Source: Dehalococcoidia bacterium
GTDB lineage: Bacteria > Chloroflexota > Dehalococcoidia > SM23-28-2 > HRBIN24
Direction of reading: 5' to 3'
DNA: 64,000 nucleotides
NCBI GenBank assembly: GCA_032249735.1
Contig: JAVVHA010000013.1
Coordinates: forward strand, 1-64,000
Shown: piece after piece, positions 1-64,000 of the stretch
Position numbering within the stretch: position 1 is the first letter of the stretch
Layout: the number at the start of each line of letters is the position of its first letter
Notes under the pieces: generated by a model
Databases searched by the model: none
Told to the model about the DNA's origin: nothing
The model's input: the letters and a program-made list of their open reading frames with translations, nothing else
Made by a program: the position numbers and the translations under genes

Positions 1-472
1 CGGAGGCGAACACAGGCACCCCCTCCTCCAGCACCACCTCCATCTGCCGACGGATATAGTCGGGCCCGAAGTCTCGGCCCAGGGTAGAGCGGGAGAGGTC
101 CTCGCGCAGGGGCGGGAGGCGGAACCGCTCCCACATCTCGGCCATAAACTGGTGGTGCTCCGAGGTCAGAAGGTCACGCCAGGATCGCCGGGGGCCCTGT
201 GGAGCCTCCTCCTGCACCCTCCCCATCTCCGATGGCAGGACAGGCAGAAGGATATCCACCCCAAACGGCCTGTCGGTGAGGTCCCGCACCTTGCGGATCT
301 CTTGCCGCAGTCGCTCGGGCCGCATTCCGGTAGCCCCTATGACCCCGAGGCCGCCGGCGTTGGAGACAGCAGCCACCAGCTCGGCCCTGGCCACCCCACC
401 CATGCCCGCCAAGATGATGGGATACTCGATGCCTAACAGCTCACACAGCTTTGTGCGCAAAACAGGCCTCAT
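1..472 (-). CDS. Nitronate monooxygenase (2-nitropropane dioxygenase family), C-terminus cut by window edge
   Basis: Only the first ~157 residues are inside the window; the rest lies beyond base 1. The N-terminus reads as an FMN-dependent TIM-barrel nitronate monooxygenase: a 'LCELLGIEYPIILAGMGG' opening followed by NAGGLGVIGA at residues 38-47, the phosphate-binding glycine turn typical of the family. The start is the ATG at 472, preceded by AGGAGGT about eight bases upstream. It follows the DUF35 protein and thiolase in the same direction with a 13-base gap, so it is probably the third gene of that operon. In actinobacterial and Chloroflexota lipid clusters such flavoproteins are sometimes annotated as enoyl reductases or nitronate monooxygenases; the exact substrate cannot be told from this fragment. 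Confidence 0.85.
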   Translation of the reverse strand, partial: MRPVLRTKLCELLGIEYPIILAGMGGVARAELVAAVSNAGGLGVIGATGMRPERLRQEIRKVRDLTDRPFGVDILLPVLPSEMGRVQEEAPQGPRRSWRDLLTSEHHQFMAEMWERFRLPPLREDLSRSTLGRDFGPDYIRRQMEVVLEEGVPVFAS

Positions 473-485
473 ATGGCCATACCTC

Positions 486-902
486 CTAAGCAGGGGCGAA
501 CTGGACGAGGGAGACATCGTCTCCCGCTGGCTCAAAGACCGCCCGTACCGGCATATCCACTCTCACCTCCTCCGGCCGGCAGCCCACGATGTTGGCTGTC
601 ATCCTCACCCCCTCCTCCAGCTCCACAATGGCATACACATAAGGCACCTTATCGGCGAAGGCGGGCGTAGCCGGCCGCCGCACGATGGTAAAGCTATACA
701 CCCGGCCCCGGCCGCTAGCCTCCCGCCATTCCGGCTCCCCTAGGCAATGAATGCAGTAGGGGCGCGGATAGAAGATATACCTCTGGCAGCGGGGGCAGTA
801 CTGGAGCAGGAGACGGCCCTGTCGGGCCGCTTCCCAGAAGGGGGCGCTTATGGCGGTAGGGCGTGGTAAAGGGATCTTGGGCTGCTCCTTGGCCTCGCTC
901 AT
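486..902 (-). CDS. Zn-ribbon / OB-fold protein (DUF35 family), thiolase partner
   Basis: A 138-residue protein with the DUF35 layout. An N-terminal helix (PFWEAARQGRLLLQYC) leads into a rubredoxin-like zinc ribbon with Cys36, Cys39, Cys50 and Cys53 (CPRC...CIHC), followed by an OB-fold half beginning 'GRGRVYSFTIVRR'. Members of this family are known as partners of SCP-x/thiolase-like enzymes and help bind acyl-CoA. That role fits here because the gene directly follows a thiolase-like gene. The upstream stop and this start share a base (TGATG), indicating translational coupling. I chose the ATG at 902, with GGGGAG six bases upstream, over the GTG at 905. Confidence 0.9.
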   Translation of the reverse strand: MSEAKEQPKIPLPRPTAISAPFWEAARQGRLLLQYCPRCQRYIFYPRPYCIHCLGEPEWREASGRGRVYSFTIVRRPATPAFADKVPYVYAIVELEEGVRMTANIVGCRPEEVRVDMPVRAVFEPAGDDVSLVQFAPA

Positions 903-2068
903 CACTCTCTCCCCAGGACCAGCGACACCTGCTCGCTCAGGATGCCTCCATTGCCGTTGACGAAGGCCAGCTGGCAGTCCTTCACCTGCCTCTCCCCGGC
1001 CCGGCCTTGCAGCTGGTATACGGCCTCCATAATGTGCGAGGCCCCACCCGCCAGGCCAGGCTGACCATAGGAGAGCTGGCCCCCGTGGGTGTTGACAGGC
1101 AGGTCCCCCTTATAGGTCAGGTCGTGCTCCTCCACGAAGGGCCCTCCCCTCCCCTTGGGGCAGAAGCCGGCGTCCTCCAGGGTGATGATGACAGTGATGG
1201 TGTAGCAGTCGTAGACGGATACCAGGTCGATATCCTTGGGGGTGACGCCGGCCATCTCAAAGGCCTTGGCCGCCGTATAGACGATGGGCGTGGTGGTGAG
1301 GCTAGGGGCGTAGGCAGGAAGGCTATGGGTGATCTTCTCCCCGAAGCCGAGGAGGTAGACAGGGGGATGGGGGCATTCCTTAGCTATCTCCGGGCGGGCC
1401 ACGATGAAGGCTATGGCCCCCGAACAGGGCATGACGATCTCCAGCAGGTGCAATGGGTCCACAATGACCGGGGACTCGAGCACATCGTCGATGGTGATGG
1501 GCTTGCCATAGAAAAGGGCCCTAGGGTTGGCGCAGGCGTTGGTGCGCTGGTCCACGGCCACCTTGGCCCGCTGACGGTCGGTGGTGCCATACTCGTAGGC
1601 GTGACGCATGGCCGCCAGGGCATACCCGGAGTTGGCCCCCATGGGCCCGTAGGGCCGCTCGAACTCGGGAGCGGGCATGCCATCCCAGCGCACCCCGCGG
1701 GTGTAAAAGGCCTTGGGGTCCACAGCGTCCCCGGTGAGGCAGAGGACGGCGTTGGCCGCCCCGGCAGCGATGGCTGCCGCCGCCCGCCACACCATGCCGG
1801 CGGCCGTGGCCCCTCCCAGGTCCACGGTATCGGCGTAAGTGAGCTCCAGCCCCAGGTATTCCCCCATGATGGATGGGATAGTCATGGGGGCGCCGACTAG
1901 CAAGGGGCCCACCAACAGGCCATCGATGTCTTTGGGAAGGAGTCTGGCATCGGTCATGGCCAGCCTGGCCGCCTCCAGCATGAGGTGGATGGCAGAGCGA
2001 CCGCCGGGGTCCCGCATGGGCCCCACCTCTCCCACGCCGACGATGGCCGCCTTCCGCCTTAGGTCCAT
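902..2068 (-). CDS. Thiolase-like protein (SCP-x / acetyl-CoA acetyltransferase family)
   Basis: 388 residues. It starts MDLRRKAAIVGVGEVGPMRDPGG, typical of the SCP-x-like thiolase subgroup, and contains the 'DIDGLLVGP' and 'CYTITVIITLEDAGFCPKG' segments and the glycine-rich C-terminal 'NTHGGQLSYGQPGLAGG'. The usual thiolase nucleophile region is replaced by 'TVDLGGATAAGMVWRAAAAI', without an obvious catalytic Cys. This is common in the DUF35-associated, non-classical thiolases that catalyse retro-Claisen or aldol-type cleavage in side-chain degradation. First gene of the minus-strand operon: the ATG at 2068 has AGGAGG upstream, and a TTGACG-17-TAGAAA promoter lies at 2102-2130. Substrate unknown. 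Confidence 0.88.
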   Translation of the reverse strand: MDLRRKAAIVGVGEVGPMRDPGGRSAIHLMLEAARLAMTDARLLPKDIDGLLVGPLLVGAPMTIPSIMGEYLGLELTYADTVDLGGATAAGMVWRAAAAIAAGAANAVLCLTGDAVDPKAFYTRGVRWDGMPAPEFERPYGPMGANSGYALAAMRHAYEYGTTDRQRAKVAVDQRTNACANPRALFYGKPITIDDVLESPVIVDPLHLLEIVMPCSGAIAFIVARPEIAKECPHPPVYLLGFGEKITHSLPAYAPSLTTTPIVYTAAKAFEMAGVTPKDIDLVSVYDCYTITVIITLEDAGFCPKGRGGPFVEEHDLTYKGDLPVNTHGGQLSYGQPGLAGGASHIMEAVYQLQGRAGERQVKDCQLAFVNGNGGILSEQVSLVLGRE

Positions 2069-2101
2069 GGTCTCACCCTCCTGTGTAAACCCGCCCCCGC
2101 C

Positions 2102-2130
2102 TTTCTAACTGATCGAGAGGCCTGCGTCAA
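2102..2130 (-). promoter_or_regulatory. Promoter of the thiolase-DUF35-nitronate monooxygenase operon
   Basis: On the minus strand, TTGACG (2130-2125) is followed after exactly 17 bases by TAGAAA (2107-2102). The predicted transcription start is about 2095, leaving a leader of roughly 27 bases that contains the AGGAGG of the thiolase gene. This is sigma-70-type architecture read by eye; there is no experimental support. Confidence 0.5.
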
Positions 2131-2146
2131 GGTGCAGGGGTATCCG

Positions 2147-2267
2147 CCACCGCCTCAGGCGGTGGGGCAAACCCTCTTCCTGAGGTGGCAGCGGCGCTGG
2201 TGCCTCATCCCCGGGGCAGATCCCCTCTTGAGGTTCCTCCCTGGTAAGCTAGGTGCTGAGCAGGGAT
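2147..2267 (+). promoter_or_regulatory. Possible structured 5' leader of pncB
   Basis: The ~120 bases before pncB contain a perfect 8-bp hairpin (CCACCGCC, 2147-2154; loop TCA; GGCGGTGG, 2158-2165). A second, bulged stem-loop follows around 2181-2207 (GAGG..GGCA / TGCC.TC) with an inner AGC/GCT pair, and then a CCCCGGGG block. I could not match it to a named riboswitch, and GC-rich DNA makes chance hairpins common. It is a candidate leader only. Confidence 0.3.
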
Positions 2268-3629
2268 ATGGAGGAGATGGGCTTAGCCCTGGCCACCGAC
2301 CTCTATGAGCTGACCATGGCCCAGAGCTACTGGGAGCATGGCATGCACGGTCAAGCCGTCTTTAGCCTCTTCGTCCGAACCCTCCCCCAGGGGCGGGGCT
2401 ATTTGGTGGCCGCTGGGCTGGAGGACGTGCTGCGCTACCTGGAGGGCCTACGCTTCACCGCCTCGGACCTGCAGTACCTGGAGTCCACGGGTATCTTCTC
2501 ACCTCCCTTCTTGGAGTACCTGGCGGGCCTGCGGTTCACGGGCGAGGTATGGGCGGTGACGGAAGGAAGCCTGGTCTTCGCCAACGAGCCCATCTTGGAG
2601 GTGAAGGCGCCCATCATCGAGGCCCAGCTGGCGGAGACTTACATCATAAACCAGGTGCACCTGCAGACGGTTATCGCCACCAAGGCTGCCCGTTGCGTGT
2701 GGGCGGCCAAGGGGCGGGTGCTGGTGGACTTCGCCTTCCGCCGCACCCACGGCTTGGAAGCCGGCCTCAAGGTGGCCCGCTGTTGCTATCTGGTGGGGTT
2801 CGCCGCCACTAGCAACGTGCTGGCAGGGAAGGTGTATGGCATCCCTGTGGCTGGCACCATGGCCCATTCCTATGTCATGGCCTTCCCGTCGGAGCTGGAG
2901 GCCTTCCAGGCCTTCGCCCGCTCCTTTCCAGAGCGTTCCGTCCTCCTCATCGATACCTACGACACCCTACAAGGGGCGCGGATAGCGGCCCTGGTAGGGC
3001 AGGAGATGGCGCAGCGCGGCCACCGCCTGCGTGGGGTGCGCCTGGACTCCGGCGACCTCCTCTCCCTCAGCCGGGAGGTGCGCAAGATCCTCGACGAGGC
3101 AGGGCTGACGGAGGCCCAGATCTTTGCCAGCGGCGGCCTGGACGAGTGGGAGATAGAAGCGCTGGTGCGGGGAGGGGCGCCCATCGATGCCTTCGGAATA
3201 GGGACACGTATGGGGGTATCCGCTGATGCCCCCTGGTTGGACATGGCCTACAAGCTGGTGGAGTATGAGGGGCGGCCAGTCCTCAAGCTGAGCCAGGGCA
3301 AGGCCACCCTCCCCGGGGCCAAGCAGGTCTTCCGCTTCTACGACGGGAAGGGCGCCATGGCCCGCGACGTGCTGGCCCTGCGCGGTGAGCAGATGCCAGG
3401 GGGGCGTCCCCTGCTGCGCCAGGTCATGAAGGAGGGGCGTATACTGGGCCCTCTCCCCACCCTGCAGGAGCTGCGACGCCACTTCCACGAAGAGTTCGCC
3501 AGGCTACCTGAGCCCTACAAGGACCTGCACTCCCCCGCCAAGTACACCGTGGAGGTGAGCCCTGGCATCGCCTCCTTGCAACAGCAGTTGGCCATCTCCC
3601 CTCGGGGGGCTGGCCCCTCAGCTCGGTAA
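2268..3629 (+). CDS. pncB: Nicotinate phosphoribosyltransferase
   Basis: Converts nicotinate and PRPP to nicotinate mononucleotide in the NAD salvage (Preiss-Handler) pathway. The protein opens with the family signature 'LALATDLYELTMAQSYW', and continues with 'DFAFRRTHGLEAGLK' (phosphate and active-site segment), 'GIPVAGTMAHSYVMAF' carrying the catalytic-histidine region, 'VRLDSGDL' and 'FASGGLDEWEIEAL'. About 453 residues, normal for the family. The start is uncertain. I use the ATG at 2268 with a weak AGCAGGG upstream; a GTG at 2253 and an ATG at 2277 are also in frame, and the conserved part begins just after 2277. It is transcribed away from the thiolase operon across a 184-base intergenic region that may contain a structured leader. 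Confidence 0.95.
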   Translation: MEEMGLALATDLYELTMAQSYWEHGMHGQAVFSLFVRTLPQGRGYLVAAGLEDVLRYLEGLRFTASDLQYLESTGIFSPPFLEYLAGLRFTGEVWAVTEGSLVFANEPILEVKAPIIEAQLAETYIINQVHLQTVIATKAARCVWAAKGRVLVDFAFRRTHGLEAGLKVARCCYLVGFAATSNVLAGKVYGIPVAGTMAHSYVMAFPSELEAFQAFARSFPERSVLLIDTYDTLQGARIAALVGQEMAQRGHRLRGVRLDSGDLLSLSREVRKILDEAGLTEAQIFASGGLDEWEIEALVRGGAPIDAFGIGTRMGVSADAPWLDMAYKLVEYEGRPVLKLSQGKATLPGAKQVFRFYDGKGAMARDVLALRGEQMPGGRPLLRQVMKEGRILGPLPTLQELRRHFHEEFARLPEPYKDLHSPAKYTVEVSPGIASLQQQLAISPRGAGPSAR

Positions 3630-3685
3630 AGAGAAGGTGGCCCTCCATAGGCCGCCTAGATGCTAGACCAGCACCGCCAAGACCG

Positions 3686-3714
3686 TTGACATAGCGCTCC
3701 CACGGCTCCATAAG
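3686..3714 (+). promoter_or_regulatory. Promoter upstream of the lipoprotein gene at 3725
   Basis: A perfect TTGACA (3686-3691) is separated by 17 bases from CATAAG (3709-3714). The predicted transcription start, about 3721, coincides with the first possible ATG codons (3722, 3725) of the following ORF. Either translation is leaderless or it starts further downstream. Confidence 0.5.
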
Positions 3715-3724
3715 GTGATATATG

Positions 3725-5080
3725 ATGGCTCAGGGCTCCTCTCATGCATGGAGAGGCCCTGGGCGCGCAGGCATACGAAAGCCGAGGGAGCTGGTGCTCT
3801 TTTCTTCCCGACCGCGCCCATCTGCGGTGCTCAGGGGTTTTTGGGCCCTCTGTCGGCTCATGGTGCTGGCGGGGAGCCTGCTGGCCATCGTCGCCTGCCA
3901 CAGGTCGCCCCTTCAACCACAACTCCCGGCCGATGGCCAGCCTCAGGGGTGGTCCACCCCCCTTGAGAACCCTGCCCCTGCTCCCACACCTACCCCCCAG
4001 ATCCAGCTGCCCACCCCTATCCCCCTCCCCGATGAGCTGAGGGAAAGGCTCAAGGGAGTGACCAGCTTCTCGGCGGCTCTGAAGCTCCTGCCCGAGCTCC
4101 GATTTCACCATCTGGTGCCCCGCCTCCGTACCATCCCTGAGCTGGGCATCCGGCAGATCGTCTACGAGCTGCCGGAGGAGGTGGCCCAGAACCTCTATCT
4201 CAACCTGGCCCTAGGGCAGCCCCTACCCACCAGGTTCCAGGAGAGGCTGCCCCCAGGGGTGGTGGCAGTGGTGACCCATTTCCCCCAGGACACCATTGGC
4301 GTCATGGGGCCTTTCATCTGGGTGCAAGCAGGTGGCGTAGCCCGCCAGCTCTACGACGTGGACGTGAAGGCAGCCTACCGGGCCCTGGGCTACCCTGATA
4401 TACTCCTGGCCGAGATATACATCGAGGCGCCCCTGGGTTATCCAGGGCCCGGCCCCCGCCTCCCCTTCCACCCCTGGGATCGGGTGCGGGGATATGTGGG
4501 CGATGACTTGGCCAGGGGCGACATCCCCCCAGGCACGGTCTACGCCTGGGCTGGCCCCGATGGCTCGTGGCGCCTCTGGGAGTACCCTCATATCCCCCAG
4601 GAGGGCGACCTGGCCAGGCTCATCTGGAACTTCCACCCCCGCGACCCCCAATCTGGACGGCGGCAGTTCGAGATCCCCATCTTCCTGCAGCAATCCCAGG
4701 AGAGGGAGCAGGAGAAGACCTTCAGCAACCCCCAGAGGCTCCAGGACAACGTGGGGCCCTCCATCATCCTCCGCACCGATGAGGTCACCGGCCTCACAGA
4801 CGTCCTAGCGGTGGCCCCCTATCTGTACCTCCAGAACCCGGACCTCCTGCGGGACATCCTCTACTACACCCCCCTTCCCGATGGCTCCCTGCCCGACCCA
4901 GACCACCTCATCATCGGGGCAGGCGACCTCCACTACTCCTCCAACGGCAAGATGGGCCTCCTCCTCACCATCGACGAGGAGGGTCTGGACATGGCCTTGG
5001 AGGATGTCCGGGAGACACGCATAGACTTTTGGCAGGTGAAGAACCACATCGGCCTTTATCTGGGGAAAAGGAAAGGATAG
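3725..5080 (+). CDS. Predicted lipoprotein of unknown function
   Basis: I do not recognise the family. From the ATG at 3725 there are ~45 mostly polar, basic residues, then a hydrophobic stretch ending in a lipobox (LLAIVAC, Cys58), then a Pro/Thr-rich linker. The rest is a mature domain of ~390 residues without obvious repeats but rich in 'PGTVYAWAGPDGSWRLWEYP'-type beta segments. The long N-region is odd for a signal peptide: the ATG at 3860, thirteen codons before the lipobox Cys, would give a normal type II signal. AAGGTGA sits six bases before 3725, but a TTGACA/CATAAG promoter would place the transcript start at about 3721 and make that SD unusable. Probably anchored on the outer face of the membrane. 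It is followed by another lipoprotein gene. Confidence 0.7.
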   Translation: MAQGSSHAWRGPGRAGIRKPRELVLFSSRPRPSAVLRGFWALCRLMVLAGSLLAIVACHRSPLQPQLPADGQPQGWSTPLENPAPAPTPTPQIQLPTPIPLPDELRERLKGVTSFSAALKLLPELRFHHLVPRLRTIPELGIRQIVYELPEEVAQNLYLNLALGQPLPTRFQERLPPGVVAVVTHFPQDTIGVMGPFIWVQAGGVARQLYDVDVKAAYRALGYPDILLAEIYIEAPLGYPGPGPRLPFHPWDRVRGYVGDDLARGDIPPGTVYAWAGPDGSWRLWEYPHIPQEGDLARLIWNFHPRDPQSGRRQFEIPIFLQQSQEREQEKTFSNPQRLQDNVGPSIILRTDEVTGLTDVLAVAPYLYLQNPDLLRDILYYTPLPDGSLPDPDHLIIGAGDLHYSSNGKMGLLLTIDEEGLDMALEDVRETRIDFWQVKNHIGLYLGKRKG

Positions 5081-5122
5081 GGACACCATGGTAGGCGGCC
5101 GGTGGCACCCATCTCTGCCAGG

Positions 5123-6106
5123 ATGGTCATGGTGAGGGCCCTTGCCAGATGGCTGTCTCTGGTGGCCTTCCTGGGCGTCCTGGCCCTTGGGGCCTGCACC
5201 TCCTCGCCGCCAGTTGAGCTGAGCCAGCCATCGCCCCAAGGGCTTGCACCCTCCCCTACCCTCGTCACTCCCTGCCCCACCGCCACCCCACGGCCCCAGA
5301 TGGTGGTCATCATAAGCGTGGACGGCCTCGCGGCTGGGGCGTTCGTAAACGCCTCCACACCTTACCTCGACTCCCTGTGGCAGGACGGCGCCTATTCCTG
5401 GAGCGCCCAGACGGTCCTGCCCAGCGCCACCTTGCCGGCCCATGCCTCCATGGTCAGCGGCCTGGACGTGCCCACACACGGCATCACCTGGAACGACTGG
5501 CTGCCAGAGCGGGGCTACCTGCGCCGTCCCACCGTCTTCACCCTGGCCAAGGAGGCGGGCTTCAAGGTGGCGGCCTTCGTGGGGAAGGCAAAGCTCCGCC
5601 ACTTGATGCCGCCGGGCGCCGTAGACCATTTCGCCATGCCCGGCTACTGGGCCAAGGACATCGTCCCTGAGGCCGTGGACTACCTGCTGCGGGAGAGGCC
5701 CCAGCTCCTCTTCATCCACCTCCCAGATCCCGACACCGTTGGGCACGATTCGGGATGGTTTTCGCCGGACCAGTTGGCGGCCATATCCCAGGTGGACCAG
5801 GCCATTGGCCTTCTCCTGGAGGCCCTCCGCCGAGAAGGGCTATGGGATACGACGCTTATCATCGTCACCTCGGACCACGGTGGTCATGACCGGGTCCACG
5901 GCAGCGATGACCCAAGGGATACTACCATACCTTGGATGATCCATGGGCCCGGTGTGCGCAAGGGGGTGGAGCTCCAAGGGCCCATCCGGGTCTTGGATAC
6001 CGCCCCCACCGCCCTATGGGCCCTGGGCATCCGGCCCCCGGAGGAATGGGAGGGGAGGCCCGTCCGAGAGGCCTTCGCCCCAGAGCCTGTATGCGCCCGT
6101 CCTTAG
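5123..6106 (+). CDS. Lipoprotein alkaline-phosphatase-superfamily phosphodiesterase (ENPP-like)
   Basis: A signal peptide with a lipobox (VLALGAC, Cys25) and a Pro/Thr-rich linker precede a type I phosphodiesterase/nucleotide pyrophosphatase domain. The visible metal-site and nucleophile signatures are 'VVIISVDGL' (Asp67), 'LPSATLPAHASMVSG' (Thr103 as likely nucleophile), 'DPDTVGHDSG' and 'TSDHGGHDRVHG'. These match the ENPP/PglZ-like alkaline phosphatase fold, so the enzyme probably hydrolyses phosphodiester or phosphonate bonds outside the membrane; the substrate is unknown. ATG codons at 5123 and 5129 are alternative starts, each with CCAGG just upstream, and a GTG lies at 5102. It probably shares a transcript with the lipoprotein 40 bases upstream. 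Confidence 0.85.
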   Translation: MVMVRALARWLSLVAFLGVLALGACTSSPPVELSQPSPQGLAPSPTLVTPCPTATPRPQMVVIISVDGLAAGAFVNASTPYLDSLWQDGAYSWSAQTVLPSATLPAHASMVSGLDVPTHGITWNDWLPERGYLRRPTVFTLAKEAGFKVAAFVGKAKLRHLMPPGAVDHFAMPGYWAKDIVPEAVDYLLRERPQLLFIHLPDPDTVGHDSGWFSPDQLAAISQVDQAIGLLLEALRREGLWDTTLIIVTSDHGGHDRVHGSDDPRDTTIPWMIHGPGVRKGVELQGPIRVLDTAPTALWALGIRPPEEWEGRPVREAFAPEPVCARP

Positions 6107-6140
6107 GCCAGGGCCGAGGCCCAACCCCCTTTTAGGGCCC

Positions 6141-6755
6141 TCAGTCGCCCTGCGGGCCAGGATGGCCTGAGAGGAAGGCCTGCCAATCGGCCTCCGTATC
6201 GATGTCTACTGTTCCCTTAGGGAAGGGGAGGAGGAGGGCCTCGTCCATGTGGGCCATGATGACCTTCTTGGCCCCCACATCGCCCCGGAGGGAGAGGAGG
6301 TGACGCCAAAGGGGGCGGGCGAAGAGGGCCGGCGGCCCCACCGTGCCATCCTGGTAGCGGCAGGCCACTACCCTGGCGCCCACGCGGCCATACGCCTCCA
6401 CTACCTGTCGCAGGAGATGAGAGGACATGAGCGGCTGGTCCCCCAGGACCACCACCAGGGCCGGGATCTGAGGGAAGGTCCTGGCCACCGCCCTTACCCC
6501 GGAGCGGATGGAGGAGGCCAACCCCTCCCGCCAGCGCTGGTTGAGGGCGATGCTCACTGGCGCCCCACGCAGGGCCTGGCCTATCTGGGCGGCATGGGCC
6601 CCCAGCACCACCACCACCGGCCCCACTGCTGCGGCCAGCGCCTGCTCCACCACATGGCGCAAAAGGGTGCGGTGGCAATAGGGCAAGAGCTGCTTGGGCC
6701 GCCCCAGCCGCCGCGAGGCCCCTGCTGCCAACACCACCACTGCCACCTCAGCCAT
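6141..6755 (-). CDS. MobA/MocA-like nucleotidyltransferase
   Basis: 204 residues of a GT-A nucleotidyltransferase. The N-terminus has the NTP-binding 'LAAGASRRLGRPKQLL' (residues 9-24), followed by 'VVVLGAHAAQI', the metal-binding 'VVVLGDQPLMSSHLL' and the late 'TVDIDTEADWQAF'. This pattern is typical of the MocA (molybdenum cofactor cytidylyltransferase) and CoxI/YgfJ-like branch, whose products mature Mo-hydroxylases. The start overlaps the end of ribD by eight bases, so the two are co-transcribed on the minus strand. It meets the phosphodiesterase gene tail-to-tail. The Mo-cofactor assignment is plausible, as moaD and moaE are also in this window, but the exact activity is inferred. Confidence 0.85.
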   Translation of the reverse strand: MAEVAVVVLAAGASRRLGRPKQLLPYCHRTLLRHVVEQALAAAVGPVVVVLGAHAAQIGQALRGAPVSIALNQRWREGLASSIRSGVRAVARTFPQIPALVVVLGDQPLMSSHLLRQVVEAYGRVGARVVACRYQDGTVGPPALFARPLWRHLLSLRGDVGAKKVIMAHMDEALLLPFPKGTVDIDTEADWQAFLSGHPGPQGD

Positions 6756-7881
6756 GGCCGTGCCACCGTGGGTAGCCCGTTACCAAGATATCCTCCCCTA
6801 GCCTCCTGATGGACACCTCTCGTAAGGGGACGGCATCGGCCATGCGCATGGCGCCACGTCCAGCCACGGGCGTGGGGGCCATGGCTGCCCCCACCACCAT
6901 GGGGGCGATGATGGCGTGCACCTTGTCCACCAACCTCTCATCGAAGAAGCTGCCCAGCAGGATGCCCCCTCCTTCCACCAACAGGCTCAGGACACCGCGG
7001 CGGCCCAAGGCGACCAGGAGAGCGTGCAGGTCCACCCTCCCATCCTTGGCCGGCAAGACCAGGACCTCCGCCCCAGCCTCTATCAACGCCTCCCGCCAGG
7101 CGGGGGAGGAGGCCTCGGTGGTGGCTACCAGGGTGGGGGCGCCAGGCCCCAAGACCCGGGCCGTGGGGGGGGTGCGGCCACGGCTGTCCACCACCACCCG
7201 GAGGGGCTGGCGACGCGCTAGCCTCTCCGCGGGGCGAGCCGTCAGCTGGGGATCGTCCACCAAGACCGTCTGAGAACCTACGGCGATGGCGTCCACCTGC
7301 GTGCGCAGACGGTGGGCCCAGGCCCGCGCCTTGGAACCGCTCACCCAGCGGGAATCGCCGCTGGCCGCCCCAATACGCCCATCCAGGCTACACGCGAACT
7401 TGGCGATGACGAAGGGCAGGCCCGTGCGGCGGTGCTTGACGTAGGCCTCCAACAGCCTCTCCGCCTCCTCCCTTCCCTCCCCGACCACCACCTCAATGCC
7501 TGCCTGCTGCAGGGCAGCCACACCTCGGCCGTTCACCTGGGGGTCGGGGTCCAGCATGGCCACATGCACTCGGGCGATGCCCGCCCGCACGATGGCCTCT
7601 GTGCACGGCGGGGTGCGACCGTAATGGGCGCAGGGCTCCAAGGTCACATACAGCTCCCCTCCGCGAGCGGCCTCCCCTGCCTTAGACAAGGCCACCACCT
7701 CCGCATGGGGGCCAGGCGGGGGTCGGGTGTGGCCCCGGGCCACTACCCGCCCTTTTTTCACCACCACTGCCCCCACCCAGGGATTGGGCGATGTCCGCCC
7801 CAGGGCCCTGCGCCCCTCCCTTAGGGCCAGTAGCATATAGGGAACCATAGCAAGAACATCATATCGCCTCCGTGTTAACAT
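6748..7881 (-). CDS. ribD: Riboflavin biosynthesis bifunctional deaminase/reductase RibD
   Basis: Bifunctional enzyme for the second and third steps of riboflavin synthesis. The N-terminal deaminase domain shows the zinc site 'GPHAEVVAL' (His59, Glu61) and 'PCAHYGRTPPC' (Cys84, Cys93). The C-terminal reductase domain begins near 'FVIAKFACSLDGRIGAASGDSRWVSG' and has 'LLVEGGGILLGSFF'. 377 residues, normal length. The first in-frame start is the ATG at 7881, but it lacks a visible SD; ATG 7848 or 7836 would give an N-terminus closer to other RibD proteins. It is divergent from the MBL hydrolase gene only about 20 bases away. No other rib genes are visible in this window. Confidence 0.95.
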   Translation of the reverse strand: MLTRRRYDVLAMVPYMLLALREGRRALGRTSPNPWVGAVVVKKGRVVARGHTRPPPGPHAEVVALSKAGEAARGGELYVTLEPCAHYGRTPPCTEAIVRAGIARVHVAMLDPDPQVNGRGVAALQQAGIEVVVGEGREEAERLLEAYVKHRRTGLPFVIAKFACSLDGRIGAASGDSRWVSGSKARAWAHRLRTQVDAIAVGSQTVLVDDPQLTARPAERLARRQPLRVVVDSRGRTPPTARVLGPGAPTLVATTEASSPAWREALIEAGAEVLVLPAKDGRVDLHALLVALGRRGVLSLLVEGGGILLGSFFDERLVDKVHAIIAPMVVGAAMAPTPVAGRGAMRMADAVPLREVSIRRLGEDILVTGYPRWHGHG

Positions 7882-7900
7882 GGGCTAAGGGAGGGTGACC

Positions 7901-8581
7901 ATGTCCCAGGAGCCACAGGTGAGCGAGCTCATGGTGCGGGGGCTGGTGGTGGGCCTCTTCGCCGAGAACTGCTGGATCATCGGCAACCGCCGCACCGGCG
8001 AGGCCATCTGCATCGACCCCGGCGACCAGCCCGACGATATCCTGCACCTGGCGCGGGACATGGGGGTGCGCATCAAACTCATCGTCAACTCCCATGGGCA
8101 CCTGGACCATATCCTGGGGGTGCGGGCAGTGCAGGCGGCCACCGGTGCCAAGTTCCTCCTCCACCAAGGCGACTTAGACATCGCCCGCAAAGCAGCGGCC
8201 TCTGCCGCCCTCTGGCTGGGCCGCACCGTTGAGCCCCCGCCCGATCCCGATGACTTCATAGAGGACGGCGACGAGGTGGAGGTGGCGGGCGTAAAGCTGA
8301 AGGTCATCCACACCCCTGGCCACACCCCCGGCTCCTGCTCCTTCTATAGCGAGGGCATGCTCTTCAGCGGCGACACCCTCTTCCGCGGCTCCATCGGCCG
8401 CACCGACCTCCCCGGCGGCGATTACCAGCAGGAGATGGACAGCATCATCCATAAGCTCCTCAAGCTGCCCGACGATACCATCGTCCTCCCTGGCCATATG
8501 GAGGAGACGCGCATCGGCATCGAAAAGGAGACCAACCCCTTCATCCTTATGGAGCTGCGCCGTCGCCAGCGGAGGCCCTAG
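7901..8581 (+). CDS. MBL-fold metallo-hydrolase (glyoxalase II-like)
   Basis: Metallo-beta-lactamase fold hydrolase of 226 residues. The metal-ligand motif 'NSHGHLDHILG' is present, followed by 'IHTPGHTPGSCSFY', 'LFSGDTLFRGSIGRTDLPGGD' and 'VLPGHMEETRIG'. These are the signatures of the hydroxyacylglutathione-hydrolase-like (YcbL/GloB-II) group, so the substrate is likely a thioester, but this cannot be fixed from sequence. The ATG at 7901 has GGGAGG upstream at proper spacing and is preferred over the GTG at 7895. Its end overlaps the dcd gene tail-to-tail by four bases. Confidence 0.92.
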   Translation: MSQEPQVSELMVRGLVVGLFAENCWIIGNRRTGEAICIDPGDQPDDILHLARDMGVRIKLIVNSHGHLDHILGVRAVQAATGAKFLLHQGDLDIARKAAASAALWLGRTVEPPPDPDDFIEDGDEVEVAGVKLKVIHTPGHTPGSCSFYSEGMLFSGDTLFRGSIGRTDLPGGDYQQEMDSIIHKLLKLPDDTIVLPGHMEETRIGIEKETNPFILMELRRRQRRP

Positions 8582-9147
8582 GTCTGGAAGTCCTGGAAGG
8601 CCCGCGAGGGGGTGGGCTCGTCCTGCCCCTGGTACTTGCTCTTTAGGCCAGGGGAACCATAGGGCCTCTCCACAGGCGTAGAGAGGCGATAAAAGGAGAT
8701 CTGGGCGATCTTCATGCCATAATAAAGGGCTATGGGCATCTGCGACTGGTTGGAGAGCTCCAGCGTCAGCTTCCCCGAGAAGCCTGGGTCCACATAGCCA
8801 GCGGTGGCATGCACCAGGAGACCCAGCCGCCCCAGGGAGGACTTGCCGTCCACCCTGGCTACTATGTCATCGGGCAGGGTGATGTGTTCGATGGTGCCCG
8901 CCAACACGAAGCTCCCCGGCTGGACGATGAAGGGCTCCTCAGGCTCGATGACCACCCGCTCCGTCAGGTCGGAGACGTCCTCCCGCACGTCCACGTAGGG
9001 GCGCCGCGTCACCCGGAAAATACGGAACACCCTATCCAAGTGGAGGTCGATGCTGGCCGGCTGGATGGAGTCCTCCCACAGAGGCTCCACCCGGATCCGC
9101 CCCAGGGCCAGCTCCTCCTTTATGGAGCGGTCGGAGAGGACGGACAT
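8578..9147 (-). CDS. dcd: dCTP deaminase
   Basis: Deaminates dCTP to dUTP (or directly to dUMP in the bifunctional type) for thymidylate synthesis. The core motifs are 'SIQPASIDLHLD', 'GKSSLGRLGLLVHATAGYVDPGFSGKLTLEL', with the catalytic Glu in 'LTLEL', and 'KIAQISFYRL'. I use the ATG at 9147, which gives the standard family N-terminus 'MSVLSDRSIKEELALGRIRV'. An upstream ATG at 9189 would add 14 residues. About 189 residues. The C-terminus carries a short tail after 'YGSPGLKSKYQGQDEPTPSRAF', typical of the bacterial trimeric dCTP deaminase with its nucleotide-closing C-terminal segment. Confidence 0.95.
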   Translation of the reverse strand: MSVLSDRSIKEELALGRIRVEPLWEDSIQPASIDLHLDRVFRIFRVTRRPYVDVREDVSDLTERVVIEPEEPFIVQPGSFVLAGTIEHITLPDDIVARVDGKSSLGRLGLLVHATAGYVDPGFSGKLTLELSNQSQMPIALYYGMKIAQISFYRLSTPVERPYGSPGLKSKYQGQDEPTPSRAFQDFQT

Positions 9148-9273
9148 CACCACAAAGATGACCCGCTCAGCCCTTTGTGAGGAAGACATGCCCCAGCCCC
9201 ACTTTCCCGGATCTTTTCCACACCGCTGGTGCCAAGTCCAGGTTACAGGAGGCGCGGGGCCACCGCCTATCTC

Positions 9274-10095
9274 TCACCCTATCTCGTAGACCACCGTCAC
9301 CGTGACCACTATGTCCAGGGTGCCTATGGCCACGTCTGCGCGGGCCTCTGCAGGGGCAGCGAAGGGCACGGCCACTCCCCCCTCCGTGATGGCCACAGGA
9401 CGGCCCAAGGAGACGCCCGCCCTCTCGGCCAGCTGCTGGGCCCGAGCGCGAGCGTCGGCCATCGCCAGCCGCCGCGCCTCCTCTTCATGGGGCTGAGGAT
9501 TGGCCACGCTCAGGTGCAGGCCCTGGACCCTGAGAAGGTCGCCCACCTCTTGGGCAGCGGCCTGCAGCAACGCCCCCAGGCGCTGCAGATCCCGCACCTT
9601 TACATCGATGGAGATCTCCAGGACATAGGCCGCCGCTGGGTAGATGGATGGCGCTGGCATCGTCTCCGGCGCGGAAGGTGAGCCCGGGGCAGTTCCGGGC
9701 GCAGGTGAGGGAGGCATCGGCGCGGGCAGGGGGACGGGCCTTTGCGAGAAGAGATTGAAGGCGATGGTGCGCACATCTTCCTCCTTCACCCCTTGGGCCC
9801 GCAGCCGGGAGAGGAGGCGCCCTTGAGCATCCATCCCTTGTTGCACCACCTGGGCCACTGCGTCCCCTTCTACGTGTACGGTCATGGCCACCACGGCCAT
9901 GTCCGGACGCACCGATACCTTCCCCACCCCTGTCACCGTGATGCCCTGAAGGCCGATACTGCCCCCTTGGGCCACAGCTAGGGCCCCACCCATCACCTGG
10001 GCCCCTGGCGGGATGGCGTCCCTGCTCTCGGCCCCCTGGCATCCCACCACCACCAGGCCCAGGAGGGCCACGGCCAGCAGCGCCGATATCTTCAT
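9274..10095 (-). CDS. SIMPL-domain (DUF541) lipoprotein
   Basis: 273 residues. An N-terminal type II signal peptide (LLGLVVVGC, Cys19) is followed by the SIMPL domain, recognisable by 'ITVTGVGKVSVRPDMAVVAMTVHVEGDAVAQVV', 'DVRTIAFNLFSQ' and the late 'ARAQQLAERAGVSLGRPVAITEGG'. A Pro/Ala-rich insertion of ~35 residues (about 125-160) interrupts the domain and is unusual. SIMPL proteins are periplasmic or surface proteins linked to stress resistance, of unknown molecular function. The start has GGAGGGGAG upstream, and a TATAAT lies 30-odd bases before it on the minus strand. Confidence 0.88.
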   Translation of the reverse strand: MKISALLAVALLGLVVVGCQGAESRDAIPPGAQVMGGALAVAQGGSIGLQGITVTGVGKVSVRPDMAVVAMTVHVEGDAVAQVVQQGMDAQGRLLSRLRAQGVKEEDVRTIAFNLFSQRPVPLPAPMPPSPAPGTAPGSPSAPETMPAPSIYPAAAYVLEISIDVKVRDLQRLGALLQAAAQEVGDLLRVQGLHLSVANPQPHEEEARRLAMADARARAQQLAERAGVSLGRPVAITEGGVAVPFAAPAEARADVAIGTLDIVVTVTVVYEIG

Positions 10096-10119
10096 CGGTC
10101 TCCCCTCCCTCGAAAAGAC

Positions 10120-10137
10120 GTGCTACGATTATAGCAC
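10120..10137 (-). promoter_or_regulatory. -10 element with overlapping 6-bp inverted repeat before the SIMPL gene
   Basis: On the minus strand a perfect TATAAT occupies 10133-10128. It is flanked by a GTGCTA...TAGCAC inverted repeat (arms 10120-10125 and 10132-10137, six bases apart) that overlaps the -10 box. No convincing -35 is seen. It could be an operator or chance symmetry. Confidence 0.35.
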
Positions 10138-10214
10138 CTCCCTCCCCGCTGGCCTTACCTAATAGCCCCTATAGGGCATAGGTGTCATAATGGGGTGAGG
10201 GGGCTCGCGAGCCG

Positions 10215-10964
10215 ATGGAACATCAGGAGACTGAACCTAGCCCTCCCCAGATGCTGCCTTCCCCACCGCGCTGGGGGCCTCCGCAGACGCCGGCCGAGAG
10301 CTACGCCTCGACGCCCCAAGCGCCCGAGGCGCAGAGGGGGCTTTGGAGCCGCCTCCTGGTGGAGGCCTTGGAGACGGCCCTTTTGGCCGCCCTCATCTTT
10401 TTGGCCGTGCGCTTCTCTTTGCAGAATTTCCGGGTGGAGGGCATCAGCATGGCCCCCAGCCTGGAGGACGGCGAATACCTCATCATCAACCGGCTGGCCT
10501 ATCTGAAGTTGGACCTGCGCATCTTCGACTGGCTCCCCTTCTTCCATGCCCGGGAGGGCGACGTGGTCTACCTCTTCGGCGCGCCCAAGAGGGGCGACGT
10601 GGTCGTGTTCCGCTCACCTATGCCTCCTCACCGCTACTTCATAAAGCGCATCATCGGCATCCCTGGGGACACGGTGCAGATCGATGGTGTCAGTGGGCGG
10701 GTGTATGTCAACGGCCGGCCCCTGGAGGAGCCATACGTACAGGGCAAGACCCGCTGCAGCTTCAGTGGCAACGGCTGTGGCCCGTGGGTCATACCTCCCG
10801 GGCACTACTTCGTCCTGGGCGACAACCGGGAGAACAGCACCGACTCCCGCTACTTCGGTCTCGTGGCGGAAAGCCACATCGTGGGCAAGGCCTTCATCAC
10901 CTACTGGCCACCACGCGACTTTGGGCTTGCTCCTAACCATTCCATCTCCTTCGCCGAACAGTGA
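10215..10964 (+). CDS. lepB: Signal peptidase I
   Basis: Cleaves signal peptides of exported proteins at the outer face of the cytoplasmic membrane. 249 residues with one predicted membrane segment (about 46-66). The catalytic Ser is in 'VEGISMAPSLEDGEYL' (Ser78) and the general-base Lys in 'FIKRIIGIPGDTV' (Lys144). The C-terminal box 'VLGDNRENSTDSRYFG' is also intact. A Pro-rich cytoplasmic N-terminal extension of ~40 residues precedes the membrane segment and is longer than in most bacterial homologues. The PPOX gene begins one base after its stop, so the two are co-transcribed. 'CATAAT' just upstream could be a -10. Confidence 0.96.
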   Translation: MEHQETEPSPPQMLPSPPRWGPPQTPAESYASTPQAPEAQRGLWSRLLVEALETALLAALIFLAVRFSLQNFRVEGISMAPSLEDGEYLIINRLAYLKLDLRIFDWLPFFHAREGDVVYLFGAPKRGDVVVFRSPMPPHRYFIKRIIGIPGDTVQIDGVSGRVYVNGRPLEEPYVQGKTRCSFSGNGCGPWVIPPGHYFVLGDNRENSTDSRYFGLVAESHIVGKAFITYWPPRDFGLAPNHSISFAEQ

Positions 10965-10965
10965 C

Positions 10966-11379
10966 ATGCTCACCCCCGCGCAGGAGAGGTTCGCAGCCCA
11001 GCAGCGGGTAGCCCGCCTGGCCACCGCCGATGCCCATGGCCAGCCCCATCTGGTGCCCGTCTGCTTCGCCTATCTCGGCGGGCGTTTTTACATGCCCGTG
11101 GACGAGAAGCCCAAACGGAAAAAGGCCCTCCGGCGCCTGCGCAACATCGCCCAAAACCCTCAAGTAGCCCTCCTGCTGGACGTGTACGACGACGATTGGC
11201 ACCGCTTGCACTGGCTTATGGTGGAGGGGGAGGCCAGGGTCCTCACGGGTGGGCCGGAGCATGGGGCAGCGGTGGCCGCCCTCAAGGCCCGCTATCCCCA
11301 ATACGAGGCCATGGGCCTAGGGATCCATGCCATCATCTGCGTCATGCCCCGCCGCGTCCTAGAGTGGCGGTGGGCCTAG
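10966..11379 (+). CDS. PPOX-class (probably F420-dependent) oxidoreductase, Rv0121-like
   Basis: A 137-residue split-barrel flavin/deazaflavin-binding protein. The pattern 'RVARLATADAHGQPHLVPVCFAYL', 'DEKPKRKKALRRLRNIAQNPQVALLLDVYDDDWHRL' and 'VEGEARVL' matches the TIGR03668-type PPOX family, usually annotated as F420-dependent. It begins at an ATG one base after the lepB stop. Use of F420 is an inference from the family. A nucleotidyltransferase-like gene at 37204 loosely recalls CofC, but no complete F420 pathway is visible. Confidence 0.85.
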   Translation: MLTPAQERFAAQQRVARLATADAHGQPHLVPVCFAYLGGRFYMPVDEKPKRKKALRRLRNIAQNPQVALLLDVYDDDWHRLHWLMVEGEARVLTGGPEHGAAVAALKARYPQYEAMGLGIHAIICVMPRRVLEWRWA

Positions 11380-11474
11380 CCACCTGTCTGCCACCAAGGC
11401 CAAAACCGTAACCTCTTGGCACCAGGTCTTCATGTCATCTTTCGGATGGGGCTTAGGGTCCCCTATATAAGGTG

Positions 11475-11503
11475 TTGACAAGGCCAGGGTAATGGGCCTA
11501 AAT
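11475..11503 (+). promoter_or_regulatory. Promoter of the nitroreductase gene
   Basis: A perfect TTGACA (11475-11480) is followed after 17 bases by CTAAAT (11498-11503), with TAAATA one base further on. The SD (AAAGGAGGTG) and ATG lie 20-35 bases downstream, as expected. The -10 is weak. The 155 bases between the PPOX stop and this gene hold nothing else that I recognise. Confidence 0.45.
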
Positions 11504-11535
11504 AAACGGGGAGATCAGCGCAAAGGAGGTGTTTC

Positions 11536-12330
11536 ATGGAGTTCAAAGAGGTTGTGGGGCGGCGGCGCTCCATCCGTTTCTTCCAGCCCTGGCGGCCGGT
11601 GGAGAAGGAGAAGATCCAGATCATCCTAGAGGCCGCCCGTTTGGCCTCACGGGCAGTTAACGTGGATTTCTACAAGGCCATAGTTCTCTACCGCGACCAG
11701 CTCTCCAAGGAGGACCTGGACTCCCTCAAGACCCCCACCACCAACGTCCAGCTGGACACGGCCCCCGTATGCATCGTGTGGTTCGCTGACCTTTCGGCTG
11801 TGCCGCGCATGGTGCAGGCTGGGGGCCCCACCCTGAAGGAGCTGGTGAACGTAGGCGCCCTACCTCCCACCCATGGCTGGTCCCATGCCTACGTAGACAA
11901 CGTTATCGTCCCCCAGGTGCTTAAGCCCATCGCCGACAACCCCGCCGTCCTAGCCGTCATTACAGCTGCCGAGGCAGCTCAGGCCGCGTGCACTGCCCTA
12001 TACGCTGCCGTGGACGAGGGGTTAGGCACCCTCCTCACCGCCCTCAACGCCGAGGCGGTCAAGCGGATCACCGGTCATCCCGATCACCTGATGCTTCTCT
12101 GGGGCCAGCTGGTGGGCTACCCGGCCGAGTCCTGGGAGGCGGGAGGCCAGCGCCCGCGGGAGCCCTTCGAGCAGACCTCCTTCGAGATGCGCTACGGCAA
12201 CCCCTTCCCCCGCGACCCCAAGGTGGTGGAGAAGCTGAAGGAGGCCAAGATGATCCAGGACCCTGCCCCCCTGCCTTGGCGGCAAGAGGAGATCCGTTAT
12301 CTGGCCCAGATGTTCGGCCTGCCCCTGTAG
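11536..12330 (+). CDS. Nitroreductase-family protein
   Basis: 264 residues of the FMN-dependent nitroreductase fold. It opens 'MEFKEVVGRRRSIRFFQPWRPVEKEKIQIILEAARLASRAVN', which contains the R-R-S-I-R-x-F motif that binds the FMN phosphate. The 'AVITAAEAAQAACTALYAAVDEGLGTLL' helix is the dimer-interface/FMN helix. The strong SD AAAGGAGGTG precedes the ATG and a TTGACA promoter lies upstream. Single-gene unit. The substrate (nitroaromatic, quinone or other) is unknown. Confidence 0.9.
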   Translation: MEFKEVVGRRRSIRFFQPWRPVEKEKIQIILEAARLASRAVNVDFYKAIVLYRDQLSKEDLDSLKTPTTNVQLDTAPVCIVWFADLSAVPRMVQAGGPTLKELVNVGALPPTHGWSHAYVDNVIVPQVLKPIADNPAVLAVITAAEAAQAACTALYAAVDEGLGTLLTALNAEAVKRITGHPDHLMLLWGQLVGYPAESWEAGGQRPREPFEQTSFEMRYGNPFPRDPKVVEKLKEAKMIQDPAPLPWRQEEIRYLAQMFGLPL

Positions 12331-12344
12331 GAACGGGCATGGAG

Positions 12345-12350
12345 TACAAT
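12345..12350 (+). promoter_or_regulatory. -10 box (TACAAT) immediately before the palindrome
   Basis: TACAAT matches the -10 consensus in five of six positions and abuts the 33-base palindrome, so transcription would start inside the palindrome's left arm. No good -35 lies 16-18 bases upstream. This placement would make the palindrome an operator over the start site or a hairpin at the 5' end of the transcript. Confidence 0.4.
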
Positions 12351-12383
12351 GGCATCAGGGGTGGCAGTGCCACCCCTGATGCC
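12351..12383 (+). repeat. Perfect 16-bp inverted repeat with 1-base centre
   Basis: The left arm GGCATCAGGGGTGGCA (12351-12366) and its exact complement (12368-12383) flank a single G. No mismatch occurs over 32 bases. It is not followed by a T-run, so it is not a classic terminator of the nitroreductase gene that ends at 12330. It lies between a TACAAT box and the SD (AGGAGG, 12389-12394) of the orphan SAM-like protein. This fits an autoregulatory operator or a recombinase-type binding site. Confidence 0.9.
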
Positions 12384-12400
12384 ATGCCAGGAGGTCGTCC

Positions 12401-12745
12401 ATGGCCACCGTCGAGGAGCTGGCGGGCCAGGAGTCGGTGCAGCGTTGGTACAACTATTACTCCCAGCACTGGGGGGCACCGCCAGACTGGGACTTTAAGC
12501 TGCAGGCCCTGGCGCGGTTCTCCCAGTGGATAGGCAAGACCCCCGACCAGATGATAGGGGAGTGCCTGCGGGAGGTGGAGGGAGGGTACAAGAAGATAAG
12601 GGTCAAGAAGCGCCGCTTCTACATCGCTAAGATCAAGGAGTTTGAGGAGAACATCGGCGGCGTACAGGGGCGCAACTGGGCCAACGCTGTGCGCTCCTTC
12701 TTCATACACAACGGCGTGGCCATGTCCGCCGATATCCTCAGATAG
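12401..12745 (+). CDS. Stand-alone integrase-type SAM-like (core-binding) domain protein
   Basis: 114 residues. The helical pattern 'SVQRWYNYYSQHW...DFKLQALARFSQWIGKTPDQMI', then 'FYIAKIKEFEE' and 'NWANAVRSFFIHNGV', resembles the N-terminal SAM-like core-binding domain of tyrosine recombinases. It stops right there: there is no catalytic R-H-R-Y domain within the ORF, nor downstream before the convergent DinB gene. The start is supported by AGGAGG six bases before the ATG. It may be a remnant of an integrase or a self-standing DNA-binding protein. The perfect palindrome between its promoter and SD favours a DNA-binding, possibly autoregulatory role. Domain assignment is by eye. Confidence 0.7.
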   Translation: MATVEELAGQESVQRWYNYYSQHWGAPPDWDFKLQALARFSQWIGKTPDQMIGECLREVEGGYKKIRVKKRRFYIAKIKEFEENIGGVQGRNWANAVRSFFIHNGVAMSADILR

Positions 12746-12802
12746 GGCCCTGAGACACAGCCCTCCCAGGCCTGCCCGAGGCGGCCATGTCCCCTCGAGC
12801 CC

Positions 12803-13324
12803 TCATACAGGGCTACCCCTAAGCCCCATCAGCCCCCGTAGGTGCTGTATCTCTCCCAAATGGGTATATCCGTGGGTCATGCATACGTTGCCAATGGCGT
12901 TGAGGACCTTCATATCCCCTAGCGGCCTAATGGTCACCGTCTGCTCTAGGTAGGCGTCGTCGATGGTGCCCAAGAACTCCTCCACGGATTGCCACACCCG
13001 CCGCGCATACTCCAGGAACTCCTGGGCCGAGGGCAGCTGGAGGGCACGTGCCTGCTCCAGGCTCCATCCTGTGCCCTGGTGAATGCGGTCCAGGCCGAAC
13101 TTCTGGTCATACCCTCCCTCCAGCCAGACGGTGGGCTGGCGACGCAGGACGAAGTTGACAATGTTGTCCTCGGTGCGCACCAGGTGCCAGGCCACGAAGG
13201 CGATGTGGACCCCTTTCTCGTTGGCCGTCCAGTGTAGCTGCTCAGGCGTGAGGTCTCTGAGCGCCTCGTCATACTGGCGGTGCATATCGTGGAGGCAGCG
13301 CTGCAGAAACTCCACTATGCTCAT
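12803..13324 (-). CDS. DinB-family protein
   Basis: About 173 residues of the DinB/YfiT four-helix bundle. The opening is 'MSIVEFLQRCLHDMHRQYDEALRDLTPEQLHW', with 'HIAFVAWHLVRTEDNIVNF' holding the first metal-ligand His and 'MTHGYTHLGEIQHLRGLMG' the C-terminal His pair. DinB-like proteins are metal-dependent, often thiol-linked (bacillithiol or mycothiol) S-transferases or of unknown activity. The ATG at 13324 preceded by GGGGGTG is the best start; the ORF extends 19 codons further without support. It converges with the SAM-like protein gene. Confidence 0.88.
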   Translation of the reverse strand: MSIVEFLQRCLHDMHRQYDEALRDLTPEQLHWTANEKGVHIAFVAWHLVRTEDNIVNFVLRRQPTVWLEGGYDQKFGLDRIHQGTGWSLEQARALQLPSAQEFLEYARRVWQSVEEFLGTIDDAYLEQTVTIRPLGDMKVLNAIGNVCMTHGYTHLGEIQHLRGLMGLRGSPV

Positions 13325-13382
13325 GCCACACCCCCTAGGAAGGTTTGCTACCACTTTAAAGGGCCCTTGAGGAAGGGTCAAG

Positions 13383-14234
13383 CTAGAGGAGGAGGCGCCG
13401 GGGCATGGCGCCGGGGGAGCGCCGGAAGTTGACCAGCAGGAGGCGGCCCTCCACCTCCTTCACCTGGCACCTCTCAGGCCGGGAAAGGACCCTCTCTACC
13501 TCTTGCTGTAGCTCCTCCTGCGCCGATGCCACCTCGGCGGCGATAAGGCCCGAGGCGGCGGCCGTCTCCAGCTGGAGGAGACACAGCTCCAACAGCCATC
13601 CCATAATCACCTGAGACCACCCCAGGTGAAAGCGGGCCTCAGCGAAGGGCACCGGCAGGTGGTCAGTGGCCACCTCGGGGGCGGCCTCCACCACTGTGGC
13701 CCCAAAATGGGGCTGGGAGAGCTCCTGGGCCACACGATAAATAGCCGCCAGCCTAGGGTGCTGGGCGATGGCGGCCGAGGAGCGGTACCGACCTAGGGCC
13801 ACCTCCAGGGCAGCGTGTCCCCTCTCCTGGGCGGGATAGGACTCCAGCCATTCCCGCCATTCCTGAAAGCGCGACTCCATGAGCCCCCTCTGCGCAGCCA
13901 CCAGGTCGCAGGCACCCCGCACCAGGGGAGGGCAGGCGGCATACCTGCCCACCAGCAGGAGACGGCAGGCCCCGTCCAGGCAGGCGAAGGCCCGCGACCA
14001 GAGGAGGAGCAGGGCGGCCGCCTCAGGCGTGCGGCTCCGGGCGATGGCCTGGGCCATGGCCAACTGCATCCCCATGGCTCGTTGGAAGAGGCCCAGCTCC
14101 TCCTCTAACAGGAACATGGCCTGCCGATAGGCGTCCTGGGCTTCTGCCCCCTCCCCGGCAGGGCGAGGTGGCAACGAGTACTCGGCGGGCACATGCACAG
14201 GGCCGATGCGCAGGCGTCTTCCCTTACTCGTCAT
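13383..14234 (-). CDS. Protein of unknown family, mainly helical
   Basis: 283 residues from the ATG at 14234, which has AGGAGGG ten bases upstream. I do not recognise the family. The sequence is almost entirely amphipathic helix, with 'EEELGLFQRAMGMQLAMAQAIARSRTPEAAALLLLWSRAFACLDGACRLLLVGRYAACPPLVRGACDLVAAQRG' near the middle. The 'R.....C.PLVRGACDLVAA' segment recalls DUF5677-like proteins (helical proteins counted in toxin or defence contexts), but the resemblance is weak. No signal peptide or membrane segment. It is divergent from the exonuclease gene, with a GC-rich 140-base gap that shows no clear promoter. Confidence 0.7.
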   Translation of the reverse strand: MTSKGRRLRIGPVHVPAEYSLPPRPAGEGAEAQDAYRQAMFLLEEELGLFQRAMGMQLAMAQAIARSRTPEAAALLLLWSRAFACLDGACRLLLVGRYAACPPLVRGACDLVAAQRGLMESRFQEWREWLESYPAQERGHAALEVALGRYRSSAAIAQHPRLAAIYRVAQELSQPHFGATVVEAAPEVATDHLPVPFAEARFHLGWSQVIMGWLLELCLLQLETAAASGLIAAEVASAQEELQQEVERVLSRPERCQVKEVEGRLLLVNFRRSPGAMPRRLLL

Positions 14235-14374
14235 GGCGGCATGCCCTCCTAGGCATCGCCGTCCCGCCGTGATGGGCGGCATCAGCATCATCCTACCACG
14301 GCGCCTTGGGCCCATGGGCCCCCGCTGTCACACGCGACGCCGCTCCATGCCCTTATTGCCACCGACAAGCCCCT

Positions 14375-15244
14375 ATGCTAGCTTTCATAGGGAAGGTCGT
14401 GCTTCGCCACACTTTTGTGCACCTGCCTGGGGTGGGGCCCCGCACCGAGCGGCGCCTCTGGCTGGAAGGCATCACCACCTGGGAGGAGGCCCTCTCCCAC
14501 CCCCTCCCCTTCCTGGCCCACTGGCAGCGGGAATGGCTATGGCAGGGGCTAGACGAGTCCCTCTGGCAGTTGGAGAGGGGCAATGCCCTCTTCTTCGCCC
14601 AGCGGCTTCCTCCTGGCGAGCGGTGGCGCCTAATGGCCGATTTCATACACCAGGCGGCTTGCCTAGACATCGAGACCACAGGTCTGAGCGCCGGCTATGC
14701 TTATATCACCGTCATCGGCCTCTACGATGGGTGCCGTTACCAGGCCTTCGTGCGGGGGACCAATCTGGAGCGGTTCCTGGAGGAGATAGGGCGGTTCCGT
14801 CTCGTCATCACCTACAACGGCCTGCGCTTCGACATCCCCTTCATCGAGGTGGAGATGGGGCCGGTGCTGGCGGGGCTGGCCCATGTGGACATTATGTATC
14901 CGCTGCGTCGCCTGGGGTACCGGGGAGGCCTGAAGCGGGTGGAGGAGGAGCTGGGCGTGGCCCGCCCAGGGGGCCTGCAGGGCCTCCAGGGTTATGATGC
15001 CGTGCGCCTGTGGCACCTCCACCAGCAGGGGCACCAGGGCGCCCTGCCCACCCTCATCCGCTACAATGCAGAGGACGTAGTGGCCCTCTGGCCCCTTGCC
15101 GCCCTGGTCTATAACGCCATGGCCGCCCAACTGCCCGTCCCCGCCACCCCCATGGCTGTACCTTCACGCCCCTGGTTGGATCTCCCATACGATCCAGAGC
15201 TGGTGGAATGGCTCCTCGCCTTAAAGATCGTTAATGCGCCATGA
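14375..15244 (+). CDS. YprB-like RNase H-fold exonuclease
   Basis: 289 residues. A short helix-hairpin-helix-like opening ('HTFVHLPGVGPRTERRLWLEGITTWEEAL') precedes a DEDD-type 3'-5' exonuclease core. Exo I is 'CLDIETTGLS', exo II 'ITYNGLRFDIPFI' and exo III 'IRYNAEDVVAL'. This is the YprB/ribonuclease-H-like family of unknown cellular role. The ATG at 14375 gives the normal family N-terminus; an ATG at 14306 would add 23 residues unlike homologues. Neither has a clear SD. Confidence 0.88.
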   Translation: MLAFIGKVVLRHTFVHLPGVGPRTERRLWLEGITTWEEALSHPLPFLAHWQREWLWQGLDESLWQLERGNALFFAQRLPPGERWRLMADFIHQAACLDIETTGLSAGYAYITVIGLYDGCRYQAFVRGTNLERFLEEIGRFRLVITYNGLRFDIPFIEVEMGPVLAGLAHVDIMYPLRRLGYRGGLKRVEEELGVARPGGLQGLQGYDAVRLWHLHQQGHQGALPTLIRYNAEDVVALWPLAALVYNAMAAQLPVPATPMAVPSRPWLDLPYDPELVEWLLALKIVNAP

Positions 15245-15279
15245 GCCTTCCGTTGGTATGTTAAGCCTTGGGGAAGGCC

Positions 15280-16386
15280 ATGAGGCTCTTGGCTTGTCTT
15301 CTAGCCCTGTGGATTGCGCTGGCCGTGGCCGCTTGCCGCTCGGGTCAAGGCCAGGAGGGCTTAACCCCCACCCTCACCCCTCCCAAGGTCGAGGGCACAC
15401 CGGCGGCGAGGACTGTAAGCCAAGGCGAAGGGGCTTTGGTGCCCCAGCTCATCCAGAGGTTGCGTCCCAGTGTGGTCCACATCCTGACCGAGTTCGCCAC
15501 CCTAGGCACCTTGGGGGAGCTGGTGCCCGCGGAGGGTGTGGGCACGGGCTTCATCATCGACCCGCGGGGCTATATCGTCACCAACAACCACGTGGTGGTG
15601 CGACCGGGCACCTGCGATCAGCCAGCAACCCGCATCACCGTGACCCTGCACGATGGGCGGAAGCTGGCCGCCCAGGTGGTGGGAGCTGATCCAGCCACCG
15701 ATCTGGCGGTCCTGAAGGTGGAGGCGCCCGACTTGGTGCCTGCCCCCCTGGGGAGCTCGGCTGCCCTGCAGGTAGGAGAGGATGTCATAGCCATTGGCAA
15801 CGCCCTGGACCTGCCCGGCGGCCCCACCGTCACCAAGGGGGTGGTGAGCGCCCGCGGCCGGTTCATCGAGGAGAGGGAATGTGGGGTCACTATCCCCGAC
15901 GCCATCCAGACGGATGCGGCCATTAACCCTGGCAACTCCGGCGGCCCTCTGTTGAACATGCGAGGCGAGGTGGTGGGCATCACCACCGCCGTCATCAGGA
16001 GCTCCCTGGCTGAGGGCCTTGGCTTCGCCATCCCCATCGACCTGGCCCGGCCCATCATCGATGAGCTCATAGCCAAGGGGCGGGTGCAACGGGCCTATAT
16101 GGGCGTCTTGACGGTGGACATCACCCCCAGCCTGGCCCGCAACCAGGGGCTGCCTGTGGAGAAGGGGGTGGGCATTCGGGACGTGGTGCCTGGAGGCCCG
16201 GCCGCCCGCGCTGGACTCAGGGCTGGCGACATCATCGTGCGCGTGGGCGACCACCCGGTGGGCAACCGGGGCGAGCTCCTAGAGGCCCTGCGCCGCCTCC
16301 GGCCCGGCCAGGAGGTGGAGGTGGAGTTCTACCGCGACTCCCGTCGCCTCACGGTGACGGTCCAGCTGGCCGCCCGGCCCTCCTGA
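15280..16386 (+). CDS. HtrA/DegP-type serine protease with lipoprotein signal
   Basis: S1C protease of 368 residues that degrades or senses misfolded proteins outside the cytoplasm. A type II signal peptide is visible (LAVAAC, Cys19). The catalytic triad is His104 in 'VTNNHVV', Asp141 in 'ATDLAVLK' and Ser220 in 'NPGNSGGPL'. A single C-terminal PDZ domain begins near 'AYMGVLTVDITPSLARNQGL' and includes 'GLRAGDIIVRVG'. Lipid-anchored HtrA proteins are unusual but known in Gram-positive and Chloroflexota lineages. A TTG at 15268 is also in frame; the ATG at 15280 gives the best signal peptide. Confidence 0.93.
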   Translation: MRLLACLLALWIALAVAACRSGQGQEGLTPTLTPPKVEGTPAARTVSQGEGALVPQLIQRLRPSVVHILTEFATLGTLGELVPAEGVGTGFIIDPRGYIVTNNHVVVRPGTCDQPATRITVTLHDGRKLAAQVVGADPATDLAVLKVEAPDLVPAPLGSSAALQVGEDVIAIGNALDLPGGPTVTKGVVSARGRFIEERECGVTIPDAIQTDAAINPGNSGGPLLNMRGEVVGITTAVIRSSLAEGLGFAIPIDLARPIIDELIAKGRVQRAYMGVLTVDITPSLARNQGLPVEKGVGIRDVVPGGPAARAGLRAGDIIVRVGDHPVGNRGELLEALRRLRPGQEVEVEFYRDSRRLTVTVQLAARPS

Positions 16387-16393
16387 GCTGTGG

Positions 16394-16399
16394 TATACT
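16394..16399 (+). promoter_or_regulatory. -10 box (TATACT) before the BtuF-like gene
   Basis: TATACT lies 15 bases before the ATG at 16414, so the predicted leader is only about eight bases. There is no recognisable -35 in the preceding coding sequence. If used, the mRNA would be almost leaderless. Confidence 0.3.
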
Positions 16400-16413
16400 C
16401 AGGGCCAGGCACC

Positions 16414-17220
16414 ATGGTTAGGGTCGCGGATGCCCTGGGGCGTGTGGTAGAGGTGCCGACACCGCCGCAGCGCATCGTTTCCCTCGTACCCAGCCTCACC
16501 GAGACCCTCTTCTTTTGGGGCCTGGGCCAGCGGGTGGTGGGCGTCACCCACTTCTGTGTAGAGCCCCGCGACGGTGTCCGTCATAAGGCCCGGGTGGGGG
16601 GCACCAAGAATATCGATCTGCCCAAGCTCTTCGCCTTAAACCCCGACCTAGTCATCGCCAGCGCCGAAGAGAACGACCGCCAGCAGGTGGAGGCCATCAT
16701 GGCGGCGGGGGTGCCCGTCTTCGTCACCCTGCCCCGTAGCGTGGAGGAGGCTGTGGAGATGCTTTGGACGTTGGGGGAGGTGGCGGGGGCGAGGGAGGCG
16801 GCCCGAGCGCTGGTGGAGGAGTGCCGGGGCGCCCTGAAGGAGGTGCGGGCCCGCCGCCGTGGAAGGTCCGTCCCCCTCTTCTGCCCCATCTGGCGCGAGC
16901 CCTGGATGACGGTGGGCCCGGGCACGTATATGCATGACTTGCTAGAGGAGTGCGGGGGCCAGAACATCTTCGGCCACCGCCAGGGCCGTTATTTCGCCGT
17001 ATCCCTAGAAGAGGTGGCCGCCCGCGACCCCGCCCTCGTCCTCCTGCCCAGCGAGCCCTACCGCTTCCGCCGCCGGCATATTGAGGAGCTGGCCCAGGCA
17101 GGGGTGAGGGCGGCGGTGGAGGGGCGTGCCTATTTGGTAGATGGACGTCTCCTTTGTTGGTATGGGCCTCGGCTACCCCAAGCCCTGCATGAGATGAGCC
17201 GCCTCATCCTGGGGCCATGA
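16414..17220 (+). CDS. BtuF-like helical-backbone metal receptor (corrinoid/heme-type binding protein)
   Basis: 268 residues of the periplasmic-binding-protein fold III. 'RIVSLVPSLTETLFFWGLGQRVVGVTHFC' and 'IDLPKLFALNPDLVIASAEEN' are typical of the 'cobalamin-binding protein' group, as is 'PIWREPWMTVGPGTYMHDLLEECGGQNIF'. No signal peptide or lipobox is present from any possible start (GTG 16390, ATG 16414), so the protein seems to be cytoplasmic. Such leaderless members are common outside transporter operons and are of unknown role. No ABC permease or ATPase gene is nearby. It overlaps the next gene by four bases (ATGA). Confidence 0.85.
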   Translation: MVRVADALGRVVEVPTPPQRIVSLVPSLTETLFFWGLGQRVVGVTHFCVEPRDGVRHKARVGGTKNIDLPKLFALNPDLVIASAEENDRQQVEAIMAAGVPVFVTLPRSVEEAVEMLWTLGEVAGAREAARALVEECRGALKEVRARRRGRSVPLFCPIWREPWMTVGPGTYMHDLLEECGGQNIFGHRQGRYFAVSLEEVAARDPALVLLPSEPYRFRRRHIEELAQAGVRAAVEGRAYLVDGRLLCWYGPRLPQALHEMSRLILGP

Positions 17221-18167
17221 ACGGCCGTCGCTGGCTCCTCGCCGCCTTGTGCCCCCTCCCCCTGTGGGTTTTCGCCCGCCTCCTGAGCTGGGCCAACGAG
17301 AGGCGAGAGCTCCATGAGCGCCCCTACCGAACGGTGATGGTGGAGGGGGCCAGCGTACACTATCGGGACGAGGGGCGGGGGCCGACGGTGGTGCTCATCC
17401 ACGGCATGGGAGGCTCACTAGACAACTTCCGCCCCACCTTCCAGCTGTTGGTGGAGGCGGGGTTCCGCGTCCTGGCGGTGGACCTGTTGGGATTTGGCTA
17501 CTCCGACCGCGCCCTCTGGGCCGACCTCTCGCCCCAGGGTCACGCCCGCACCATCGTGGCCCTTTTGGACGAGGTGGGGGTGGGAAGGGCTTCGTTCATT
17601 GGCCACTCCCTGGGAGGGGCCATTGCCCTCCATCTGGCCTATAGGTATCCCGAGAGGGTAGAGAGGCTGGTGCTGGTCTCCAGCGCTGTCCCTGGCCGCC
17701 TCATCCCTGGGCTATTGCGGCCCATATGGTGGGACCCTGTGCTGGAGGTCATCGTTTCGTTCTGCCTCCACTTCTGGCCTGCGCGGGAGATGCTCTGGCG
17801 GGGAGGAGTATACGATGCTGCCACCCTCACCCCCGAGCTGCGGGAGGCGATGCGCCGCCCTTCCCTCATCCGGGGGACCACCAGGGCGGTGGTGGCCACC
17901 GGCAAGGCCCTCCTGAGGGAGGCCCCCTTGGTGCTGCGGGAGATCCGCCATCCCGTCCTCATCCTCTGGGGGGCGGAAGACCGCTGGCTGGACCTGCGCA
18001 GCGCCTATTACCTCCTCAGCTCCCTTCCCAACGCCCGCTTGCGTGTCATCCCCCGGGCCCGCCACATGGTGCTGGAGGAGAGGCCGGAGGAGGCCCACGC
18101 CGAGATCCTGGCCTTTCTGACACAGGAGCCCACCCCTACTCTGCGCCGTAGCGATCTGTTATCCTGA
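17217..18167 (+). CDS. Alpha/beta-hydrolase fold protein
   Basis: 316 residues. An N-terminal hydrophobic segment (about 5-24, 'WLLAALCPLPLWVFARLLSW') may anchor it to the membrane. The hydrolase core starts at 'VHYRDEGRGPTVVLIHGMGGSLDNFRP' (oxyanion HGMGG). The nucleophile elbow is 'GHSLGG'; the acid lies in 'LILWGAEDRWLD' and the catalytic His in 'IPRARHMVLEERP'. The triad is complete; substrate unknown. The ATG overlaps the stop of the BtuF-like gene, so the two are coupled. Confidence 0.92.
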   Translation: MNGRRWLLAALCPLPLWVFARLLSWANERRELHERPYRTVMVEGASVHYRDEGRGPTVVLIHGMGGSLDNFRPTFQLLVEAGFRVLAVDLLGFGYSDRALWADLSPQGHARTIVALLDEVGVGRASFIGHSLGGAIALHLAYRYPERVERLVLVSSAVPGRLIPGLLRPIWWDPVLEVIVSFCLHFWPAREMLWRGGVYDAATLTPELREAMRRPSLIRGTTRAVVATGKALLREAPLVLREIRHPVLILWGAEDRWLDLRSAYYLLSSLPNARLRVIPRARHMVLEERPEEAHAEILAFLTQEPTPTLRRSDLLS

Positions 18168-18203
18168 TGACTGGATAGCTCTCTCGATGAGAGGTGATGT
18201 GAA

Positions 18204-19097
18204 GTGTTGAACCATCTGAAGACGGTGGCCCTCCTGGCCTTGCTGGGCGCCATATTTATGGGCATCGGCGTCCTTCTGGGAGGTTTCCATGGCCTTATCG
18301 TTGGTCTCATCATGGCCCTACTCATGAACGGGATGGCGTACTGGTTCTCGGACCGTATCGCCCTCATGGCCATGGGGGCGAGGGAGGTATCCCCTAGCGA
18401 GGCGCCAGAGTTGCACCGTCTGGTGGAGGAGGTAGCGGCCCAGGCTGGGCTACCCAAGCCGCGGGTGGCCATCGTCCAGGCTGAGCAGCCTAACGCCTTC
18501 GCCACCGGCCGCGACCCCAAGCACGCGGTGGTGGCCGTCACCACAGGCATCTTGAGGCTGCTAGACGAGCGAGAGCTGCGGGCCGTTCTGGGGCACGAGC
18601 TGGCCCATGTGAAGAACCGGGACGTCCTCATAGGGACCATCGCTGCGGTCATCGCGGCTGCCATTAGCTTCGTGGCCTGGATGTTGCAATGGACCCTCCT
18701 ATGGGGCGGCTACGGTTGGGGTGGCTCCCGACGGGACAACGCCACAGGTTGGCTCTATCTGCTGGCCATGCTGGCCACCGTCATCCTGGCCCCCATCGCC
18801 GCCACCATCGTCCGATTGGCCATATCCCGCACCAGAGAGTATGAGGCGGACGCTTCAGGGGCGCGCATAACGGGGGCCCCCATATCCCTGGCCAACGCCC
18901 TGCAGAAGCTGGAGGCCTATGCCCAGGCCCGCCCCATGAACGTGAACCCCGCCCTTTCCCACCTTTACATCGTCAACCCCCTGCGCGGCCGGGCGCGGGA
19001 GGACTGGCTGGTGAGCCTTTTCCAGACCCATCCGCCCATCAGCAAGCGGGTGGAGCGCCTATACGAGCTGGCGCGCCGCATGGGGGTATACGCCTAA
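18204..19097 (+). CDS. htpX: Zinc metalloprotease HtpX
   Basis: Membrane-bound M48 protease for quality control of membrane proteins. Two N-terminal membrane segments (about 7-27 and 29-48) precede the zinc site 'GHELAHVKNRD' (His131, His135). Two further hydrophobic segments follow ('IGTIAAVIAAAISFVAWML', 'LLAMLATVILAPIAATIV'), and the third ligand is in 'SRTREYEADASGARI'. 297 residues, normal. Start GTG 18204 with GAGAGGTGA upstream. Its end overlaps the malic enzyme gene tail-to-tail by four bases. Confidence 0.95.
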   Translation: MLNHLKTVALLALLGAIFMGIGVLLGGFHGLIVGLIMALLMNGMAYWFSDRIALMAMGAREVSPSEAPELHRLVEEVAAQAGLPKPRVAIVQAEQPNAFATGRDPKHAVVAVTTGILRLLDERELRAVLGHELAHVKNRDVLIGTIAAVIAAAISFVAWMLQWTLLWGGYGWGGSRRDNATGWLYLLAMLATVILAPIAATIVRLAISRTREYEADASGARITGAPISLANALQKLEAYAQARPMNVNPALSHLYIVNPLRGRAREDWLVSLFQTHPPISKRVERLYELARRMGVYA

Positions 19098-20488
19098 AGG
19101 CGGGCCACCCCGGTGCGCACGGCCGCCTCATAGACGGCCTGGGCCACGGCCTGGAACATCTCCCGGTTAAAGATGGAGGGGATGATGTACTCAGGGGAGA
19201 GCTCCTCCTCCTTGACGGCGGCGGCGATGGCCTGGGCAGCGGCCAGCTTCATCTCGGCGTTGATGCAGCGGGCATGAGCGTCCAAGGTGCCCCGGAACAG
19301 CCCTGGGAAGCACAAGGCGTTGTTGATTTGATTGGGGTAATCGGAGCGGCCGGTGGCCATCACCTTCACATATGGCTCGGCCTCCTCGGGCCTTATCTCT
19401 GGGTCGGGGTTGGCCAGGGCAAAGACGATGGGGTCACGGTTCATCTTGCGCACGTCGTCCACCTTCAGCAAGCCCCCCACTGAGAGTCCCAGGAAGAAGT
19501 CCGCCCCTTCCATGGCGTCCGAGAGGGAGCCCTTGAGGCGACGGGGGTTGGTGTTTTGGGCCAGCCACTCCTTATAGGGGTTCATGTCTTCCCGCCGCCC
19601 TTCGTATATGATGCCCGCCCTATCCACTACCACGATGTCCCTTACCCCCACCTGGAGAAGCATACGGGTGCAGGCCATGCCCGCCGCCCCTGCCCCACTG
19701 ATGACCACCCGCAGCTCCTCGAACCGCTTTCCCACCACCTTGAGGGCGTTATACAGGGCGGCCAGAACCACCACCGCCGTGCCGTCCTGGTCATCGTGGA
19801 AGACGGGGATGTCCAGGGAGCGCTCCAGCCGCTCCAGGATCTGGAAGCATCGGGGGGCAGCGATGTCCTCCAGATTTATGCCCCCAAAGGAGGGGGCCAG
19901 CAGCTCCACAGTGTGCACGATCTCGTCCACATCCTTAGTGGCCAGACAGATGGGCCAGGCATCCACCCCGCCGAACTCCTTAAATAGCATGGCCTTGCCC
20001 TCCATCACTGGCAGGGCGGCCTCCGGCCCCAGATCCCCCAGCCCCAGAACAGCAGAGCCATCGGTGACGATGGCCACAGCATTGGCCTTGATGGTGTAGT
20101 CCCACACCCGCCACGGCTCCCGGGCAATGGTCCTGCACACGCGAGCCACCCCTGGGGTGTAGACGGCAGCCAGGTCCTGACGAGTGGCAAGGCTCACGCG
20201 GTTGCGAATCTGGATCTTGCCGTGGCGGTGCAGCTCCAGTATGCGGTCGGTCACCTGGTGGACGTGCACCCCGGGCAGGGCGGCCACCGCCTCCGCCACC
20301 AGCCGGGCGTGTTCCTCATCGTCCACCCGCACAGTGAAGTCCCGGACGATGGTGGCCCCCGCCTGCACGATGTCGATGGAGCCTATATCCCCTCCCACCT
20401 GGCCGATGATGGAGGCGACCTTGCCCAGCATCCCCGGCCGGTTGGGGTACTCCGCCCTAATGGTGATGGTGTAGCCTTCGCTGATCAT
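19094..20488 (-). CDS. NAD(P)-dependent malic enzyme with N-terminal ACT domain
   Basis: Oxidative decarboxylation of malate to pyruvate. The N-terminal ~75 residues form an ACT-type regulatory domain ('ITIRAEYPNRPGMLGKVASIIGQVGGDIGSIDIVQ'), then the malic enzyme core starts with 'NRVSLATRQDLAAVYTPGVARVC'. The core includes 'VTDGSAVLGLGDLGPEAALPVMEGKAMLFKEFGGVDAWPIC', 'FHDDQDGTAVVVLAALYNALK' and the dinucleotide motif 'VVISGAGAAGMACTRMLL'. The ATG at 20488, with GGGAGGACAGGAG upstream, is the clear start. About 464 residues. The ACT domain suggests amino-acid feedback, an architecture found in several Gram-positive and Chloroflexota malic enzymes. Confidence 0.95.
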   Translation of the reverse strand: MISEGYTITIRAEYPNRPGMLGKVASIIGQVGGDIGSIDIVQAGATIVRDFTVRVDDEEHARLVAEAVAALPGVHVHQVTDRILELHRHGKIQIRNRVSLATRQDLAAVYTPGVARVCRTIAREPWRVWDYTIKANAVAIVTDGSAVLGLGDLGPEAALPVMEGKAMLFKEFGGVDAWPICLATKDVDEIVHTVELLAPSFGGINLEDIAAPRCFQILERLERSLDIPVFHDDQDGTAVVVLAALYNALKVVGKRFEELRVVISGAGAAGMACTRMLLQVGVRDIVVVDRAGIIYEGRREDMNPYKEWLAQNTNPRRLKGSLSDAMEGADFFLGLSVGGLLKVDDVRKMNRDPIVFALANPDPEIRPEEAEPYVKVMATGRSDYPNQINNALCFPGLFRGTLDAHARCINAEMKLAAAQAIAAAVKEEELSPEYIIPSIFNREMFQAVAQAVYEAAVRTGVARL

Positions 20489-20635
20489 CTCCTGTCCTCC
20501 CATCGGAACCATCATAACACCGGCGAGGGTAGAATAGGCGGATAGCAAGGATGAGGGTCGTCCTTTTCCGAGCCCATCTAGGCGGGAGGAGAGGGCCACC
20601 GGGATAGCTGAGGGCCTGTCACGGCACCCTCTGGG

Positions 20636-23600
20636 TCAGCGTGTTAGCTCACGGTATAGCTGGGTGATGCGCAGGGGCAGCAGCTCCACATCCGGGACCA
20701 CGGCGTAGCCCACATCCTGGCACATCTGCTTAAGGTAGTCGTGACCGTATCGGTCCACGGTGAGGCAGAAGGGGACGATGCCCTTGCGTTTGGCCTCCAC
20801 CAGGGCCATATGGGTATCGTGAATGGCGTATTCCTTCTCGGTGCGGTCTCGCCCGTAGCCGTGGTCCTGCGGGCGGCCATCGGAGATGAGGAAAAGGATG
20901 CGCACCTTGGCCTCCACCTGCTCCAACTTGTGGGTGGCATGGCGGATGGCCGGGCCCATGCGGGTGGAGCGCACGGGGGCGATGCGGTCGATGCGGCGCT
21001 TGACTTTCTCCGTCAGGGGCTCCCACAGCTCCTTGATGATGTAGAACTCCACATTCTCCCGTCCGTAGCCCGAGAAGCCAAAGATGCCATAGGTATCGCC
21101 TATGGTCTCCAGGGCGCGGATAAGGAGGACGATGGCCTCCTTCTCCACGTCGATGATCCTTTTGGGCGGGGTCATGAGCTCCTGGGCGCGGCGGCTCATC
21201 CACCACGCGAAGTAGCGACGGGGGTCGTCGTCGAAATCGTCCTGGACGAAGCGGCGGGTGTGCTTGACGATCTCCTCGTCGGTGGAGGCGCTCATGTCCA
21301 GGAGGAAGGCCACCGCCACGTCCCGCTCCACCTTGTTACGGCGCCAGTAGACCTTGCCCATGGGGGAGGCCCCCGCCTCCCGCTCCACCAAGTAGTCCAC
21401 CACGGCGTCCATGTCTAGCTCTTCGCCGTCCAGGAGGCGCTTGATCTTGCGAAAGAGCTCAGGGCGGAGCATCTCGAACTGGCGGCGGGTCTGGTTGGCC
21501 AGGGCGGCGTAGCGGGCCAAGGTCTGCTCGTAATAGGCCATGGTGCCTTCGGCCACCGTATATTCCACGATGCGACACCAGCGGGGCTTATAATCGCTGG
21601 CCCGGTAGTCCCACTCGTCGTAGTAATAGTAGCGGGGCTCAGGGGTGAGAGGGTGCTCATCGTCCCCTGGGGTGCTGAGGCCGCTGGTGCGGCGCTGCTC
21701 CCGCCGCTTCTCCTTAGCCTCCTTCTCCTCCTGCGCCAGCTCCCGCTGCAGGTTGGTGAGGAATAGCTGGGTGGACTGCTGGAGGTCGGCCTCGCCGCCG
21801 TCCTTGAGCTCGATCTCCACGCTCTTGCGTAGGAGCTCCTGTAGCTGTTCAGGGCTAATGGGCGAAGGCTGGCCCTGGGATTGTCTCTCCTCCCGCAGCT
21901 TGGCCAGCAGCTGCACCAACTCCGGCTTGAACTGGCCGCGGAACTCCACAGGCTGGGGGCTTTGGTAAGGTTGCTCCTCCCCCTCCAGGTCCAGGGGCTG
22001 GCCCTGGCCCGGGGAGGCATTGGGCGAGACCTGCATCTGCTCCTGGCCTTCCCCTTCCCACTGCTCTTGCTCCTCCATGAAGATGTTGGGGAGGGAGGTG
22101 GCCAGGTCGTAGATGCGGATGGTGGCCTCGGCCACGTCCTCCACCGTGGCGTCGGGCCTTTCCACCACAGCCATGATATTCAATGCCTCCTGCAACACGG
22201 AGGCGAGGGGGCGAGGCCAAAGGAGACTGTCCTTGCCTCCCAGGGAGGCGCGCACCAGGTTCTCCACCAGCGCCTGCACCAGGGGCATCTCTTCCACGGG
22301 GGGACGTCGCGCCAGCTCCCGCTCTTGCATGGCCCGGTATTCGGCGCGGATGCCAGCGTATTCCCGGAGGATGCAGGCGTCGATGCGGGCGTCCTCTAGG
22401 ATGGTGAAGATGTCCTCCGCCAAACGGCGGTGGTCGAACAAGTCGAAGAAGCGCTCCATGTCCGTGAGGGGCTGGGGCGATGGCTTATGGGAGGAGGTGG
22501 TCCTCTTCCGCTCCCGCTCTTGGCGCAGGTCGGGGAAGTGGCGGGAGGGGGCATCGAACCGGAAGCGGAAGCTGCCGAACTCCAAATGCCCCGCCTGGTG
22601 GGTGGCGTAGACCTTGTAGACGGCGAAGTTGCGCTCCCTCTCCTCGAACTCGTCCACCTTGGAGGGCAGGTAGATGGCCGTTCCCTCGGTGGTGGGGGAC
22701 TCGGCCCGCACCCAGCCGATGCCCTTGTCCGCCAAGGCATCGGCCGGCCGGATGTCCACCTCCGAACCGGTGAGGGCCTTGCAGTACATGCGCAGCACCC
22801 CCATAACCCGTGACAGCTCCAAGCGGGAGGAGAGGGCCTCTATGGCCTCTTCCGCCCGGCTGGACTCCAGGCGGAAGAAGGCCTCGCCACCCTCGCGGTT
22901 GCTGAGAAGAAGCTCCGTGCCCTGGCGGTGCCACCGGGCCAGCTCATCCAGCCGTAGCCGTCCCAACAAGGGGGGAGTGTTGCGCAAGAACTCCATGGCT
23001 GCCACCGGCGAGCGAGGCAAAAGCTCCTCCGCCAGGCTCAGGACGTAGCCATGCAGGGAAGGGTCGATCTGGCCCAGGGCACGGCAGGCCTCGGCGAAGT
23101 AGTTGAAGGCCTGTTTGCCTTCCTCGTCTACCAGGCGCTTAGCCAGGCGCAAGAAGCGCACCCTCTGCTGGGGGTGTAGGCGGGCCAGCAGCTGAGGACC
23201 CCGCTCCAAATATGAGCGGGCATCGGCCCATCCGGAGACGGCCAGGGCCTCGGCGAACCGCAAGAAGGCCAGGCGGTCCTCCCCTTCCAGCGCCTGCAAG
23301 ACGTGGGGGGCCACCCCTAGGCAGTGGGCAGCCAGGTCGTAGGAGCGGTCGCAGAGGATGTCCAGGAAGCTCACCATCACCCCTGCCTCCTGCAAGGTGA
23401 GGCGGCTCAGGAGGACAGGGCTCTGTTCGAAGAACTGCACGGCCAGGGAGGCGGAGCGCCAGGAGCCCTTATATAGGTGCCGCCCCAGGCTCACCCACCT
23501 GCTCAACCCCTCTCTACCGATTAGCCGTACCACGGCGGGGCTGGCCCGGAAGTAGGCGGCGGCCAGGGCAGCGGAGACAGCCGCCAGCTCCCGCCCATAT

Positions 23601-23866
23601 TGGGCCCATTCCCATACGCCCTCCAGCCCCAACGCTTCCAACACCAGGGGGGAGGCCAGGAAATATTCGCTGCTGGCTTCCCAGGCCCGCCATGCCTGGT
23701 GGGCCAGCTCCTTACCCTCCTGGGCCCACCGCTCCAGGTCCTGGGGCTCAAGAAGAGGAGAGAGGTGACGAAGGGCCCGCCGGAAGTCCCCCACCAGGGA
23801 GGGGGAGAGGCTAGCTAGCTCCCTCTCCAGGGCGCTGAAGTCTGGGTGCCTACCCTGCCTATTCAA
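20636..23866 (-). CDS. NorD/CbbO-type von Willebrand factor A protein
   Basis: 1076 residues, longer than typical NorD or CbbO. The N-terminal ~330 residues contain several copies of a ~38-residue helical repeat of the form 'W..YG..L......A..YF..SP.vl..l', as in CbbO. A charged Gln/Glu-rich middle (about 600-760) precedes a C-terminal VWA domain (about 855-1076). The MIDAS motif is '[12 protein letters not shown]', with '[13 protein letters not shown]' and '[15 protein letters not shown]' as further ligands. With the MoxR ATPase next to it, it should form a chaperone/activase pair that remodels a metal-enzyme client (RuBisCO for CbbQO, nitric oxide reductase for NorQD). Neither client is in this window. 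It overlaps the ATPase gene by eight bases. Confidence 0.9.
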
Positions 23867-24740
23867 AGATGGAGCTCACCACCTCTTGTATGCTTCTTTG
23901 CACCTCGCGGTCATCGGTGAGGGCCCACACCACCGCCACCTGACAAGCCCGCCGGGGCGGGATACCGGCAGCTATCAGCTTGCCAGCGTAGATGAGGAGA
24001 CGGGTGCTCACCCCCTCCGATAGCCCGTGCTCCTTGAGGTTGCGCACCTTCTCCCCCAGCTTGGCCAGGGCATCGGCGGTGGCCATGTCCACCCCCGCCT
24101 CGTGGGCGATGACCCGCGCCTCTATGTCCCGGGGCGGGTAGTTGAACTCGATGGCGATGAACCGCTGGCGGGTGGAGTGCTTAAGGTCCTTAAGGGCGCT
24201 CTGGTAGCCAGGGTTATAGGAGATGACCAGGAGGAAGCCATCGCGGGCCTCCACGATCTGGCCTAGCTTCTCGATGGGCAAGATGCGCCGGTGGTCGGTG
24301 AGGGGGTGGATGAGGACCGTGGTGTCCTTGCGGGCCTCCACGATCTCGTCCAGGTAGCATATGGCCCCCGCCTTCACGGCCCGGGTGAGGGGGCCGTCCA
24401 CCCAGCGGGTGGTCTCCCCCTCCAGGAGGAAGCGCCCCACCAGGTCGCTGGCGGTCAGGTCCTCGTGACAGGCCACCGTCACCAAGGGGAGGCTAGTGCG
24501 CGATGGCGCCTTGCCTGTCACGTCCTTGATGATGGTGAGAGGGCGCCCCAACTTGTAGGCCATGTATTCCACAAAACGGGTCTTGCCACAGCCCGTGGGC
24601 CCCTTGAGGAGGACGGGGATCTTTTGGCGGTAGGCGGCGGTGAAGAGCTCTACCTCGTCCCCCACGGGCTCGTAGAAGGGCTCCTCTCTTAGGACATACT
24701 CCTCGATGGCGTATTGGCGGTAGCCCAGGGCCTCTTCCAT
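23859..24740 (-). CDS. MoxR-family AAA+ ATPase (CbbQ/NirQ/NorQ type)
   Basis: 293 residues. Walker A is '[18 protein letters not shown]' (GPTGCGKT at about 47-54), with 'YLDEIVEAR' as Walker B and '[35 protein letters not shown]' as the NorQ/CbbQ signature with sensor 1 Asn and arginine finger. It is the motor partner of the VWA protein encoded immediately downstream. An upstream ATG at 24791 would overlap coaE by 43 bases. The ATG at 24740 avoids this, has GAGAGGTGA eight bases upstream, and is preferred. It lies nine bases after the coaE stop. Confidence 0.93.
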
Positions 24741-24748
24741 CTCCTCCG

Positions 24749-25375
24749 TCACCTCTCCCTCCCGGTGAGGCGGGCTGTTAGCTTTTGCCACTCCTCCTCC
24801 ACCTGCCGCCGTGTCTCCTCCAGGGGGCAGCTGGTATCGATGACCACATGGGCCCGCTGCGCCCTCTTCTCATTATCCAACTGGGCGCGGATGCGGGCCA
24901 TGGCCTCCTCCACGGGGATGCCGCTGCGGGCCGCTGCCCTTTGGGCGGCCACCTCCGGTGGGGCCACCGTCACCCATATCTCGTCCACTAGGTCGTCCCA
25001 GCCTGCCTCCAGCAGGAGGGCGGCCTCCACCACCGCCACCTGGACCCCCTCCTGGCGGGCCAGCTGGGCCAGCTGCTCCTGCATGGCCTGGCGGATGCGG
25101 GGATGGGTGATGCGGTTGAGGCGGGCCAAGGCCTCAGCGTCGGCGAAGACCAGCTGCGCTAGGCGGCGACGGTCTATCCGCCCACCATCCCCCAGCACCT
25201 GGGGGCCGAAGGCCTCCAGGATCTCGTAGTAGGCAGGGCGCCCCGGCTCGTAGACCTGGTGCCCCAGCTGGTCGGCCTGGATCACCACCGCCCCCTTCTC
25301 GCGCAACATCTCCGCCACGGTAGACTTGCCCGTGCCCAGCCCCCCAGTAAGGCCGATGACAAACACTCTGCCCAC
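24749..25375 (-). CDS. coaE: Dephospho-CoA kinase
   Basis: Final step of coenzyme A biosynthesis. P-loop at residues 11-19 (GGLGTGKST), followed by '[16 protein letters not shown]', '[11 protein letters not shown]' and '[24 protein letters not shown]', all family motifs. 208 residues. It starts at a GTG (25375), with AGGGG a few bases upstream. It is separated from the ETF operon by a terminator-like hairpin, and is probably co-transcribed with the MoxR and VWA genes that follow at close spacing. Confidence 0.96.
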
Positions 25376-25390
25376 GTTTCCCCTATGGAC

Positions 25391-25414
25391 AAAATGCCCC
25401 GACGCTGTCGGGGC
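25391..25414 (-). terminator. Rho-independent terminator after etfA
   Basis: A perfect 8-bp stem (GCCCCGAC / GTCGGGGC) with a 3-base loop occupies 25396-25414. On the minus strand it is followed by A and TTTT (25394-25391). It sits between the end of etfA (25462) and coaE (25375), and fits the end of the etfBA transcript. Confidence 0.65.
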
Positions 25415-25461
25415 TCAGCTCCTGATCTTATCCGTGGCTGCACCTACGCGTCAAGGTGGCC

Positions 25462-26457
25462 TTACCTGCCCACCTCCTTCATGACCTTTACCTTCTCGAT
25501 CATCAGCGGGATGATCTCCTTCCAATCGGCCACGATGCCCCAGCGGGCGGCCCGGAAGATGTTGGCCTCTGGGTCCTTGTTGATGGCCACGATGTTCTTC
25601 ACTTGAGAGATGCCGGCCATGTGCTGGGAGGCCCCCGATATACCCACGGCGATGTATAGATCAGGGGTCACCACCTTGCCAGTGAGGCCGATCTGGGCCG
25701 AGACAGGATACCAGCCCAGGTCGCAAGCGGCACGGCTTGCCCCTACCGCACCGCCCAGGAGCTGGGCCAGCTCCTCCAGCTTGCGGAACCCCTCAGGGCC
25801 ACCCATGCCCCGTCCGCCGGAGACGATGATGCGGGCGTCCTCCAGCCTCACCCCCTCCACTTTCTGCTTCTCCCTTCCCACCAGACGGGTGGGGATGGAG
25901 GCTGGGTCCAGACCCGCCTCCAGCCTCTCCACCTGGCCCTGGCGCGAGGGGTCGGGCTCCAAGGGCTCCTGGGCCTTGGCCCTCAGGGTGGCCATGGCCG
26001 GGGACGTGTTGAAGGAGTACTTGGCGTGGGCGTTGCCCCCATAGCATGGCCTGGTGAAGATGATGCGCCCCTCCCTCACCTCCAGGTCGATGCAGTCCAT
26101 GGCCACAGCGGTGCCCAGGCGGGCAGCCAGCCGCGGCGCCATGTCCCTCCCCATAGGCGTCTGGCCCAGGAGGATGAGGGCTGGCGCCACCTCTTTGGCC
26201 AACCTCTCACCTACGGGGACATAGGCCTCCCCCAGGTAGTCCTTCAGGAGGGGGTCGTCGACTACCAGCACACGGTCGGCGCCGCGGGCGATGGCCTCTT
26301 GAGAGTGACCATCTAAACCCGCACCGAGGATGGCACAGGCCACCTGCCCCCCGAGGACCTGGGCCATCCGCCGCGCCGCCCCCAACAGCTCAAAGGTGAT
26401 GGGCGCCAGCTTCCCCTCTTCCGTCAGCTCGGCGAAGACCAGCACGTCTTGGGCCAT
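25462..26457 (-). CDS. etfA: Electron transfer flavoprotein subunit alpha
   Basis: Heterodimeric ETF accepts electrons from acyl-CoA dehydrogenases. 331 residues. The N-terminal domain begins 'DVLVFAELTEEGKLAPITFELLGAARRMAQ'. The C-terminal FAD-binding signature is clear: 'IIVSGGRGMGGPEGFRKLEELAQLLGGAVGASRAACDLGW', then 'QIGLTGKVVTPDLYIAVGISGASQHMAGI' and 'IVAINKDPEANIF'. It starts 12 bases after etfB ends. With many acyl-CoA dehydrogenases and the Fe-S membrane oxidoreductase in this window, it should be the electron hub of beta-oxidation here. Confidence 0.97.
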   Translation of the reverse strand: MAQDVLVFAELTEEGKLAPITFELLGAARRMAQVLGGQVACAILGAGLDGHSQEAIARGADRVLVVDDPLLKDYLGEAYVPVGERLAKEVAPALILLGQTPMGRDMAPRLAARLGTAVAMDCIDLEVREGRIIFTRPCYGGNAHAKYSFNTSPAMATLRAKAQEPLEPDPSRQGQVERLEAGLDPASIPTRLVGREKQKVEGVRLEDARIIVSGGRGMGGPEGFRKLEELAQLLGGAVGASRAACDLGWYPVSAQIGLTGKVVTPDLYIAVGISGASQHMAGISQVKNIVAINKDPEANIFRAARWGIVADWKEIIPLMIEKVKVMKEVGR

Positions 26458-26469
26458 GGCTCCTCCCCC

Positions 26470-27273
26470 TCAGATGAGCTTGGCTTCCCGCAAACGCTGC
26501 AGGAGCTTCTCCACCTTCTCGTCGGCTGTATCGCCCTCGATGAACTCCGTCTCCACCTTCACCTGGGGGACGTAGAGGGCCTCCAGGTTGACCCGGTTCT
26601 TGAGCTGGGCCACGTCCAGCCCCAGGTCGGCCGCCTTCCATACGGTCACCTGCTTGCGGGCAGCCATCATAATCTGCCGCAACTGGGGATAGCGGGGCTC
26701 CCCCAGCTCGTTGGAGACGGTGACCACCGCCGGCAGGGGGGCCTCCACCGTCTCGAATCCGTCCAGCAGGACGCGCTCCGCTCGCACCTTGCCATCCACC
26801 ACCTGGACAGACTTGACGATGGTGATGCAGGGCAGGCACAAGACCTCGGCGATGGTGGGCCCCACCACGCCCATGTCCCAATCCACCGCCTGTCGCCCGG
26901 TGATGATGAGATGGAAGGGGGAGAGCTTCTCTCTGATGGCCTGAGCTAACACCTGGGCCGTCACCCAGTGGTCGGCCTCGTACAGGGCGGGGTCGTCGAT
27001 GAGGTAGCCCTCGTCGGCCCCCATGGCCAGGCAGTGCTTGATGGCGTCCCGGAAGGACTCGGGGCCCATGCTGATGACGCTGATCTTGACATCACCCAGG
27101 GCGTCCCTCACCCGCAAAGCGGCCTCCACACCGATGGGATCGAACTGGCTGGGCACCGGCGCTATCCCAGGGGCCGGGATCACCTTCTTCTGAGCCTCGT
27201 CCACCCGGAACTGGGAGGGGGGCGTCTCCGGGTCTGGCACCTGCTTCACGCAACAGACGATGTGCAAGGCCAT
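26470..27273 (-). CDS. etfB: Electron transfer flavoprotein subunit beta
   Basis: 267 residues. 'HIVCCVKQVPDP' at the N-terminus, 'GVEAALRVRDAL', 'LAMGADEGYLIDDPA', 'ITGRQAVDWDMGVVGPTIAEVLCLPCIT' and 'VLLDGFETVEAPLPAVVTVSNELGEPRYP' are the family's AMP-binding and recognition-loop segments. ATG 27273 has GGAGGGATGA upstream. A promoter with TTGCCT-16-TATACT is placed at 27309-27336, so etfB-etfA form their own transcript ended by the hairpin at 25391-25414. Confidence 0.97.
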   Translation of the reverse strand: MALHIVCCVKQVPDPETPPSQFRVDEAQKKVIPAPGIAPVPSQFDPIGVEAALRVRDALGDVKISVISMGPESFRDAIKHCLAMGADEGYLIDDPALYEADHWVTAQVLAQAIREKLSPFHLIITGRQAVDWDMGVVGPTIAEVLCLPCITIVKSVQVVDGKVRAERVLLDGFETVEAPLPAVVTVSNELGEPRYPQLRQIMMAARKQVTVWKAADLGLDVAQLKNRVNLEALYVPQVKVETEFIEGDTADEKVEKLLQRLREAKLI

Positions 27274-27308
27274 GGCCTCATCCCTCCAATGTGAAAACCT
27301 TCACCTCG

Positions 27309-27336
27309 AGTATAGCAGGCGGCCTGGCCAAGGCAA
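27309..27336 (-). promoter_or_regulatory. Promoter of etfBA
   Basis: On the minus strand TTGCCT (27336-27331) and TATACT (27314-27309) are 16 bases apart. The predicted start, near 27302, leaves a leader of about 30 bases containing the etfB SD. The TTGCCT/TTGCCC -35 recurs before other lipid genes in this window. Confidence 0.5.
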
Positions 27337-27340
27337 AGGT

Positions 27341-29590
27341 TCAGACCCGCCGCCTCGCCTCAGGGCGAACCACGCTCCTTTCCAGCATCTCGGCCACGTC
27401 CAAAACAGACATCCCCTTCTGGGCCGCCGTGGGCACCGACCCTACCCCTTCCTCGAACATCTGGAGACAGAAGGGACAGGCCACGGCGATGAGCCGGGCC
27501 GGGGTGGAGGCCGCCTCCTCAGTGCGGACATGGTTGACGCGCCGGCCCCCGGACTCTTCTACCCACATGTGGCCCCCGCCCGCCCCACAGCAGAAGGTGT
27601 GCTTGCGATGCCGCCCCATCTCCACCAGCTGGGCGCCTGTAGCAGCGATGACCTGGCGCGGGGCGGCCGAGATGTCGTTGTGGCGGGCCAGATAACAGGG
27701 GTCATGGTAGGTGACCAGCACACCCCACAACTCGCCCATGTCCGCAAGCCTCAGGCGCCCCTCGCTTACGAGCTGGGCCAGGAGCTGGGTGTGGTGAACC
27801 ACCTGGAACCGCCCCCCCAACTGGGGGTACTCGTTCTTCATGACGTTAAAGCAGTGGGGGCAGTTGGCTACGATCTTCCTGACGCCCTTGGCCTTGAAGG
27901 TCTCGATATTCTGCTGGGCCTGTAGTTGGAACAGGTATTCGTTGCCCAGACGGCGGGCGGGGTCGCCCGAGCACACCTCCTCCGCCCCCAGGACGCCAAA
28001 GGAGACGCCGGCCTGCAAGAGGAGACGCGCCATGGCCTTGGTCACCTGGACGTTGCGCTCCACCAGGGCCCCTGTGCACCCCACCCAGTAAAGGTACTCC
28101 TGGGAGCCATCGAAGATGGGGACCTGTAGACCCTGGGCAGCCAGCTCCTCTAGCCACGAGGTGCGGGTGAGCTGGGTCCCCCGCCAGGGGTGCCCCCTTT
28201 GCTCCAGCTGCATGAGGGTGGCCTGGGCCGTCTCCGGCATGCGAGCCTCCTCCATCACCAGGTAGCGCCGCATGTCCATGAGCTTCTGGATGTGCTCGAT
28301 GAAGAAGGGACACTGCTGCTCACAGGCGCCGCAGGTGAGGCAGTCCCATATGGTGTTGAAGGAGACCACATCGCCAGCCACCGGCCGCTCTTCGTCCCAG
28401 CGCTGGCCCCGCCAGCGGGCTGTCCATATCTTGGGCCCTACCTGCTGCATATAGGCCTTGATGTCCTGCAGAAATCCCATGGGGGTGAGCTCTTTGCCGG
28501 TGTTGTAGGCCGGGCAGTGGGCCTCGCAACGGCCGCAGCGGACGCATACGTCCACGTCCATAAGCTGCTTCCAGGTGAAGTCCACCAGGCGACCCGCCCC
28601 GAAGCGCTCCGCCTTCTCGAAGTCCTCAATGGGCACCAGGGCCGCCCCCGCCAGCGCCGCCCCCGTGGGGGAGAGGCGGCGGAAGAAGATGTTGGCCGCC
28701 CCTAGGAGGATGTGGGAGAGCTTGCCATACCCTACCCAGGCCACCCAGGCCAGGGCCAAGGGCAGGTGGAGCCACCAAAAGGCCTTGTGGATGTTGAGCA
28801 TGAGGGTCGGGCTGGCCCCCGCCGCCAAGGCCGCCTTGCCGATGAGGAACCCTATGGGCGACCAAGGGGCCCAATCGGGGTCGGTGACCAAGCCGTCGCC
28901 CACGGCGATGGGCTCCCCCCTGAGCTCGGTGACGCCCACCCGCATTCCCTCCACCAGGAAGCCGGAGAGAAGGATGGCGAGCATGAGGGCCAAAAGGACC
29001 CCATCGTCCCAGAGGCTGCCCAGCCGCATCTTGGGGTGTTTCCACACATAGCGCCGGTACAGGGCCATGAGAACGCCCACGGTGGCTGCCATCCCCGCTA
29101 TGTCTAGAGCCAAGGAGTAGCCTAGGTAGACGTTCCCCTTCAAGAACTCCTTGATGTCGTCGTGGAAGGCCAGCATAAGGGTGCCGATGAAGAGATACGT
29201 CCACCCCCAGAAGATGAGGAGGTGCATGAGCCCAGCGTAGAGGTCGTTGGGCAGGCGCCCTTGGCCTAGCCCGTAGAGGAGGAACACCTTCGCCCTCTCC
29301 CACGGGCGATCCCACCGCACCTCCCTCTTGCCCAGGAGCCAGAGGCGGGCTCGCAGGAGAGGGCCCGCGGCCAGCACCAGCAGGACGACCCCTGTGGCCC
29401 CATAGGCCACAAAGCGGGCCCACTTGGCGATGTTGAAGAAGACCTCCCTGGTGGCCTCGTCCATACCCTGGCGGGAGGCCAGAACAGCCAGGGCCGCCAC
29501 TAAGGGCGCCAGGGTCAAGGCCAAGAGATATATGGCCACGGTCAGTGCCAGGCGGGCGCGCGGCGAAGCCACCTTTGGCTCCCAAGCCAT
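27341..29590 (-). CDS. Membrane-bound Fe-S oxidoreductase (ETF:quinone oxidoreductase, EMO/EtfD type)
   Basis: 749 residues. The N-terminal half (~310 residues) has about six hydrophobic segments and looks like a NarI-type, heme-b-binding membrane domain. Two 4Fe-4S motifs follow: 'CVRCGRCEAHCPAY' and 'CLTCGACEQQCPFF'. The C-terminal region carries HdrD/GlpC-type CCG segments: 'YWVGCTGA..EVCSGD..NCPHCFN' and 'YHDPCYLARHND...FCCGAGGG'. Proteins of this architecture next to etfAB pass ETF electrons to menaquinone. The start is ATG 29590 with GGGAGG upstream; a GTG at 29605 has no support. It lies upstream of etfB in the same direction, 67 bases away, with an internal promoter in the gap. Confidence 0.9.
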   Translation of the reverse strand: MAWEPKVASPRARLALTVAIYLLALTLAPLVAALAVLASRQGMDEATREVFFNIAKWARFVAYGATGVVLLVLAAGPLLRARLWLLGKREVRWDRPWERAKVFLLYGLGQGRLPNDLYAGLMHLLIFWGWTYLFIGTLMLAFHDDIKEFLKGNVYLGYSLALDIAGMAATVGVLMALYRRYVWKHPKMRLGSLWDDGVLLALMLAILLSGFLVEGMRVGVTELRGEPIAVGDGLVTDPDWAPWSPIGFLIGKAALAAGASPTLMLNIHKAFWWLHLPLALAWVAWVGYGKLSHILLGAANIFFRRLSPTGAALAGAALVPIEDFEKAERFGAGRLVDFTWKQLMDVDVCVRCGRCEAHCPAYNTGKELTPMGFLQDIKAYMQQVGPKIWTARWRGQRWDEERPVAGDVVSFNTIWDCLTCGACEQQCPFFIEHIQKLMDMRRYLVMEEARMPETAQATLMQLEQRGHPWRGTQLTRTSWLEELAAQGLQVPIFDGSQEYLYWVGCTGALVERNVQVTKAMARLLLQAGVSFGVLGAEEVCSGDPARRLGNEYLFQLQAQQNIETFKAKGVRKIVANCPHCFNVMKNEYPQLGGRFQVVHHTQLLAQLVSEGRLRLADMGELWGVLVTYHDPCYLARHNDISAAPRQVIAATGAQLVEMGRHRKHTFCCGAGGGHMWVEESGGRRVNHVRTEEAASTPARLIAVACPFCLQMFEEGVGSVPTAAQKGMSVLDVAEMLERSVVRPEARRRV

Positions 29591-29665
29591 CCCCTTACCT
29601 CCCACTGGGAATTGTTACAGCCCAGCCTATCTTAACCCCTCCCTCAGGGGAGGGTCAAACCTCCC

Positions 29666-29671
29666 TATAAT
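29666..29671 (+). promoter_or_regulatory. -10 box (TATAAT) before the Eis-like gene
   Basis: A consensus TATAAT lies only 4-10 bases before possible ATG starts (29670, 29676, 29682). Transcription would begin near 29678, so translation from 29682 would be leaderless or nearly so. No -35 is visible 16-18 bases upstream. Confidence 0.35.
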
Positions 29672-29681
29672 GGATATGACT

Positions 29682-30899
29682 ATGGCCTTGGAGATTAGGG
29701 AGGCCCACCCCCAGGAGCTAGCGGAGGTGGCCCTTGTCACCTCCCTAGCCTTCGATGCTGGCCCTGTGTCAGACACCCTCCTCCAACTGGGTGTCTATGA
29801 GATCTTCGAGCCCATAGGGTGCTGGGAGGATGGGCGGCTGGTGGCCTGCCTATCGGTAGGGCCCATGGCCGCCGCCTACGAGGGGGTGGATGTGCCCTTG
29901 GGGGCCGTATCCATGGTCTCCTGCCTCCCCGAGGAGCGCAGGCGAGGCCTAGTGGGGAGGCTCCTGGTGCACGCTCTGGAGCACATGCGACGGCGGGGCC
30001 TGGTGCTTTCGGGCCTCTTCACCCCTCACCCCTCTCTTTACCGTCGCTATGGCTGGGCCGTGGCCCACCGCCAAGTGCGCTACATCTTCCACCCCAAGGA
30101 CCTGACCCCTCGCTGGCTGCAGCGGCCGCGGGGCAAGGCGCACCGCGTGCAGGAGGAGGACTGGCCTCTGCTGGACTCCATCTACGGCCAGTGGCGCAAG
30201 GGCCGCAATGGCCTCCTGGCCCGCTCCGAAGCGTGGTGGCGGCGGGCCGTCTTCGGCGGCCTCTACTACCCCCGGAGGCGCCCGCGGGAGGCGGTGGTGT
30301 GGCACGGCCCAGATGGGCGCCCCACCGGCTACGTCGTCTATGATGCCGAGCAGAGGCGGCTGGAGCGGGAGGAGGTCCACCTCCTCACGGTGCGGGACAT
30401 GGTGGCCCTGGACGGCGATGCCTATGCTGGCCTCCTCCGGTTCCTCCTCTCCTTCGATATGGCCCGCGATGTGGTGCTCCCCGGCGATGCCCTGGAGCCC
30501 CTCCTGGTGGCAGTAGACGAGGCTCAGCGCGTAGAGGCCCGCATAGGCGTGGGGATGATGCTGCGCATCGTGGACGTCCCAGGGGCCCTGTCCCTGCGCC
30601 CCACCACCGCCCCCGATGGGCTATCCCTCCTCTTGGCCATTAGGGACGCCTCCGCACCGTGGAACGACGGTCTGTGGTGGGTGGAGGCGGGCGGAGGACG
30701 TCTCCACGTCTTGCCAGGGCGCGGCGAGCCGGACTTAGCATGTGACGTGGCCCACCTAGCCCCTATCTACAGCGGCCTACTATCGGTGCGGGAAGCGGCG
30801 CGCACAGGCCTAATAGAGGTCAAGGACGAGCGGGCCATGGCCCTCGCCCAACGCCTCTTGGAGGCGCGCCTACCTCCTGGGGCGCCCGACCCCTTCTAA
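29682..30899 (+). CDS. Eis-like GNAT acetyltransferase with SCP2-type C-terminal domain
   Basis: 405 residues. An N-terminal GNAT domain opens 'MALEIREAHPQELAEVALVTSLAF', with 'VSMVSCLPEERRRGLVGRLLVHALEHMRRRG' as the acetyl-CoA-binding R-x-x-G-x-G-like turn and 'SLYRRYGWAVAH' after it. A second, degenerate GNAT domain and a C-terminal sterol-carrier-like domain (from about 290, 'VDVPGALSLRP') follow. This is the Eis family (enhanced intracellular survival), whose characterised members acetylate amines such as aminoglycosides or peptides. The ATG triplets at 29670, 29676 and 29682 are equally possible starts; none has an SD, and a TATAAT box overlaps the first. It is divergent from the Fe-S oxidoreductase gene. 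Confidence 0.88.
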   Translation: MALEIREAHPQELAEVALVTSLAFDAGPVSDTLLQLGVYEIFEPIGCWEDGRLVACLSVGPMAAAYEGVDVPLGAVSMVSCLPEERRRGLVGRLLVHALEHMRRRGLVLSGLFTPHPSLYRRYGWAVAHRQVRYIFHPKDLTPRWLQRPRGKAHRVQEEDWPLLDSIYGQWRKGRNGLLARSEAWWRRAVFGGLYYPRRRPREAVVWHGPDGRPTGYVVYDAEQRRLEREEVHLLTVRDMVALDGDAYAGLLRFLLSFDMARDVVLPGDALEPLLVAVDEAQRVEARIGVGMMLRIVDVPGALSLRPTTAPDGLSLLLAIRDASAPWNDGLWWVEAGGGRLHVLPGRGEPDLACDVAHLAPIYSGLLSVREAARTGLIEVKDERAMALAQRLLEARLPPGAPDPF

Positions 30900-30932
30900 G
30901 GGCACCACGCCCCTCAAGGGCTAGCGGCCCCC

Positions 30933-32546
30933 TCAAGAGCCGGTGGTGGGGGACGGGGAGATCACCTCGTTCTTGGGCTCTCCATAAAGGGTGCGCAGCT
31001 CCGTCTTCAGCACCTTGCCCAAGTAGTTCCTAGGGAAATCGGGCACAAAGGCATAGTACTTGGGGGCCTTGTAGCTGGCCAGGCGCTCCTTGACGAAGGC
31101 CGTCAGCTCCTCAGGGGTGGGGAGGTCCTGGAAGTCCTTGGGGATGATGATGGCCTTCACCTCCTCGCCCCATTCCACATCCGGCACCCCTATTACAGCC
31201 GCCTCCGCCACCTTGGGGTGTTGCTCCAGCACGTTCTCGATCTCGCCGGGGGCGATATTCTCGCCGCCACGGATGATGAGGTCCTTGGTGCGCCCAGTGA
31301 TGTAGACGTAGCCGTCCTCGTCTATATAGCCCACATCACCGGTATGGAGCCAGCCGTCCTTGAGGGTCTGGGCCGTCTCCTCGTCCCGACGCCAATAGCC
31401 CGCCATGACCCTGGGGCCGGCGACCACGATCTCCCCCTCCTGGCCAGGGGGGAGGATGTTGCCTTGGGGGTCCATGATGGCCACCTCCACATCGGGCATG
31501 GGCCGGCCCACCGAGCGCAAGCGGCGCAGGGCCTTCTCCCTCTCCGGCCCCGGCTCCTCGGGTATGCGGTGGTCCTCAGGGCCCAGGAAGGTGAGGGTGG
31601 AGGTGCTCTCCGTCTGGCCGTAGGCGTTCATGAGGCCCACATTGGGCCACTTGCGGAACTTCTCAATGGCGTTGATGAGCACTTCATAGGGCATGGGGGC
31701 AGCGCCATAGGCCAGCAGGCGCAGAGAGCTGAGGTCGTACTTGTCGAAATCGGGGTGCTCGATGACCCGTTTGACCATGGTGGGCACCAGGAAGGAATGG
31801 GTGACCCGATACCGTTGCACGGCCTCCAACCAGGCCTGGGCATCGAACTGGGGTAGGATGACCAAGGTGCGGCCGCCCCATACCGCCGAGAGCATGGTGG
31901 TGGCCCCAGCGATGTGGTAGAAGGGGACAGCCAAGAGCTGCACCTCCCACTCCTCGGCCGTGGGGTCAGCGGGGGAGACGGTGTTGGTGACATATACAGA
32001 CATGGCCAGGTGGGTCAGCACTACCCCCTTGGGAAGGGCGGTGGTGCCGCTGGTGTACATGAGGATGGTGGGGTCGGAGTCGTCCACCTCCACAAACACT
32101 TCCTCCGGAGGGTGCTGGGCCAGCAGATCATCGTAGTTGAGCATCCCCTCCGGGCGTGCGTCGTAGCAGATGTAGTGGCGAACGGTGGACAGCTCTCCCT
32201 TTATGGAGTCCGCCAGCCCCAGATACCGCTGGCCCACTAGCAGGGCCACCGATTCCGAGTTGTTGAGCATATATATGAGCTCTTCCCGCTTGGCCCGGTA
32301 GTTGATGGGGACGAACACCAGGCCCAGCTTGGCGCTGGCGTAATAGGTCTCCACGTATTCGATGGAGTTAAGGGCCAACACCGCCAACCTATCGCCCTTG
32401 CTCAAGCCCAGGGACTGGAGGGCATTGGCTAGGCGCAGCACCCGCTCCTGCAACTGGCCGAACGTCTCCTCCCGGCCCTCACAGATGAGGCCCACGCGAT
32501 CGGGCACCACCGAGGCAGCGATGGTCAGGAACTCAGCCGTATTCAT
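30933..32546 (-). CDS. Long-chain fatty-acid/acyl-CoA ligase (AMP-binding)
   Basis: 537 residues of the ANL superfamily. It activates a carboxylic acid with ATP and CoA. The core motifs are the phosphate-binding loop 'LMYTSGTTALPKGVVLTH', 'LMNAYGQTEST' (A5 region), 'GWLHTGDVGYIDEDGYVYITGRTKDLIIRGGENIAP' (A7/A8) and the late 'GKVLKTELR' with the catalytic Lys. The chain length or type of substrate is not evident. The ATG at 32546 has a GGAGGGGG-type SD. It is the last gene of the minus-strand cluster with the two enoyl-CoA hydratases and two small proteins; a possible internal promoter lies between it and the preceding hydratase. Confidence 0.93.
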   Translation of the reverse strand: MNTAEFLTIAASVVPDRVGLICEGREETFGQLQERVLRLANALQSLGLSKGDRLAVLALNSIEYVETYYASAKLGLVFVPINYRAKREELIYMLNNSESVALLVGQRYLGLADSIKGELSTVRHYICYDARPEGMLNYDDLLAQHPPEEVFVEVDDSDPTILMYTSGTTALPKGVVLTHLAMSVYVTNTVSPADPTAEEWEVQLLAVPFYHIAGATTMLSAVWGGRTLVILPQFDAQAWLEAVQRYRVTHSFLVPTMVKRVIEHPDFDKYDLSSLRLLAYGAAPMPYEVLINAIEKFRKWPNVGLMNAYGQTESTSTLTFLGPEDHRIPEEPGPEREKALRRLRSVGRPMPDVEVAIMDPQGNILPPGQEGEIVVAGPRVMAGYWRRDEETAQTLKDGWLHTGDVGYIDEDGYVYITGRTKDLIIRGGENIAPGEIENVLEQHPKVAEAAVIGVPDVEWGEEVKAIIIPKDFQDLPTPEELTAFVKERLASYKAPKYYAFVPDFPRNYLGKVLKTELRTLYGEPKNEVISPSPTTGS

Positions 32547-32580
32547 GGGGTCCCCCTCCTGGACGCTTATTGTCGGTTAC

Positions 32581-32609
32581 ATTTTATCGATGTCTCTCAT
32601 GCCTGGCCA
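32581..32609 (-). promoter_or_regulatory. Possible internal promoter of the acyl-CoA ligase gene
   Basis: On the minus strand TGGCCA (32609-32604) and TAAAAT (32586-32581) are 17 bases apart, just after and partly within the end of the hydratase gene. Four of six and five of six matches to consensus. Low certainty. Confidence 0.3.
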
Positions 32610-33373
32610 GGGGCCCGTAAACGGGCCAAGGCTGCCTGGAGGCCATGTGCACCCAGCAAGCGCAAGACCAGGCGCTCCTCCCAGGCCAGCGCTTGCGGTA
32701 GCGGCATGTCCAGGCCACGGCGCAACGCCTGCTTGAGGAGGGAGAGGGCCTGGCCCTTGCCCAGCAGGGAGCGGGCCAGGGCCTCAGCTTGGGAGAAGAG
32801 GCTCTGGCGGGGCACCACCATATGCACTATCCCGAGGCGCAGGGCTTCCCTGGCGGGTATGGGGTCGCCCGTGAGGATCATGTGAAGGGCCGACACCCGC
32901 GGCGCCGTGCGGGGGAGGGTCTGGGTCCCCCCGGCGGAAGGTATGTAGCCCAGGTTCACCTCCGGCAGCCCCAGGCGGGCGTCCTCGCTAGCGATGCGCA
33001 GGTCGCAGAACAGGGGCAGCTCCAGCCCTGCCCCCAGGCACCAACCATGCAGGCAGGCGATGGTGGGCTTGGGAAAGGCCTCCATGAGGGCCCATATGTC
33101 CCGCTGGAAGCGGGCGCGACGGGCCTCCACATAGGAAGGGGCAGTGCCGAAGTCGGCGATGTCCGCCCCGGCGCAGAAGGCCCTCTCCCCCGCCCCACGC
33201 AACAGCACCACCTCCACCTCTGGGTCGTCCCGGGCGGCCAGCAGGGCCTCCCACAGCTCGTCCCGCATCTGGAGGTTAATGGCGTTGAGGACATGGGGGC
33301 GGTTAAGGGTGATCCACACCAGCCCCTCGTCCTTCTCATAGAGGATGGTCTGGAAGGGGGAGGGTTGGGCCAT
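32597..33373 (-). CDS. Enoyl-CoA hydratase/isomerase family protein (downstream copy)
   Basis: 258 residues of the crotonase fold. 'VWITLNRPHVLNAINLQMRDELWEALLAARDDPEVEVVLLRGAGERAFCAGADIADF' is the CoA-binding and oxyanion-hole region, with 'ACLHGWCLGAGLELPLFCDLRIASEDARLGLPEVNLGYIPSAGGTQTLPR' carrying a Glu in the position of one catalytic acid ('LPEVNLG'). The second typical hydratase Glu position reads 'GLELPL'. Reaction could be hydration or isomerisation. Start ATG 33373, four bases after the stop of the small protein. It is one of two hydratases flanking a small-protein pair. Confidence 0.9.
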   Translation of the reverse strand: MAQPSPFQTILYEKDEGLVWITLNRPHVLNAINLQMRDELWEALLAARDDPEVEVVLLRGAGERAFCAGADIADFGTAPSYVEARRARFQRDIWALMEAFPKPTIACLHGWCLGAGLELPLFCDLRIASEDARLGLPEVNLGYIPSAGGTQTLPRTAPRVSALHMILTGDPIPAREALRLGIVHMVVPRQSLFSQAEALARSLLGKGQALSLLKQALRRGLDMPLPQALAWEERLVLRLLGAHGLQAALARLRAPGQA

Positions 33374-33377
33374 GGCC

Positions 33378-33617
33378 CTACACCCAGTCGGGGCGGCGTA
33401 CGGCGCTGCGTTGCTTGGTGCGCCATATCCGCTCCAGGTCGGCGTTTACCTTCTGGGTCAGCTCCTTCATGGCTTCGGAGCCGGTGCGCATCTGTTCGCT
33501 GAACCAGCGGCGGAGCTGGGCCCTGTCCTCCTCGGAAAGCTCCGCCTCTTGGGCCAGCTTCTGGACGATGAGGAGGAGGAGCTCCCGCGCCTCGTCGACC
33601 TCCAGCTCCACCCTCAT
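33378..33617 (-). CDS. Small protein of unknown function, paralogue A
   Basis: 79 residues, MRVELEVDEARELLLLIVQK at the N-terminus, charged and helical. It aligns without gaps over the first 38 residues with its upstream neighbour (M.V.LE.DEA..L..LI.......A.LS...RA..RRW), and more loosely afterwards (M..L...N..L). The ATG at 33617 has GGAGGT five bases upstream and starts two bases after the stop of paralogue B. No known motif and no signal peptide. A subunit or regulator of the flanking enoyl-CoA hydratases is possible, but only by position. Confidence 0.75.
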   Translation of the reverse strand: MRVELEVDEARELLLLIVQKLAQEAELSEEDRAQLRRWFSEQMRTGSEAMKELTQKVNADLERIWRTKQRSAVRRPDWV

Positions 33618-33619
33618 GG

Positions 33620-33880
33620 CTACCTCCGCAGGTCTTTGGTGGAGATGTAGCGGCCACGCATGCGCACTTGGCGGGTGGTCTTCTCGTCTAGGTAGTTGCC
33701 CAGGGCCTCGTTCATGGCCAGGGCCAATTGGTCCATCTCTACCGTGCCTAAGGCGTGGAGGGACCGCCAGCGGCGCACCTTGGCCCGCCCATCGTCCGAG
33801 AGGCCAGCGTGGTCGACGATGTAGGACGTGATGAGGCTCATGAGGGACCATGCCTCATCAGCCTCCAGGATGACCTGCAT
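33620..33880 (-). CDS. Small protein of unknown function, paralogue B
   Basis: 86 residues, beginning MQVILEADEAWSLMSLIT. Related to paralogue A, encoded right behind it. The C-terminal tail ('TRQVRMRGRYISTKDLRR') is basic and has no counterpart in A. The ATG at 33880 has GGGAGGG six bases upstream. It starts 13 bases after the stop of the upstream hydratase. The ORF stays open upstream of this ATG, overlapping the hydratase, but without an SD. Function unknown. Confidence 0.75.
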   Translation of the reverse strand: MQVILEADEAWSLMSLITSYIVDHAGLSDDGRAKVRRWRSLHALGTVEMDQLALAMNEALGNYLDEKTTRQVRMRGRYISTKDLRR

Positions 33881-33893
33881 ACCCATCCCTCCC

Positions 33894-34652
33894 TCATGTC
33901 CCGGTGAAGCGAGGGCGGCGCTTCTCCAGGAAGGCCCGCACCCCCTCCGCCCGGTCGGCGGTGGTCTGAAGGATGATGGTGAGGTCGGCCTCATAACGCA
34001 GGGCCTGCTCCAAGGGCATCTCAGAGCCCCATTGCACCGCCTCCTTGGCATAGCGTACGGCGATGGGGCCCCTCTCAGCGATGCGCTGGCAGATGGTCTC
34101 CGCCTCTGTCAGCAGGTCCTGGGGCTCCGTCACCTGGCTCACTAGCCCTATCTGTAGGGCCTGGGAGGCGTCCACTTCCGCCCCCGTAAAGAGCATGTAG
34201 GTGGCCCAGGACCGCCCTACCACCCTGGCCAGCCGTTGCACTCCCCCGGCCAGGGGCAACAGGCCCAGAGTGGCCTCCGGCAGGGCGAAGCGGGCATCTC
34301 GGGAGCAGATGCGCACATCACAACAGAGGGCCAGTTCCAGGCCGGCGCTCAGGCAACGGCCGCCGATGGCGCATACCACTGGCCGCGGCAGGGTGGCTAA
34401 GGGATCGAAGGCATGAGTGAGGGGGAAGGGCATGAGCCCCTCCTGCTCCACCTGCTCCCAGTCCCACCCCAGGGAGAAATCCGGCCCCTGCGCCGAGAGG
34501 AGCACCACCCGCACCTCCTCATCAGGCTCGATGGCATCGCAGATGTCCTGCAGAAGGGCCAGGAAGTGGGCATCGATGCGATTGCCCCTTTGGGGCTGGT
34601 CAATGACGAGGTGGGCAATATGGCCCCGCTTCTCCCAACGCAACGGTTGCAC
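33894..34652 (-). CDS. Enoyl-CoA hydratase/isomerase family protein (upstream copy)
   Basis: 252 residues, crotonase fold. 'HLVIDQPQRGNRIDAHFLALLQDICDAIEPDEEVRVVLLSAQGPDFSLGWDWEQVE' is the N-terminal CoA-binding region; note that the oxyanion loop reads 'FSLGWDWEQ' rather than the usual 'FCAGAD'. 'CAIGGRCLSAGLELALCCDVRICSRDARFALPEATLGLLPLAGGVQRLARVVG' is the core. The catalytic Glu positions are partly kept ('GLELAL', 'LPEATLG'). First gene of the hydratase/ligase cluster. The divergent region upstream contains a 7-bp inverted repeat. Confidence 0.9.
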   Translation of the reverse strand: MQPLRWEKRGHIAHLVIDQPQRGNRIDAHFLALLQDICDAIEPDEEVRVVLLSAQGPDFSLGWDWEQVEQEGLMPFPLTHAFDPLATLPRPVVCAIGGRCLSAGLELALCCDVRICSRDARFALPEATLGLLPLAGGVQRLARVVGRSWATYMLFTGAEVDASQALQIGLVSQVTEPQDLLTEAETICQRIAERGPIAVRYAKEAVQWGSEMPLEQALRYEADLTIILQTTADRAEGVRAFLEKRRPRFTGT

Positions 34653-34670
34653 AGCTTCACCCCTTGGCTG

Positions 34671-34691
34671 AAATGCCGACCTCTGGCATTT
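34671..34691. repeat. 7-bp inverted repeat in a divergent intergenic region
   Basis: AAATGCC (34671-34677) and GGCATTT (34685-34691) are separated by seven bases. It lies 19 bases upstream of the hydratase cluster start and 45 bases before the plus-strand small ORF at 34736. It could be an operator or a weak bidirectional terminator. The local sequence is less GC-rich than its surroundings. Confidence 0.5.
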
Positions 34692-34735
34692 TACGATCTG
34701 AAGGCCTTAAGCTACAAGGTTGAGAGGCGTAAGCG

Positions 34736-34897
34736 ATGCAAGAGGCCATCGCTTTAGGAGCAGGGCTCGGGATCCTATATTTACTGATGGTGCTTGCCCT
34801 GGCCATCATCATACGGTGGGACGCCCGCCAGTCAGGTGAGCCAACCCACCAGCCCACCCACGGCCAGGCTTACCACCACCACGGCCAGAATAAATAG
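34736..34897 (+). CDS. Possible small membrane protein (53 aa)
   Basis: An ORF of 53 residues starting MQEAIALGAGLGILYLLMVL. One membrane segment (about 5-26) is followed by a short basic-polar tail 'IIRWDARQSGEP' and a His-rich end. A weak GAGAGG lies nine bases before the ATG. It overlaps, on the opposite strand, the 31-residue minus-strand ORF at 34832-34927, so at most one may be real, or both in antisense arrangement. Unknown function. Confidence 0.4.
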   Translation: MQEAIALGAGLGILYLLMVLALAIIIRWDARQSGEPTHQPTHGQAYHHHGQNK

Positions 34898-34927
34898 GAG
34901 CATCAAGAGGCCTGCATACTCCCGCAT
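34832..34927 (-). CDS. Micro-membrane protein (31 aa) downstream of the eight-helix membrane protein
   Basis: 31 residues, essentially a single transmembrane helix (MREYAGLLMLLFILAVVVVS... ending GWLT). The SD is strong: GGAGGT five bases before the ATG. The gene lies 52 bases after the stop of the 276-aa-ORF membrane protein in the same direction, as for the small accessory subunits of membrane complexes (CydX- or KdpF-like position, not sequence). Too short for any homology claim. Confidence 0.55.
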   Translation of the reverse strand: MREYAGLLMLLFILAVVVVSLAVGGLVGWLT

Positions 34928-34978
34928 GCGCTACCTCCCCGCTCCATTGTGGTCTGCTGGGTCTGGTGGGGCAAGGGC

Positions 34979-35794
34979 TTAAAGGGCAGCCCCTGTGGAG
35001 AGAAGAAGGCCCTTGCCTACCACCTCCCCAGCCAGCACCAGGACCATAACGATGTACAAGAGCCCGGTGGCCGATTGCATGGCCCTGACGGCGCTGGACT
35101 CATAAGCCATGTAGGCGAAGAGCATGGGCAGGGCCATACCTCCGGCCACCTTCAGCCATAGGAAGGGGTTCCCCTTTACATCCCCACCCCCTGCAATGGG
35201 GTCGTGGGGTAAGGCCAAGGCCAGGGCAGTGACCACCCATTGCAAGGCCATGCCCCCCAACAGGAGGATGACCAGCTCCTTAAGGGGCTGCTGAGACATG
35301 CGTGGCGTCACCAGATACCAGTGGCCCAGGATCATGCCCATCACCGCCCCCCCAACCACCAATGCCCCCACCCCTAGGGCGAGGAAGCCCCCCAAATATC
35401 CCCACAGGGGTCCATCCAGGACGGCCGCCCCTATCCCCACTATTCCCAGCCCTAGGAGGGAGGCCAGCAGCCCCACGTAACGGGAGGCAGGGCGCTGGCG
35501 GACCATGGCCAGGGCATAAGCCATGGCCAGGCCCAGATAGGCCGCCAGTGCAGCCCGTAGCGGCAAACCGAGGCGCCATTGAAGAGGATAAGAGCCTACG
35601 GTCGCTGGAAAGGACATCTGCAGAGCCACCAACAGAGCCAGGGAGGCCAAGGCGGCCGTGAGGAAGGCGCCGAACTTGAGAAAGCTCCAGGGCACCAGGC
35701 CCCGCATCTGCGTCCACCACAGGGCCCACAGGGACCCCACCGCCACCTCTATGAGCAGTATCAGGAAGACCTGGGGGAGGCCCGTTGCGTCCAT
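34979..35794 (-). CDS. Polytopic membrane protein of unknown function
   Basis: 271 residues from the ATG at 35794, with about eight hydrophobic segments spread over the whole length. Between segments 5 and 6 is the motif 'GHWYLVTPRMSQQPLKELV', which I recall from uncharacterised Chloroflexota and Acidobacteria membrane proteins, but I cannot name the family. No clear SD; a TTG at 35809 is also in frame. Together with the 31-residue membrane ORF downstream it may form a two-gene unit after glyA, from which it is separated by ~85 bases containing a GC-rich hairpin. Confidence 0.75.
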   Translation of the reverse strand: MDATGLPQVFLILLIEVAVGSLWALWWTQMRGLVPWSFLKFGAFLTAALASLALLVALQMSFPATVGSYPLQWRLGLPLRAALAAYLGLAMAYALAMVRQRPASRYVGLLASLLGLGIVGIGAAVLDGPLWGYLGGFLALGVGALVVGGAVMGMILGHWYLVTPRMSQQPLKELVILLLGGMALQWVVTALALALPHDPIAGGGDVKGNPFLWLKVAGGMALPMLFAYMAYESSAVRAMQSATGLLYIVMVLVLAGEVVGKGLLLSTGAAL

Positions 35795-35840
35795 GCGGTG
35801 CAAGCTCAATTGTCATCTGGCCATGGCCTTGCCGTCAACG

Positions 35841-35860
35841 AGGCCCCGGCGGCGGGGCCT
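35841..35860 (-). terminator. GC-rich hairpin after glyA
   Basis: A perfect 8-bp stem (AGGCCCCG / CGGGGCCT) with a 4-base loop lies 20 bases after the glyA stop. No T-run follows on the minus strand, so termination would be weak or factor-dependent. Confidence 0.3.
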
Positions 35861-35879
35861 TCCAGCCACGGGCCGCTTA

Positions 35880-37148
35880 CTAGTAGTAGGCCAGCTTCAG
35901 TTGCCGGTCGGTGATGCCAGGGACGGGGAAGGAGCCTGCCAACTCCCGCACCTGTTGCCGGACGCGTGCCAAAACCTCCTGGTCGCCCATGTGGTCCAGG
36001 ACGGTGGCGATGAGGCGGGCGATGAGCCGCATCTCCTGGGGCCCCATGCCGCGGCTAGTGAGGCCAGGAGTGCCCAGGCGGATGCCACTGGTGACCGTCG
36101 GCGGACGGGGGTCATAAGGGATGGTGTTCTTGTTGCAGTAGATGCCCACAGCATCCAGGGCCCGTTCGGCGTCCCGGCCCGTGACCCCCTTAGGGGTGAG
36201 GTCCACCAGCACCAGGTGGTTATCGGTGCCCCCGGAGACCACCCGCAAGCCCAGGGCCATGAGCTCCTCAGCCAGGATGCGGGCGTTCTCCACCACCCGC
36301 TGCTGATACTCGCGGAACTCAGGGCGCATGGCCTCCCCAAAGCATACGGCCTTGGCAGCGATGATGTGCATATGAGGGCCTCCCTGAAGGCCGGGAAAGA
36401 CGGCCCGATCCACCCTCTCGGCCAACTCCTGCGTGCAGAGGATGAAGGCCGAGCGGGGCCCGCGCAGGGTCTTGTGGGTGGTGGAGGTCACCACATGAGC
36501 ATAGGGCACTGGCGAGGGGTGGACGCCGGCAGCCACCAGCCCAGAGATATGGGCCATGTCAGCCATGAGGTAGGCCCCCACGGCATCGGCTATCTCCCGC
36601 GCCTTGGCGAAGTCGATGATGCGGGGATAGGCGGTGGCCCCCACCACGATGACCTTAGGTCGGTGCTCCTTGGCCAGTTGCCACATCTGGTCGTAGTCGA
36701 TGCGCTCCGTCTCCCGGTCCACTCCGTAGTGGAAGAACCGCCAGATGCGAGAGGTGATGCTCACCTTATGGCCATGAGTGAGGTGGCCACCTTGGTCTAG
36801 ACGCATGGCCAGGGCCATGTCCCCTGGCTCCATGAGGGCGAAATAGGCCGCCAGGTTGGCGTCGGCCCCCGAGTGGGGCTGGACGTTGGCGTGCTGGGCC
36901 TTAAACAACTCCTTGGCCCGCCGGATGGCCAGCTCCTCTACCTCGTCCACGTGCTGGCACCCACCGTAGTATCGGCGGCCGGGGTAGCCCTCCGCGTACT
37001 TGTTGGTGAGGACGGAGCCCATGGCCTCCAGCACCGCCGCCGACACATAGTTCTCAGAGGCCATCATCTCCAGGCCATAGGTCTGGCGCTCCTCCTCACG
37101 GGCGATGATGGCCGCCACTTCAGGATCGCGTTCCTCTAGCACGCCCAT
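35880..37148 (-). CDS. glyA: Serine hydroxymethyltransferase
   Basis: PLP enzyme that interconverts serine and glycine with tetrahydrofolate, the main one-carbon source. 422 residues. '[41 protein letters not shown]' is the conserved N-terminal active-site segment, '[20 protein letters not shown]' carries the PLP-binding Lys, and '[12 protein letters not shown]' and '[26 protein letters not shown]' follow. Start ATG 37148. Upstream is a 55-base gap to the nucleotidyltransferase-like gene; no clear promoter. Confidence 0.98.
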
Positions 37149-37203
37149 GCTCTGCCCTCCCGCAAGACCCTCGAGGCCAGTGTAAGATGACGGGAGGCGG
37201 GGG

Positions 37204-38307
37204 TCAACGTAGGCCCATGCCCCTGTCCCGCACCTCCCAGGCGAAGCGGGCCAGCGCCATGATGCCGCCCGTCACCAAGGAGTGGCCCCCAAGTAGGACA
37301 GGCACCGGCGCCGAGATGAGGGCATGGGTAAGGCGACGTAGCCTGGGCTCGCCTATCTCATGGGGCCGGCCCAGGTCCGAGAGGAAGCGGTCGCGCCGGG
37401 AAGGCTCCATGCCCAGGTGGGACATGAGGACCCTTGTATCCACCACCGCCGCATCCCCGAGGAGGGCCAGGGCCCTGGCCAGCCCCTCCTCGCCCAACGC
37501 CTCGGCCATCATCCCCAGGAGGGAGCGGGCGCGAAGGCCCAGGGCCTGCAAGCCCCGCTCCTCAGCCAGGAGGCGCACGCGGCATGCCGTCCCCTCCTCC
37601 AAGAAACGCCATACGTGGCTCCCCACCCTCCCCACCACGAAGAGCTGCGCCTGGGGGTCCGTCAGCACAGGCAAAAGGGCCTGGTAGCGCCCCAGCTCCA
37701 GCGGCACCTCCCGCGCCCACCGTTGCAGGCGGGGCCCTGGGGCATACCCTGTGAGCTTGAGGATGGCCACATCGGCCGGGGTATCGAGGTCGAAGGTGGT
37801 GGAGAGGGTACGGGGCATCTCCCACGTGGGCAGGCCCACACCGGCCAAGAGGCGCGCCAAGGCGTTATCGCGCGCCGGGGGCTCGATGGAGAGGATGGCA
37901 TGGGCCGGCCTAACGGCCACCAGGTCCGACGAGTGGAGGTTGTTGGTCACCACTCCCTCCCGACGGGCCAAGGCCATGGCCACCGCTGCCCACTCCTCCA
38001 GGGAAAGGAGGGGCAGGGCGCCGCCGCCTATGTAGACCAGGGAGGGGGGCTTTAGCCTTGCCACCACCTCCTGGAGACGGTGCCCGAAATGAAAGGGCCC
38101 TTCATCCACCACCACCTCCACACCCTTAGGGAGGGGGCCCAGGGCATCCGGGGAGGGGGTGAGCAGGAGGGCGCGCTCATAGGCCCCCGTGGCCATAGCC
38201 ATGTCCAGGGCATCGAGGGCAGCCGCCCGCCGCGCCCCGTCCACCAGCTCCTCCTCAGGAGTGGGGCCTGAAGGCCCCAGGAAGATGACCAAAAGTGGCC
38301 TCTCCAC
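37204..38307 (-). CDS. Putative GT-A-fold nucleotidyltransferase with unknown C-terminal domain (CofC/MobA-like)
   Basis: 367 residues. The N-terminal ~210 look like a GT-A nucleotidyltransferase: '[31 protein letters not shown]', the acidic '[14 protein letters not shown]', '[17 protein letters not shown]' and '[17 protein letters not shown]', the last very like the 'D-x-D-T-P-x-D' end of MobA and CofC. The C-terminal ~150 residues ('[13 protein letters not shown]', '[20 protein letters not shown]') are unrelated to those families as far as I can tell. GTG 38307 with GAGGGATAGGG upstream. It starts two bases after the comF stop, so it is co-transcribed with comF. A role in F420 synthesis is possible, given the PPOX protein, but is speculative. 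Confidence 0.6.
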
Positions 38308-38309
38308 CC

Positions 38310-38996
38310 CTATCCCTCACGGGCACAGGTGATGGCCCATACCCCCTCCGCCCCTGCTGCTAGCAGGGCGCGGGCGCAGGCATCCAGGGTGGCGCCGGTG
38401 GTGGCCACGTCGTCCACCAACAACAGGCGCCGCTTGGGCAGGGGGCGGGAGGCCCTCACGGCCTGGGCCACCTCCTGCCATCGCCGCTGGGCGGGGAGGC
38501 TTACCTGGGGAGGTGTCCACCGCCGCCGCAGCACGCCCCTGAGCAGTGGCAGCCTCACCTCCTTTGCCAGGGCCGAGGCCAAGAGGGAGGCCTGGTTGTA
38601 GCCACGCGCCCGCTCCCGCACCCATGGGGAGGGAACAGCCACCATCGCCTCCACCGGCGGGGCCCAGGCGGCCAGGAGACGAGCCATGGGACGAGCAAGG
38701 GAGGGGGCCAAGGAGGACATGCCGCGGAACTTGAGGGCGTGTATCGCCTCCCGCACTATGCCCTCGTAGCGGAAGGGGCTGCGGAGGGCCCTGAACGCTG
38801 GAGGGGCCTGCTGGCACCGGTGGCAGATGCCACCTCCTGCCCAGTCCTGCCAACATATTGCGCAACGCGGGGGCAAGGCCTTGGGGGCCTGGGCCAGGCA
38901 GCCATGGCACAGGGGCCCACGCCCCTGGCCACAGCCCAGGCAGGGGACGGGGAAGAGGATCTCCAGCGCCCGCTCCAGCACTGTGCCTATGCTCAC
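38310..38996 (-). CDS. ComF-family phosphoribosyltransferase-like protein
   Basis: About 228 residues. A double zinc-ribbon-like N-terminus ('CLGCGQGRGPLCHGCL', 'CAICWQDWAGGGICHRCQQAP') precedes a type I PRTase domain with the PRPP loop 'RRLLLVDDVATTGATLDACARALLAAGAEGVWAI'. ComF proteins are needed for DNA uptake in competent bacteria, or are of unknown role elsewhere. The ORF runs on upstream to 39242, but that extension overlaps moaD on the other strand. I start it at the GTG at 38996 ('VSIGTVLERALEIL'); the SD is not obvious. Confidence 0.85.
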   Translation of the reverse strand: MSIGTVLERALEILFPVPCLGCGQGRGPLCHGCLAQAPKALPPRCAICWQDWAGGGICHRCQQAPPAFRALRSPFRYEGIVREAIHALKFRGMSSLAPSLARPMARLLAAWAPPVEAMVAVPSPWVRERARGYNQASLLASALAKEVRLPLLRGVLRRRWTPPQVSLPAQRRWQEVAQAVRASRPLPKRRLLLVDDVATTGATLDACARALLAAGAEGVWAITCAREG

Positions 38997-39075
38997 GGGC
39001 CCATGGTACTGGGCGCCGCCAGCCCTTTCAACCGCGCCTTGCCGGCCTTCCGTCCCCGTCTTACACTTAAGGCCG

Positions 39076-39345
39076 ATGAAGGTGAAGGTGCGCCTCTTCG
39101 CCAGGATAAGGGAGCTAGCTGGCATCAGCGAGATGGAGGTGGAGATAGGGGAAGGGATGTCGGTGGGGGAGGTGTTCGAGCTGGTGCGGGCCCGCATCCC
39201 CCGTCTGGCCGGCCAGCAGCTGCCCGTGGCCTTCGCCGTCAATGCCCGCTACGTGACCCCTGAACACCCTGTGCGTCCTGGCGACGAGGTGGCCATCATA
39301 CCCCCAGTATCGGGAGGGGGCCATGTTCTTCCTGGTCACCCCTGA
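39076..39345 (+). CDS. moaD: Molybdopterin synthase small subunit MoaD, with C-terminal extension
   Basis: Sulfur carrier of molybdopterin synthase. 89 residues with the beta-grasp pattern 'MKVKVRLFARIRELAG', 'VGEVFELV', 'AFAVNARYV' and 'LRPGDEVAIIPPVSGG'-like end (here 'PGDEVAIIPPVSGG'). A functional MoaD ends in Gly-Gly so that its terminal carboxylate can be adenylated. Here eight more residues (GHVLPGHP) follow before the stop. moaE begins 23 bases inside moaD in the +1 frame. Possible explanations: proteolytic trimming, frameshifting to a MoaD-MoaE fusion, or a sequence error in the G-run near 39312-39320. Divergent from comF. Confidence 0.85.
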   Translation: MKVKVRLFARIRELAGISEMEVEIGEGMSVGEVFELVRARIPRLAGQQLPVAFAVNARYVTPEHPVRPGDEVAIIPPVSGGGHVLPGHP

Positions 39346-39748
39346 GCCCTTGGACCCCCAGCGGGCGGTGGAGCTGGTGCGCCGCCACGAGGCGGGGGCA
39401 GTGGTGGTCTTTTTGGGGGTGGTGCGCAGCCATAACCTGGGGCGCCAGGTGATCCGCCTCCAGTACGAGGCGTACCCGGAGATGGCGGAGCAAGTGATGC
39501 GGGAAGTGGCCCAGGAGGCCGCGACACGCTTTCAGCTTACCGATGTAGCCATTATGCATCGCACAGGCGTGTTGCCGGTGGGGGAGACGTCCCTAGTGGT
39601 GGCTGTCTCCTCTCCCCACCGCCATCAGGCCTTTCAAGGTGGGCAGTGGCTGGTGGACCGCCTTAAGGAGCGTCTGCCCATCTGGAAGAAGGAGACCTTC
39701 GTGGGGGGCGAGGAGTGGATCGAGGGGGAGCTTCCTCCCGCTGGGTGA
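39323..39748 (+). CDS. moaE: Molybdopterin synthase catalytic subunit MoaE
   Basis: Transfers sulfur from MoaD thiocarboxylate to precursor Z. 141 residues. 'GAVVVFLGVVRSHNLGRQVIRLQYEAYPEMAE', 'VAIMHRTGVLPVGETSLVVAVSSPHRHQAF' and 'DRLKERLPIWKKETFVGGEEWIEG' are the family signatures, including the active-site 'PIWKKE' with the catalytic Lys. ATG 39323 has GGGAGGGGG just upstream. The coding region overlaps moaD by 23 bases. With moaD and the MocA-like gene at 6141 it implies that the organism makes molybdenum cofactor. Confidence 0.96.
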   Translation: MFFLVTPEPLDPQRAVELVRRHEAGAVVVFLGVVRSHNLGRQVIRLQYEAYPEMAEQVMREVAQEAATRFQLTDVAIMHRTGVLPVGETSLVVAVSSPHRHQAFQGGQWLVDRLKERLPIWKKETFVGGEEWIEGELPPAG

Positions 39749-39754
39749 GGCCCC

Positions 39755-40279
39755 ATGTCCTATCACTTCCCTCCCCCTAAGCCTGCCTATTGCCCCTATT
39801 GTGGCCTCCCCTTGGAGGAGAAGCTGGTGCCGGAGGAGGGAAGGGAGAGGCTGGTCTGCCCCCAGGGGCACATCTTCTACCTGAATCCCAAGGTCATCGT
39901 CAGCGTCATCGCCGAGAGGGAGGGGAAGGTATTGCTCCTGCGGCGGGCCATCGAGCCCCGCCGCGGCTACTGGACCATCCCCGGCGGCTATATGGAGATC
40001 GATGAGTCGGTGGAGGAGTGCGCCCTTAGGGAGACCCAGGAGGAGACAGGGCTGCCGGTGGAGCTGCTGGGGCTGGTGGGCATCTTCTCCCGCCCCGCTC
40101 CCGAGGGACCAGGGATCGTGGCCATCGTCTTCCGAGGCTGCGTGGGGACGGGGAAGCCACAACCGGGGACGGAGGTGCTGGAGGCCCGTTTCTTCGCCCC
40201 GCATGAGATCCCCTGGGAGGAGCTGGCCTATGACACCACCCGGCAGGCCCTGAAAGCCTACCTGGCCCAGCGGGGGTAA
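39755..40279 (+). CDS. Nudix hydrolase with N-terminal zinc ribbon
   Basis: 174 residues. The N-terminus has a zinc-ribbon-like CPYC...CPQG (one usual Cys replaced: 'YCPYCGLPLEEKLVPEEGRERLVCPQGHIFY'), then the Nudix fold with a full box 'GGYMEIDESVEECALRETQEETGL' (GX5EX7REUXEEXGU). Hydrolyses nucleoside diphosphates linked to another moiety, perhaps NADH or ADP-ribose, by analogy with NudC-like ribbon-Nudix proteins. ATG 39755, seven bases after moaE. Confidence 0.92.
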   Translation: MSYHFPPPKPAYCPYCGLPLEEKLVPEEGRERLVCPQGHIFYLNPKVIVSVIAEREGKVLLLRRAIEPRRGYWTIPGGYMEIDESVEECALRETQEETGLPVELLGLVGIFSRPAPEGPGIVAIVFRGCVGTGKPQPGTEVLEARFFAPHEIPWEELAYDTTRQALKAYLAQRG

Positions 40280-40310
40280 GGCCCTGGGGCGAGACGCCCC
40301 CTGCAGGGCC

Positions 40311-43118
40311 CTATGGCCCCGGCCATTCCTCCTCCACGGGGCGGGGTCTGCCGATATGGTATCCCTGGGCGTAGTCCACCCCCAGGAGGCGCAGGGCTTC
40401 CAGGGTCTCTTGGTCCTCCACTTGCTCGGCCACCACCGGCAGGCCCAGGGCCTTGACCGCCTGGACCATGCTTGCCACCACCACCCGCTGGGCCTCTAGG
40501 GAGCCCAACCCTCGCACCAGGGAGCCGTCCAGCTTCACCATGTCCAGGGGGAGGTGGAGCAGGCGATGGCAGGTGGAGTAACCGACGCCGAAGTCGTCCA
40601 TGGCCAGGCGACAGCCCAGGGCCTTGAGCTGGAGCATGCGGCGCCTCTCCTGCTCCAAGTCCCCTAGGGGGCTTGTCTCGGTAAGCTCCAGCACCAGCCT
40701 CCCCTCCCAGGAGGGAAGCCCCTGCATCTCCGCTCTGATGGCGTCCAGTAGCCGCTCCGATAGCAGGGACTGGGCCGATAGGTTGATGTGGAGGTCGATG
40801 TGCACGGCCATATGGGGCGCCTGGGAGCGGAGGCGGCGGAGGAGACGGGCTGCCTCGCCTATGACCCAACGGTCCACCTCCCATATGAGCCCCTCCCTCT
40901 CCGCCTCCCGGATGAAGGGCTCCGGGGGAAACGCCTGGTCCCCCTCCACGATGCGCAGCAGCAGCTCATAGCGCTCGATGCGTCCACTCGGCAGGTGGAG
41001 GATGGGCTGGCAATAGAGGCGCAGGAGGCCCCTATCCAGGACATGGCGAACCCAGTGGGCGCCGATGGGGCGCGTGGGCGTCTCCTTGCCCCAGACGCTG
41101 ATGCCCTGGCCATTGCCCCCCTTCTTGGCGTGGTACATGGCCCGGTCGGCCCGCACCAGAACGTCTTGCACCGACAGGCCACCGCCCTCCACCATGGCGA
41201 TGCCGATGCTGGCGGAGATGTGCAGACCCCCCACCTCCGGCACGGTCACACGCTCCAGCTGGGCACGCAGCCGGTGGGCCACCTCCCTGGCCCTCTTTTC
41301 GTCGGCGTTGATGAGGAGGATGCCGAACTCATCGCCCCCCAGACGACCTACCACGTCGGTGCGCCGCACCGATTGGCGCAGCACACGGGCCGTCTCCTGC
41401 AGCACCAGGTCGCCCACTGTGTGGCCGTAGGTGTCGTTGATGTCCTTAAAGTTGTCCATGTCCAGCCAGAGGAAGGCGTCCCGGCCACCGTAGCGGGCCA
41501 CGCGGTCTATCTCCCTTTCCAGCTCCTCTAGGAGGCGGCGGCGGTTGAAGAGGCCTGTGAGAGGATCGTGGTCGGCCATATACGTCAGCCGCTCTTCCCA
41601 GTGCTTCCTCTCTCTCATGTCTCGCGCTATGGATACAGCGATGCCCTCCATCTCGCCGCCGTGGAGGAGGGTGCTGTGGATCTCCACAGGGAGGCGACGC
41701 CCGTCCCTGGTCACCAGCTCCACCTCGTAGCGGGTGACCTGCGCCTCCCCTCGCTCTTTGCGGCGTCGCATCTCCTGAGCCAAGGCGTCGTGCTCCGGAG
41801 CGATGATGCTAGCGATGGACATGCCCACCAGCTCCTGGCGCGAATAGCCCGTCATGCGCTCAAAGGCCTCATTGGCCCAGATGATGCGCCTTTCCTTGTT
41901 CACCAGGTATACGCCGTCCGTCAAGGAGTTGAGGAGGCTTTCCAGGAACTGTTGTTGCTCACGGAGGCGTTGTTCCTGCTGGCGCCTCTCCCGCAGGTCG
42001 AGGAAGCTGGCCACAAGGGCCGTGGGCCGGCTGCCGTGGCGCACGGGGCGTATAGTCACCTCCGCGGGTATGAGGGCGCCCTCCATCGTCTGCAGCTCCA
42101 CCTCGGCGCAGACCATCTCCTCTCCTTCGCCCAGGCAGCGAAAGACGGCCTCCCGCAGGTGGCCCCCTTGGCCGGGGGCCAGGAGGGACTCTATGGCCTC
42201 CCCCTCCAGCTGCTGGCGTTGGCGTCCCGTGAGGGACTCCATGGCCCTATTGGCCCACGTGACCGTCAGCCCTAGGTCCAGGACGACGATCCCCTCCCGC
42301 AGCGTCTGCAGGATGGTCTCCCTCTCCTCCTTGTCAGCGGCTAAGGCCTTCTCCAGCTCCTTATGGGCGGTGATGTCCCGCAGCAGGACGAGGCCGCGGA
42401 GGTCGCCCTCAGGGGTTAAAAAGCGGCCCCCCACGCCATCCAGCCAGATCCACTGCCCGCGGAGGTGCCACCACCTGAAGGATACCCTGCCCCACCGGCC
42501 CTCCATGGCCGCCAACACCCTCGGCAGGTCCTCAGGATGGAGTAATCTGGTAACAGGCTGACCCAATAAGAGCTGGCGGGGGGCACCCAGCGGACCGAAG
42601 AAGGCCTCGCTGAGCCAGACGACACGCCCCTTACCGTCCAGCTCGCACACCAGGTGGTGAGGGTTCTGGAGGATGACGTCCAGTCGCGCCCTGGCCCCCT
42701 GGAGCTGCCTTGCCATGCTCAGCATAAGGGCGGCCAGAGCCATAGTTTCCTGATGGGCCCTGCGGAAGGGTAGGCGGCGATAGGCCAACACCAGACCCCA
42801 AGGCCCCTCCTCGGCCCACACGGGGGCCGCTAGCCCCACCTTGGCCCCCAGATCCGCCGTCCACTGGGGAGGGGAGGTGGCTGCTGGATGGCGGAGGCCC
42901 GTCAGGGTGGCCAGAGAAGGGTCCTCAGGGCAGTGGTGGGGATAGGGGAGGCCGTAGCCCGCAAGCCGACGCCAGGCCCCCTGCCGCCTCTCCAGCACCT
43001 CCACCCAGGGGGCGTGGAGGTGGCGGGCCAGCCAGCTGCACAGGTGCAGGGCCACCTCGAGGAAGGAGGCATGCGTCGCCTCCTGGAGAAAGCGCCGCAC
43101 CGTCTTGGCCCCTACCAT
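40311..43118 (-). CDS. PAS/GAF-GGDEF-EAL cyclic-di-GMP signalling protein
   Basis: 935 residues, no membrane segment. A GAF-like N-terminal region (about 1-140) precedes three PAS domains (to about 515; e.g. 'LVCELDGKGRVVWLSEAFF', 'GIVVLDLGLTVTWANRAMESLTGR', 'GVYLVNKERRIIWANEAFERMTGYSRQEL'). The GGDEF domain has an intact 'RLGGDEFGILL' and an I-site 'RRTD' five residues before it, so it should make c-di-GMP and be product-inhibited. The EAL domain has 'YELLLRI' (an E-x-L-x-R motif), 'MDDFGVGYST' and 'VVAEQVED', so hydrolysis is also possible. It probably senses a cytoplasmic signal. No adjacent partner is visible; it is transcribed divergently from rpsF. Confidence 0.95.
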   Translation of the reverse strand: MVGAKTVRRFLQEATHASFLEVALHLCSWLARHLHAPWVEVLERRQGAWRRLAGYGLPYPHHCPEDPSLATLTGLRHPAATSPPQWTADLGAKVGLAAPVWAEEGPWGLVLAYRRLPFRRAHQETMALAALMLSMARQLQGARARLDVILQNPHHLVCELDGKGRVVWLSEAFFGPLGAPRQLLLGQPVTRLLHPEDLPRVLAAMEGRWGRVSFRWWHLRGQWIWLDGVGGRFLTPEGDLRGLVLLRDITAHKELEKALAADKEERETILQTLREGIVVLDLGLTVTWANRAMESLTGRQRQQLEGEAIESLLAPGQGGHLREAVFRCLGEGEEMVCAEVELQTMEGALIPAEVTIRPVRHGSRPTALVASFLDLRERRQQEQRLREQQQFLESLLNSLTDGVYLVNKERRIIWANEAFERMTGYSRQELVGMSIASIIAPEHDALAQEMRRRKERGEAQVTRYEVELVTRDGRRLPVEIHSTLLHGGEMEGIAVSIARDMRERKHWEERLTYMADHDPLTGLFNRRRLLEELEREIDRVARYGGRDAFLWLDMDNFKDINDTYGHTVGDLVLQETARVLRQSVRRTDVVGRLGGDEFGILLINADEKRAREVAHRLRAQLERVTVPEVGGLHISASIGIAMVEGGGLSVQDVLVRADRAMYHAKKGGNGQGISVWGKETPTRPIGAHWVRHVLDRGLLRLYCQPILHLPSGRIERYELLLRIVEGDQAFPPEPFIREAEREGLIWEVDRWVIGEAARLLRRLRSQAPHMAVHIDLHINLSAQSLLSERLLDAIRAEMQGLPSWEGRLVLELTETSPLGDLEQERRRMLQLKALGCRLAMDDFGVGYSTCHRLLHLPLDMVKLDGSLVRGLGSLEAQRVVVASMVQAVKALGLPVVAEQVEDQETLEALRLLGVDYAQGYHIGRPRPVEEEWPGP

Positions 43119-43173
43119 CTCCCCGATTATTGGGACGGCTCATAAGGGGGTTTCGTTAACAGGAGTGCCCTTG

Positions 43174-43202
43174 TTGTGGCCAACACTGGCCAGTGCTATA
43201 AT
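43174..43202 (+). promoter_or_regulatory. Promoter of the rpsF-ssb-rpsR gene run
   Basis: TTGTGG (43174-43179) and a perfect TATAAT (43197-43202) are 17 bases apart. The predicted start, near 43209, leaves a leader of about 23 bases with AGGGGAG as SD for rpsF. Confidence 0.6.
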
Positions 43203-43231
43203 CGCCACCGATAAGAGGGGAGATAGCCCAT

Positions 43232-43555
43232 ATGAGCGCGCTTTCCATCGAGGGCCAGATGCGCACTTACGAGCTGGTGATGGTCATGCCCCCCACTCTG
43301 GACGACCAGCAGGTGGCGGCGGTGGTGGACCAGGTGCGCAACTTCGTCCTGGAAAGGCAGGGAGAGGTGATAAAGGTGGACCACTGGGGCCGGCGTCGCC
43401 TCGCCTATCCTATAGACCGTCACCGCGAGGGCATATACGTACTGGCCCAGTTTCGTCTATCCCCTACTTACGTCAGCCAGCTCGAGAGGCGCCTGGACAT
43501 CTCTGAGGAGGTCATGCGCCACCTGCTAGTGCGGATGCTCGAGGACGAGGAATGA
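43232..43555 (+). CDS. rpsF: Ribosomal protein bS6
   Basis: 30S subunit protein that binds with bS18 to the 16S rRNA platform. 107 residues: 'MRTYELVMVMPPTLDDQQVAAVVDQVRNFVLERQGEVIKVDHWGRRRLAYPIDRHREGIYVLAQFRLSP' is a normal S6. The ATG at 43232 (SD AGGGGAG nine bases upstream) adds nine residues (MSALSIEGQ) before the usual Met; an ATG at 43259 with GAGGG upstream is the alternative. First gene of an 11-gene co-directional run. Confidence 0.97.
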   Translation: MSALSIEGQMRTYELVMVMPPTLDDQQVAAVVDQVRNFVLERQGEVIKVDHWGRRRLAYPIDRHREGIYVLAQFRLSPTYVSQLERRLDISEEVMRHLLVRMLEDEE

Positions 43556-43573
43556 GGGGGGAGATGGGTAATA

Positions 43574-43975
43574 GTGGCGGGGCTTAACAAGATCATGATC
43601 ATCGGCAACGTGGGCACCGACCCCGAGATGCGCTATACGGCCACCGGCAACGCCATGACCACCTTCCGGGTGGCCACCACTCACACCTATACCACTCCTG
43701 AGGGCGAGCGCCGGGACGAGACGGAGTGGTTCTCAGTCATCACCTGGGGGCGCCAGGCGGAACAGTGCAACCTTTATCTGCAAAAGGGGCGGCGGGTCTA
43801 TGTGGAGGGTAGACTGCGCAGCCGCTCCTGGGACGGGGCCGACGGCCAGCGCCGCTTCCGCCTGGAGATCCTGGCCGACCGTGTCCTCTTCCTGGACCGC
43901 CCCACTGCCGTGCCCTTAGAGGCCCAGGAGGCGGAAGCCCCCCTGGAGCCTGACCTGCCCTTCGAGGAGGAGTGA
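43574..43975 (+). CDS. ssb: Single-stranded DNA-binding protein
   Basis: 133 residues: OB-fold 'LNKIMIIGNVGTDPEMRYTATGNAMTTFRVATT', 'DETEWFSVITWGRQAEQCNLYLQKGRRVYVEGRLRSRSW'. The C-terminal tail is short and acidic, but it ends 'DLPFEEE', so the usual terminal Asp/Glu-x-Pro-Phe protein-interaction tip is followed by three extra Glu. The tip's free Phe carboxylate, used to bind partner proteins, would be lost. Start GTG 43574. It lies between rpsF and rpsR as in most bacteria. Confidence 0.97.
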   Translation: MAGLNKIMIIGNVGTDPEMRYTATGNAMTTFRVATTHTYTTPEGERRDETEWFSVITWGRQAEQCNLYLQKGRRVYVEGRLRSRSWDGADGQRRFRLEILADRVLFLDRPTAVPLEAQEAEAPLEPDLPFEEE

Positions 43976-43977
43976 GC

Positions 43978-44301
43978 ATGACGGAGGAGGAGTTGAGGCT
44001 GGAGGCCCAGGAGGCCTCAGCGGAGGAGGCGCGCCGGAAAAGGCGCTTCGCCAAAGGCCGCAAGGTCTGCCCTCTATGCGCCGAGCAGGTGAAAGTTATC
44101 GATTACAAGAACGTCTCCTTCCTCCGCCGCTTCATGACTGACCGTGGGCGCATCGAGTCGCGGCGCAGGCTCAACACCTGCGCTAAGCATCAGCGGGCCC
44201 TGGCGCGGGCTATCAAGAGGGCCCGGCACCTGGCCCTGCTGCCCTTCACCCATGAGCACATCCGGGAGATGGGGTGGCCAGGCCCCACCCCCGTGGGGTA
44301 A
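43978..44301 (+). CDS. rpsR: Ribosomal protein bS18
   Basis: 30S subunit protein. From the ATG at 43978 it has 107 residues (a GTG at 43972 overlaps the ssb stop). The core is 'KVCPLCAEQVKVIDYKNVSFLRRFMTDRGRIESRRRLNTCAKHQRALARAIKRARHLALLPF'. Four conserved Cys/His positions (CPLC...CAKH) make this the zinc-binding C+ form. An acidic N-terminal extension of ~25 residues is present. rplI, often found next to it, is absent here. Confidence 0.97.
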   Translation: MTEEELRLEAQEASAEEARRKRRFAKGRKVCPLCAEQVKVIDYKNVSFLRRFMTDRGRIESRRRLNTCAKHQRALARAIKRARHLALLPFTHEHIREMGWPGPTPVG

Positions 44302-44345
44302 GCTTCGCCACCGCCGCATCGGCTGTCGTGCCTAGGAGAAGAAGG

Positions 44346-45359
44346 TTGTCACGCGTGCCCACCCCGCCCCAGGGGATGGGCAGGACGCGACGGGAAGCCC
44401 AGAGCCTCCGTCTCCTGGCTGGCCTGGCCCTCTTAGGGGCCATGGTAGCTGCCAGCGTATCCCTGGTGGCCCTGGGCGTTACGCGCAACTACTTGCAGGA
44501 GCGGGGACGTCCCCATAGCCTGGCCCTGCAGGTGGAGGAGGTGTCCTATCCGCTGCGCTACGTGGCCAATCGCCTCCGCCTCTATGTAGAGCAGGTGGGC
44601 GGGGTGGGCAGCACCCTGGCCAAGCCCCAATCAGCCCTCGCCGCCGTCATAGACACCATCGTCGAGGAGGAGGTGCTACGTCGGTTCGCGCAGGAGCTGG
44701 GGGTGGAGGCGAGCGCGCAGGAGGTGGAGGAGGCCATCCGTGCCCGCCTGGGGCTCACAGAGCCCGTGGCCGAGGGCGAGCAGGACCCCTTCCCGAGCAT
44801 CTACCAGCGGGAGCTGGCCCGCACTGGCCTCACCGATTCCCAATATCGGGCCATGGTGGAAGCCCAGCTCCTCCGCAACAAGGCCCAAGGCCACTTCTAT
44901 GACCAGGCTCCCTCCACTGCTGAAAGCGTTCGCTTCCGCCGCATCGTCCTGAGGGGTCCAGCCGACCCCGTGCTGGCCCGCCTGCAGGCTGGAGAGGACT
45001 TCGCCCAACTGGCCAAGCAGCTCTCCCTAGACCAGCTCACCCGCGCCGAGGGCGGCGAAGTGGGCTGGATACCCCGTGGCGTCCTGGACCCCGCCCTGGA
45101 GGAGGTCCTCTTCGCCCTACAGGTAGGGGAGATAGGAAGTTACGTCGACTCCCAGACGGGCTTCACTTACATCCTGCAGGTGGAGGAGAGGGACCCCTCC
45201 CATCCCTTGGGGCCTCCGGAGCGCCAGTCCCTGGCAGGAAAGGCCCTGCGGAGTTGGCTGGACGAGAAGCGCTCTGCCCTCAACATCGTCAACAAGGTGG
45301 ACCCCGTCCTGGGCGACCCGAAGAAGGTAGGGTGGATCCTCAAGGAGGTCTACGGCTGA
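44346..45359 (+). CDS. Membrane-anchored PpiC-type peptidyl-prolyl isomerase (SurA/PrsA-like)
   Basis: About 337 residues. A single N-terminal membrane helix ('LRLLAGLALLGAMVAASVSLVALGV') anchors an extracytoplasmic protein. A SurA-like N-terminal helical region with 'VIDTIVEEEVLRRFAQELGVEASAQEVEEAIRARLG' leads to one parvulin rotamase domain: 'RFRRIVLRG...ARLQAGEDFAQLAKQLSLDQLTRAEGGEVGWIPRGVLDPALEEVLFALQVGEIGSYVDSQTGFTYILQV'. It should fold exported proteins. A TTG at 44346 is supported by AGGAG seven bases upstream; ATG 44376 is an alternative. It overlaps nothing and is followed by hom one base after its stop. Confidence 0.88.
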   Translation: MSRVPTPPQGMGRTRREAQSLRLLAGLALLGAMVAASVSLVALGVTRNYLQERGRPHSLALQVEEVSYPLRYVANRLRLYVEQVGGVGSTLAKPQSALAAVIDTIVEEEVLRRFAQELGVEASAQEVEEAIRARLGLTEPVAEGEQDPFPSIYQRELARTGLTDSQYRAMVEAQLLRNKAQGHFYDQAPSTAESVRFRRIVLRGPADPVLARLQAGEDFAQLAKQLSLDQLTRAEGGEVGWIPRGVLDPALEEVLFALQVGEIGSYVDSQTGFTYILQVEERDPSHPLGPPERQSLAGKALRSWLDEKRSALNIVNKVDPVLGDPKKVGWILKEVYG

Positions 45360-45360
45360 C

Positions 45361-46653
45361 ATGGGGGAGCCCATAAACGTGGCCCTCCTGGGCCTGGGGG
45401 TGGTGGGCAGCGGGGTGGCCCGCGCCCTCCTGGCCAAGGGCGAGGCGTATGCCCGCAGGCTGGGGCGCCCCCTGCGCCTGTACAGGGTCCTGGTGCGGGA
45501 CCCTCGCCGGCCGCGGGCTGTGGACCTGGCCCCTTCCCTCCTCACCACCGAGGCCTCCCACATCCTGGAAGACCCCCAGGTGCACATCGTGGTGGAGGTG
45601 ATGGGCGGGGAGGAGCCGGCCCACACCTACATCCGCAAGGCCTTGGCCCGTGGCCGCTACGTGGTCACCGCCAACAAGGAGGTGATGGCCAAGCACGGCC
45701 CCGCCCTCATATCCTTGGCCCACCAGCAGGGGGTGGACATCCTCTTCGAGGCCAGCGTGGGGGGAGGCATCCCCATCATAAACCCCTTGCGACGCGACCT
45801 GGCCGCCAACCAGATCAGGGCCCTGCGGGCCATCATCAACGGCACCACCAACTACATCCTCACCCGCATGGCCAGGGAAGGCCTGGCCTTCCAGGACGCC
45901 CTGGCCCAGGCCCAGGAGCTGGGCTACGCCGAGCCCGACCCCACTAACGACGTCGCCGGCCACGACGCCGCCTTCAAGCTCTCCATCCTGGCTAGCCTGG
46001 CCTTTAACACCCACGTCCCTCCCGAGGCCGTCTACAGGGAGGGCATCACCGCCCTCACCCCGCGTGACTTCAGATATGCCCAGGAGCTAGGCTATGCCAT
46101 CAAGCTGTTGGCCATCGCTCGCCATCATGGGGACGATGGGCTGGAGGCCCGCGTCCACCCCGTCCTTATTCCTCTGGAGGCCCCCTTGGCCAAGGTGGAG
46201 GGGGTCCTAAACGCCATAGAGGTAGAGGGCGACCTAGTGGGGAGGGTGACCTTCCAGGGCCCCGGGGCCGGAGCGTTGGCCACCGCCAGCGCCGTCCTGG
46301 CCGACGTCCTGGACGCCGCCCAGGCCCTCATCCACGGCCGCCCCCCTTCCCCCTGGCCGCCACCTTCTCCTGTGCCGCTGCGGCCCATGGAGCAGCTGAC
46401 CCGCCGCTACTACATCCGCATGGAGGTGGCCGACCGCCCAGGGGTCCTGGCCCAGATCGCCCGTTGCTTCGGCGAGCATCAGGTGAGCATCGCCTCTGTC
46501 ATACAGAAGGAGACCAACGAGGAGGCCCAGACGGCGGAGATCGTCATCATGACCCATACTGCCCAGGAGGCGGCCGTCCGTGCTACCATCGCCGATGTGG
46601 AGCACCTGCCAGTGGTGGAGCAGGTGGGCACCTTCCTGCGGGTGGAGGACTGA
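45361..46653 (+). CDS. hom: Homoserine dehydrogenase
   Basis: Reduces aspartate semialdehyde to homoserine in the threonine/methionine pathway. 430 residues: Rossmann turn 'VALLGLGVVGSGVARALL', 'VTANKEVMAKHGPALISLAHQQGVDILFEASVGGGIPIINPL' and 'INGTTNYILTRM', with the catalytic Lys/Asp region 'EPDPTNDVAGHDAAFKLSILASLAF'. A C-terminal ACT domain ('MEVADRPGVLAQIARCFGEHQVSIASVIQKE') suggests feedback by threonine. It starts at ATG 45361, one base after the isomerase stop. Confidence 0.97.
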   Translation: MGEPINVALLGLGVVGSGVARALLAKGEAYARRLGRPLRLYRVLVRDPRRPRAVDLAPSLLTTEASHILEDPQVHIVVEVMGGEEPAHTYIRKALARGRYVVTANKEVMAKHGPALISLAHQQGVDILFEASVGGGIPIINPLRRDLAANQIRALRAIINGTTNYILTRMAREGLAFQDALAQAQELGYAEPDPTNDVAGHDAAFKLSILASLAFNTHVPPEAVYREGITALTPRDFRYAQELGYAIKLLAIARHHGDDGLEARVHPVLIPLEAPLAKVEGVLNAIEVEGDLVGRVTFQGPGAGALATASAVLADVLDAAQALIHGRPPSPWPPPSPVPLRPMEQLTRRYYIRMEVADRPGVLAQIARCFGEHQVSIASVIQKETNEEAQTAEIVIMTHTAQEAAVRATIADVEHLPVVEQVGTFLRVED

Positions 46654-46657
46654 GCAT

Positions 46658-47494
46658 ATGGCCGATGAGCAGCTCCCCCTCTCCTCTCGCCATCACCTCG
46701 TTAAGGCCTGGGAGCGCGTAGGCAGCCTGGAGTCGGCCCTGGACCACTTGCAAGATCGCTTGGGCCAAATGGAGCTGACCATGGCCCACCTCCTCAGGTT
46801 GCGGGACGACGTAGCCCAACTCCAGTCTGCCCTCCCCCACCTCCAGGAACAGCACGCTGAGGCCCTCCGTCTGGCTGAAGAGCTGACGCGACAGCGTCGC
46901 GCCGACTTCAGCCAGCTCCACCAGGGCCTGGCTGAGTTGGAGCGCCAGACCCAAGGGCTAGAGGTCAGGATGCGCCATCTGGAGGACCGCCTTCAGTTGC
47001 AAGATGCTCACCTGCAGGAGGCCCGCGAGAGCGTATCCCACCTGGGGGAGGAGGTGGCCCACCTCAGGGACCAGATGGAGGACCTCAGGCGCCACCTGCA
47101 ACAGCAGGCCCGCATAGCCGGTGGGTTGGCCGAGCAAGTGCACAAGGTGGCCTCCTCCCTAGAGGCCCTGGAGGGACTACGCGAAGCGACGCGTAAGGCC
47201 GTATCCCAACACGACCAGCTGGCCCAGCGAATGGCCTCCCTAGAGGGCTCCATAGGCCAGGTGACGCTGGATATGCAAGAGCTGGCCCGCCACCTGACGG
47301 TCGCCATGGAACGGGCCCAGGAGGCCCTGAACCGTCTTGCCATCTTCCAAAGGGAAGTGGATGAGATAGCCCGCCAGCTGCAGCAACGCATGGAGGGCCT
47401 CTTGCAGCTTTTGCATCGCCAGAAGCGGCGCCAGATGGACATAGTGGCCCAGGAGGTCAAGGAGCTGAGCGGTGACTTGGACAAGACCCCTTGA
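46658..47494 (+). CDS. Long coiled-coil protein of unknown function
   Basis: 278 residues that are almost continuous heptad coiled coil, from 'ALDHLQDRLGQMELTMAHLLRLRDDVAQLQSALPHLQEQ' to 'IARQLQQRMEGLLQLLHRQKRRQMDIVAQEVKEL'. No signal peptide or membrane helix and no enzymatic motif. It sits between hom and thrC, starting four bases after hom and overlapping the beginning of the thrC ORF. It could be a structural or partition-like protein (e.g. apolipoprotein/MukB-like coiled coil), unrelated to threonine synthesis. ATG 46658; the SD GGAGG is 11 bases upstream. Confidence 0.8.
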   Translation: MADEQLPLSSRHHLVKAWERVGSLESALDHLQDRLGQMELTMAHLLRLRDDVAQLQSALPHLQEQHAEALRLAEELTRQRRADFSQLHQGLAELERQTQGLEVRMRHLEDRLQLQDAHLQEARESVSHLGEEVAHLRDQMEDLRRHLQQQARIAGGLAEQVHKVASSLEALEGLREATRKAVSQHDQLAQRMASLEGSIGQVTLDMQELARHLTVAMERAQEALNRLAIFQREVDEIARQLQQRMEGLLQLLHRQKRRQMDIVAQEVKELSGDLDKTP

Positions 47495-47501
47495 GAGCCA
47501 T

Positions 47502-48545
47502 GTGGGGGTGCTACAGCGGTACCGGGCCTTCCTCCCGGTCACCGAACGCACCCCCATCATCACCCTAGGGGAGGGGGATACCCCTCTTGTGCCCTCGCGG
47601 CGCATCGGGCCGAGGGTGGGCTGTCCCCAACTCTTCTTCAAGCTGGAGCTATGTAACCCCACTGGCTCCTTTAAGGACCGGGGGATGGTGGTGGCGGTGG
47701 CCAAGGCAGTGGAGGAAGGGAAACAGGCGGTGCTGTGTGCCTCCACCGGCAACACGGCGGCCTCCGCCGCTGCCTATGCTGCCCACTGCGGCCTGGCGGC
47801 CTATGTCCTCATCCCGGCAGGCCTAGTAGCCAGGGGGAAGCTGGCCCAGGCCATCGCCCACGGGGCCACCATCGTAGCCGTGGAGGGCAACTTCGACGAC
47901 GCCCTCAAGTTGGCCCGGGAGCTTTGCCACCGCCACCAGGTGGCCCTAGTGAACTCCATCAACCCCCACCGCCTGGAGGGGCAGAAGACGGCGGCCTTCG
48001 AGATAGTAGACGCCCTGGGGGAGGCGCCGGACATGCTGTTCATCCCCGTGGGGAACGCCGGCAACATAAGCGCCTACTGGCAGGGGTTCGTGGAGTACCA
48101 TCGTGCCGGCCACAGCCGCCGCCTGCCCCGCATGATGGGCTTCCAGGCAGAGGGGGCGGCGCCCATCGTGCGGGGCGAGCCCGTGCCCAACCCCCAGACG
48201 GTGGCCACGGCCATCCGGGTGGGCAACCCCGCCTCCTGGCACCTGGCCATCAAGGCCCGTGACGAGTCGGGCGGTGCCATCGAGGCCGTCAGCGATGATG
48301 AGATCCTGGAGGCCTATCGCCTACTGGCCCAAGAGGAGGGCATCTTCGCCGAACCCTCATCGGCTGCAGCCTTGGCCGGGCTCCTGAAGGTGGCCAGAAG
48401 GCAAGACCTGCGTCACCAGGTAGTGGTATGTGTCATCACCGGCAGCGGCCTCAAGGACCCGGAGGCAGCTGAGACCATCCCCACCCGCGTCTTGGAGGTG
48501 CCGCCACGGGTGGAGGCCCTGGAGGAGGCCCTCCGCCTGCCCTAG
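47502..48545 (+). CDS. thrC: Threonine synthase
   Basis: PLP enzyme converting O-phosphohomoserine to threonine. 347 residues from GTG 47502: 'RYRAFLPVTERTPIITLGEGDTPLVPS', the PLP Lys in 'ELCNPTGSFKDRGMVVAV', 'CASTGNTAASAAAYAAHCGL', 'IPVGNAGNISAYWQGF' and 'EEGIFAEPSSAAALAG', all family motifs. The start is not certain; the ORF is open to a GTG at 47472 within the coiled-coil gene. homoserine kinase (thrB) is not in this window, so the thr pathway is split. Confidence 0.95.
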   Translation: MGVLQRYRAFLPVTERTPIITLGEGDTPLVPSRRIGPRVGCPQLFFKLELCNPTGSFKDRGMVVAVAKAVEEGKQAVLCASTGNTAASAAAYAAHCGLAAYVLIPAGLVARGKLAQAIAHGATIVAVEGNFDDALKLARELCHRHQVALVNSINPHRLEGQKTAAFEIVDALGEAPDMLFIPVGNAGNISAYWQGFVEYHRAGHSRRLPRMMGFQAEGAAPIVRGEPVPNPQTVATAIRVGNPASWHLAIKARDESGGAIEAVSDDEILEAYRLLAQEEGIFAEPSSAAALAGLLKVARRQDLRHQVVVCVITGSGLKDPEAAETIPTRVLEVPPRVEALEEALRLP

Positions 48546-48561
48546 CTCAGGGCATGGGCGA

Positions 48562-48567
48562 TACAAT
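48562..48567 (+). promoter_or_regulatory. -10 box (TACAAT) before folE
   Basis: TACAAT lies 21 bases before the TTG start at 48588, with the SD (AGGAGGG) in between. There is no good -35. It may give folE and the following genes an extra promoter inside the long gene run. Confidence 0.3.
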
Positions 48568-48587
48568 CAGATGTGAGGAGGGATGGA

Positions 48588-49175
48588 TTGACGACACAGC
48601 GCACCGAGGCCGCAGACCTGCAACGCATCCAACAGGCGGTGCGCCAAATCATCGAGGCCATCGGCGAGGACCCCTACAGGCCCGGGCTTGCTGAGACGCC
48701 CCGGCGCGTCGCCGAGCTTTACGCCGAGATGTTCTCCGGCCTTTGGGAGGACCCCACCTCCGTCCTCTCTCCTACCTTTCCCGCCACCCACGAGGAGATG
48801 GTAATATTGCGCGATATCCCCTTCTATTCCCTGTGCGAACACCACTTCCTGCCCTTCTTCGGGCGGGCCCACGTGGGCTATGTGCCCAGGGGTGAGGTGG
48901 TGGGGGCCAGCAAGATAGCCCGCCTGGTGGACATCCTGGCCCGGCGGCCCCAGCTCCAGGAGCGTCTCACCAGCCAGGTGGCCGATGCCCTCATGGATGG
49001 GCTCCGTCCCTACGGCGTGGCGGTGGTGGTGGAGGCGGAGCATCTGTGCATGACCATGCGAGGCATAAAGAAGCCCGGCACCCTCCTGGTGACCTCCGCC
49101 GTCCGGGGCGTGTTCCGCCGGCGCGGCATCACCCGCACCGAGTTCCTCTCCCTGCTGAGGGGTGGGCAGCCATGA
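48588..49175 (+). CDS. folE: GTP cyclohydrolase I
   Basis: Converts GTP to dihydroneopterin triphosphate, the first step of folate/pterin synthesis. 195 residues: 'AVRQIIEAIGEDPYRPGLAETPRRVAELYAEMFSG', the zinc ligands and active site in 'SLCEHHFLPFFGRAHVGYVP' (Cys, His), 'GASKIARLVDILARRPQLQERLTSQVADAL' and 'VEAEHLCMTMRGIKKPG'. The start TTG 48588 is unusual but has AGGAGGG five bases upstream; a GTG at 48573 would overlap the SD and is less likely. folE overlaps the next gene by four bases. Confidence 0.97.
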   Translation: MTTQRTEAADLQRIQQAVRQIIEAIGEDPYRPGLAETPRRVAELYAEMFSGLWEDPTSVLSPTFPATHEEMVILRDIPFYSLCEHHFLPFFGRAHVGYVPRGEVVGASKIARLVDILARRPQLQERLTSQVADALMDGLRPYGVAVVVEAEHLCMTMRGIKKPGTLLVTSAVRGVFRRRGITRTEFLSLLRGGQP

Positions 49176-50146
49176 GAAGTGTAGAGGTGTCGGAGACACT
49201 GGATGAGATGGCCTCCCTCTGGTGGGACATCTGGCGTCGTCTCCCCAGGCCTTACATCTTCTATTCGCCCCTCTTCCTACAGGCGTGGCAGGAGGAGCTA
49301 GCTCCCCATGTCCACCCCATGCTGTTGGTGGCCAGGAAGGAAGGCCAGGTGGTAGGCATCGCCCCCCTGATGGTTCGGGACGAGGAGCTCTCCCTGGCCG
49401 GCGACCCCCAGGTGTGCGATTACATGGACGTGGTGCTGGCCCCAGGTGCCGAGGAGGAGGCCCTCTCCCAGATATTGGACGGGGCCCTGCAGATGCCCTG
49501 GCGACGCCTGGTCCTTTGGGGCCTCCACCCCCACTCGGCCACCAGGGGCATCATCCCTCCCCTGGCCAGCGCCAGGGAGCTGCGGGTGCAGGAAGAGGTG
49601 GAGGCCGTCTGCCCCCAGATGCCCCTCCCCTCCTCTTGGCATGAGTACCTGAGGGAGCTCCCCTCCAAGGAGAGGCACGAGCTGGAGAGGAAGCTAAGGC
49701 GTCTGCAGCGGGTGGCCGAGCCGGAGATGGAGTCCCTCTCCTCTCCGGAGGCCATAGGGGCCGCCCTGGACGAGTTCCTCCTGCTGCATCGCGCCAGCCG
49801 CCCCGATAAGGCCCTGTTCATGACGGAGGCCATGGCCCGGTTCTTCCGCCGCTTGGTGAGCACCCCCGAGGCCATGGCCCGCCTCTACTTCTTGCGCCTG
49901 GGGCGGGAACGGGTGGCATCCGTCCTCTGCTTCGCCGCTGGCCAAAGCCTTTTGGTCTATAACAGCGGCTACAACCCGGACTACTCCCACCTGGCTGTGG
50001 GGCTCCTCTCCAAAGCCCTGTTGGTGGCCCAGGCCATAGCCGAGGGGTTCCGATATCTGGACTTCTTGCGGGGGGATGAGCCCTACAAGCACGCCCTAGG
50101 GGCCAAGGACTGGCCCGTCTACAGACTGGTGCTGGAGAGGCCTTGA
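49172..50146 (+). CDS. GNAT/FemAB-like acetyltransferase (CelD/BcsL type)
   Basis: 324 residues. 'HPMLLVARKEGQVVGIAPLMV' and 'YMDVVLAPGAEEEALSQILDGAL' resemble the first GNAT half, and 'ELPSKERHELERKLRRLQRVAEPEMESL' followed by 'YFLRLGRERVASVLCFAAGQSLLVYNSGYNPDYSHLAVGLLSKALLVAQAIAEGFRYLDFLRGDEPYKHALG' the Acetyltransf_6/FemAB C-terminal core. Such proteins are often found with polysaccharide or glycolipid genes. ATG 49172 overlaps the folE stop (ATGA). The glycosyltransferase gene follows after two bases, which supports a role in cell-surface or small-molecule glycoside synthesis. Confidence 0.88.
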   Translation: MRSVEVSETLDEMASLWWDIWRRLPRPYIFYSPLFLQAWQEELAPHVHPMLLVARKEGQVVGIAPLMVRDEELSLAGDPQVCDYMDVVLAPGAEEEALSQILDGALQMPWRRLVLWGLHPHSATRGIIPPLASARELRVQEEVEAVCPQMPLPSSWHEYLRELPSKERHELERKLRRLQRVAEPEMESLSSPEAIGAALDEFLLLHRASRPDKALFMTEAMARFFRRLVSTPEAMARLYFLRLGRERVASVLCFAAGQSLLVYNSGYNPDYSHLAVGLLSKALLVAQAIAEGFRYLDFLRGDEPYKHALGAKDWPVYRLVLERP

Positions 50147-50148
50147 GG

Positions 50149-51357
50149 ATGTGCCGTATCGCCGTCCTTTCCGTCCACAGCTCCCCCTTGGCCCTGCCGG
50201 GGACGCGGGACAGCGGGGGGATGAATGTCTACGTACGGGAGCTGGCCTGTCGCCTCGGGCAGCGAGGCCACCAGGTGGACATCTTCACTCGCACCAGCGG
50301 CCCAGCAAAGGTGGAGGAAGTGGATAGGCAGGTGCGCCTGGTGCACGTGCCGGCTGGCCCTCCCGGGACCGACAAGGAGGGCCTTTACCAGTATCTTCCC
50401 GAGCTGGCCCGCAAGATCGGGGCCTATGCCGAGGCCCAAGGCAACCCATATGACCTCGTCCACAGCCACTACTGGCTCTCGGGCTGGGTGGGGCAGATGT
50501 TGAAGGCCCGCTGGCGCGTCCCTCACCTCATCATGTTCCACACACTGGCGGAGGCCAAGGTGGCTGCTGGCGGCCGCGAGCCCCCCCACCGGCTACAGGC
50601 GGAACGCCGCATCGCTCAGGAGGCCGACCGCATCGTGTGCGCTAGCCACCACGAGGCAGAGATCCTGGCCCGCCTCTACCATGTGCCTCGGGAGCGCATG
50701 GTGGTCATCCCCTGTGGGGTGGACACGGACCTCTTCCGACCCCTGGCCCAAGAGATGGCCCGCCGCCTGCTGGGCCTGCCCCAAGGGAGGCCCATCCTCC
50801 TCTTCGTGGGGAGGTTGGAGCCCCTAAAGGGCCTAGATGCCCTCATGCGGGCCGTAGCCCTCCTCCCCCCCTCCGTCCTGCTGCTGGTGGTGGGCGGGGA
50901 GGAGGACCACGCAGGCCGCCGCTCCCTTAGGGATTTGGCCCGCTCCCTGGGGGTGGAGGAGCGGGTGCGCTTTCAGCCCGCCGTCCCCCACCCCACCTTG
51001 CCCCTCTGGTACAACGCCGCCGATATCTGCATCATCCCGTCCCTTTACGAGACCTTCGGCATGGTGGCTTTGGAGGCCATGGCCTGCGGCCTGCCCGTGG
51101 TGGCTACCAAGGTGGGGGGGCTGCAGGAGACGATAGTGGACGGGGTCAGCGGAGTCCTCTTCTGGCCGCCGCGGGCAGACGTGCTGGCCCACCGCTTGAC
51201 CGAGCTATTGGCCGATGAGCAGCTGCGGCGGCGTCTGGGCCAGGAGGCTAGGCGTCGCGCCCAGGCCTACGCCTGGGAGAAGGTGGCTACCCAAGTGGAG
51301 GCCCTTTACAGGCAGCTCCTGGGGCCACGTCGCCTCGTGGCCTGTCACGGCCCCTGA
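50149..51357 (+). CDS. Glycosyltransferase family 4 (MshA-like)
   Basis: 402 residues. The N-terminus 'RIAVLSVHSSPLALPGTRDSGGMNVYVRELACRLGQRGHQVDIFTR' is nearly the MshA signature (D-inositol-3-phosphate N-acetylglucosaminyltransferase; mycothiol synthesis), also shared by sucrose-phosphate-synthase-like enzymes. The GT-B C-terminal domain carries 'ILLFVGRLEPLKGLDALMRAV' and the acidic E-x7-E 'PSLYETFGMVALEAMACGLPVVATKVGGLQETI'. Substrate undetermined. No other mycothiol gene is present here. Start ATG 50149; the ORF also allows TTG 50143 overlapping the previous stop. Confidence 0.93.
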   Translation: MCRIAVLSVHSSPLALPGTRDSGGMNVYVRELACRLGQRGHQVDIFTRTSGPAKVEEVDRQVRLVHVPAGPPGTDKEGLYQYLPELARKIGAYAEAQGNPYDLVHSHYWLSGWVGQMLKARWRVPHLIMFHTLAEAKVAAGGREPPHRLQAERRIAQEADRIVCASHHEAEILARLYHVPRERMVVIPCGVDTDLFRPLAQEMARRLLGLPQGRPILLFVGRLEPLKGLDALMRAVALLPPSVLLLVVGGEEDHAGRRSLRDLARSLGVEERVRFQPAVPHPTLPLWYNAADICIIPSLYETFGMVALEAMACGLPVVATKVGGLQETIVDGVSGVLFWPPRADVLAHRLTELLADEQLRRRLGQEARRRAQAYAWEKVATQVEALYRQLLGPRRLVACHGP

Positions 51358-51361
51358 GGAG

Positions 51362-51628
51362 ATGACTCGCCCCAAGCCCTCCCCCGTGCGCCGACGTTAC
51401 CGGTGTCAGGACGGCTATATCGTCATCGCCCTAGAGAATGCCGAGCAATGGCGGGCCCTGGCCAAGGCCATGGGCCGGCCCGAGCTCTCATACCCGGGCT
51501 CCTGGGAGGTGGCCGCCTCCGCTCCCCCCCGCGGGCGTCTAGGGCGCCTACTGGAGGGCCTCTTCGCCCAGGACTCGGCAGAGGTGTGGCGAAAGCGTCT
51601 GCAGGCCAAAGGCATACCGTGTCGCTAA
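51362..51628 (+). CDS. Orphan CaiB/BaiF CoA-transferase-like small domain
   Basis: 88 residues. 'YRCQDGYIVIALENAEQWRALAKAMGRPEL...EGLFAQDSAEVWRKRLQAKGIPC' is very like the second (small) domain of class III CoA-transferases, but the N-terminal CoA-binding domain and catalytic Asp are missing. It is a complete ORF, starting at ATG 51362 with GAGGAG upstream, 4 bases after the glycosyltransferase stop and ending convergently with the MFS gene (4-base overlap). It may be a regulatory or accessory protein, or a gene remnant. A full-length CaiB-type gene is at 61411. Confidence 0.75.
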   Translation: MTRPKPSPVRRRYRCQDGYIVIALENAEQWRALAKAMGRPELSYPGSWEVAASAPPRGRLGRLLEGLFAQDSAEVWRKRLQAKGIPCR

Positions 51629-52935
51629 AGGGGGAGGGCCCGCAAGCGCTCCATGAGGGCGGGGGCCCGCCCCAAAACATAGCCCATGGCGGCCAGCGTG
51701 ACCAACGTGGCCGCCACCAGCACATAACGGGCCCCCACGAGATCGGCCATGCCACCCAGGGCTAGAGCTGGCAAAAGGGATACGGCATCGGCCACAGCGC
51801 TCTGGGTGGCAAAGACGCGGGCCTGGGCCTCCAGCGGTGCCTCCCGGTTTAGGATGGTCCGGCAGGCCACCAGCACCATGGTGCCCGCCAGCCCCACGGG
51901 CGCCGCCAGCAGGATGGTGAGGGTGATAACGGAGGAGACCCCAAGCTTCCTCTCCACAAAACCGATGCCCAGGTCCAGGTTCTCCACGATGATGCCCCTT
52001 AGCTGGACCACTAGCCCCAGAGCCAAAAGGGCCGCCACCAGCAAGCCAAACCCCACTACCACGGCCCTCTCTATCCTGATAAGGCGCCCCAGCATGGGCG
52101 TGAGGAGAAGGCCCAGCCCCGCCCCCACCGCCGCCGGCGCCATGACGAATACCACATTCTCAGTGGCAATGCCTAAGACCTCCTTGACATAGTGGGGAGC
52201 CAGCACTACCACCACCTTGAGGAGGGTCATGGCCCCCGTCATATATATCATGGCCAGGAAGGCAGCACGGCTCCTGCCCAGCACCCGCCAACCCAGGAGG
52301 AGGGCCTGCCACAGGCCTGGCCCCTCCTCCCCCACCATCTCCCTCCGCCCCAGGGGCCCCAGGCGAGCCGCCACCACTGCCACCCAGGCATAGAGGAGCA
52401 TCACCACTGCCATCACCGCCCGTTCCTTAAGCAGCTTAAAAAGGAGGGGGGCCACCATCACCGCCCCCACCACCTGCCCCACGACAGCCGCCATGACGAA
52501 CAGGGCATTGGCCCGCGCCAGCCACGATGGCTCCACTACCCGCGGCAGGCCCGCTGACTCGGCCGGCCCCACCAACTGCCCCACCAGGGCGAAGAGGAAC
52601 GCCAGCAGGAAGATGGTGGGAAGATCACCTGTGTTGGGGATCATAAGGGCCACGATGACCGCCCTGGCCACCGCCCCTCCCACCAGCGACCACCGCAGGG
52701 GCAAAGCATCGGCCAGGGCCCCGCCCAAGACCCCGAACACGATGGAGGGACCGGTAAGGGTCACCACCATTAGGGCGGTGAAGAAACTGGAGCCCGTCCT
52801 CTCTACCACCACCAGGAGAAGGGTGTAGAGGAGGGCGTTTTGCGCCACTTGCCCCACAGCCCGCGCCTGTAAGAGGCGCATGAGAGGCAGATGGGACAGG
52901 ATGACCGCCCAATCGCGACGCCAGGCCCTAAGCAC
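51625..52935 (-). CDS. MFS transporter
   Basis: 436 residues with about 12 hydrophobic segments. It starts 'LRAWRRDWAVILSHLPLMRLLQARAVGQVAQNALLYTLLLVVVERTGSSFFTALMVVTLTGPSIVFGVLGGALADALPLRWSLVGG', containing the A-motif-like loop (GGALADALPLRW) of the enterobactin exporter/drug-efflux MFS group. Substrate unknown. Start GTG 52935 seven bases after the upstream permease gene stop, with GAGGTGAC just before; so the two transporters are probably co-transcribed. Confidence 0.9.
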   Translation of the reverse strand: MLRAWRRDWAVILSHLPLMRLLQARAVGQVAQNALLYTLLLVVVERTGSSFFTALMVVTLTGPSIVFGVLGGALADALPLRWSLVGGAVARAVIVALMIPNTGDLPTIFLLAFLFALVGQLVGPAESAGLPRVVEPSWLARANALFVMAAVVGQVVGAVMVAPLLFKLLKERAVMAVVMLLYAWVAVVAARLGPLGRREMVGEEGPGLWQALLLGWRVLGRSRAAFLAMIYMTGAMTLLKVVVVLAPHYVKEVLGIATENVVFVMAPAAVGAGLGLLLTPMLGRLIRIERAVVVGFGLLVAALLALGLVVQLRGIIVENLDLGIGFVERKLGVSSVITLTILLAAPVGLAGTMVLVACRTILNREAPLEAQARVFATQSAVADAVSLLPALALGGMADLVGARYVLVAATLVTLAAMGYVLGRAPALMERLRALPL

Positions 52936-52941
52936 GTCACC

Positions 52942-54324
52942 TCAAGCGACCCGGACCCTCAGGTCGAGAAGGGCCATGGCTAGGGCCCACGGCGGCAACG
53001 AGGCCCAAAACCCCACCTTGAGCCACTCCCAGATGTGTACCCTCCCCCCTCGCTTCTCCCACAGCCCCACGGCCACCACGTTGGCCGTGCTGCCGATGAC
53101 CGTCAGATTGCCCAATATGGTGGCCCCCAGCAACAGCCCCCACCACAGGGGCCGGGGGTCCACCCCTACCGATTCCAGGTCCTTCACTACCGGGATGAAG
53201 GTGGCCACCGCCAGCACGTTGTCCATGACGGAGCTTATAGCCCCGGCGGCTATGGAGACCAGGAACAAGAGGGCTGTGGGATCCTCCCGCGACCACTCCC
53301 TGATGCGCTCCGTCACCACGTCTACCGCCCCCGTGGCCTCCAGGGTGCCCACCGATGCGAACAGCAGGAGGAAGAAGGTGAGGGTCCACCACTCCACCCG
53401 CCGCTCCACTAACTCCCGAGCCTGCGGGCCCGCCAACAAAACACACACACCCCCAGCCACCAGGGCGATGGCTATCAGAAGGGTGTTCTTCTCCAGGCCT
53501 AACAGGTGCTCAAGAGGGGAGTGCACCACCAAAAGCCCCATGGTGGTGACCAACACCGCCCAAGGCACCCGCATCTCCGGGGCCCAAAGGTCAGGCGGGT
53601 CGGAGGCCGCCGCCGGCACCCGCCTCATGGCCTGCCTCATCTCCGCCAAGGGCTGGCGTAGAAGCCACATCATGAGCCCCACCACCAGCGCCAGGGCCAC
53701 CAACGCCAGGGGCGATGCCCAGGCCAAGAAGTCGATGAACCCCAGGCCAGACCGCAGGGCGATCATCACCCCCACGGGGTTGCCCACCACCGTGGCTGCG
53801 CTGCCGATATTGGTGGCGAACACCAGGGCCATGATGAAGGGCCAGGGCCGCACCTCCAGCCGATCGGTGATGCGGAACAGGGCAGCCAACATGAAGATGA
53901 TGGACGCCACCTCCCCTACCAAGGCGGCGGCAAGGAAGGCCGCCCCCATCAGGATGGCCAATAGGAGGCGAGGCCGCGGCCCCACCCAGTCCTCCAACAG
54001 GGCGATGATGCGGTCAAAGAACCTCCTCTCCTCCAGGAACCCCACCAACAGCATCATGCCGATGAGGAAGACGATGACGTCCAGTCCTGCCGATTCGATG
54101 AACCCCTCGATGGTCAACAGATCGGCGGCCAGGAGAACCCCTACCCCGATGAACACAAAGAGGAGCCTTCGCTCCCAGTAGAGGAGGGAGCCGACGATGG
54201 CCGCCCCAAACACCCCCAGAGAGATGAGCTGGTCGCCCCGCATCCCCAGCCCGAAGCCGGCCAACAGCCATAGGCCGAGGAGGAGAGGGTACCATGCCCA
54301 GCGGGCGCGCCATAAGGAGAGCAT
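52942..54324 (-). CDS. SLC13/ArsB/NhaD-type ion permease
   Basis: 460 residues with 11-12 hydrophobic segments, ion transporter superfamily. 'SLGVFGAAIVGSLLYWERRLLFVFIGVGVLLAADLLTIEGFIESAGLDVIVFLIGMMLLVGFLEERRFFDRI', 'ATNIGSAATVVGNPVGVMIA' and 'SSVMDNVLAVATFIPVV...GATILGNLTVIGSTANVVAV' are the paired re-entrant-loop motifs (S/T-N-x-G-x-A..GNP). A Na+/H+ antiporter, arsenite or dicarboxylate role cannot be separated by eye. The ATG at 54324 with AGGGAG six bases upstream is the start; longer extensions overlap the divergent PBP gene. Confidence 0.88.
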   Translation of the reverse strand: MLSLWRARWAWYPLLLGLWLLAGFGLGMRGDQLISLGVFGAAIVGSLLYWERRLLFVFIGVGVLLAADLLTIEGFIESAGLDVIVFLIGMMLLVGFLEERRFFDRIIALLEDWVGPRPRLLLAILMGAAFLAAALVGEVASIIFMLAALFRITDRLEVRPWPFIMALVFATNIGSAATVVGNPVGVMIALRSGLGFIDFLAWASPLALVALALVVGLMMWLLRQPLAEMRQAMRRVPAAASDPPDLWAPEMRVPWAVLVTTMGLLVVHSPLEHLLGLEKNTLLIAIALVAGGVCVLLAGPQARELVERRVEWWTLTFFLLLFASVGTLEATGAVDVVTERIREWSREDPTALLFLVSIAAGAISSVMDNVLAVATFIPVVKDLESVGVDPRPLWWGLLLGATILGNLTVIGSTANVVAVGLWEKRGGRVHIWEWLKVGFWASLPPWALAMALLDLRVRVA

Positions 54325-54412
54325 GCGCAACTCCCTAATATAGGGTATCCTCCCCTCCCTGTGAACCGCCCCCTTGCCCTCCTCGCCGCCACCGTGTAAA
54401 CCATAAGCGGTG

Positions 54413-56506
54413 ATGAGGTTCATCTCCATTGCCCCACTGTTGGCCTTTCTTGTGGCCTTATCCGCTTGCCAGGCCCAGGGGAACACCCAACCAACTCCTG
54501 CCCAGGGCCCGATGAGCCGTGACCAGGTGGCCAGCACGTTCCTCTCCCTCTGGCAGGAGGGCCAATATGAGGCCATGTACGACCTTCTGGGGCAAGAGGC
54601 CCAGAGTCGCATCTCCCGCCAGGACTTCGTGGCCCTCCACCAGCAGCTGGTGGAAGAGGCCACCGCCTCGTCCGTCACCTTACAGCTGGGGAAATGGGAT
54701 GGGGCCGCATATGCCTTCCGCCTCGTCCTCCACACCGTCTTCTTTGGCGACGTCGCCCTGGAGGGGCTGCTTCCCATGGTGGAGGAACACGGCCCTTCGG
54801 CCGGGTGGCGGGTGGCCTGGACGCCCTCTGTGCTAGCCCCCGAGCTGGCATATGGGGATAGGATCACCCTGTTCATCAAGGATGCCCGCCGTGGCACTAT
54901 CTACGACCGCCGCGGCCGTCCCTTGGCCATGGACGCTGAGGTGCCTGTGGTGGGCATCGTTCCCAGCATGGTGCGGGATAGGGAGGCCACCGCCACCGTC
55001 CTGGCCGCCGCATTGGGCATAGCCGCCCAGGAGGTGCGCCGGCGCATGGACGCCAACGTGCCCGAGTACTATTTCGTCCCCATCGCCTACTTGCCCTATG
55101 ACACCAGGGAGGAGGCGCTAGAGCCCCTATACCGCCTCATCGACCTAGGGGTGGTGGTGCACAAGGAAACCCGCCGCGTCTACCCCTATGGCAATTCGGC
55201 AGCCCATGTCCTGGGCCATCTGCGGGAGGTGACTGCCGAGGAGCTGGCCGAGCTGCGCGGGCAGGGGTACCGACCAGGGGACCTGGTGGGGGCGGCGGGC
55301 ATCGAGGGGGGCTTCCAAAAGGAGCTGGCCGGCCAGAAGGGCGGCACCCTGGCCATCGTCACCCCTGAGGGTTGGGTGAAAAGGGTGATAGCCCAAAGAC
55401 CACCCCAACCCGGCCTGGACGTCCACTTGGCCTTGGACATCGATGTGCAGCGGCTGGCGGAGGCCGTCCTGGGGCGAGAGGCGGGGTCAGTCATCGTCAT
55501 GGACCCCCGGGACAACTCGGTGTTGGCCCTGGCCTCCTATCCTCGCTTCGACCCCAACGCGTTTGTACGCGGCCTGACGCCGCAGGAGGCAGAGTCCCTC
55601 CTTTTCCATAGCGAAAAGCCCCTCATGAACCGGGCCATCATGGCCACCTACCCCACGGGATCCGTATTCAAGGTGGTGACTATGGCCGCCGGCCTGGAAC
55701 GGGGAGGCTACACCGCCAGCTCCCGCCTGCCATGCCCGCCGGTGTGGTACGGCCTGGGGCCGGCGTACCCCAAGCGCAACTGGCAGAGCGTGGACCGGGG
55801 GCTCCTGACCCCCAGCGAGGGGCTCATGGCCTCCTGCAACCCCGTCTTCTATGAGATGGGCCTCACCCTCGACCACATTGACCCCCACATCCTGCCCGAG
55901 TTCGCCCGCGCCTTCGGCTTCGGATCCCCTACGGGCATTGGGCTGCCGGAGGCGGCGGGCCTGGTGCCCGACCCAGAATGGAAGGAAAAGGCGCTGGGCG
56001 AGCCATGGTACTCCGGCGATACCGTCAACATGAGCATTGGGCAGGGGTTCCTCCTGGCCACCCCCATTCAGATCGCCAACGCCTACTCGGCCATCGCCAT
56101 GGGGGGGCTCCTGCGACGTCCCCTGTTGGTCACTAAGGTGAGCGACCCCCAAGGCCGGACCGTAAAGGAGTTCCGGGCGGAGGAGATAGGACGCCTCCCC
56201 GTCTCCCCCACCACCCTGGCCGCCATCCAAGAGGGGCTGCGGCTGGTGACCCAGAACCCTGGGGGCACCACCTATAGTGTCTTTGCTGGCACGGGGCTGG
56301 ACGTGGTGGGGAAGTCAGGCCAGGCGGAGGACATGGCCTTCGGCTATGACCATGTCTTCTTCGTGGCCTATGGGCCCCGCACTCAGCCCGCCTACCTGGT
56401 CCTTTCTGCCCTAGAGCGGGGTACCTCCAGCGCCCGCCAGGCGGCGCCCATGGTGCGGGACGTGTTCTTGGGCCTCCTTAAGGGAACACCGGTCTCCGGA
56501 CGCTAG
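54413..56506 (+). CDS. Lipoprotein penicillin-binding protein (class B transpeptidase, PBP2/MecA-like)
   Basis: 697 residues. A type II signal peptide (VALSAC, Cys19) suggests lipid anchoring rather than a TM helix. An NTF2-like/MecA_N domain follows (about 34-140; 'SRDQVASTFLSLWQEGQYEAMYDLL'), then the PBP dimer domain and the transpeptidase. The catalytic motifs are intact: SxxK 'YPTGSVFKVVT' (Ser417-Lys420), SxN 'MASCNPVFYEMG' (Ser474-Asn476) and KSG 'VVGKSGQAED' (Lys634). It crosslinks peptidoglycan in division or elongation, so the cell has a wall. Starts ATG 54413; the overlap with a GTG at 54410 is irrelevant. Divergent from the permease gene. Confidence 0.94.
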   Translation: MRFISIAPLLAFLVALSACQAQGNTQPTPAQGPMSRDQVASTFLSLWQEGQYEAMYDLLGQEAQSRISRQDFVALHQQLVEEATASSVTLQLGKWDGAAYAFRLVLHTVFFGDVALEGLLPMVEEHGPSAGWRVAWTPSVLAPELAYGDRITLFIKDARRGTIYDRRGRPLAMDAEVPVVGIVPSMVRDREATATVLAAALGIAAQEVRRRMDANVPEYYFVPIAYLPYDTREEALEPLYRLIDLGVVVHKETRRVYPYGNSAAHVLGHLREVTAEELAELRGQGYRPGDLVGAAGIEGGFQKELAGQKGGTLAIVTPEGWVKRVIAQRPPQPGLDVHLALDIDVQRLAEAVLGREAGSVIVMDPRDNSVLALASYPRFDPNAFVRGLTPQEAESLLFHSEKPLMNRAIMATYPTGSVFKVVTMAAGLERGGYTASSRLPCPPVWYGLGPAYPKRNWQSVDRGLLTPSEGLMASCNPVFYEMGLTLDHIDPHILPEFARAFGFGSPTGIGLPEAAGLVPDPEWKEKALGEPWYSGDTVNMSIGQGFLLATPIQIANAYSAIAMGGLLRRPLLVTKVSDPQGRTVKEFRAEEIGRLPVSPTTLAAIQEGLRLVTQNPGGTTYSVFAGTGLDVVGKSGQAEDMAFGYDHVFFVAYGPRTQPAYLVLSALERGTSSARQAAPMVRDVFLGLLKGTPVSGR

Positions 56507-56508
56507 CT

Positions 56509-56889
56509 ATGGGCCCCCGCATGAGCCCGTCCCAGTTCCGACGCCTGGTGCTGCAGGCTGTAGCCTCCCTGCCGCCGCCGGTGAAGGCAGCCCTGGAGAA
56601 CGTGGACATCGTGGTGCGGTGGCGGCCCACCCGCTGGGAGAGGCGGCAGGCGGGGGTGGCCCCTGGGGAGCCCCTCTTGGGCCTCTACCTGGGCGTCCCC
56701 CGCCATCGCCGTGGCGCCGAATACACCTTGGCCCTCCCCGACCGCATCGTCATCTATCAGGAGCCCCACGAGCGGCTGGCCCATACTAGGGAGGAGCTGG
56801 TGCAACAGCTGCGCACCACCATCCTGCACGAGGTGGGCCACTACCTGGGCCTGGACGAGGAGCACCTCTCGGAGTTGGGGCTGGATTAG
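56509..56889 (+). CDS. Zincin-like metallopeptidase (DUF1025 family)
   Basis: 126 residues. The zinc-binding 'TTILHEVGHYLGLDEEHLSELGLD' (HExxH with a third ligand downstream) and 'RIVIYQEP' define the family of small minimal zincins found widely in bacteria, of unknown substrate. Start ATG 56509 two bases after the PBP stop, so co-transcribed with it. Confidence 0.9.
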   Translation: MGPRMSPSQFRRLVLQAVASLPPPVKAALENVDIVVRWRPTRWERRQAGVAPGEPLLGLYLGVPRHRRGAEYTLALPDRIVIYQEPHERLAHTREELVQQLRTTILHEVGHYLGLDEEHLSELGLD

Positions 56890-56890
56890 C

Positions 56891-57484
56891 TCAGGGGATA
56901 GTTCGGCTAAGCCAAAGGATGCGGGCGCTCTCCTCCAGTACGCTAGTGTAGAGAAGGGCCTGCCACAAGTCGTGACCGCGGGCGTAGGAACCGTGGCCCC
57001 ACCAAAGGGCAATAGGCGCTGATGCTAGGGCGGAGGCCAGGGCCTCCGCTCCTGCTACCACCGGCACGGCCTCCCCCAGATGGTGCCTGCCTTCCAGGTC
57101 CTGAGGAGTCAGGGGCACATCCCTTAGGGACAGGGCCACAGCGTGGACGGGGTGGGCGTGCACTATGGCCCAGGCATCGGCGGCGGCGTAGATGGCCTCA
57201 TGGAGGTGGGTGTCCATGGAGGGCTCACCCGTCGCCTCTTGCCCCCGCACCACCACCAAATCATCCTCTCCTAGGCGGCCCAGCATGGCCCCATGCCTGG
57301 TGATGACCAAGGTGCCATCGGGGAGACGCACGCTCATATTGCCACCGTGGGAGGAGACGAGCCCCGCCTCCCATAGGAGGCGACCTACCTCCCGGAACTC
57401 GCGCACCAGCTCAGCGGGGACCCCCATGACGCCCGGGAAGGGAAGCTGCCGGCCCCATCTATAATAACGCAAGGCGAGGGCCAT
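56891..57484 (-). CDS. Class II aldolase/adducin family protein
   Basis: 197 residues. The zinc and phosphate motifs of L-fuculose-phosphate-type aldolases are present: 'GLVSSHGGNMSVRLPDGTLVITRHGAMLG', 'MDTHLHEAIYAA' (catalytic Glu) and 'AIVHAHPVHAVAL' (metal His). The length is right for an aldolase; the C-terminal metal ligand 'GHGSYARGHDLWQAL' is also visible. Cleaves a phosphorylated ketose or acts as a dehydratase; substrate unknown. Start ATG 57484 overlaps the stop of the small gene before it (TGATG); ATG 57427 is another possibility. Last gene of a tightly coupled minus-strand cluster. Confidence 0.9.
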   Translation of the reverse strand: MALALRYYRWGRQLPFPGVMGVPAELVREFREVGRLLWEAGLVSSHGGNMSVRLPDGTLVITRHGAMLGRLGEDDLVVVRGQEATGEPSMDTHLHEAIYAAADAWAIVHAHPVHAVALSLRDVPLTPQDLEGRHHLGEAVPVVAGAEALASALASAPIALWWGHGSYARGHDLWQALLYTSVLEESARILWLSRTIP

Positions 57485-57675
57485 CACCCCACCACCCTCA
57501 GGACCAGCTGGGCGATGACCGCCCCCAGAACGACGAAGATGAGCCCATTGACCCGCGTCTTCACCTCCCGCACGTCCTCCTCCAGGCGTTGTAGGCGGGC
57601 CTCCAAGGGGAGGGCCCCATAGGCCCGCCGTCTCCTGTGGCCCAGCGCCCTTATGGCCTCCTCAAGCCTGCCCAC
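57484..57675 (-). CDS. Small coiled-coil protein with C-terminal membrane helix (XhlA-like)
   Basis: 63 residues. A basic head and a short coiled coil ('EARLQRLEEDVREVKTRVN') precede a membrane helix ('GLIFVVLGAVIAQLVLRVV'). This layout matches XhlA-type proteins of phage and prophage lysis modules; the sequence is too short to prove the relation. Start ATG 57675 lies inside the previous gene's end (14-base overlap). The stop TGA overlaps the aldolase start. Confidence 0.7.
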   Translation of the reverse strand: MGRLEEAIRALGHRRRRAYGALPLEARLQRLEEDVREVKTRVNGLIFVVLGAVIAQLVLRVVG

Positions 57676-57985
57676 CTTGCGGCCCCTCCAGCAGCTCCCC
57701 CATGCTCTCTATAAGGTTGGCCAGGTTGTCGGCCAGGTCGCGACGGGCCTTGGGCGAGAGCTTGTATCGGGCAGCCACCGCCTTCACCAGCATGTCCACC
57801 CCCTTGGCGATGAGGGCTAGGTCCTGGGGGTGTTCCTGTAGGGCCCGCTTCAGCCGCACCCGCAGGACGGCGATCTCCTCGTCCAGGCCCTCCACCTCCT
57901 GGGCACGAGCCAGCTCCAGCCTTTCGGCCTCGGTGAGGGCCTCGGCATAGAAGCTGCGTAGGCGGTTGCGTCCTCGCCTCCTCAC
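57662..57985 (-). CDS. Small helical protein of unknown function (phage-associated type)
   Basis: 107 residues, 'MRRRGRNRLRSFYAEALTEAERLELARAQEVEGLDEEIAVLRVRLKRALQEHPQD' then 'LVKAVAARYKLSPKARRDLADNLANLIESMGELLEG'. It recalls the helical proteins beginning 'GNRNALKHGFY..LT..E' in Chloroflexota and phages, sometimes called terminase-small-like, but I cannot place it with certainty. Start GTG 57985 with AGGAGG seven bases upstream; the GTG overlaps the preceding stop (GTGA). Confidence 0.7.
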   Translation of the reverse strand: MRRRGRNRLRSFYAEALTEAERLELARAQEVEGLDEEIAVLRVRLKRALQEHPQDLALIAKGVDMLVKAVAARYKLSPKARRDLADNLANLIESMGELLEGPQGGQA

Positions 57986-58137
57986 CCTTCGTCCTCCTCT
58001 TCCCCCAGCAAGGCGAGCATGGCCGCTAGGGACTCCGGGGGGAGGCGGGAGGCCACCTCCACCACCCCCAGGGCCAGGCATAGGGCCACCACGTCCCATC
58101 TGCCCGTCTCCACTGCCACCGTCATCAACGAGGCCAT
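57982..58137 (-). CDS. Small protein of unknown function (51 aa)
   Basis: 51 residues, MASLMTVAVETGRWDVVALC at the start and a strongly acidic end (LLGEEEDEG). It has a hydrophobic helix that is probably too short and interrupted for a membrane anchor. The ATG at 58137 has a strong SD, GGAGGTGA, seven bases upstream, and its stop overlaps the next start, so it is probably translated. Confidence 0.65.
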   Translation of the reverse strand: MASLMTVAVETGRWDVVALCLALGVVEVASRLPPESLAAMLALLGEEEDEG

Positions 58138-58140
58138 GGC

Positions 58141-58443
58141 TTATTCACCTCCCAAGCTCACGGTGCGCCGCAGGATGAGGAGGGAGATGGCGACCATGCC
58201 TACCAGGGCCAGCCCACGCACCCAGCCCCAGAGGGGGCCACCCTGGCCCCACCCATGCCCACCCGCCGTCAGAAGAAGGACGCTCTCGGCCAGCGGGCCC
58301 AGGCACACTAGGAGGAGGGCACCTGCCGCCACCCGATAAGGTGGTCGCCTCCTCTCACCCAGGAGGTAGAGGAGGAAGTATAGGCTGTTGAAGGCGGCCG
58401 AGAGGCCGATGACCGTCTCCAGGGCTGCTGGCCAGGGCGCCAT
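58141..58443 (-). CDS. Small membrane protein with three membrane segments
   Basis: 100 residues from ATG 58443. Three hydrophobic segments (about 7-27, 37-57, 74-92), the size and topology of a phage holin, though I see no sequence motif. SD AGGTGGGGGAG precedes the ATG; a GTG at 58452 is an alternative. First gene of the small-gene cluster. Confidence 0.65.
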   Translation of the reverse strand: MAPWPAALETVIGLSAAFNSLYFLLYLLGERRRPPYRVAAGALLLVCLGPLAESVLLLTAGGHGWGQGGPLWGWVRGLALVGMVAISLLILRRTVSLGGE

Positions 58444-58504
58444 CTCCCCCACCTGCCGCCCATCCTAGGCAGTGGGGTCCCCTATTACCAATAGAGCCCT
58501 GGCA

Positions 58505-58849
58505 CTAGCCCTCGGGGCCCAAGTGTCGGCCCCCTAGAACGTGCATGTGCAGGTGGTATATGAGCTGCCCCCCGTGCTCCCGCACGTTGATGGCCAGCCG
58601 GTAGCCCTTCTCGGCGATCCCTTCCTGCTGAGCCACCTTCTTGGCCACCATGAACATGCGCGCCAGCAGGGGGCCGTGCTCCTCCCCTATCTCTTGGGCG
58701 CTGGGGATGTGCTCCTTGGGGATGACCATGAAGTGCACAGGCGCCCGGGGATGGATATCGCGGATGGCGAACACCAGGTCGTCCTCGTAAAGCTTCTGGG
58801 TGGGCACCTCGCCCCTGACCATCCTGCAGAAGAGGCATTCCTGGGTCAT
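58505..58849 (-). CDS. HIT-family (histidine triad) hydrolase
   Basis: 114 residues: 'ECLFCRMVRGEVPTQKLYEDDLVFAIRDIHPRAPVHFMVIPKEHIPS' and the triad 'QLIYHLHMHVLGGRHLG' (H-x-H-x-H). HinT-type nucleotide phosphoramidase; the CxxC at the N-terminus ('CLFC') is common in this group. Start ATG 58849. A terminator hairpin separates it from the acyl-CoA dehydrogenase upstream. Confidence 0.95.
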   Translation of the reverse strand: MTQECLFCRMVRGEVPTQKLYEDDLVFAIRDIHPRAPVHFMVIPKEHIPSAQEIGEEHGPLLARMFMVAKKVAQQEGIAEKGYRLAINVREHGGQLIYHLHMHVLGGRHLGPEG

Positions 58850-58884
58850 GGCCACCACCCCCGACCTTCGCTAGCCGCGCCAAC

Positions 58885-58914
58885 AAAAGGGGGGCCGGCC
58901 ATCTGCCGGCCCCC
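58885..58914 (-). terminator. Rho-independent terminator after the acyl-CoA dehydrogenase at 58922
   Basis: A 10-bp perfect stem (GGGGGCCGGC / GCCGGCCCCC; 58890-58899 and 58905-58914) with a 5-base loop. On the minus strand it is followed by C and TTTT (58888-58885). It lies eight bases after the dehydrogenase stop. Confidence 0.75.
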
Positions 58915-58921
58915 GCCCTAG

Positions 58922-60058
58922 TTATATCTCCAGCTTCTGGGCCACCAGCTCGCGGTGGTAGTCGGCGTCACCCCACATGAGCTCCATCCACTTCTGGCGG
59001 CGGAAGTAGAGCTGGATCTTGTAGTCCTTGGTGAAGCCGATGCCGCCGTGGATCTGTTGGCCGTGAGCCACCACCCGCCGTGAGGCCTCGCTGCACCAGG
59101 CCTTGGCCATAGAGACCATGAGCTCGGCATCGGGCTCGTTCTCCTGCAGGCACCATGCCGCCTTATAGGTGATGAAGCGGCAGCCGTCTACATCGATGAT
59201 GGCGTCGGCTAGCTTGTGCTGGATGGCCTGGAAGGAGCCGATAGGGCGTCCGAACTGCACCCGCTCCTTGGCGTAGTTGAGGGTGATGTCGAAGTCCTGC
59301 TGAGCCAGCCCCACCAGGTAAGCGCAGGCGGCTACCGCCGCCAGGAGCTGGGTACGGTGGACCACTGGCCACCCATTGCCCTCCTCCCCCAGCAGGTTCT
59401 CCTGCGGCACCCGCACGTTCTCGAAGGTCACCTCGCACTGCTTATCGGAGGCGATGGTACGTAGGAGCTCGAACTTGATGCCCGGGCTCCTGGAGTCCAC
59501 CAAGAAGAGGGATATGCCCTCCTCTGGGCTCGAGCCCCTGCCGGTGCGCGCCACCACCACCATGTAATCGGTGACGTGGGCATCCTGCACGAACAGCTTG
59601 ATGCCGTTGAGGACGTACTCCTGGCCCTCCCGCCGGGCCGTCAGCTCCACGCCTTCAGCGTCCCACCGGGCCGAGGGCTCCGTGAGGGCCATGGTCATGA
59701 TGAGCTCACCACTGGCGATGCGGGGCAAAAACCTCTGCTTCTGCTCCTGGTTGCCGGCCAGCATGATGGGGTAGGCCCCCAGCACCACTGTGGGGATGAA
59801 GGGCCCCGGCACCAGGAAGCGGCCGAACTCCTCCAGGAGCACCGCCAGGTCGGTGATGCGCATGCCGGCGCCCCCATACTCCTCGGGGATGATGAGGCCC
59901 ATCCACCCTTGCTCGGCCATCTTCCGCCACAGCTCGGGGGAGTAGCCCTTCTCGTCCTCCTCCATCTCCCGCACCAGCTGCTCGGGGCACTCCTTCTCCA
60001 GAAAGTCGCGGGCAAAGTTGCGGAGCATCTCCTGCTGCTCGTCCAAACCCAGGTCCAT
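58922..60058 (-). CDS. Acyl-CoA dehydrogenase family protein (first copy)
   Basis: 378 residues. It has the FAD-type fold with 'EEYGGAGMRITDLAVLLEEFGR', 'ALTEPSARWDAEGVELTARREGQEYVLNGIKLFVQDAHVTDYMVVVART' and the late 'QIHGGIGFTKDYKIQLYFRR'. The C-terminal 'FRRQKWMELMWGDADYHRELVAQKLEI' is unlike the other dehydrogenases in this window, which end 'TSEIQRN'. The usual catalytic Glu position is not obvious. It probably dehydrogenates a bulky acyl-CoA, perhaps as partner of the neighbour. SD GGAGGTGA precedes the ATG; a possible promoter lies upstream, and a strong terminator follows. Confidence 0.92.
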   Translation of the reverse strand: MDLGLDEQQEMLRNFARDFLEKECPEQLVREMEEDEKGYSPELWRKMAEQGWMGLIIPEEYGGAGMRITDLAVLLEEFGRFLVPGPFIPTVVLGAYPIMLAGNQEQKQRFLPRIASGELIMTMALTEPSARWDAEGVELTARREGQEYVLNGIKLFVQDAHVTDYMVVVARTGRGSSPEEGISLFLVDSRSPGIKFELLRTIASDKQCEVTFENVRVPQENLLGEEGNGWPVVHRTQLLAAVAACAYLVGLAQQDFDITLNYAKERVQFGRPIGSFQAIQHKLADAIIDVDGCRFITYKAAWCLQENEPDAELMVSMAKAWCSEASRRVVAHGQQIHGGIGFTKDYKIQLYFRRQKWMELMWGDADYHRELVAQKLEI

Positions 60059-60103
60059 GACTCACCTCCACATGGCGTTTGCTTCCAACCCCTTCGAACC
60101 TCT

Positions 60104-60131
60104 ATTATGCCCTCACTCACCCTCTGGGCAA
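60104..60131 (-). promoter_or_regulatory. Possible promoter of the acyl-CoA dehydrogenase at 58922
   Basis: On the minus strand TTGCCC (60131-60126) and CATAAT (60109-60104) are 16 bases apart. TTGCCC overlaps the coding end of the preceding dehydrogenase, where it encodes part of the conserved 'GLPRG', so it may be chance. Confidence 0.3.
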
Positions 60132-61289
60132 CCCGAGGCCACGGATGGCGATGAGGTTCCGCTGGATCTCCGATGTGCCCCCTCCCACCACCATGGCCGT
60201 CATCCATAGGTATTGCCGCTCGAAACGGCCCCGCAGGCGCGCCCACTTGGAACGGGGCCGTAGCTGACCGTAGAGCCCCAGCACCGAGATGCCCGTGCGG
60301 GCCAGGCGCAGGCCCGTCTCCGTGTTGTAAAGCTTGGCGATGGAGGCCTCGTATGTGGGCACTTGCCCTCGCACCTGCACCGAGACCACATGGTAGGAGA
60401 GGAGCCTACCCACCTCTATCTCCACCGCCATATCTGCCAGCTTGTAACGCACGCGGGGGTCGCGGCGAAGGTGGGCCTGCTCTGGCGGGGCCTCTCGCAC
60501 ATACTCCACCAACTGCTCCAGCAGAGCCCGGGAGGCCGCCGCCCCCCCGATGGACGACCGCTCGAAGTTGAGGGTGGTGGTGGCCATGTACCAGCCCCGG
60601 TTCTCCTCCCCCAAGAGACAGCGCGCCGGCACCCGCACGTCCTCAAAGAAGACCTGGTTGAAGCCGTGGTTGTCCATCATGTCGATGAGGGGTTGTATGC
60701 GGATGCCCGGCGTCCGCATGTCCAACAGGAAGTAGGAGATGCCCTTGTGCTTGGGGGCGTCGGGATCGGTGCGGGCCAGCAGGATCATCCAGTCGGCCCT
60801 GTGGGCGCCCGATGTCCAGATCTTCTGGCCGTTGATGACGTACTCGTCGCCGTCCCGCACCGCCCGCGTCTGCAGGTTGGCCAGGTCAGATCCGGCGTTG
60901 GGCTCCGAGAACCCCTGGCACCACATGACCTCCGCCCGGGCGATGCGGGGCAGGTGCTCCCGCTTCTGCTCCTCGGTGCCATAGACGATGATGGTGGGCC
61001 CCGCCCAGTCCGTCCCGATGGTGATGTAGCCCAGAGGCGCACGGTGGTAGGCCATCTCCTCCCGGAAGATGAGTTGCTGCCACAGGCTCAGCCCCAGCCC
61101 GCCATATTCCTTGGGCCAGTGGGGCACCACCCAGTTTTTCTTGGCCAGACGGCGGGCGAACTCCTTAGCGAACTCCCACCCCTGCTCCTCCTCCACCTGG
61201 GACTCCCAGTCGGAGGGCAAGTTTTCACGCAGCCAGGCCCGCACCTCCTGCCGCCAGGCTTCCTCCTCTGCACTCAGGCGAAAATCCAT
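60117..61289 (-). CDS. Acyl-CoA dehydrogenase family protein (second copy)
   Basis: 390 residues: 'RLAKKNWVVPHWPKEYGGLGLSLWQQLIFREEMAYHRAPLG', 'WCQGFSEPNAGSDLANLQTRAVRDGDEYVINGQKIWTSGAHRADWMILLARTD' and the C-terminal 'GGGTSEIQRNLIAIRGLGLPRG'. The FAD-binding and substrate-loop motifs match the large acyl-CoA dehydrogenases of steroid and branched-chain side-chain degradation (FadE-like). ATG 61289 with GGAGGGTAG upstream. It is driven by a TTGCCC-17-TATGCT promoter at 61313-61341 that forms an inverted repeat with the promoter of the divergent CaiB gene. Confidence 0.95.
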   Translation of the reverse strand: MDFRLSAEEEAWRQEVRAWLRENLPSDWESQVEEEQGWEFAKEFARRLAKKNWVVPHWPKEYGGLGLSLWQQLIFREEMAYHRAPLGYITIGTDWAGPTIIVYGTEEQKREHLPRIARAEVMWCQGFSEPNAGSDLANLQTRAVRDGDEYVINGQKIWTSGAHRADWMILLARTDPDAPKHKGISYFLLDMRTPGIRIQPLIDMMDNHGFNQVFFEDVRVPARCLLGEENRGWYMATTTLNFERSSIGGAAASRALLEQLVEYVREAPPEQAHLRRDPRVRYKLADMAVEIEVGRLLSYHVVSVQVRGQVPTYEASIAKLYNTETGLRLARTGISVLGLYGQLRPRSKWARLRGRFERQYLWMTAMVVGGGTSEIQRNLIAIRGLGLPRG

Positions 61290-61312
61290 GCCACTACCCT
61301 CCGCCTGGGGTC

Positions 61313-61341
61313 AGCATATATGACCCGTACGTCAGGGGCAA
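61313..61341 (-). promoter_or_regulatory. Promoter of the acyl-CoA dehydrogenase operon (minus)
   Basis: TTGCCC (61341-61336 on the minus strand) and TATGCT (61318-61313) are 17 bases apart, giving a start near 61306 and a leader of about 17 bases with an SD. It is divergent to the CaiB promoter, and the two -35 boxes lie in a perfect 7-bp inverted repeat. Confidence 0.5.
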
Positions 61342-61353
61342 GACCCCTTGCCC
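61336..61353. repeat. Inverted repeat holding two divergent -35 boxes
   Basis: GGGCAAG (61336-61342), four bases ACCC, and CTTGCCC (61347-61353) form a perfect 7-bp inverted repeat. Each arm contains the TTGCCC -35 of one of the two divergent promoters. A bound repressor here could switch off both operons at once. Confidence 0.7.
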
Positions 61354-61375
61354 GCGGCGCCTCTATGAAGATAAT
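61348..61375 (+). promoter_or_regulatory. Promoter of the CaiB-type CoA-transferase gene (plus)
   Basis: TTGCCC (61348-61353) and GATAAT (61370-61375) are 16 bases apart. The start, near 61382, leaves a 29-base leader with SD GGGAGGT for the ATG at 61411, and argues against the ATG at 61387. Confidence 0.5.
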
Positions 61376-61410
61376 ACAGTTATCAAATGGCACTCCCGGG
61401 AGGTGGCCTT

Positions 61411-62616
61411 ATGGCTGGCCCATTGGCAGGCATCAAGGTGGTAGAGCTAGGCTTCTGGGTGGCCGGGCCCTCGGCGGCAGCCATCCTGGCCGATTGGGGG
61501 GCGGAGGTCATCAAGATAGAGCCCCCCAACGGCGACCCCTTTAGGGGGCTGTTCGCCTCCGTCTTTGGCTCGCCCATCCCCATCAACCCTCCTTTCGAGC
61601 AGGATAACCGGGGCAAGCGCAGCATCGCCCTGGACCTGTCCAAGGAGGAGGGCCAGGGGATCGCCCGTCGCCTCGTGGCCGACGCCGACGTGTTCATCAC
61701 CAACGTCCGGCCCCACGCCCTGAAGGCTGCTGGGCTCACTTACGAGGAGCTATCGGCCCTTAACCCCCGGCTGGTCTATTGCCATATCACGGGCTACGGC
61801 GCAGGCCACGATGAGGAGGAGCGGGCAGCCTATGACATCGGCGCCTTCTGGTCGCGGGGGGCGGTGGGGGCCATGCTCGCTCCCCCAGGTCATCCCCCGC
61901 CCCAGCAGCGTGGGGGCATGGGCGACCACATGGCCGGGCAGAGCGCTGCCGGGGCCATCGCCGCCGCCCTCTTCCACCGCCAGCGCACCGGCCAAGGGCA
62001 GAAGGTGGAGGTCTCCCTGGTGAGGGTGGGGGCCTATATGATGAGTTGGGACATCACCCTCGCCCTTCGCCTCGGTGTCCCTGTCATACCATACGACCGC
62101 CATCACCATATAAACCCCCTCATCAACTGCTATCAGGCCAAGGACGGCCGCTGGTTCTGGCTTCTGCACCTGCAGGCCGACCGCCACTGGCCCAACGTAT
62201 GCCGCGCCATCGGCCGCCCCGACCTTTTGGAGGACCCCAGGTTCGCCGACATCGAAAAGCGCCGGGACAACGCCCCCGACCTGGTGGCCGAGCTAGACAA
62301 GGAGTTCGCCAAGAAGACCTTGGAGGAATGGGCTGAGGTCTTCCAGCGCGAGGACGTGTGGTGGGCCCCTGTCAACACCGTCGATGACCTCCTAAGGGAC
62401 CCAGTGGTGGAGAAGGCGGGCATCCTGGTGGACGTTCCGGCGGGCGATGGCACCTCCTTCAAGCTGGTGGCTGCCCCTGCCACCTTTCACGCCACCCCTG
62501 CCGCTCCCAAGGGGCCGCCACCCGAGCTGGGCCAGCACACAGAAGAGATCCTCCTGGAGCTGGGCTACGATTGGGATGCCATCGTAGCCCTCAAGGAGAG
62601 GGGCGTCATACCCTAA
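61411..62616 (+). CDS. CaiB/BaiF CoA-transferase (class III)
   Basis: 401 residues. It transfers CoA between acids. 'GPLAGIKVVELGFWVAGPSAAAILADWGAEVIKIEPPNGDPFRGL' is the CoA-binding start and 'YDIGAFWSRGAVGAML' contains the catalytic Asp ('AYDIGAF'). The second domain has 'AKDGRWFWLLHLQADRHWPNVCRAIGRPDLLEDPRF' and 'FQREDVWWAPVNTVDDLLRDP'. Probably links a specific acyl-CoA or bile/steroid-like acid to the dehydrogenases. ATG 61411, with GGGAGGT upstream. Confidence 0.95.
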   Translation: MAGPLAGIKVVELGFWVAGPSAAAILADWGAEVIKIEPPNGDPFRGLFASVFGSPIPINPPFEQDNRGKRSIALDLSKEEGQGIARRLVADADVFITNVRPHALKAAGLTYEELSALNPRLVYCHITGYGAGHDEEERAAYDIGAFWSRGAVGAMLAPPGHPPPQQRGGMGDHMAGQSAAGAIAAALFHRQRTGQGQKVEVSLVRVGAYMMSWDITLALRLGVPVIPYDRHHHINPLINCYQAKDGRWFWLLHLQADRHWPNVCRAIGRPDLLEDPRFADIEKRRDNAPDLVAELDKEFAKKTLEEWAEVFQREDVWWAPVNTVDDLLRDPVVEKAGILVDVPAGDGTSFKLVAAPATFHATPAAPKGPPPELGQHTEEILLELGYDWDAIVALKERGVIP

Positions 62617-62663
62617 ACGGGGCGGCCCTCCCTGGCCCAGAGGTGGGGCAAGCTCCCCTTTGT

Positions 62664-63848
62664 CTATCCTCTGGGCAGGCCCAGCCCCCTGGTGGCGATG
62701 ATGTTGCGCTGGATCTCCGAGGTGCCGCCGGCAATGGTGCTGGCCACCGTCATCATATAGGCCATGGCGAAGCGCCCATGCAGGCGGGCCCACCGGCCCG
62801 ACTCCGGCCGCACCTGCCCATAAAGGCCCATGATCTTAACGCCCGTGTTGGCCAGCCTCTGGGCCAGCTCCGAGCTGAAAAGCTTGGTTATGGAGGCCTC
62901 GGCATTGGGGATCTGGCCCCGCGCCTGCATGGACGTCACCCTATATGAGAGGTAACGCCCCACCTCCACCTCCACCGCCCTGTCAGCCAGGGCGTAGCGC
63001 ACCCACCCCTGAGCTATGAGGGGCTGGCCCAACACCTTCGTCTCCCGACAGTAAACCACCAGGTCGTCCAGGTCCCGCTTGAGGCTGGCCACCGCCCCGA
63101 TACCCGATCGCTCGAAGTCCAGCAGCGCCGCCCCTAGATACCAGCCCCGGTTCTCCTCCCCCACCAGATTCTTGGCCGGGATGCGCACATCCTCAAAGAA
63201 CACCTGGTTAAAGCTGTGGATGCCCGCCATGTTGATGATGGGCTGGACACGGATGCCAGGGGCGTTCATGGGGGCCAGGAAGAAGCTGATGCCCTTGTGC
63301 TTGGGGGCGTTGGGGTCGGTGCGCGCCAGGAAGAAGATCCAGTCCGCCCGGTGGGCCCCGGTGGTCCAGATCTTCTGACCATTGATGACGTACTCATCGC
63401 CGTCCCGCACCGCCCGCGTCTGCAGGCTGGCCAGGTCGGACCCGGAGCCTGGCTCGGACCAACCCTGGCACCAGGTCACCTCCGCCCGGGCGATGCGGGG
63501 CAAGTGCTCCCGCTTCTGCTCCTCGGTGCCGTACAGCATAAGGATGGGGCCCAGCATGTTGATGCCGAAGACGGCGTTGCCCAAGGGGGCACGGTGGTAG
63601 CCCAGCTCCTCCCGCAGCACCATCTGCTCCCACAGCCCCATGTCCGACCCGCCATACTCCTTGGGCCAATGGGGGACAAGCCATCCCCTCTCTGCCAGCT
63701 TCTTTTGGAACTGGCGGGAGAGCTCCCACTCCTCGTCGCTTCCCAGCTCGAACTCCCCCGCGTACCACTCCGCAGGCAGCTCCTTGCGCAGAAACTCCCT
63801 TATCTCCCTGCGAAAGGCCTCCTGCTCCGGCGTGAAGCGAAAGTCCAT
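62664..63848 (-). CDS. Acyl-CoA dehydrogenase family protein (third copy)
   Basis: 394 residues, closely related to the copy at 60117: 'AERGWLVPHWPKEYGGSDMGLWEQMVLREELGYHRAPLG', 'WCQGWSEPGSGSDLASLQTRAVRDGDEYVINGQKIWTTGAHRADWIFFLARTD' and 'AGGTSEIQRNIIATRGLGLPRG'. The two are paralogues from duplication. Start ATG 63848, 18 bases after the stop of the fourth dehydrogenase gene, so it belongs to an operon that runs out of the window. It converges with the CaiB gene 48 bases away without a clear terminator. Confidence 0.95.
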   Translation of the reverse strand: MDFRFTPEQEAFRREIREFLRKELPAEWYAGEFELGSDEEWELSRQFQKKLAERGWLVPHWPKEYGGSDMGLWEQMVLREELGYHRAPLGNAVFGINMLGPILMLYGTEEQKREHLPRIARAEVTWCQGWSEPGSGSDLASLQTRAVRDGDEYVINGQKIWTTGAHRADWIFFLARTDPNAPKHKGISFFLAPMNAPGIRVQPIINMAGIHSFNQVFFEDVRIPAKNLVGEENRGWYLGAALLDFERSGIGAVASLKRDLDDLVVYCRETKVLGQPLIAQGWVRYALADRAVEVEVGRYLSYRVTSMQARGQIPNAEASITKLFSSELAQRLANTGVKIMGLYGQVRPESGRWARLHGRFAMAYMMTVASTIAGGTSEIQRNIIATRGLGLPRG

Positions 63849-63866
63849 GGCCGCTTCCCTCCTTCC

Positions 63867-64000
63867 TTAGTCGCCCCTGGGCAGCCCCAGCCCCCTGGTG
63901 GCGATGACGTTGCGCTGGATCTCCGAGGTACCACCCTCGATGGTGTTGGCCACTGAGCGCAAGTACATGAACTCCACCCTCCCTCGCAGGGGCGACCACT
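63867..64000 (-). CDS. Acyl-CoA dehydrogenase family protein (fourth copy), only C-terminus in window
   Basis: Only the last ~44 residues are visible: 'GRVEFMYLRSVANTIEGGTSEIQRNVIATRGLGLPRGD'. This is the C-terminus typical of the dehydrogenases at 60117 and 62664. The rest lies beyond base 64000. Upstream gene of the operon that includes 62664. Confidence 0.88.
   Translation of the reverse strand, partial: WSPLRGRVEFMYLRSVANTIEGGTSEIQRNVIATRGLGLPRGD

Follow-up and report, generated by a model that had tools for sequence, protein, structure and literature searches.

Locus architecture

The window, i.e., the whole stretch of 64,000 nucleotides of Dehalococcoidia DNA analysed here, harbours two adjacent genes on the same strand, which code for a nitroreductase-fold enzyme and a small, predominantly helical protein, and which are separated by a long perfect palindrome (Table 1). 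The TACAAT box, the Shine-Dalgarno sequence and the open reading frame of 114 codons, which an earlier note had picked out from the letters, are all borne out. That note missed the constant neighbour of the small gene, the nitroreductase.

The nitroreductase gene is preceded by a promoter-like TTGACA-17-CTAAAT element. In the nearest relative, HRbin24, the two hexamers recur at the same distance, whereas the spacer sequence is not kept, and no inverted repeat occurs at this element in the window or in HRbin24, the two genomes examined. Thus, the operon probably has an ordinary upstream promoter, where transcription most likely starts. The TACAAT box lacks a -35 hexamer in both genomes; since TACAATGG is conserved, it could act as an additional internal promoter. 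Just 5' of the nitroreductase gene, positions 10966-11379 (+) look by eye like a small PNPOx/F420-type flavin-binding split-barrel protein. Downstream of the pair lies a convergent DinB_2-family gene (12803-13324, -), which weakly resembles the mycothiol transferase model MST_Rv0443, below the cut-off. A DinB_2 gene, often convergent, is found near the pair in many relatives of the same taxonomic order, and is a frequent neighbour in that order only.

Table 1. Features of the nitroreductase/small gene locus (positions in the window).
Feature	Position	Strand	Remarks
Promoter-like TTGACA-17-CTAAAT	11475..11503	+	Precedes the nitroreductase gene; hexamers and spacing kept in HRbin24
Nitroreductase-fold flavoenzyme gene, 264 aa	11536..12330	+	PF00881; constant upstream partner
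TACAAT, possible internal -10 box	12345..12350	+	TACAATGG kept in HRbin24
Perfect palindrome, 18+1+18	12349..12385		Probable intercistronic RNA hairpin, 17 bp, loop AGT
Shine-Dalgarno sequence AGGAGG	12389..12394	+	6 nt before the ATG; AGGAGGTCGT kept in HRbin24
Gene for small helical protein, 114 aa, ATG at 12401	12401..12745	+	Core-binding-domain-like fold; proposed nitroreductase partner
DinB_2-family gene, convergent	12803..13324	-	PF12867; not counted among the module genes

The small gene is conserved and under selection

The open reading frame of 114 codons represents a genuine gene under selection. When 148 relatives were searched with the small protein, 19 genomes yielded a match, and a motif scan of approximately 85,000 genomes (GTDB species collection), which used the small protein only, retrieved 48 homologue loci from several phyla. 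Judged by their record titles, the hosts of these loci comprise Chloroflexota (including Dehalococcoidia and Thermoflexaceae), Binatota, Deltaproteobacteria, a gammaproteobacterium, an actinomycete and others. The first 21 homologues measure 110-122 amino acids and share 14 invariant columns, W16, W24, R71, R98 and N104 among them. Between the window and HRbin24 the small proteins are 72% identical, and their genes differ by a dN of 0.17 and a dS of 0.68, indicative of purifying selection. No Pfam, NCBIfam or PHROG family covers the protein, its relatives are absent from viral contigs and phage records, and a sequence search of the PDB returned coiled-coil-type noise only, e.g., dynactin.

A constant nitroreductase neighbour

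The upstream gene product scores 37 bits against PF00881 (gathering cut-off 23.5), and its structural model (pLDDT 93) aligns with FMN nitroreductases at Z scores of up to 19.2 (202 residues). Members of this family bind FMN and catalyse NAD(P)H-dependent reductions, as the present enzyme may do as well.

The linkage between the two genes is conserved. In all 48 scan loci a nitroreductase of the same subfamily lies directly upstream of the small gene on the same strand, with a partial nitroreductase in L059 and L063, and only its end, at a contig edge, in L074. The distance between the genes ranges from an overlap of 1 nt to about 300 nt, and start-stop overlaps are frequent. The nitroreductase likewise lies directly upstream in 21 of 21 loci of the first set of homologues, and among 393 genomes of the class 38 of 39 small-protein matches are located beside a nitroreductase, the remaining one at the start of a contig. 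Both genes are missing together in a genome of the same genus and in another genome of the family. The small gene is restricted to a single nitroreductase subfamily, and more distant nitroreductases (about 47% identity and below) often occur without it. Hence, the constant neighbour points to an enzyme operon, and away from the roles considered in the earlier note, namely transcriptional regulation by an integrase derivative, directionality or partition.

Several loci carry additional copies. Binatota genomes (L052, L058, L064, L091, L048 and L056) possess tandem arrays of the order N1-S1-N2-S2 (N, nitroreductase; S, small protein), which lie at approximately 2.5-5.6 kb of each locus, and in which S1 and S2 have strongly diverged (25-29% identical). 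Thermoflexaceae-type loci read N-N-S. In L051, L065, L067, L069 and L071, a single small protein comes after tandem nitroreductases of about 276-303 and 266-278 amino acids, an arrangement that hints at a possible complex of mixed nitroreductases. These arrays imply that the pair was duplicated or extended as a module. The Binatota arrays also represent a good system to study partner specificity.

The evolutionary distances of the two proteins correlate with a coefficient of 0.86 over 43 pairs, a value that is weak by itself, since co-inherited genes are expected to correlate. A fusion of the two proteins was ruled out for G217, G322 and G358, which have the longest open frames next to a nitroreductase: by their coordinates, the two genes are in different frames. 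The L066 nitroreductase is preceded by a long open frame that contains no second Pfam domain.

Genes for IpdA/IpdB-like CoA-transferases adjoin the pair in L072, L080 and L084 (approximately 4.3-6.2 kb) as well as in L057, L085, L086, L088 and L051; PF01144 was confirmed for L084 (both genes) and L051, and the other loci were assigned by clustering. By eye, further neighbours look like thiolase, acyl-CoA dehydrogenase, enoyl-CoA hydratase and SDR genes. Judged from these neighbours, a role of the pair in a CoA-ester, ring-degradation or xenobiotic pathway is plausible.

Fold of the small protein

The earlier note had likened the small protein to the SAM-like core-binding half of a tyrosine recombinase, a likeness that the predicted structure supports and sequence profiles do not. 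The model (pLDDT 90) adopts the helical layout of a core-binding domain and adds a beta-hairpin at residues 56-66. In VIA-align the three best matches are XerA (5hxy; Z 7.0, rmsd 3.2, 81 residues), the integron integrase IntI (2a3v; Z 6.8, rmsd 2.8, 82 residues) and an archaeal Xer protein (Z 5.0, rmsd 3.6, 79 residues), followed by an unrelated protein at Z 3.8. A Foldseek search with the model gave nothing significant, and a library of viral structures contained no useful match. A profile-profile comparison with 47 recombinase core-binding domains from relatives reached a probability of 12.7%, over a stretch of 37 columns only.

As modelled, the small protein resembles the core-binding domains in its helix arrangement over about 80 residues, and differs from tyrosine recombinases by the lack of profile-level similarity, by the added beta-hairpin and by the lack of a catalytic domain. 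The protein is indeed free-standing, as had been noted: the R-H-R-Y catalytic domain is absent in all homologues, and the open frames end at about 110-135 amino acids. The small-protein family is moreover near-neutral, with a median pI of 6.8 versus 9.3 for the 47 recombinase domains (net charge, P = 6e-6, calculated for sequences that are not independent); the window protein itself is basic, with a pI of 9.3. Given a high structural rank and unsupported profile homology, the resemblance of the model to a core-binding domain is credible as a structural one. Descent from a recombinase appears rather unlikely, and we regard as more doubtful again the fuller scenario of a widespread two-subunit nitroreductase-fold enzyme, the small subunit of which is a recombinase DNA-binding domain that lost its DNA-related role.

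The palindrome between the cistrons

The palindrome is real, and with perfect arms of 18+1+18 it extends two bases per arm beyond the 16+1+16 initially reported; its first two bases coincide with the end of TACAAT. For arms of at least 18 and a loop of at most 10, the chance expectation amounts to about 6e-5 inverted repeats in 64 kb, and the palindrome is the sole inverted repeat in the window whose arm exceeds 10. A search for the 16-mer arm, which the earlier note had proposed, found no second copy in the 1.73-Mb genome at 0-1 mismatch; the arm is therefore single-copy, ruling out a genome-wide repeat or REP-like family. In 260 kb sampled from the genome to gauge the density of inverted repeats, four others of unrelated sequence with arms of 11-14 are present, three of them with arms of 13-14. 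These three, perfect and GC-rich, are located at L100:16194-16221, L101:19079-19105 and L095:5315-5347; two of them lie in or near intergenic spacers and lack T tracts. One palindrome of the sample is situated by the beginning of a katG-like gene that follows an aquaporin-like one (gene names by eye), another is intergenic. Long perfect palindromes are thus rare in this genome, yet the one at 12349-12385 is not the sole one of its type.

Among the homologues, only HRbin24 features an inverted repeat at the same place. The flanks are common to both genomes (TACAATGG before and AGGAGGTCGT after the repeat), and the stem sequences differ: 7 of 15 pairs are changed on both sides with pairing kept, and one T-A pair is replaced by T-G. 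The stretch is predicted to fold as RNA with -38 kcal/mol in the window and -33 kcal/mol in HRbin24. As the hairpin is common to two of the four genomes that make up the family sample, the covariation rests on one comparison. Two-sided changes that preserve pairing fit an RNA hairpin conserved in structure, and not a conserved operator. The earlier view of the palindrome as an operator thus loses ground, the repeat being missing in all other homologues and, in HRbin24, different in sequence; conservation upstream of the homologues, the lack of which the earlier note had itself named as a ground for refutation, is largely absent. We consider the palindrome a probable RNA hairpin. The palindrome may instead be an operator dyad whose specificity has changed, although the T-G step would break such a dyad. 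The hairpin appears to be lineage-specific, as many relatives overlap the two genes instead.

A T tract directly after the stem is absent in the window, where GCCAGGAGG follows, as well as in HRbin24, and therefore, the hairpin is not a canonical terminator. No Rfam family matched the palindrome above its gathering score, and the sub-threshold hits were mostly microRNA hairpin models. A deltaproteobacterial metagenome-assembled genome carries an independent hairpin between the nitroreductase and the small gene (L090, ~3921-3952; arm 13, TTCGAGGCGGCGG), which has a T-rich tail.

Relation to known systems

The closest parallel to the gene pair is the cyclodipeptide oxidase AlbA/AlbB, in which a small helical subunit joins a nitroreductase-fold enzyme and supplies some of the residues that surround the FMN (PMC11055893). 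The corresponding genes are adjacent and often overlapping, with strong synteny (PMC11055893). Both systems thus combine a nitroreductase-fold flavoenzyme and a small all-helical protein, encoded by adjacent, often overlapping genes. AlbA (8uc3_A) aligns with the present nitroreductase model at Z 15.7 over 177 residues, a fold common to many other enzymes. The present enzyme comprises about 264 amino acids including a C-terminal extension, compared to about 190 for the AlbAB enzyme, and the hosts differ. AlbAB forms heteromeric filaments with cyclodipeptide oxidase activity; for the present pair, a complex is proposed. AlbB shows no sequence similarity to the small protein in the PDB search and does not appear among the structural matches listed.

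With regard to the hairpin, intercistronic structures without a uridine tract, at malE-malF and elsewhere in E. coli, shield the upstream cistron from 3'-5' decay (PMC5927463). Hairpins of this type are likewise stable, located between two cistrons and not followed by a uridine tract. Unlike these, the hairpin predicted here consists of an almost perfect palindrome, and a Shine-Dalgarno sequence comes immediately after it. Literature searches on nitroreductases with integrase-like small proteins, on domesticated core-binding domains and on nitroreductases with ipdAB brought up no description of the pair.

A two-gene operon and its alternatives

We favour, with a probability of about 65%, a two-gene operon that encodes a nitroreductase-fold flavoenzyme and its small helical partner, with a lineage-specific hairpin between the cistrons. 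Transcription from TTGACA-17-CTAAAT would yield a transcript of both cistrons, in which the palindrome would fold into a hairpin that probably sets their relative amounts. The hairpin may block 3'-5' decay of the upstream cistron or isolate the second ribosome-binding site. By analogy, the small protein is probably a partner subunit of the nitroreductase, most likely a stable second subunit that would complete, cover or organise the flavin site. The gene order, the common strand and the frequent start-stop overlaps resemble those of translationally coupled subunits. The partner model has to accommodate a fold that resembles a DNA-binding domain, the basic character of the window protein and the absence of any recognisable likeness to AlbB or to another partner subunit of solved structure.

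Alternatively, the two proteins might serve a common pathway while remaining separate, the small one as, e.g., a carrier, chaperone or sensor; the palindrome would then be a terminator or attenuator. The T-rich tail of the L090 hairpin and the position of other GC-rich palindromes of the genome in or near intergenic spacers are compatible with this explanation, but the hairpins of the window and HRbin24 lack the T tract, and an exceptionless linkage combined with duplication of the pair exceeds what is usual for members of a common pathway. We consider it improbable.

A slightly poorer candidate is an operon-specific transcription factor built on the recombinase core-binding fold, which would bind the nitroreductase promoter in most hosts and, in the present lineage, also the palindrome at an internal promoter, a view close to that of the earlier note. 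The strict downstream position across phyla, the near-zero net charge of the family and the conserved upstream promoter without an inverted repeat do not suit such a factor, even though the fold matches recombinase DNA-binding domains and the window protein is basic. A perfect dyad beside TACAAT and ahead of the Shine-Dalgarno sequence is what an operator would look like, and its arms changed together in HRbin24, as those of a co-evolving operator would. However, two proteins that are 72% identical would need to read very different half-sites, the T-G step breaks a DNA dyad and not an RNA stem, and elsewhere among the homologues the palindrome is missing, the two genes often leaving no spacer between them.

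A decayed integrase or mobile-element remnant beside a chance palindrome, for which the core-binding-like fold without a catalytic domain might speak, is negligible: the constant length with 14 invariant columns, the lack of a catalytic domain in the homologues and the dN/dS values of a gene under purifying selection rule out a degraded integrase, no relatives occur in viral contigs or phages, and the palindrome is far beyond chance.

Implications

If the two-gene operon proposed here is correct, a family without a Pfam, NCBIfam or PHROG model would acquire a concrete function, that of an obligate companion to one nitroreductase subfamily, in Chloroflexota, Binatota and further groups that are mostly uncultured. 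In AlbA/AlbB, the only such combination of a nitroreductase-fold enzyme and a small subunit to have been studied well, the enzyme alone could not be made soluble, and therefore, annotation or expression of such enzymes would need to consider both genes. A perfect palindrome in front of a gene could then be an RNA element, the pairing of which is kept while its sequence turns over. Should the recombinase origin hold true, a fragment of an integrase would have become part of a flavin enzyme.

Follow-up and report, generated by a model that had tools for sequence, protein, structure and literature searches.

The four small genes described here (ORF1–4) probably form one segment of a GTA-like particle system of Dehalococcoidia that derives from a phage and is inherited vertically, and for which we infer particle formation, packaging of host DNA and delivery. 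They lie on the minus strand of the window, i.e., the whole stretch of 64,000 nucleotides that was analyzed (contig C13): ORF1 (58141..58443, 100 aa), the first gene of the cassette, and ORF2 (57982..58137, 51 aa) have ATG starts, and ORF3 (57662..57985, 107 aa) and ORF4 (57484..57675, 63 aa) GTG starts. The arrangement given in a preliminary description of this DNA was confirmed throughout: ORF1 and ORF2 are separated by a 3-base gap, ORF2 and ORF3 overlap by 4 bases and ORF3 and ORF4 by 14 bases, and ORF4 meets a class II aldolase gene (56891..57487; Pfam PF00596, E 3e-32) at GTGATG, that is, by a TGATG overlap. A HIT-family gene is located 61 bp upstream of ORF1. Hydropathy profiles contain three membrane segments in ORF1, as the three-helix topology proposed earlier implied, one marginal segment in ORF2, none in the all-helical ORF3 and one at the C-terminus of ORF4, where it forms the anchor of a coiled-coil protein.

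Searched singly against Pfam and NCBIfam, ORF1–4 had no significant match. They are genuine genes, beyond chance: ORF3 matches are found in 55 of the 100 genomes searched (own genome included), usually as one copy, and ORF1, ORF2 and ORF4 adjoin it in most of the relatives' loci. The dN/dS values against a genome of the same genus are 0.21, 0.06, 0.09 and 0.19 for ORF1 to ORF4 (dS near saturation), which places ORF2 and ORF3 among the most constrained genes. When 13 profiles of the particle set were run over the window, ORF1–4 alone were matched; the earlier statement that no other phage gene is near is thus true of the window but not of the whole genome, which carries TerL, portal and capsid genes elsewhere. 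Another part of the window (52001–54000) displays a swing in composition (GC skew −0.15, AT skew +0.31) over a large membrane-transporter-like ORF.

The best reading of ORF3 is a relative of small terminases that lacks a matched N-terminal DNA-binding part. Within its family, 8 of 39 members match phrog_1889 (best E 5e-8) and 3 of 39 match phrog_509 (best E 4e-6), both terminase small subunits (E ≤ 0.1), whereas ORF3 of the window by itself gives a weak small-terminase match (E 0.0038) and leaves the first 100 of the 276 phrog_1889 model positions unmatched; some members of the family have a longer N-terminus of the type GAPLGNKNARRHGFYS. The likeness to phage terminase small subunits (PHROGs 1889, 509, and 370) resides in the central helices and in the place before TerL, and the difference in the length of 107 aa and in the unmatched N-terminal part. 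The AlphaFold model of ORF3 (pLDDT 75.7) had scattered best fold matches (portal helices, ribosomal protein S15, and others; Z at most 7.4), and the fold search returned no convincing terminase match and no viral match better than E 0.87. A packaging motor devoid of sequence recognition is what a GTA would be expected to need.

ORF4 resembles, through weak family matches, the Rhodobacter capsulatus GTA protein Rcc01685. At E ≤ 0.5, 19 of 29 members of the ORF4 family match NF048001, the Rcc01685 family (best E 7e-4), and none of 10 segment-shuffled ORF4 controls does; ORF4 of the window scores 11.3–11.9 bits, far below the curated cut-off of 50 bits. According to the available text of PMC7296036, the RcGTA head locus encodes Rcc01685, a protein with no assigned function that is predicted to form a helix; oblate capsids are still made when it is knocked out. 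In three genomes in which ORF3 is on another contig (G006, G015, and G024; loci L107, L108, and L111), ORF4 stays with TerL. XhlA, to which ORF4 had been likened, is absent from the Pfam matches of the 29 family members (E ≤ 0.5), and we rejected this assignment in favor of the weak resemblance to NF048001. The holin-like identity suggested for ORF1 was abandoned as well, none of the 28 members of its family matching a holin PHROG. Profile searches recognized no family for ORF1, whose relatives occupy the same cassette position in other loci, or for ORF2, which has a conserved WxxAALCLxLGVxEAxxxLP core.

The profiles of ORF1, ORF2 and ORF4 match the same loci as ORF3, in the same order, across Dehalococcoidia families, so that the conservation of the four-gene order, which had been named as a check, was verified. 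In these relatives, genes were called with a home-made program whose output includes shadow ORFs; we used only genes with profile or family support, and host flanks were named by eye. In many other families, both of the order and beyond it, the gene after ORF4 encodes a TerL of about 415–470 aa, which starts with LRPYQ and contains the motif RQ(A/G)GKNELSA. TerL is followed by an HTH protein with a CPLPxC motif, a portal, a scaffold-like coiled coil, an HK97-type capsid, an SU10-type adaptor, p643, and a 71-aa protein. This place directly before TerL, together with the family matches of ORF3, supports both the terminase-small-like character and the domesticated phage-like nature that had been proposed. 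The aldolase, by contrast, adjoins the 3′ end of the cassette only in the window's family (own genome and L003, L004, and L005, among 31 loci searched), and was therefore dropped as a member of the conserved unit; in L006, it comes after another gene, and the gene downstream of the cassette resembles glycerate kinase, as judged by eye.

The set forms one block in G056 and G094. In the former (L033), the twelve genes are undivided and extend from about 2.9 to 11.0 kb, i.e., over about 8 kb, with host-like genes on both flanks; L035 (G094) and L106 (G065) are similar blocks with insertions, and ORF4 was undetected in L106. The L106 block ends with a separate 71-aa holin-like gene (phrog_297, E 6e-4). 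In this block, the TerL and HTH genes are separated by an inserted, oppositely oriented ORF (2257–3558) for a secreted, repeat-like protein of 433 aa, and the tail-hub gene (7765–10728) encodes 987 aa, with an extra stretch in the first half relative to p643. Decayed remains of the set occur in G037, G072 and G016. In the complete genomes of G072 and G037 (L039 and L040; 1.36 and 1.52 Mb), the small and large terminases are kept, whereas the capsid is missing and the portal is either missing or broken; in both, the system has apparently decayed, though TerL is still open.

The window's own genome contains one TerL, one portal, one capsid gene and one ORF3 match, distributed over three loci: the ORF1–4 cassette on contig C13 (locus A), TerL, the HTH protein and the portal on C20 (locus B), and the scaffold-like protein, the capsid protein (MCP), p137, the adaptor, p643 and p71 on C3 (locus C). 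The capsid matches phrog_212 (E 1.7e-75) and PF05065 (E 3e-14), the portal PF05133 (E 8e-20), the adaptor PF24175 (E 9e-10), and TerL phrog_2 (E 5e-9) and PF17289 (E 4e-4, just under its cut-off), while profile searches returned no useful family match for p137, p643, and p71. The TerL sequence contains MARQAGKNEL and LMLEMDEAQ, and GLDVGG, VAVDATGLG and GGDDF in its nuclease half, which we take to be the Walker A-like and Walker B-like motifs and the nuclease aspartates, respectively. The genes of the set outside the cassette are intact in this genome, G001, and G002, and are interrupted by contig ends in G003. The set is under purifying selection, with dN/dS of 0.05–0.26 between the own genome and G001 (dS near saturation) and of 0.10–0.53 between G002 and G003, p71 being highest. 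The encapsulin or gas-vesicle assembly that had been envisaged is replaced by a DNA-packaging, tail-bearing gene set located elsewhere in the genome.

The tail is represented by p643, which we predict to be a tail hub with an inserted lectin-like propeller. Its predicted structure (pLDDT 78, nine sequences) has a Foldseek match to the contractile-system hub 7aef_q (E 4e-15), and VIA comparisons gave Z 24.6 with 9gtr_q (rmsd 4.5 over 319 residues) and Z 23.9 with phage Mu gp44 (rmsd 3.8 over 303 residues). Residues 42–327 correspond to a six-bladed lectin propeller (1ofz, a fucose-lectin; Z 23.1, rmsd 2.9 over 256). The modeled p643 resembles phage Mu gp44, T4 gp27 and VgrG-type hubs in the hub parts at both ends, and AAL-type lectins in the six-bladed propeller, but differs from them in uniting both folds in one 643-aa protein and in the lack of a detected tail tube gene. 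In the own set, we recognized no lysis gene, tail tube, or tape measure.

In profile searches of the 100 genomes, TerL was found in 63, the portal in 60 and the capsid in 50; ORF3, TerL, portal and MCP are all present in 36 genomes and all missing in 30. ORF3 and TerL co-occur strongly (both in 52 genomes, ORF3 only in 3, TerL only in 11, neither in 34; Fisher p 1.2e-13), and TerL and portal are found together in 56 genomes, TerL alone in 7 and portal alone in 4. These and the box counts below exclude a duplicate locus (L008), ORF3 matches that did not reach 1e-12, which are antisense shadows, and leading genes preceded by fewer than 250 bases of sequence. The genes that stay adjacent differ among genomes, the window's family splitting ORF4 from TerL.

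Within the order, the set largely follows the host tree. Over 11 genomes, the splits shared with the rpoB tree number 8 of 8 for TerL, 6 of 8 for the portal and ORF3, 5 of 8 for MCP and 3 of 8 for ORF4, and splits at odds with rpoB reach supports of 0.95 (MCP) and 0.93 (ORF4). The families with several members (f1, f4, f6, f11, and f21) are mostly clades in the gene trees. Mantel correlations with rpoB were 0.48 for TerL, 0.60 for the portal, 0.21 for MCP (p 0.048), 0.41 for ORF3 and 0.56 for ORF4 over 28–35 chosen genomes; the 35 genomes used for Mantel comparisons, trees, and box counts were picked for having most of the set, and profile matches under 75% coverage were dropped from the former. 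Because these correlations are moderate, we claim vertical descent within the order only, older horizontal movement or uneven rates being likely. The chromosomal context points in the same direction: among 27 loci compared, a HIT gene lies at most 228 bp upstream of ORF1 in 12 of 19 loci of the order (and 3.6 kb upstream in one more) and in none of the 8 loci outside it. A search of the own genome for integrases (PF00589) and serine recombinases (PF07508) found none on C13 or C20; the nearest is on C3, separated from the capsid gene by about 23 kb, and the remaining ones are on other contigs. No replication genes accompany the set in the flanks, as judged by eye.

Beyond the 100 genomes, a capsid scan of GTDB genomes found 159 relatives, the best 80 of which are nearly all labeled Dehalococcoidia or Chloroflexi/Chloroflexota and include Tepidiforma flava YIM 72310, a strain with MCP and TerL on a single stretch. 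Of 301 genomes sampled across the phylum, 34 had the capsid, 15 of these belonging to other classes. Relatives were also present in IMG/VR, where the best 80 of 293 (L118–L197) have a median length of 6.3 kb and bear the same gene families, with this capsid mostly accompanied by scaffold and adaptor genes; many of these 80 "viral" stretches are probably host loci. In one of them (L119, 4936–7295), a serine-recombinase-like ORF abuts the leftover half of a portal gene, as though an element had inserted there.

In the own genome, one and the same predicted LexA-type palindrome precedes lexA and the operons of TerL and the capsid. The clue was a similar odd start peptide, EHMFY, in several leading genes, and it drew attention to a common palindrome, GAACN4GTTC. 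The own genome has 12 exact sites, not more than the 13 of a control pattern, but 5 of the 12 occupy promoter positions: one each before lexA, an operon identified by eye as ImuB-like/DnaE2-like, and the TerL operon (8 bases before the presumed TerL start), and two before the capsid operon. The other seven comprise five sites within genes, one within a questionable ORF, and one across the start of a radA-like gene. The perfect GAACATATGTTC, the same box as that of the TerL operon, precedes the ImuB-like gene, itself followed by a PHP-domain polymerase-like ORF (L409; C25:14008), a probable SOS mutasome operon. The GAACTCACGTTC site across the radA-like start (L399; C2:116785), a 12-mer that occurs once each in G001, G002, and G003, may be another LexA site.

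In the relatives, one exact site lies just upstream of lexA at 27 of 30 loci, and none at the other three; G003 has two full-length lexA genes (C1:133419 and C98:2808), each with an exact box close by. For 26 of the 103 leading genes in the particle set, an exact box is present at most 250 bases upstream; the same loci have one in 12 of 2540 other segments and in 1 of 96 downstream segments (Fisher p 1.6e-29). At least one such box was found at particle leading genes in 19 of the 35 genomes, and 29 of 80 named loci have one near a particle gene; none was near particle genes at the Tepidiforma loci L225 and L230 or at L238, L265, and L277. The box precedes ORF1 in seven genomes (G010, G013, G023, G040, G052, G066, and G074), and no exact box precedes the cassette in the own genome (G000), G001, G002, G003, and G007; the one-mismatch site nearest to the window's cassette is at 58769, within the HIT gene. 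Because the cassette of the window's family is apart from TerL and has no LexA box, its genes are probably co-expressed with the HIT gene upstream.

This separation raises the question of whether, in the window's family, ORF1–4 were uncoupled from the particle and took on a new membrane-linked job, with the HIT gene and the aldolase as operon partners. The distance to TerL, the lack of a LexA box in families f1 and f5, the HIT gene 61 bp upstream, and the overlapping aldolase downstream would all agree with such a change; yet the own genome, G001, and G002 have kept the other genes of the set intact, ORF3 is the sole match of its kind in the own genome, and ORF2 and ORF3 have kept very low dN/dS, so that we give this explanation a small chance of being right. 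We consider it distinctly unlikely that the set makes a domesticated particle that has ceased to move DNA between cells and is retained for some other purpose, for instance killing, storage, or the formation of an encapsulin-like shell. Precedents exist in tailocins and encapsulins, both of phage origin, and the MCP of the own genome also weakly matches the encapsulin model PF19307 (E 0.0024). To our knowledge, however, neither a tailocin nor an encapsulin needs a terminase or a portal, whereas TerL and portal were kept together in 56 genomes and the TerL of the own genome retains what we take to be its Walker A-like and Walker B-like motifs and nuclease aspartates.

That a prophage or phage-satellite lineage entered these genomes repeatedly and is now decaying appears quite improbable to us. 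Such a history would account for the patchy presence across the 100 genomes, for the IMG/VR relatives, for the decayed remains in G037, G072, and G016, and for the deep conflicts between trees. It is at odds with a set that is mostly single copy, has the same chromosomal address across families of the order, and is spread over three loci in which every gene is open and constrained and no integrase is close by. The nearest named phages are distant (identities of no more than 42% for the capsid and 30% for TerL), and the best 80 of the 293 IMG/VR stretches are short and bear the same gene families. The preliminary description had also raised a phage lysis module, with ORF1 as the holin and ORF4 as its XhlA-like partner. 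The topology, a 100-aa three-helix protein and a coiled coil with a C-terminal anchor, is the kind expected, but neither family has holin or XhlA support, the ORF4 family matches NF048001 instead, and L106 has its own separate holin-like gene; we regard this reading as very improbable.

The GTA-like particle system that we favor can be compared with known ones. RcGTA and its alphaproteobacterial relatives (Rhodobacter and Caulobacter), as presented in the available portions of PMC7296036, PMC9632790, and PMC10883770, also have phage-derived head, packaging and tail genes, several loci and host-like inheritance, and RcGTA has a small helical protein by the head genes, Rcc01685, comparable to the ORF4 family. 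They differ in that RcGTA belongs to another phylum and the Dehalococcoidia set has no recognized tail tube or tape measure. According to the accessible part of PMC9632790, the main locus of the Caulobacter GTA has 21 genes and is driven by GafYZ and repressed by RogA, whereas in the Dehalococcoidia set LexA-type boxes are directly before operons and the G056 block has 12 genes in about 8 kb. SOS-induced prophages similarly have LexA sites before structural operons, but the Dehalococcoidia set is split over the chromosome, with no integrase near its loci. With regard to the features that PMC12946183, in its available part, attributes to GTAs, we found phage-derived head and packaging genes, dispersed loci, host inheritance within the order (deeper agreement being moderate), and purifying selection. 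A counterpoint is that 30 of the 100 genomes lack all four markers, and capsid retention can have reasons other than DNA transfer.

A more specific proposal, which we hold with about as much doubt as belief, is that of an ancient Dehalococcoidia GTA, very compact in its undivided form (12 genes in about 8 kb) and LexA-wired together with lexA and an error-prone polymerase operon, by which damage would cause part of the population to lyse and pieces of chromosome to be passed to neighbors that the lectin-bearing hub recognizes, ORF1–4 being the membrane-linked packaging segment. In the mechanism envisaged for the favored reading, DNA damage would remove LexA and thereby turn on the terminase-portal and capsid-hub operons, and the capsid protein would assemble on scaffold and portal. 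ORF3, as a TerS without a matched recognition domain, and TerL would load the heads with DNA of the host instead of a phage genome, and the adaptor and the hub would close them. ORF4, as a membrane-anchored coiled coil, and ORF1 would probably keep assembly or packaging at the membrane. The lectin-like propeller of the hub may bind surface sugars of a neighbor, and the delivered DNA would be used for recombination and repair. By analogy, a LexA-wired system in Dehalococcoidia fits the role of the Caulobacter GTA, which, as the available text of PMC9632790 reports, aids survival after DNA damage by providing repair templates.

These predictions concern a largely uncultured group, the Dehalococcoidia. 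Our literature search, mostly judged from titles and the openings of abstracts, found no paper on a GTA of Chloroflexota, and formally recognized GTAs are, in the available part of PMC12946183, those of a few lineages, mainly Alphaproteobacteria and Brachyspira. If our reading is true, a phage would have been tamed independently once more to serve DNA exchange, here in a system spread across Dehalococcoidia and with capsid relatives in other Chloroflexota, and some of the "viral" contigs in public collections would actually be host genes. The idea that GTAs serve DNA repair would also become directly testable, because the damage regulator itself appears to be the switch.
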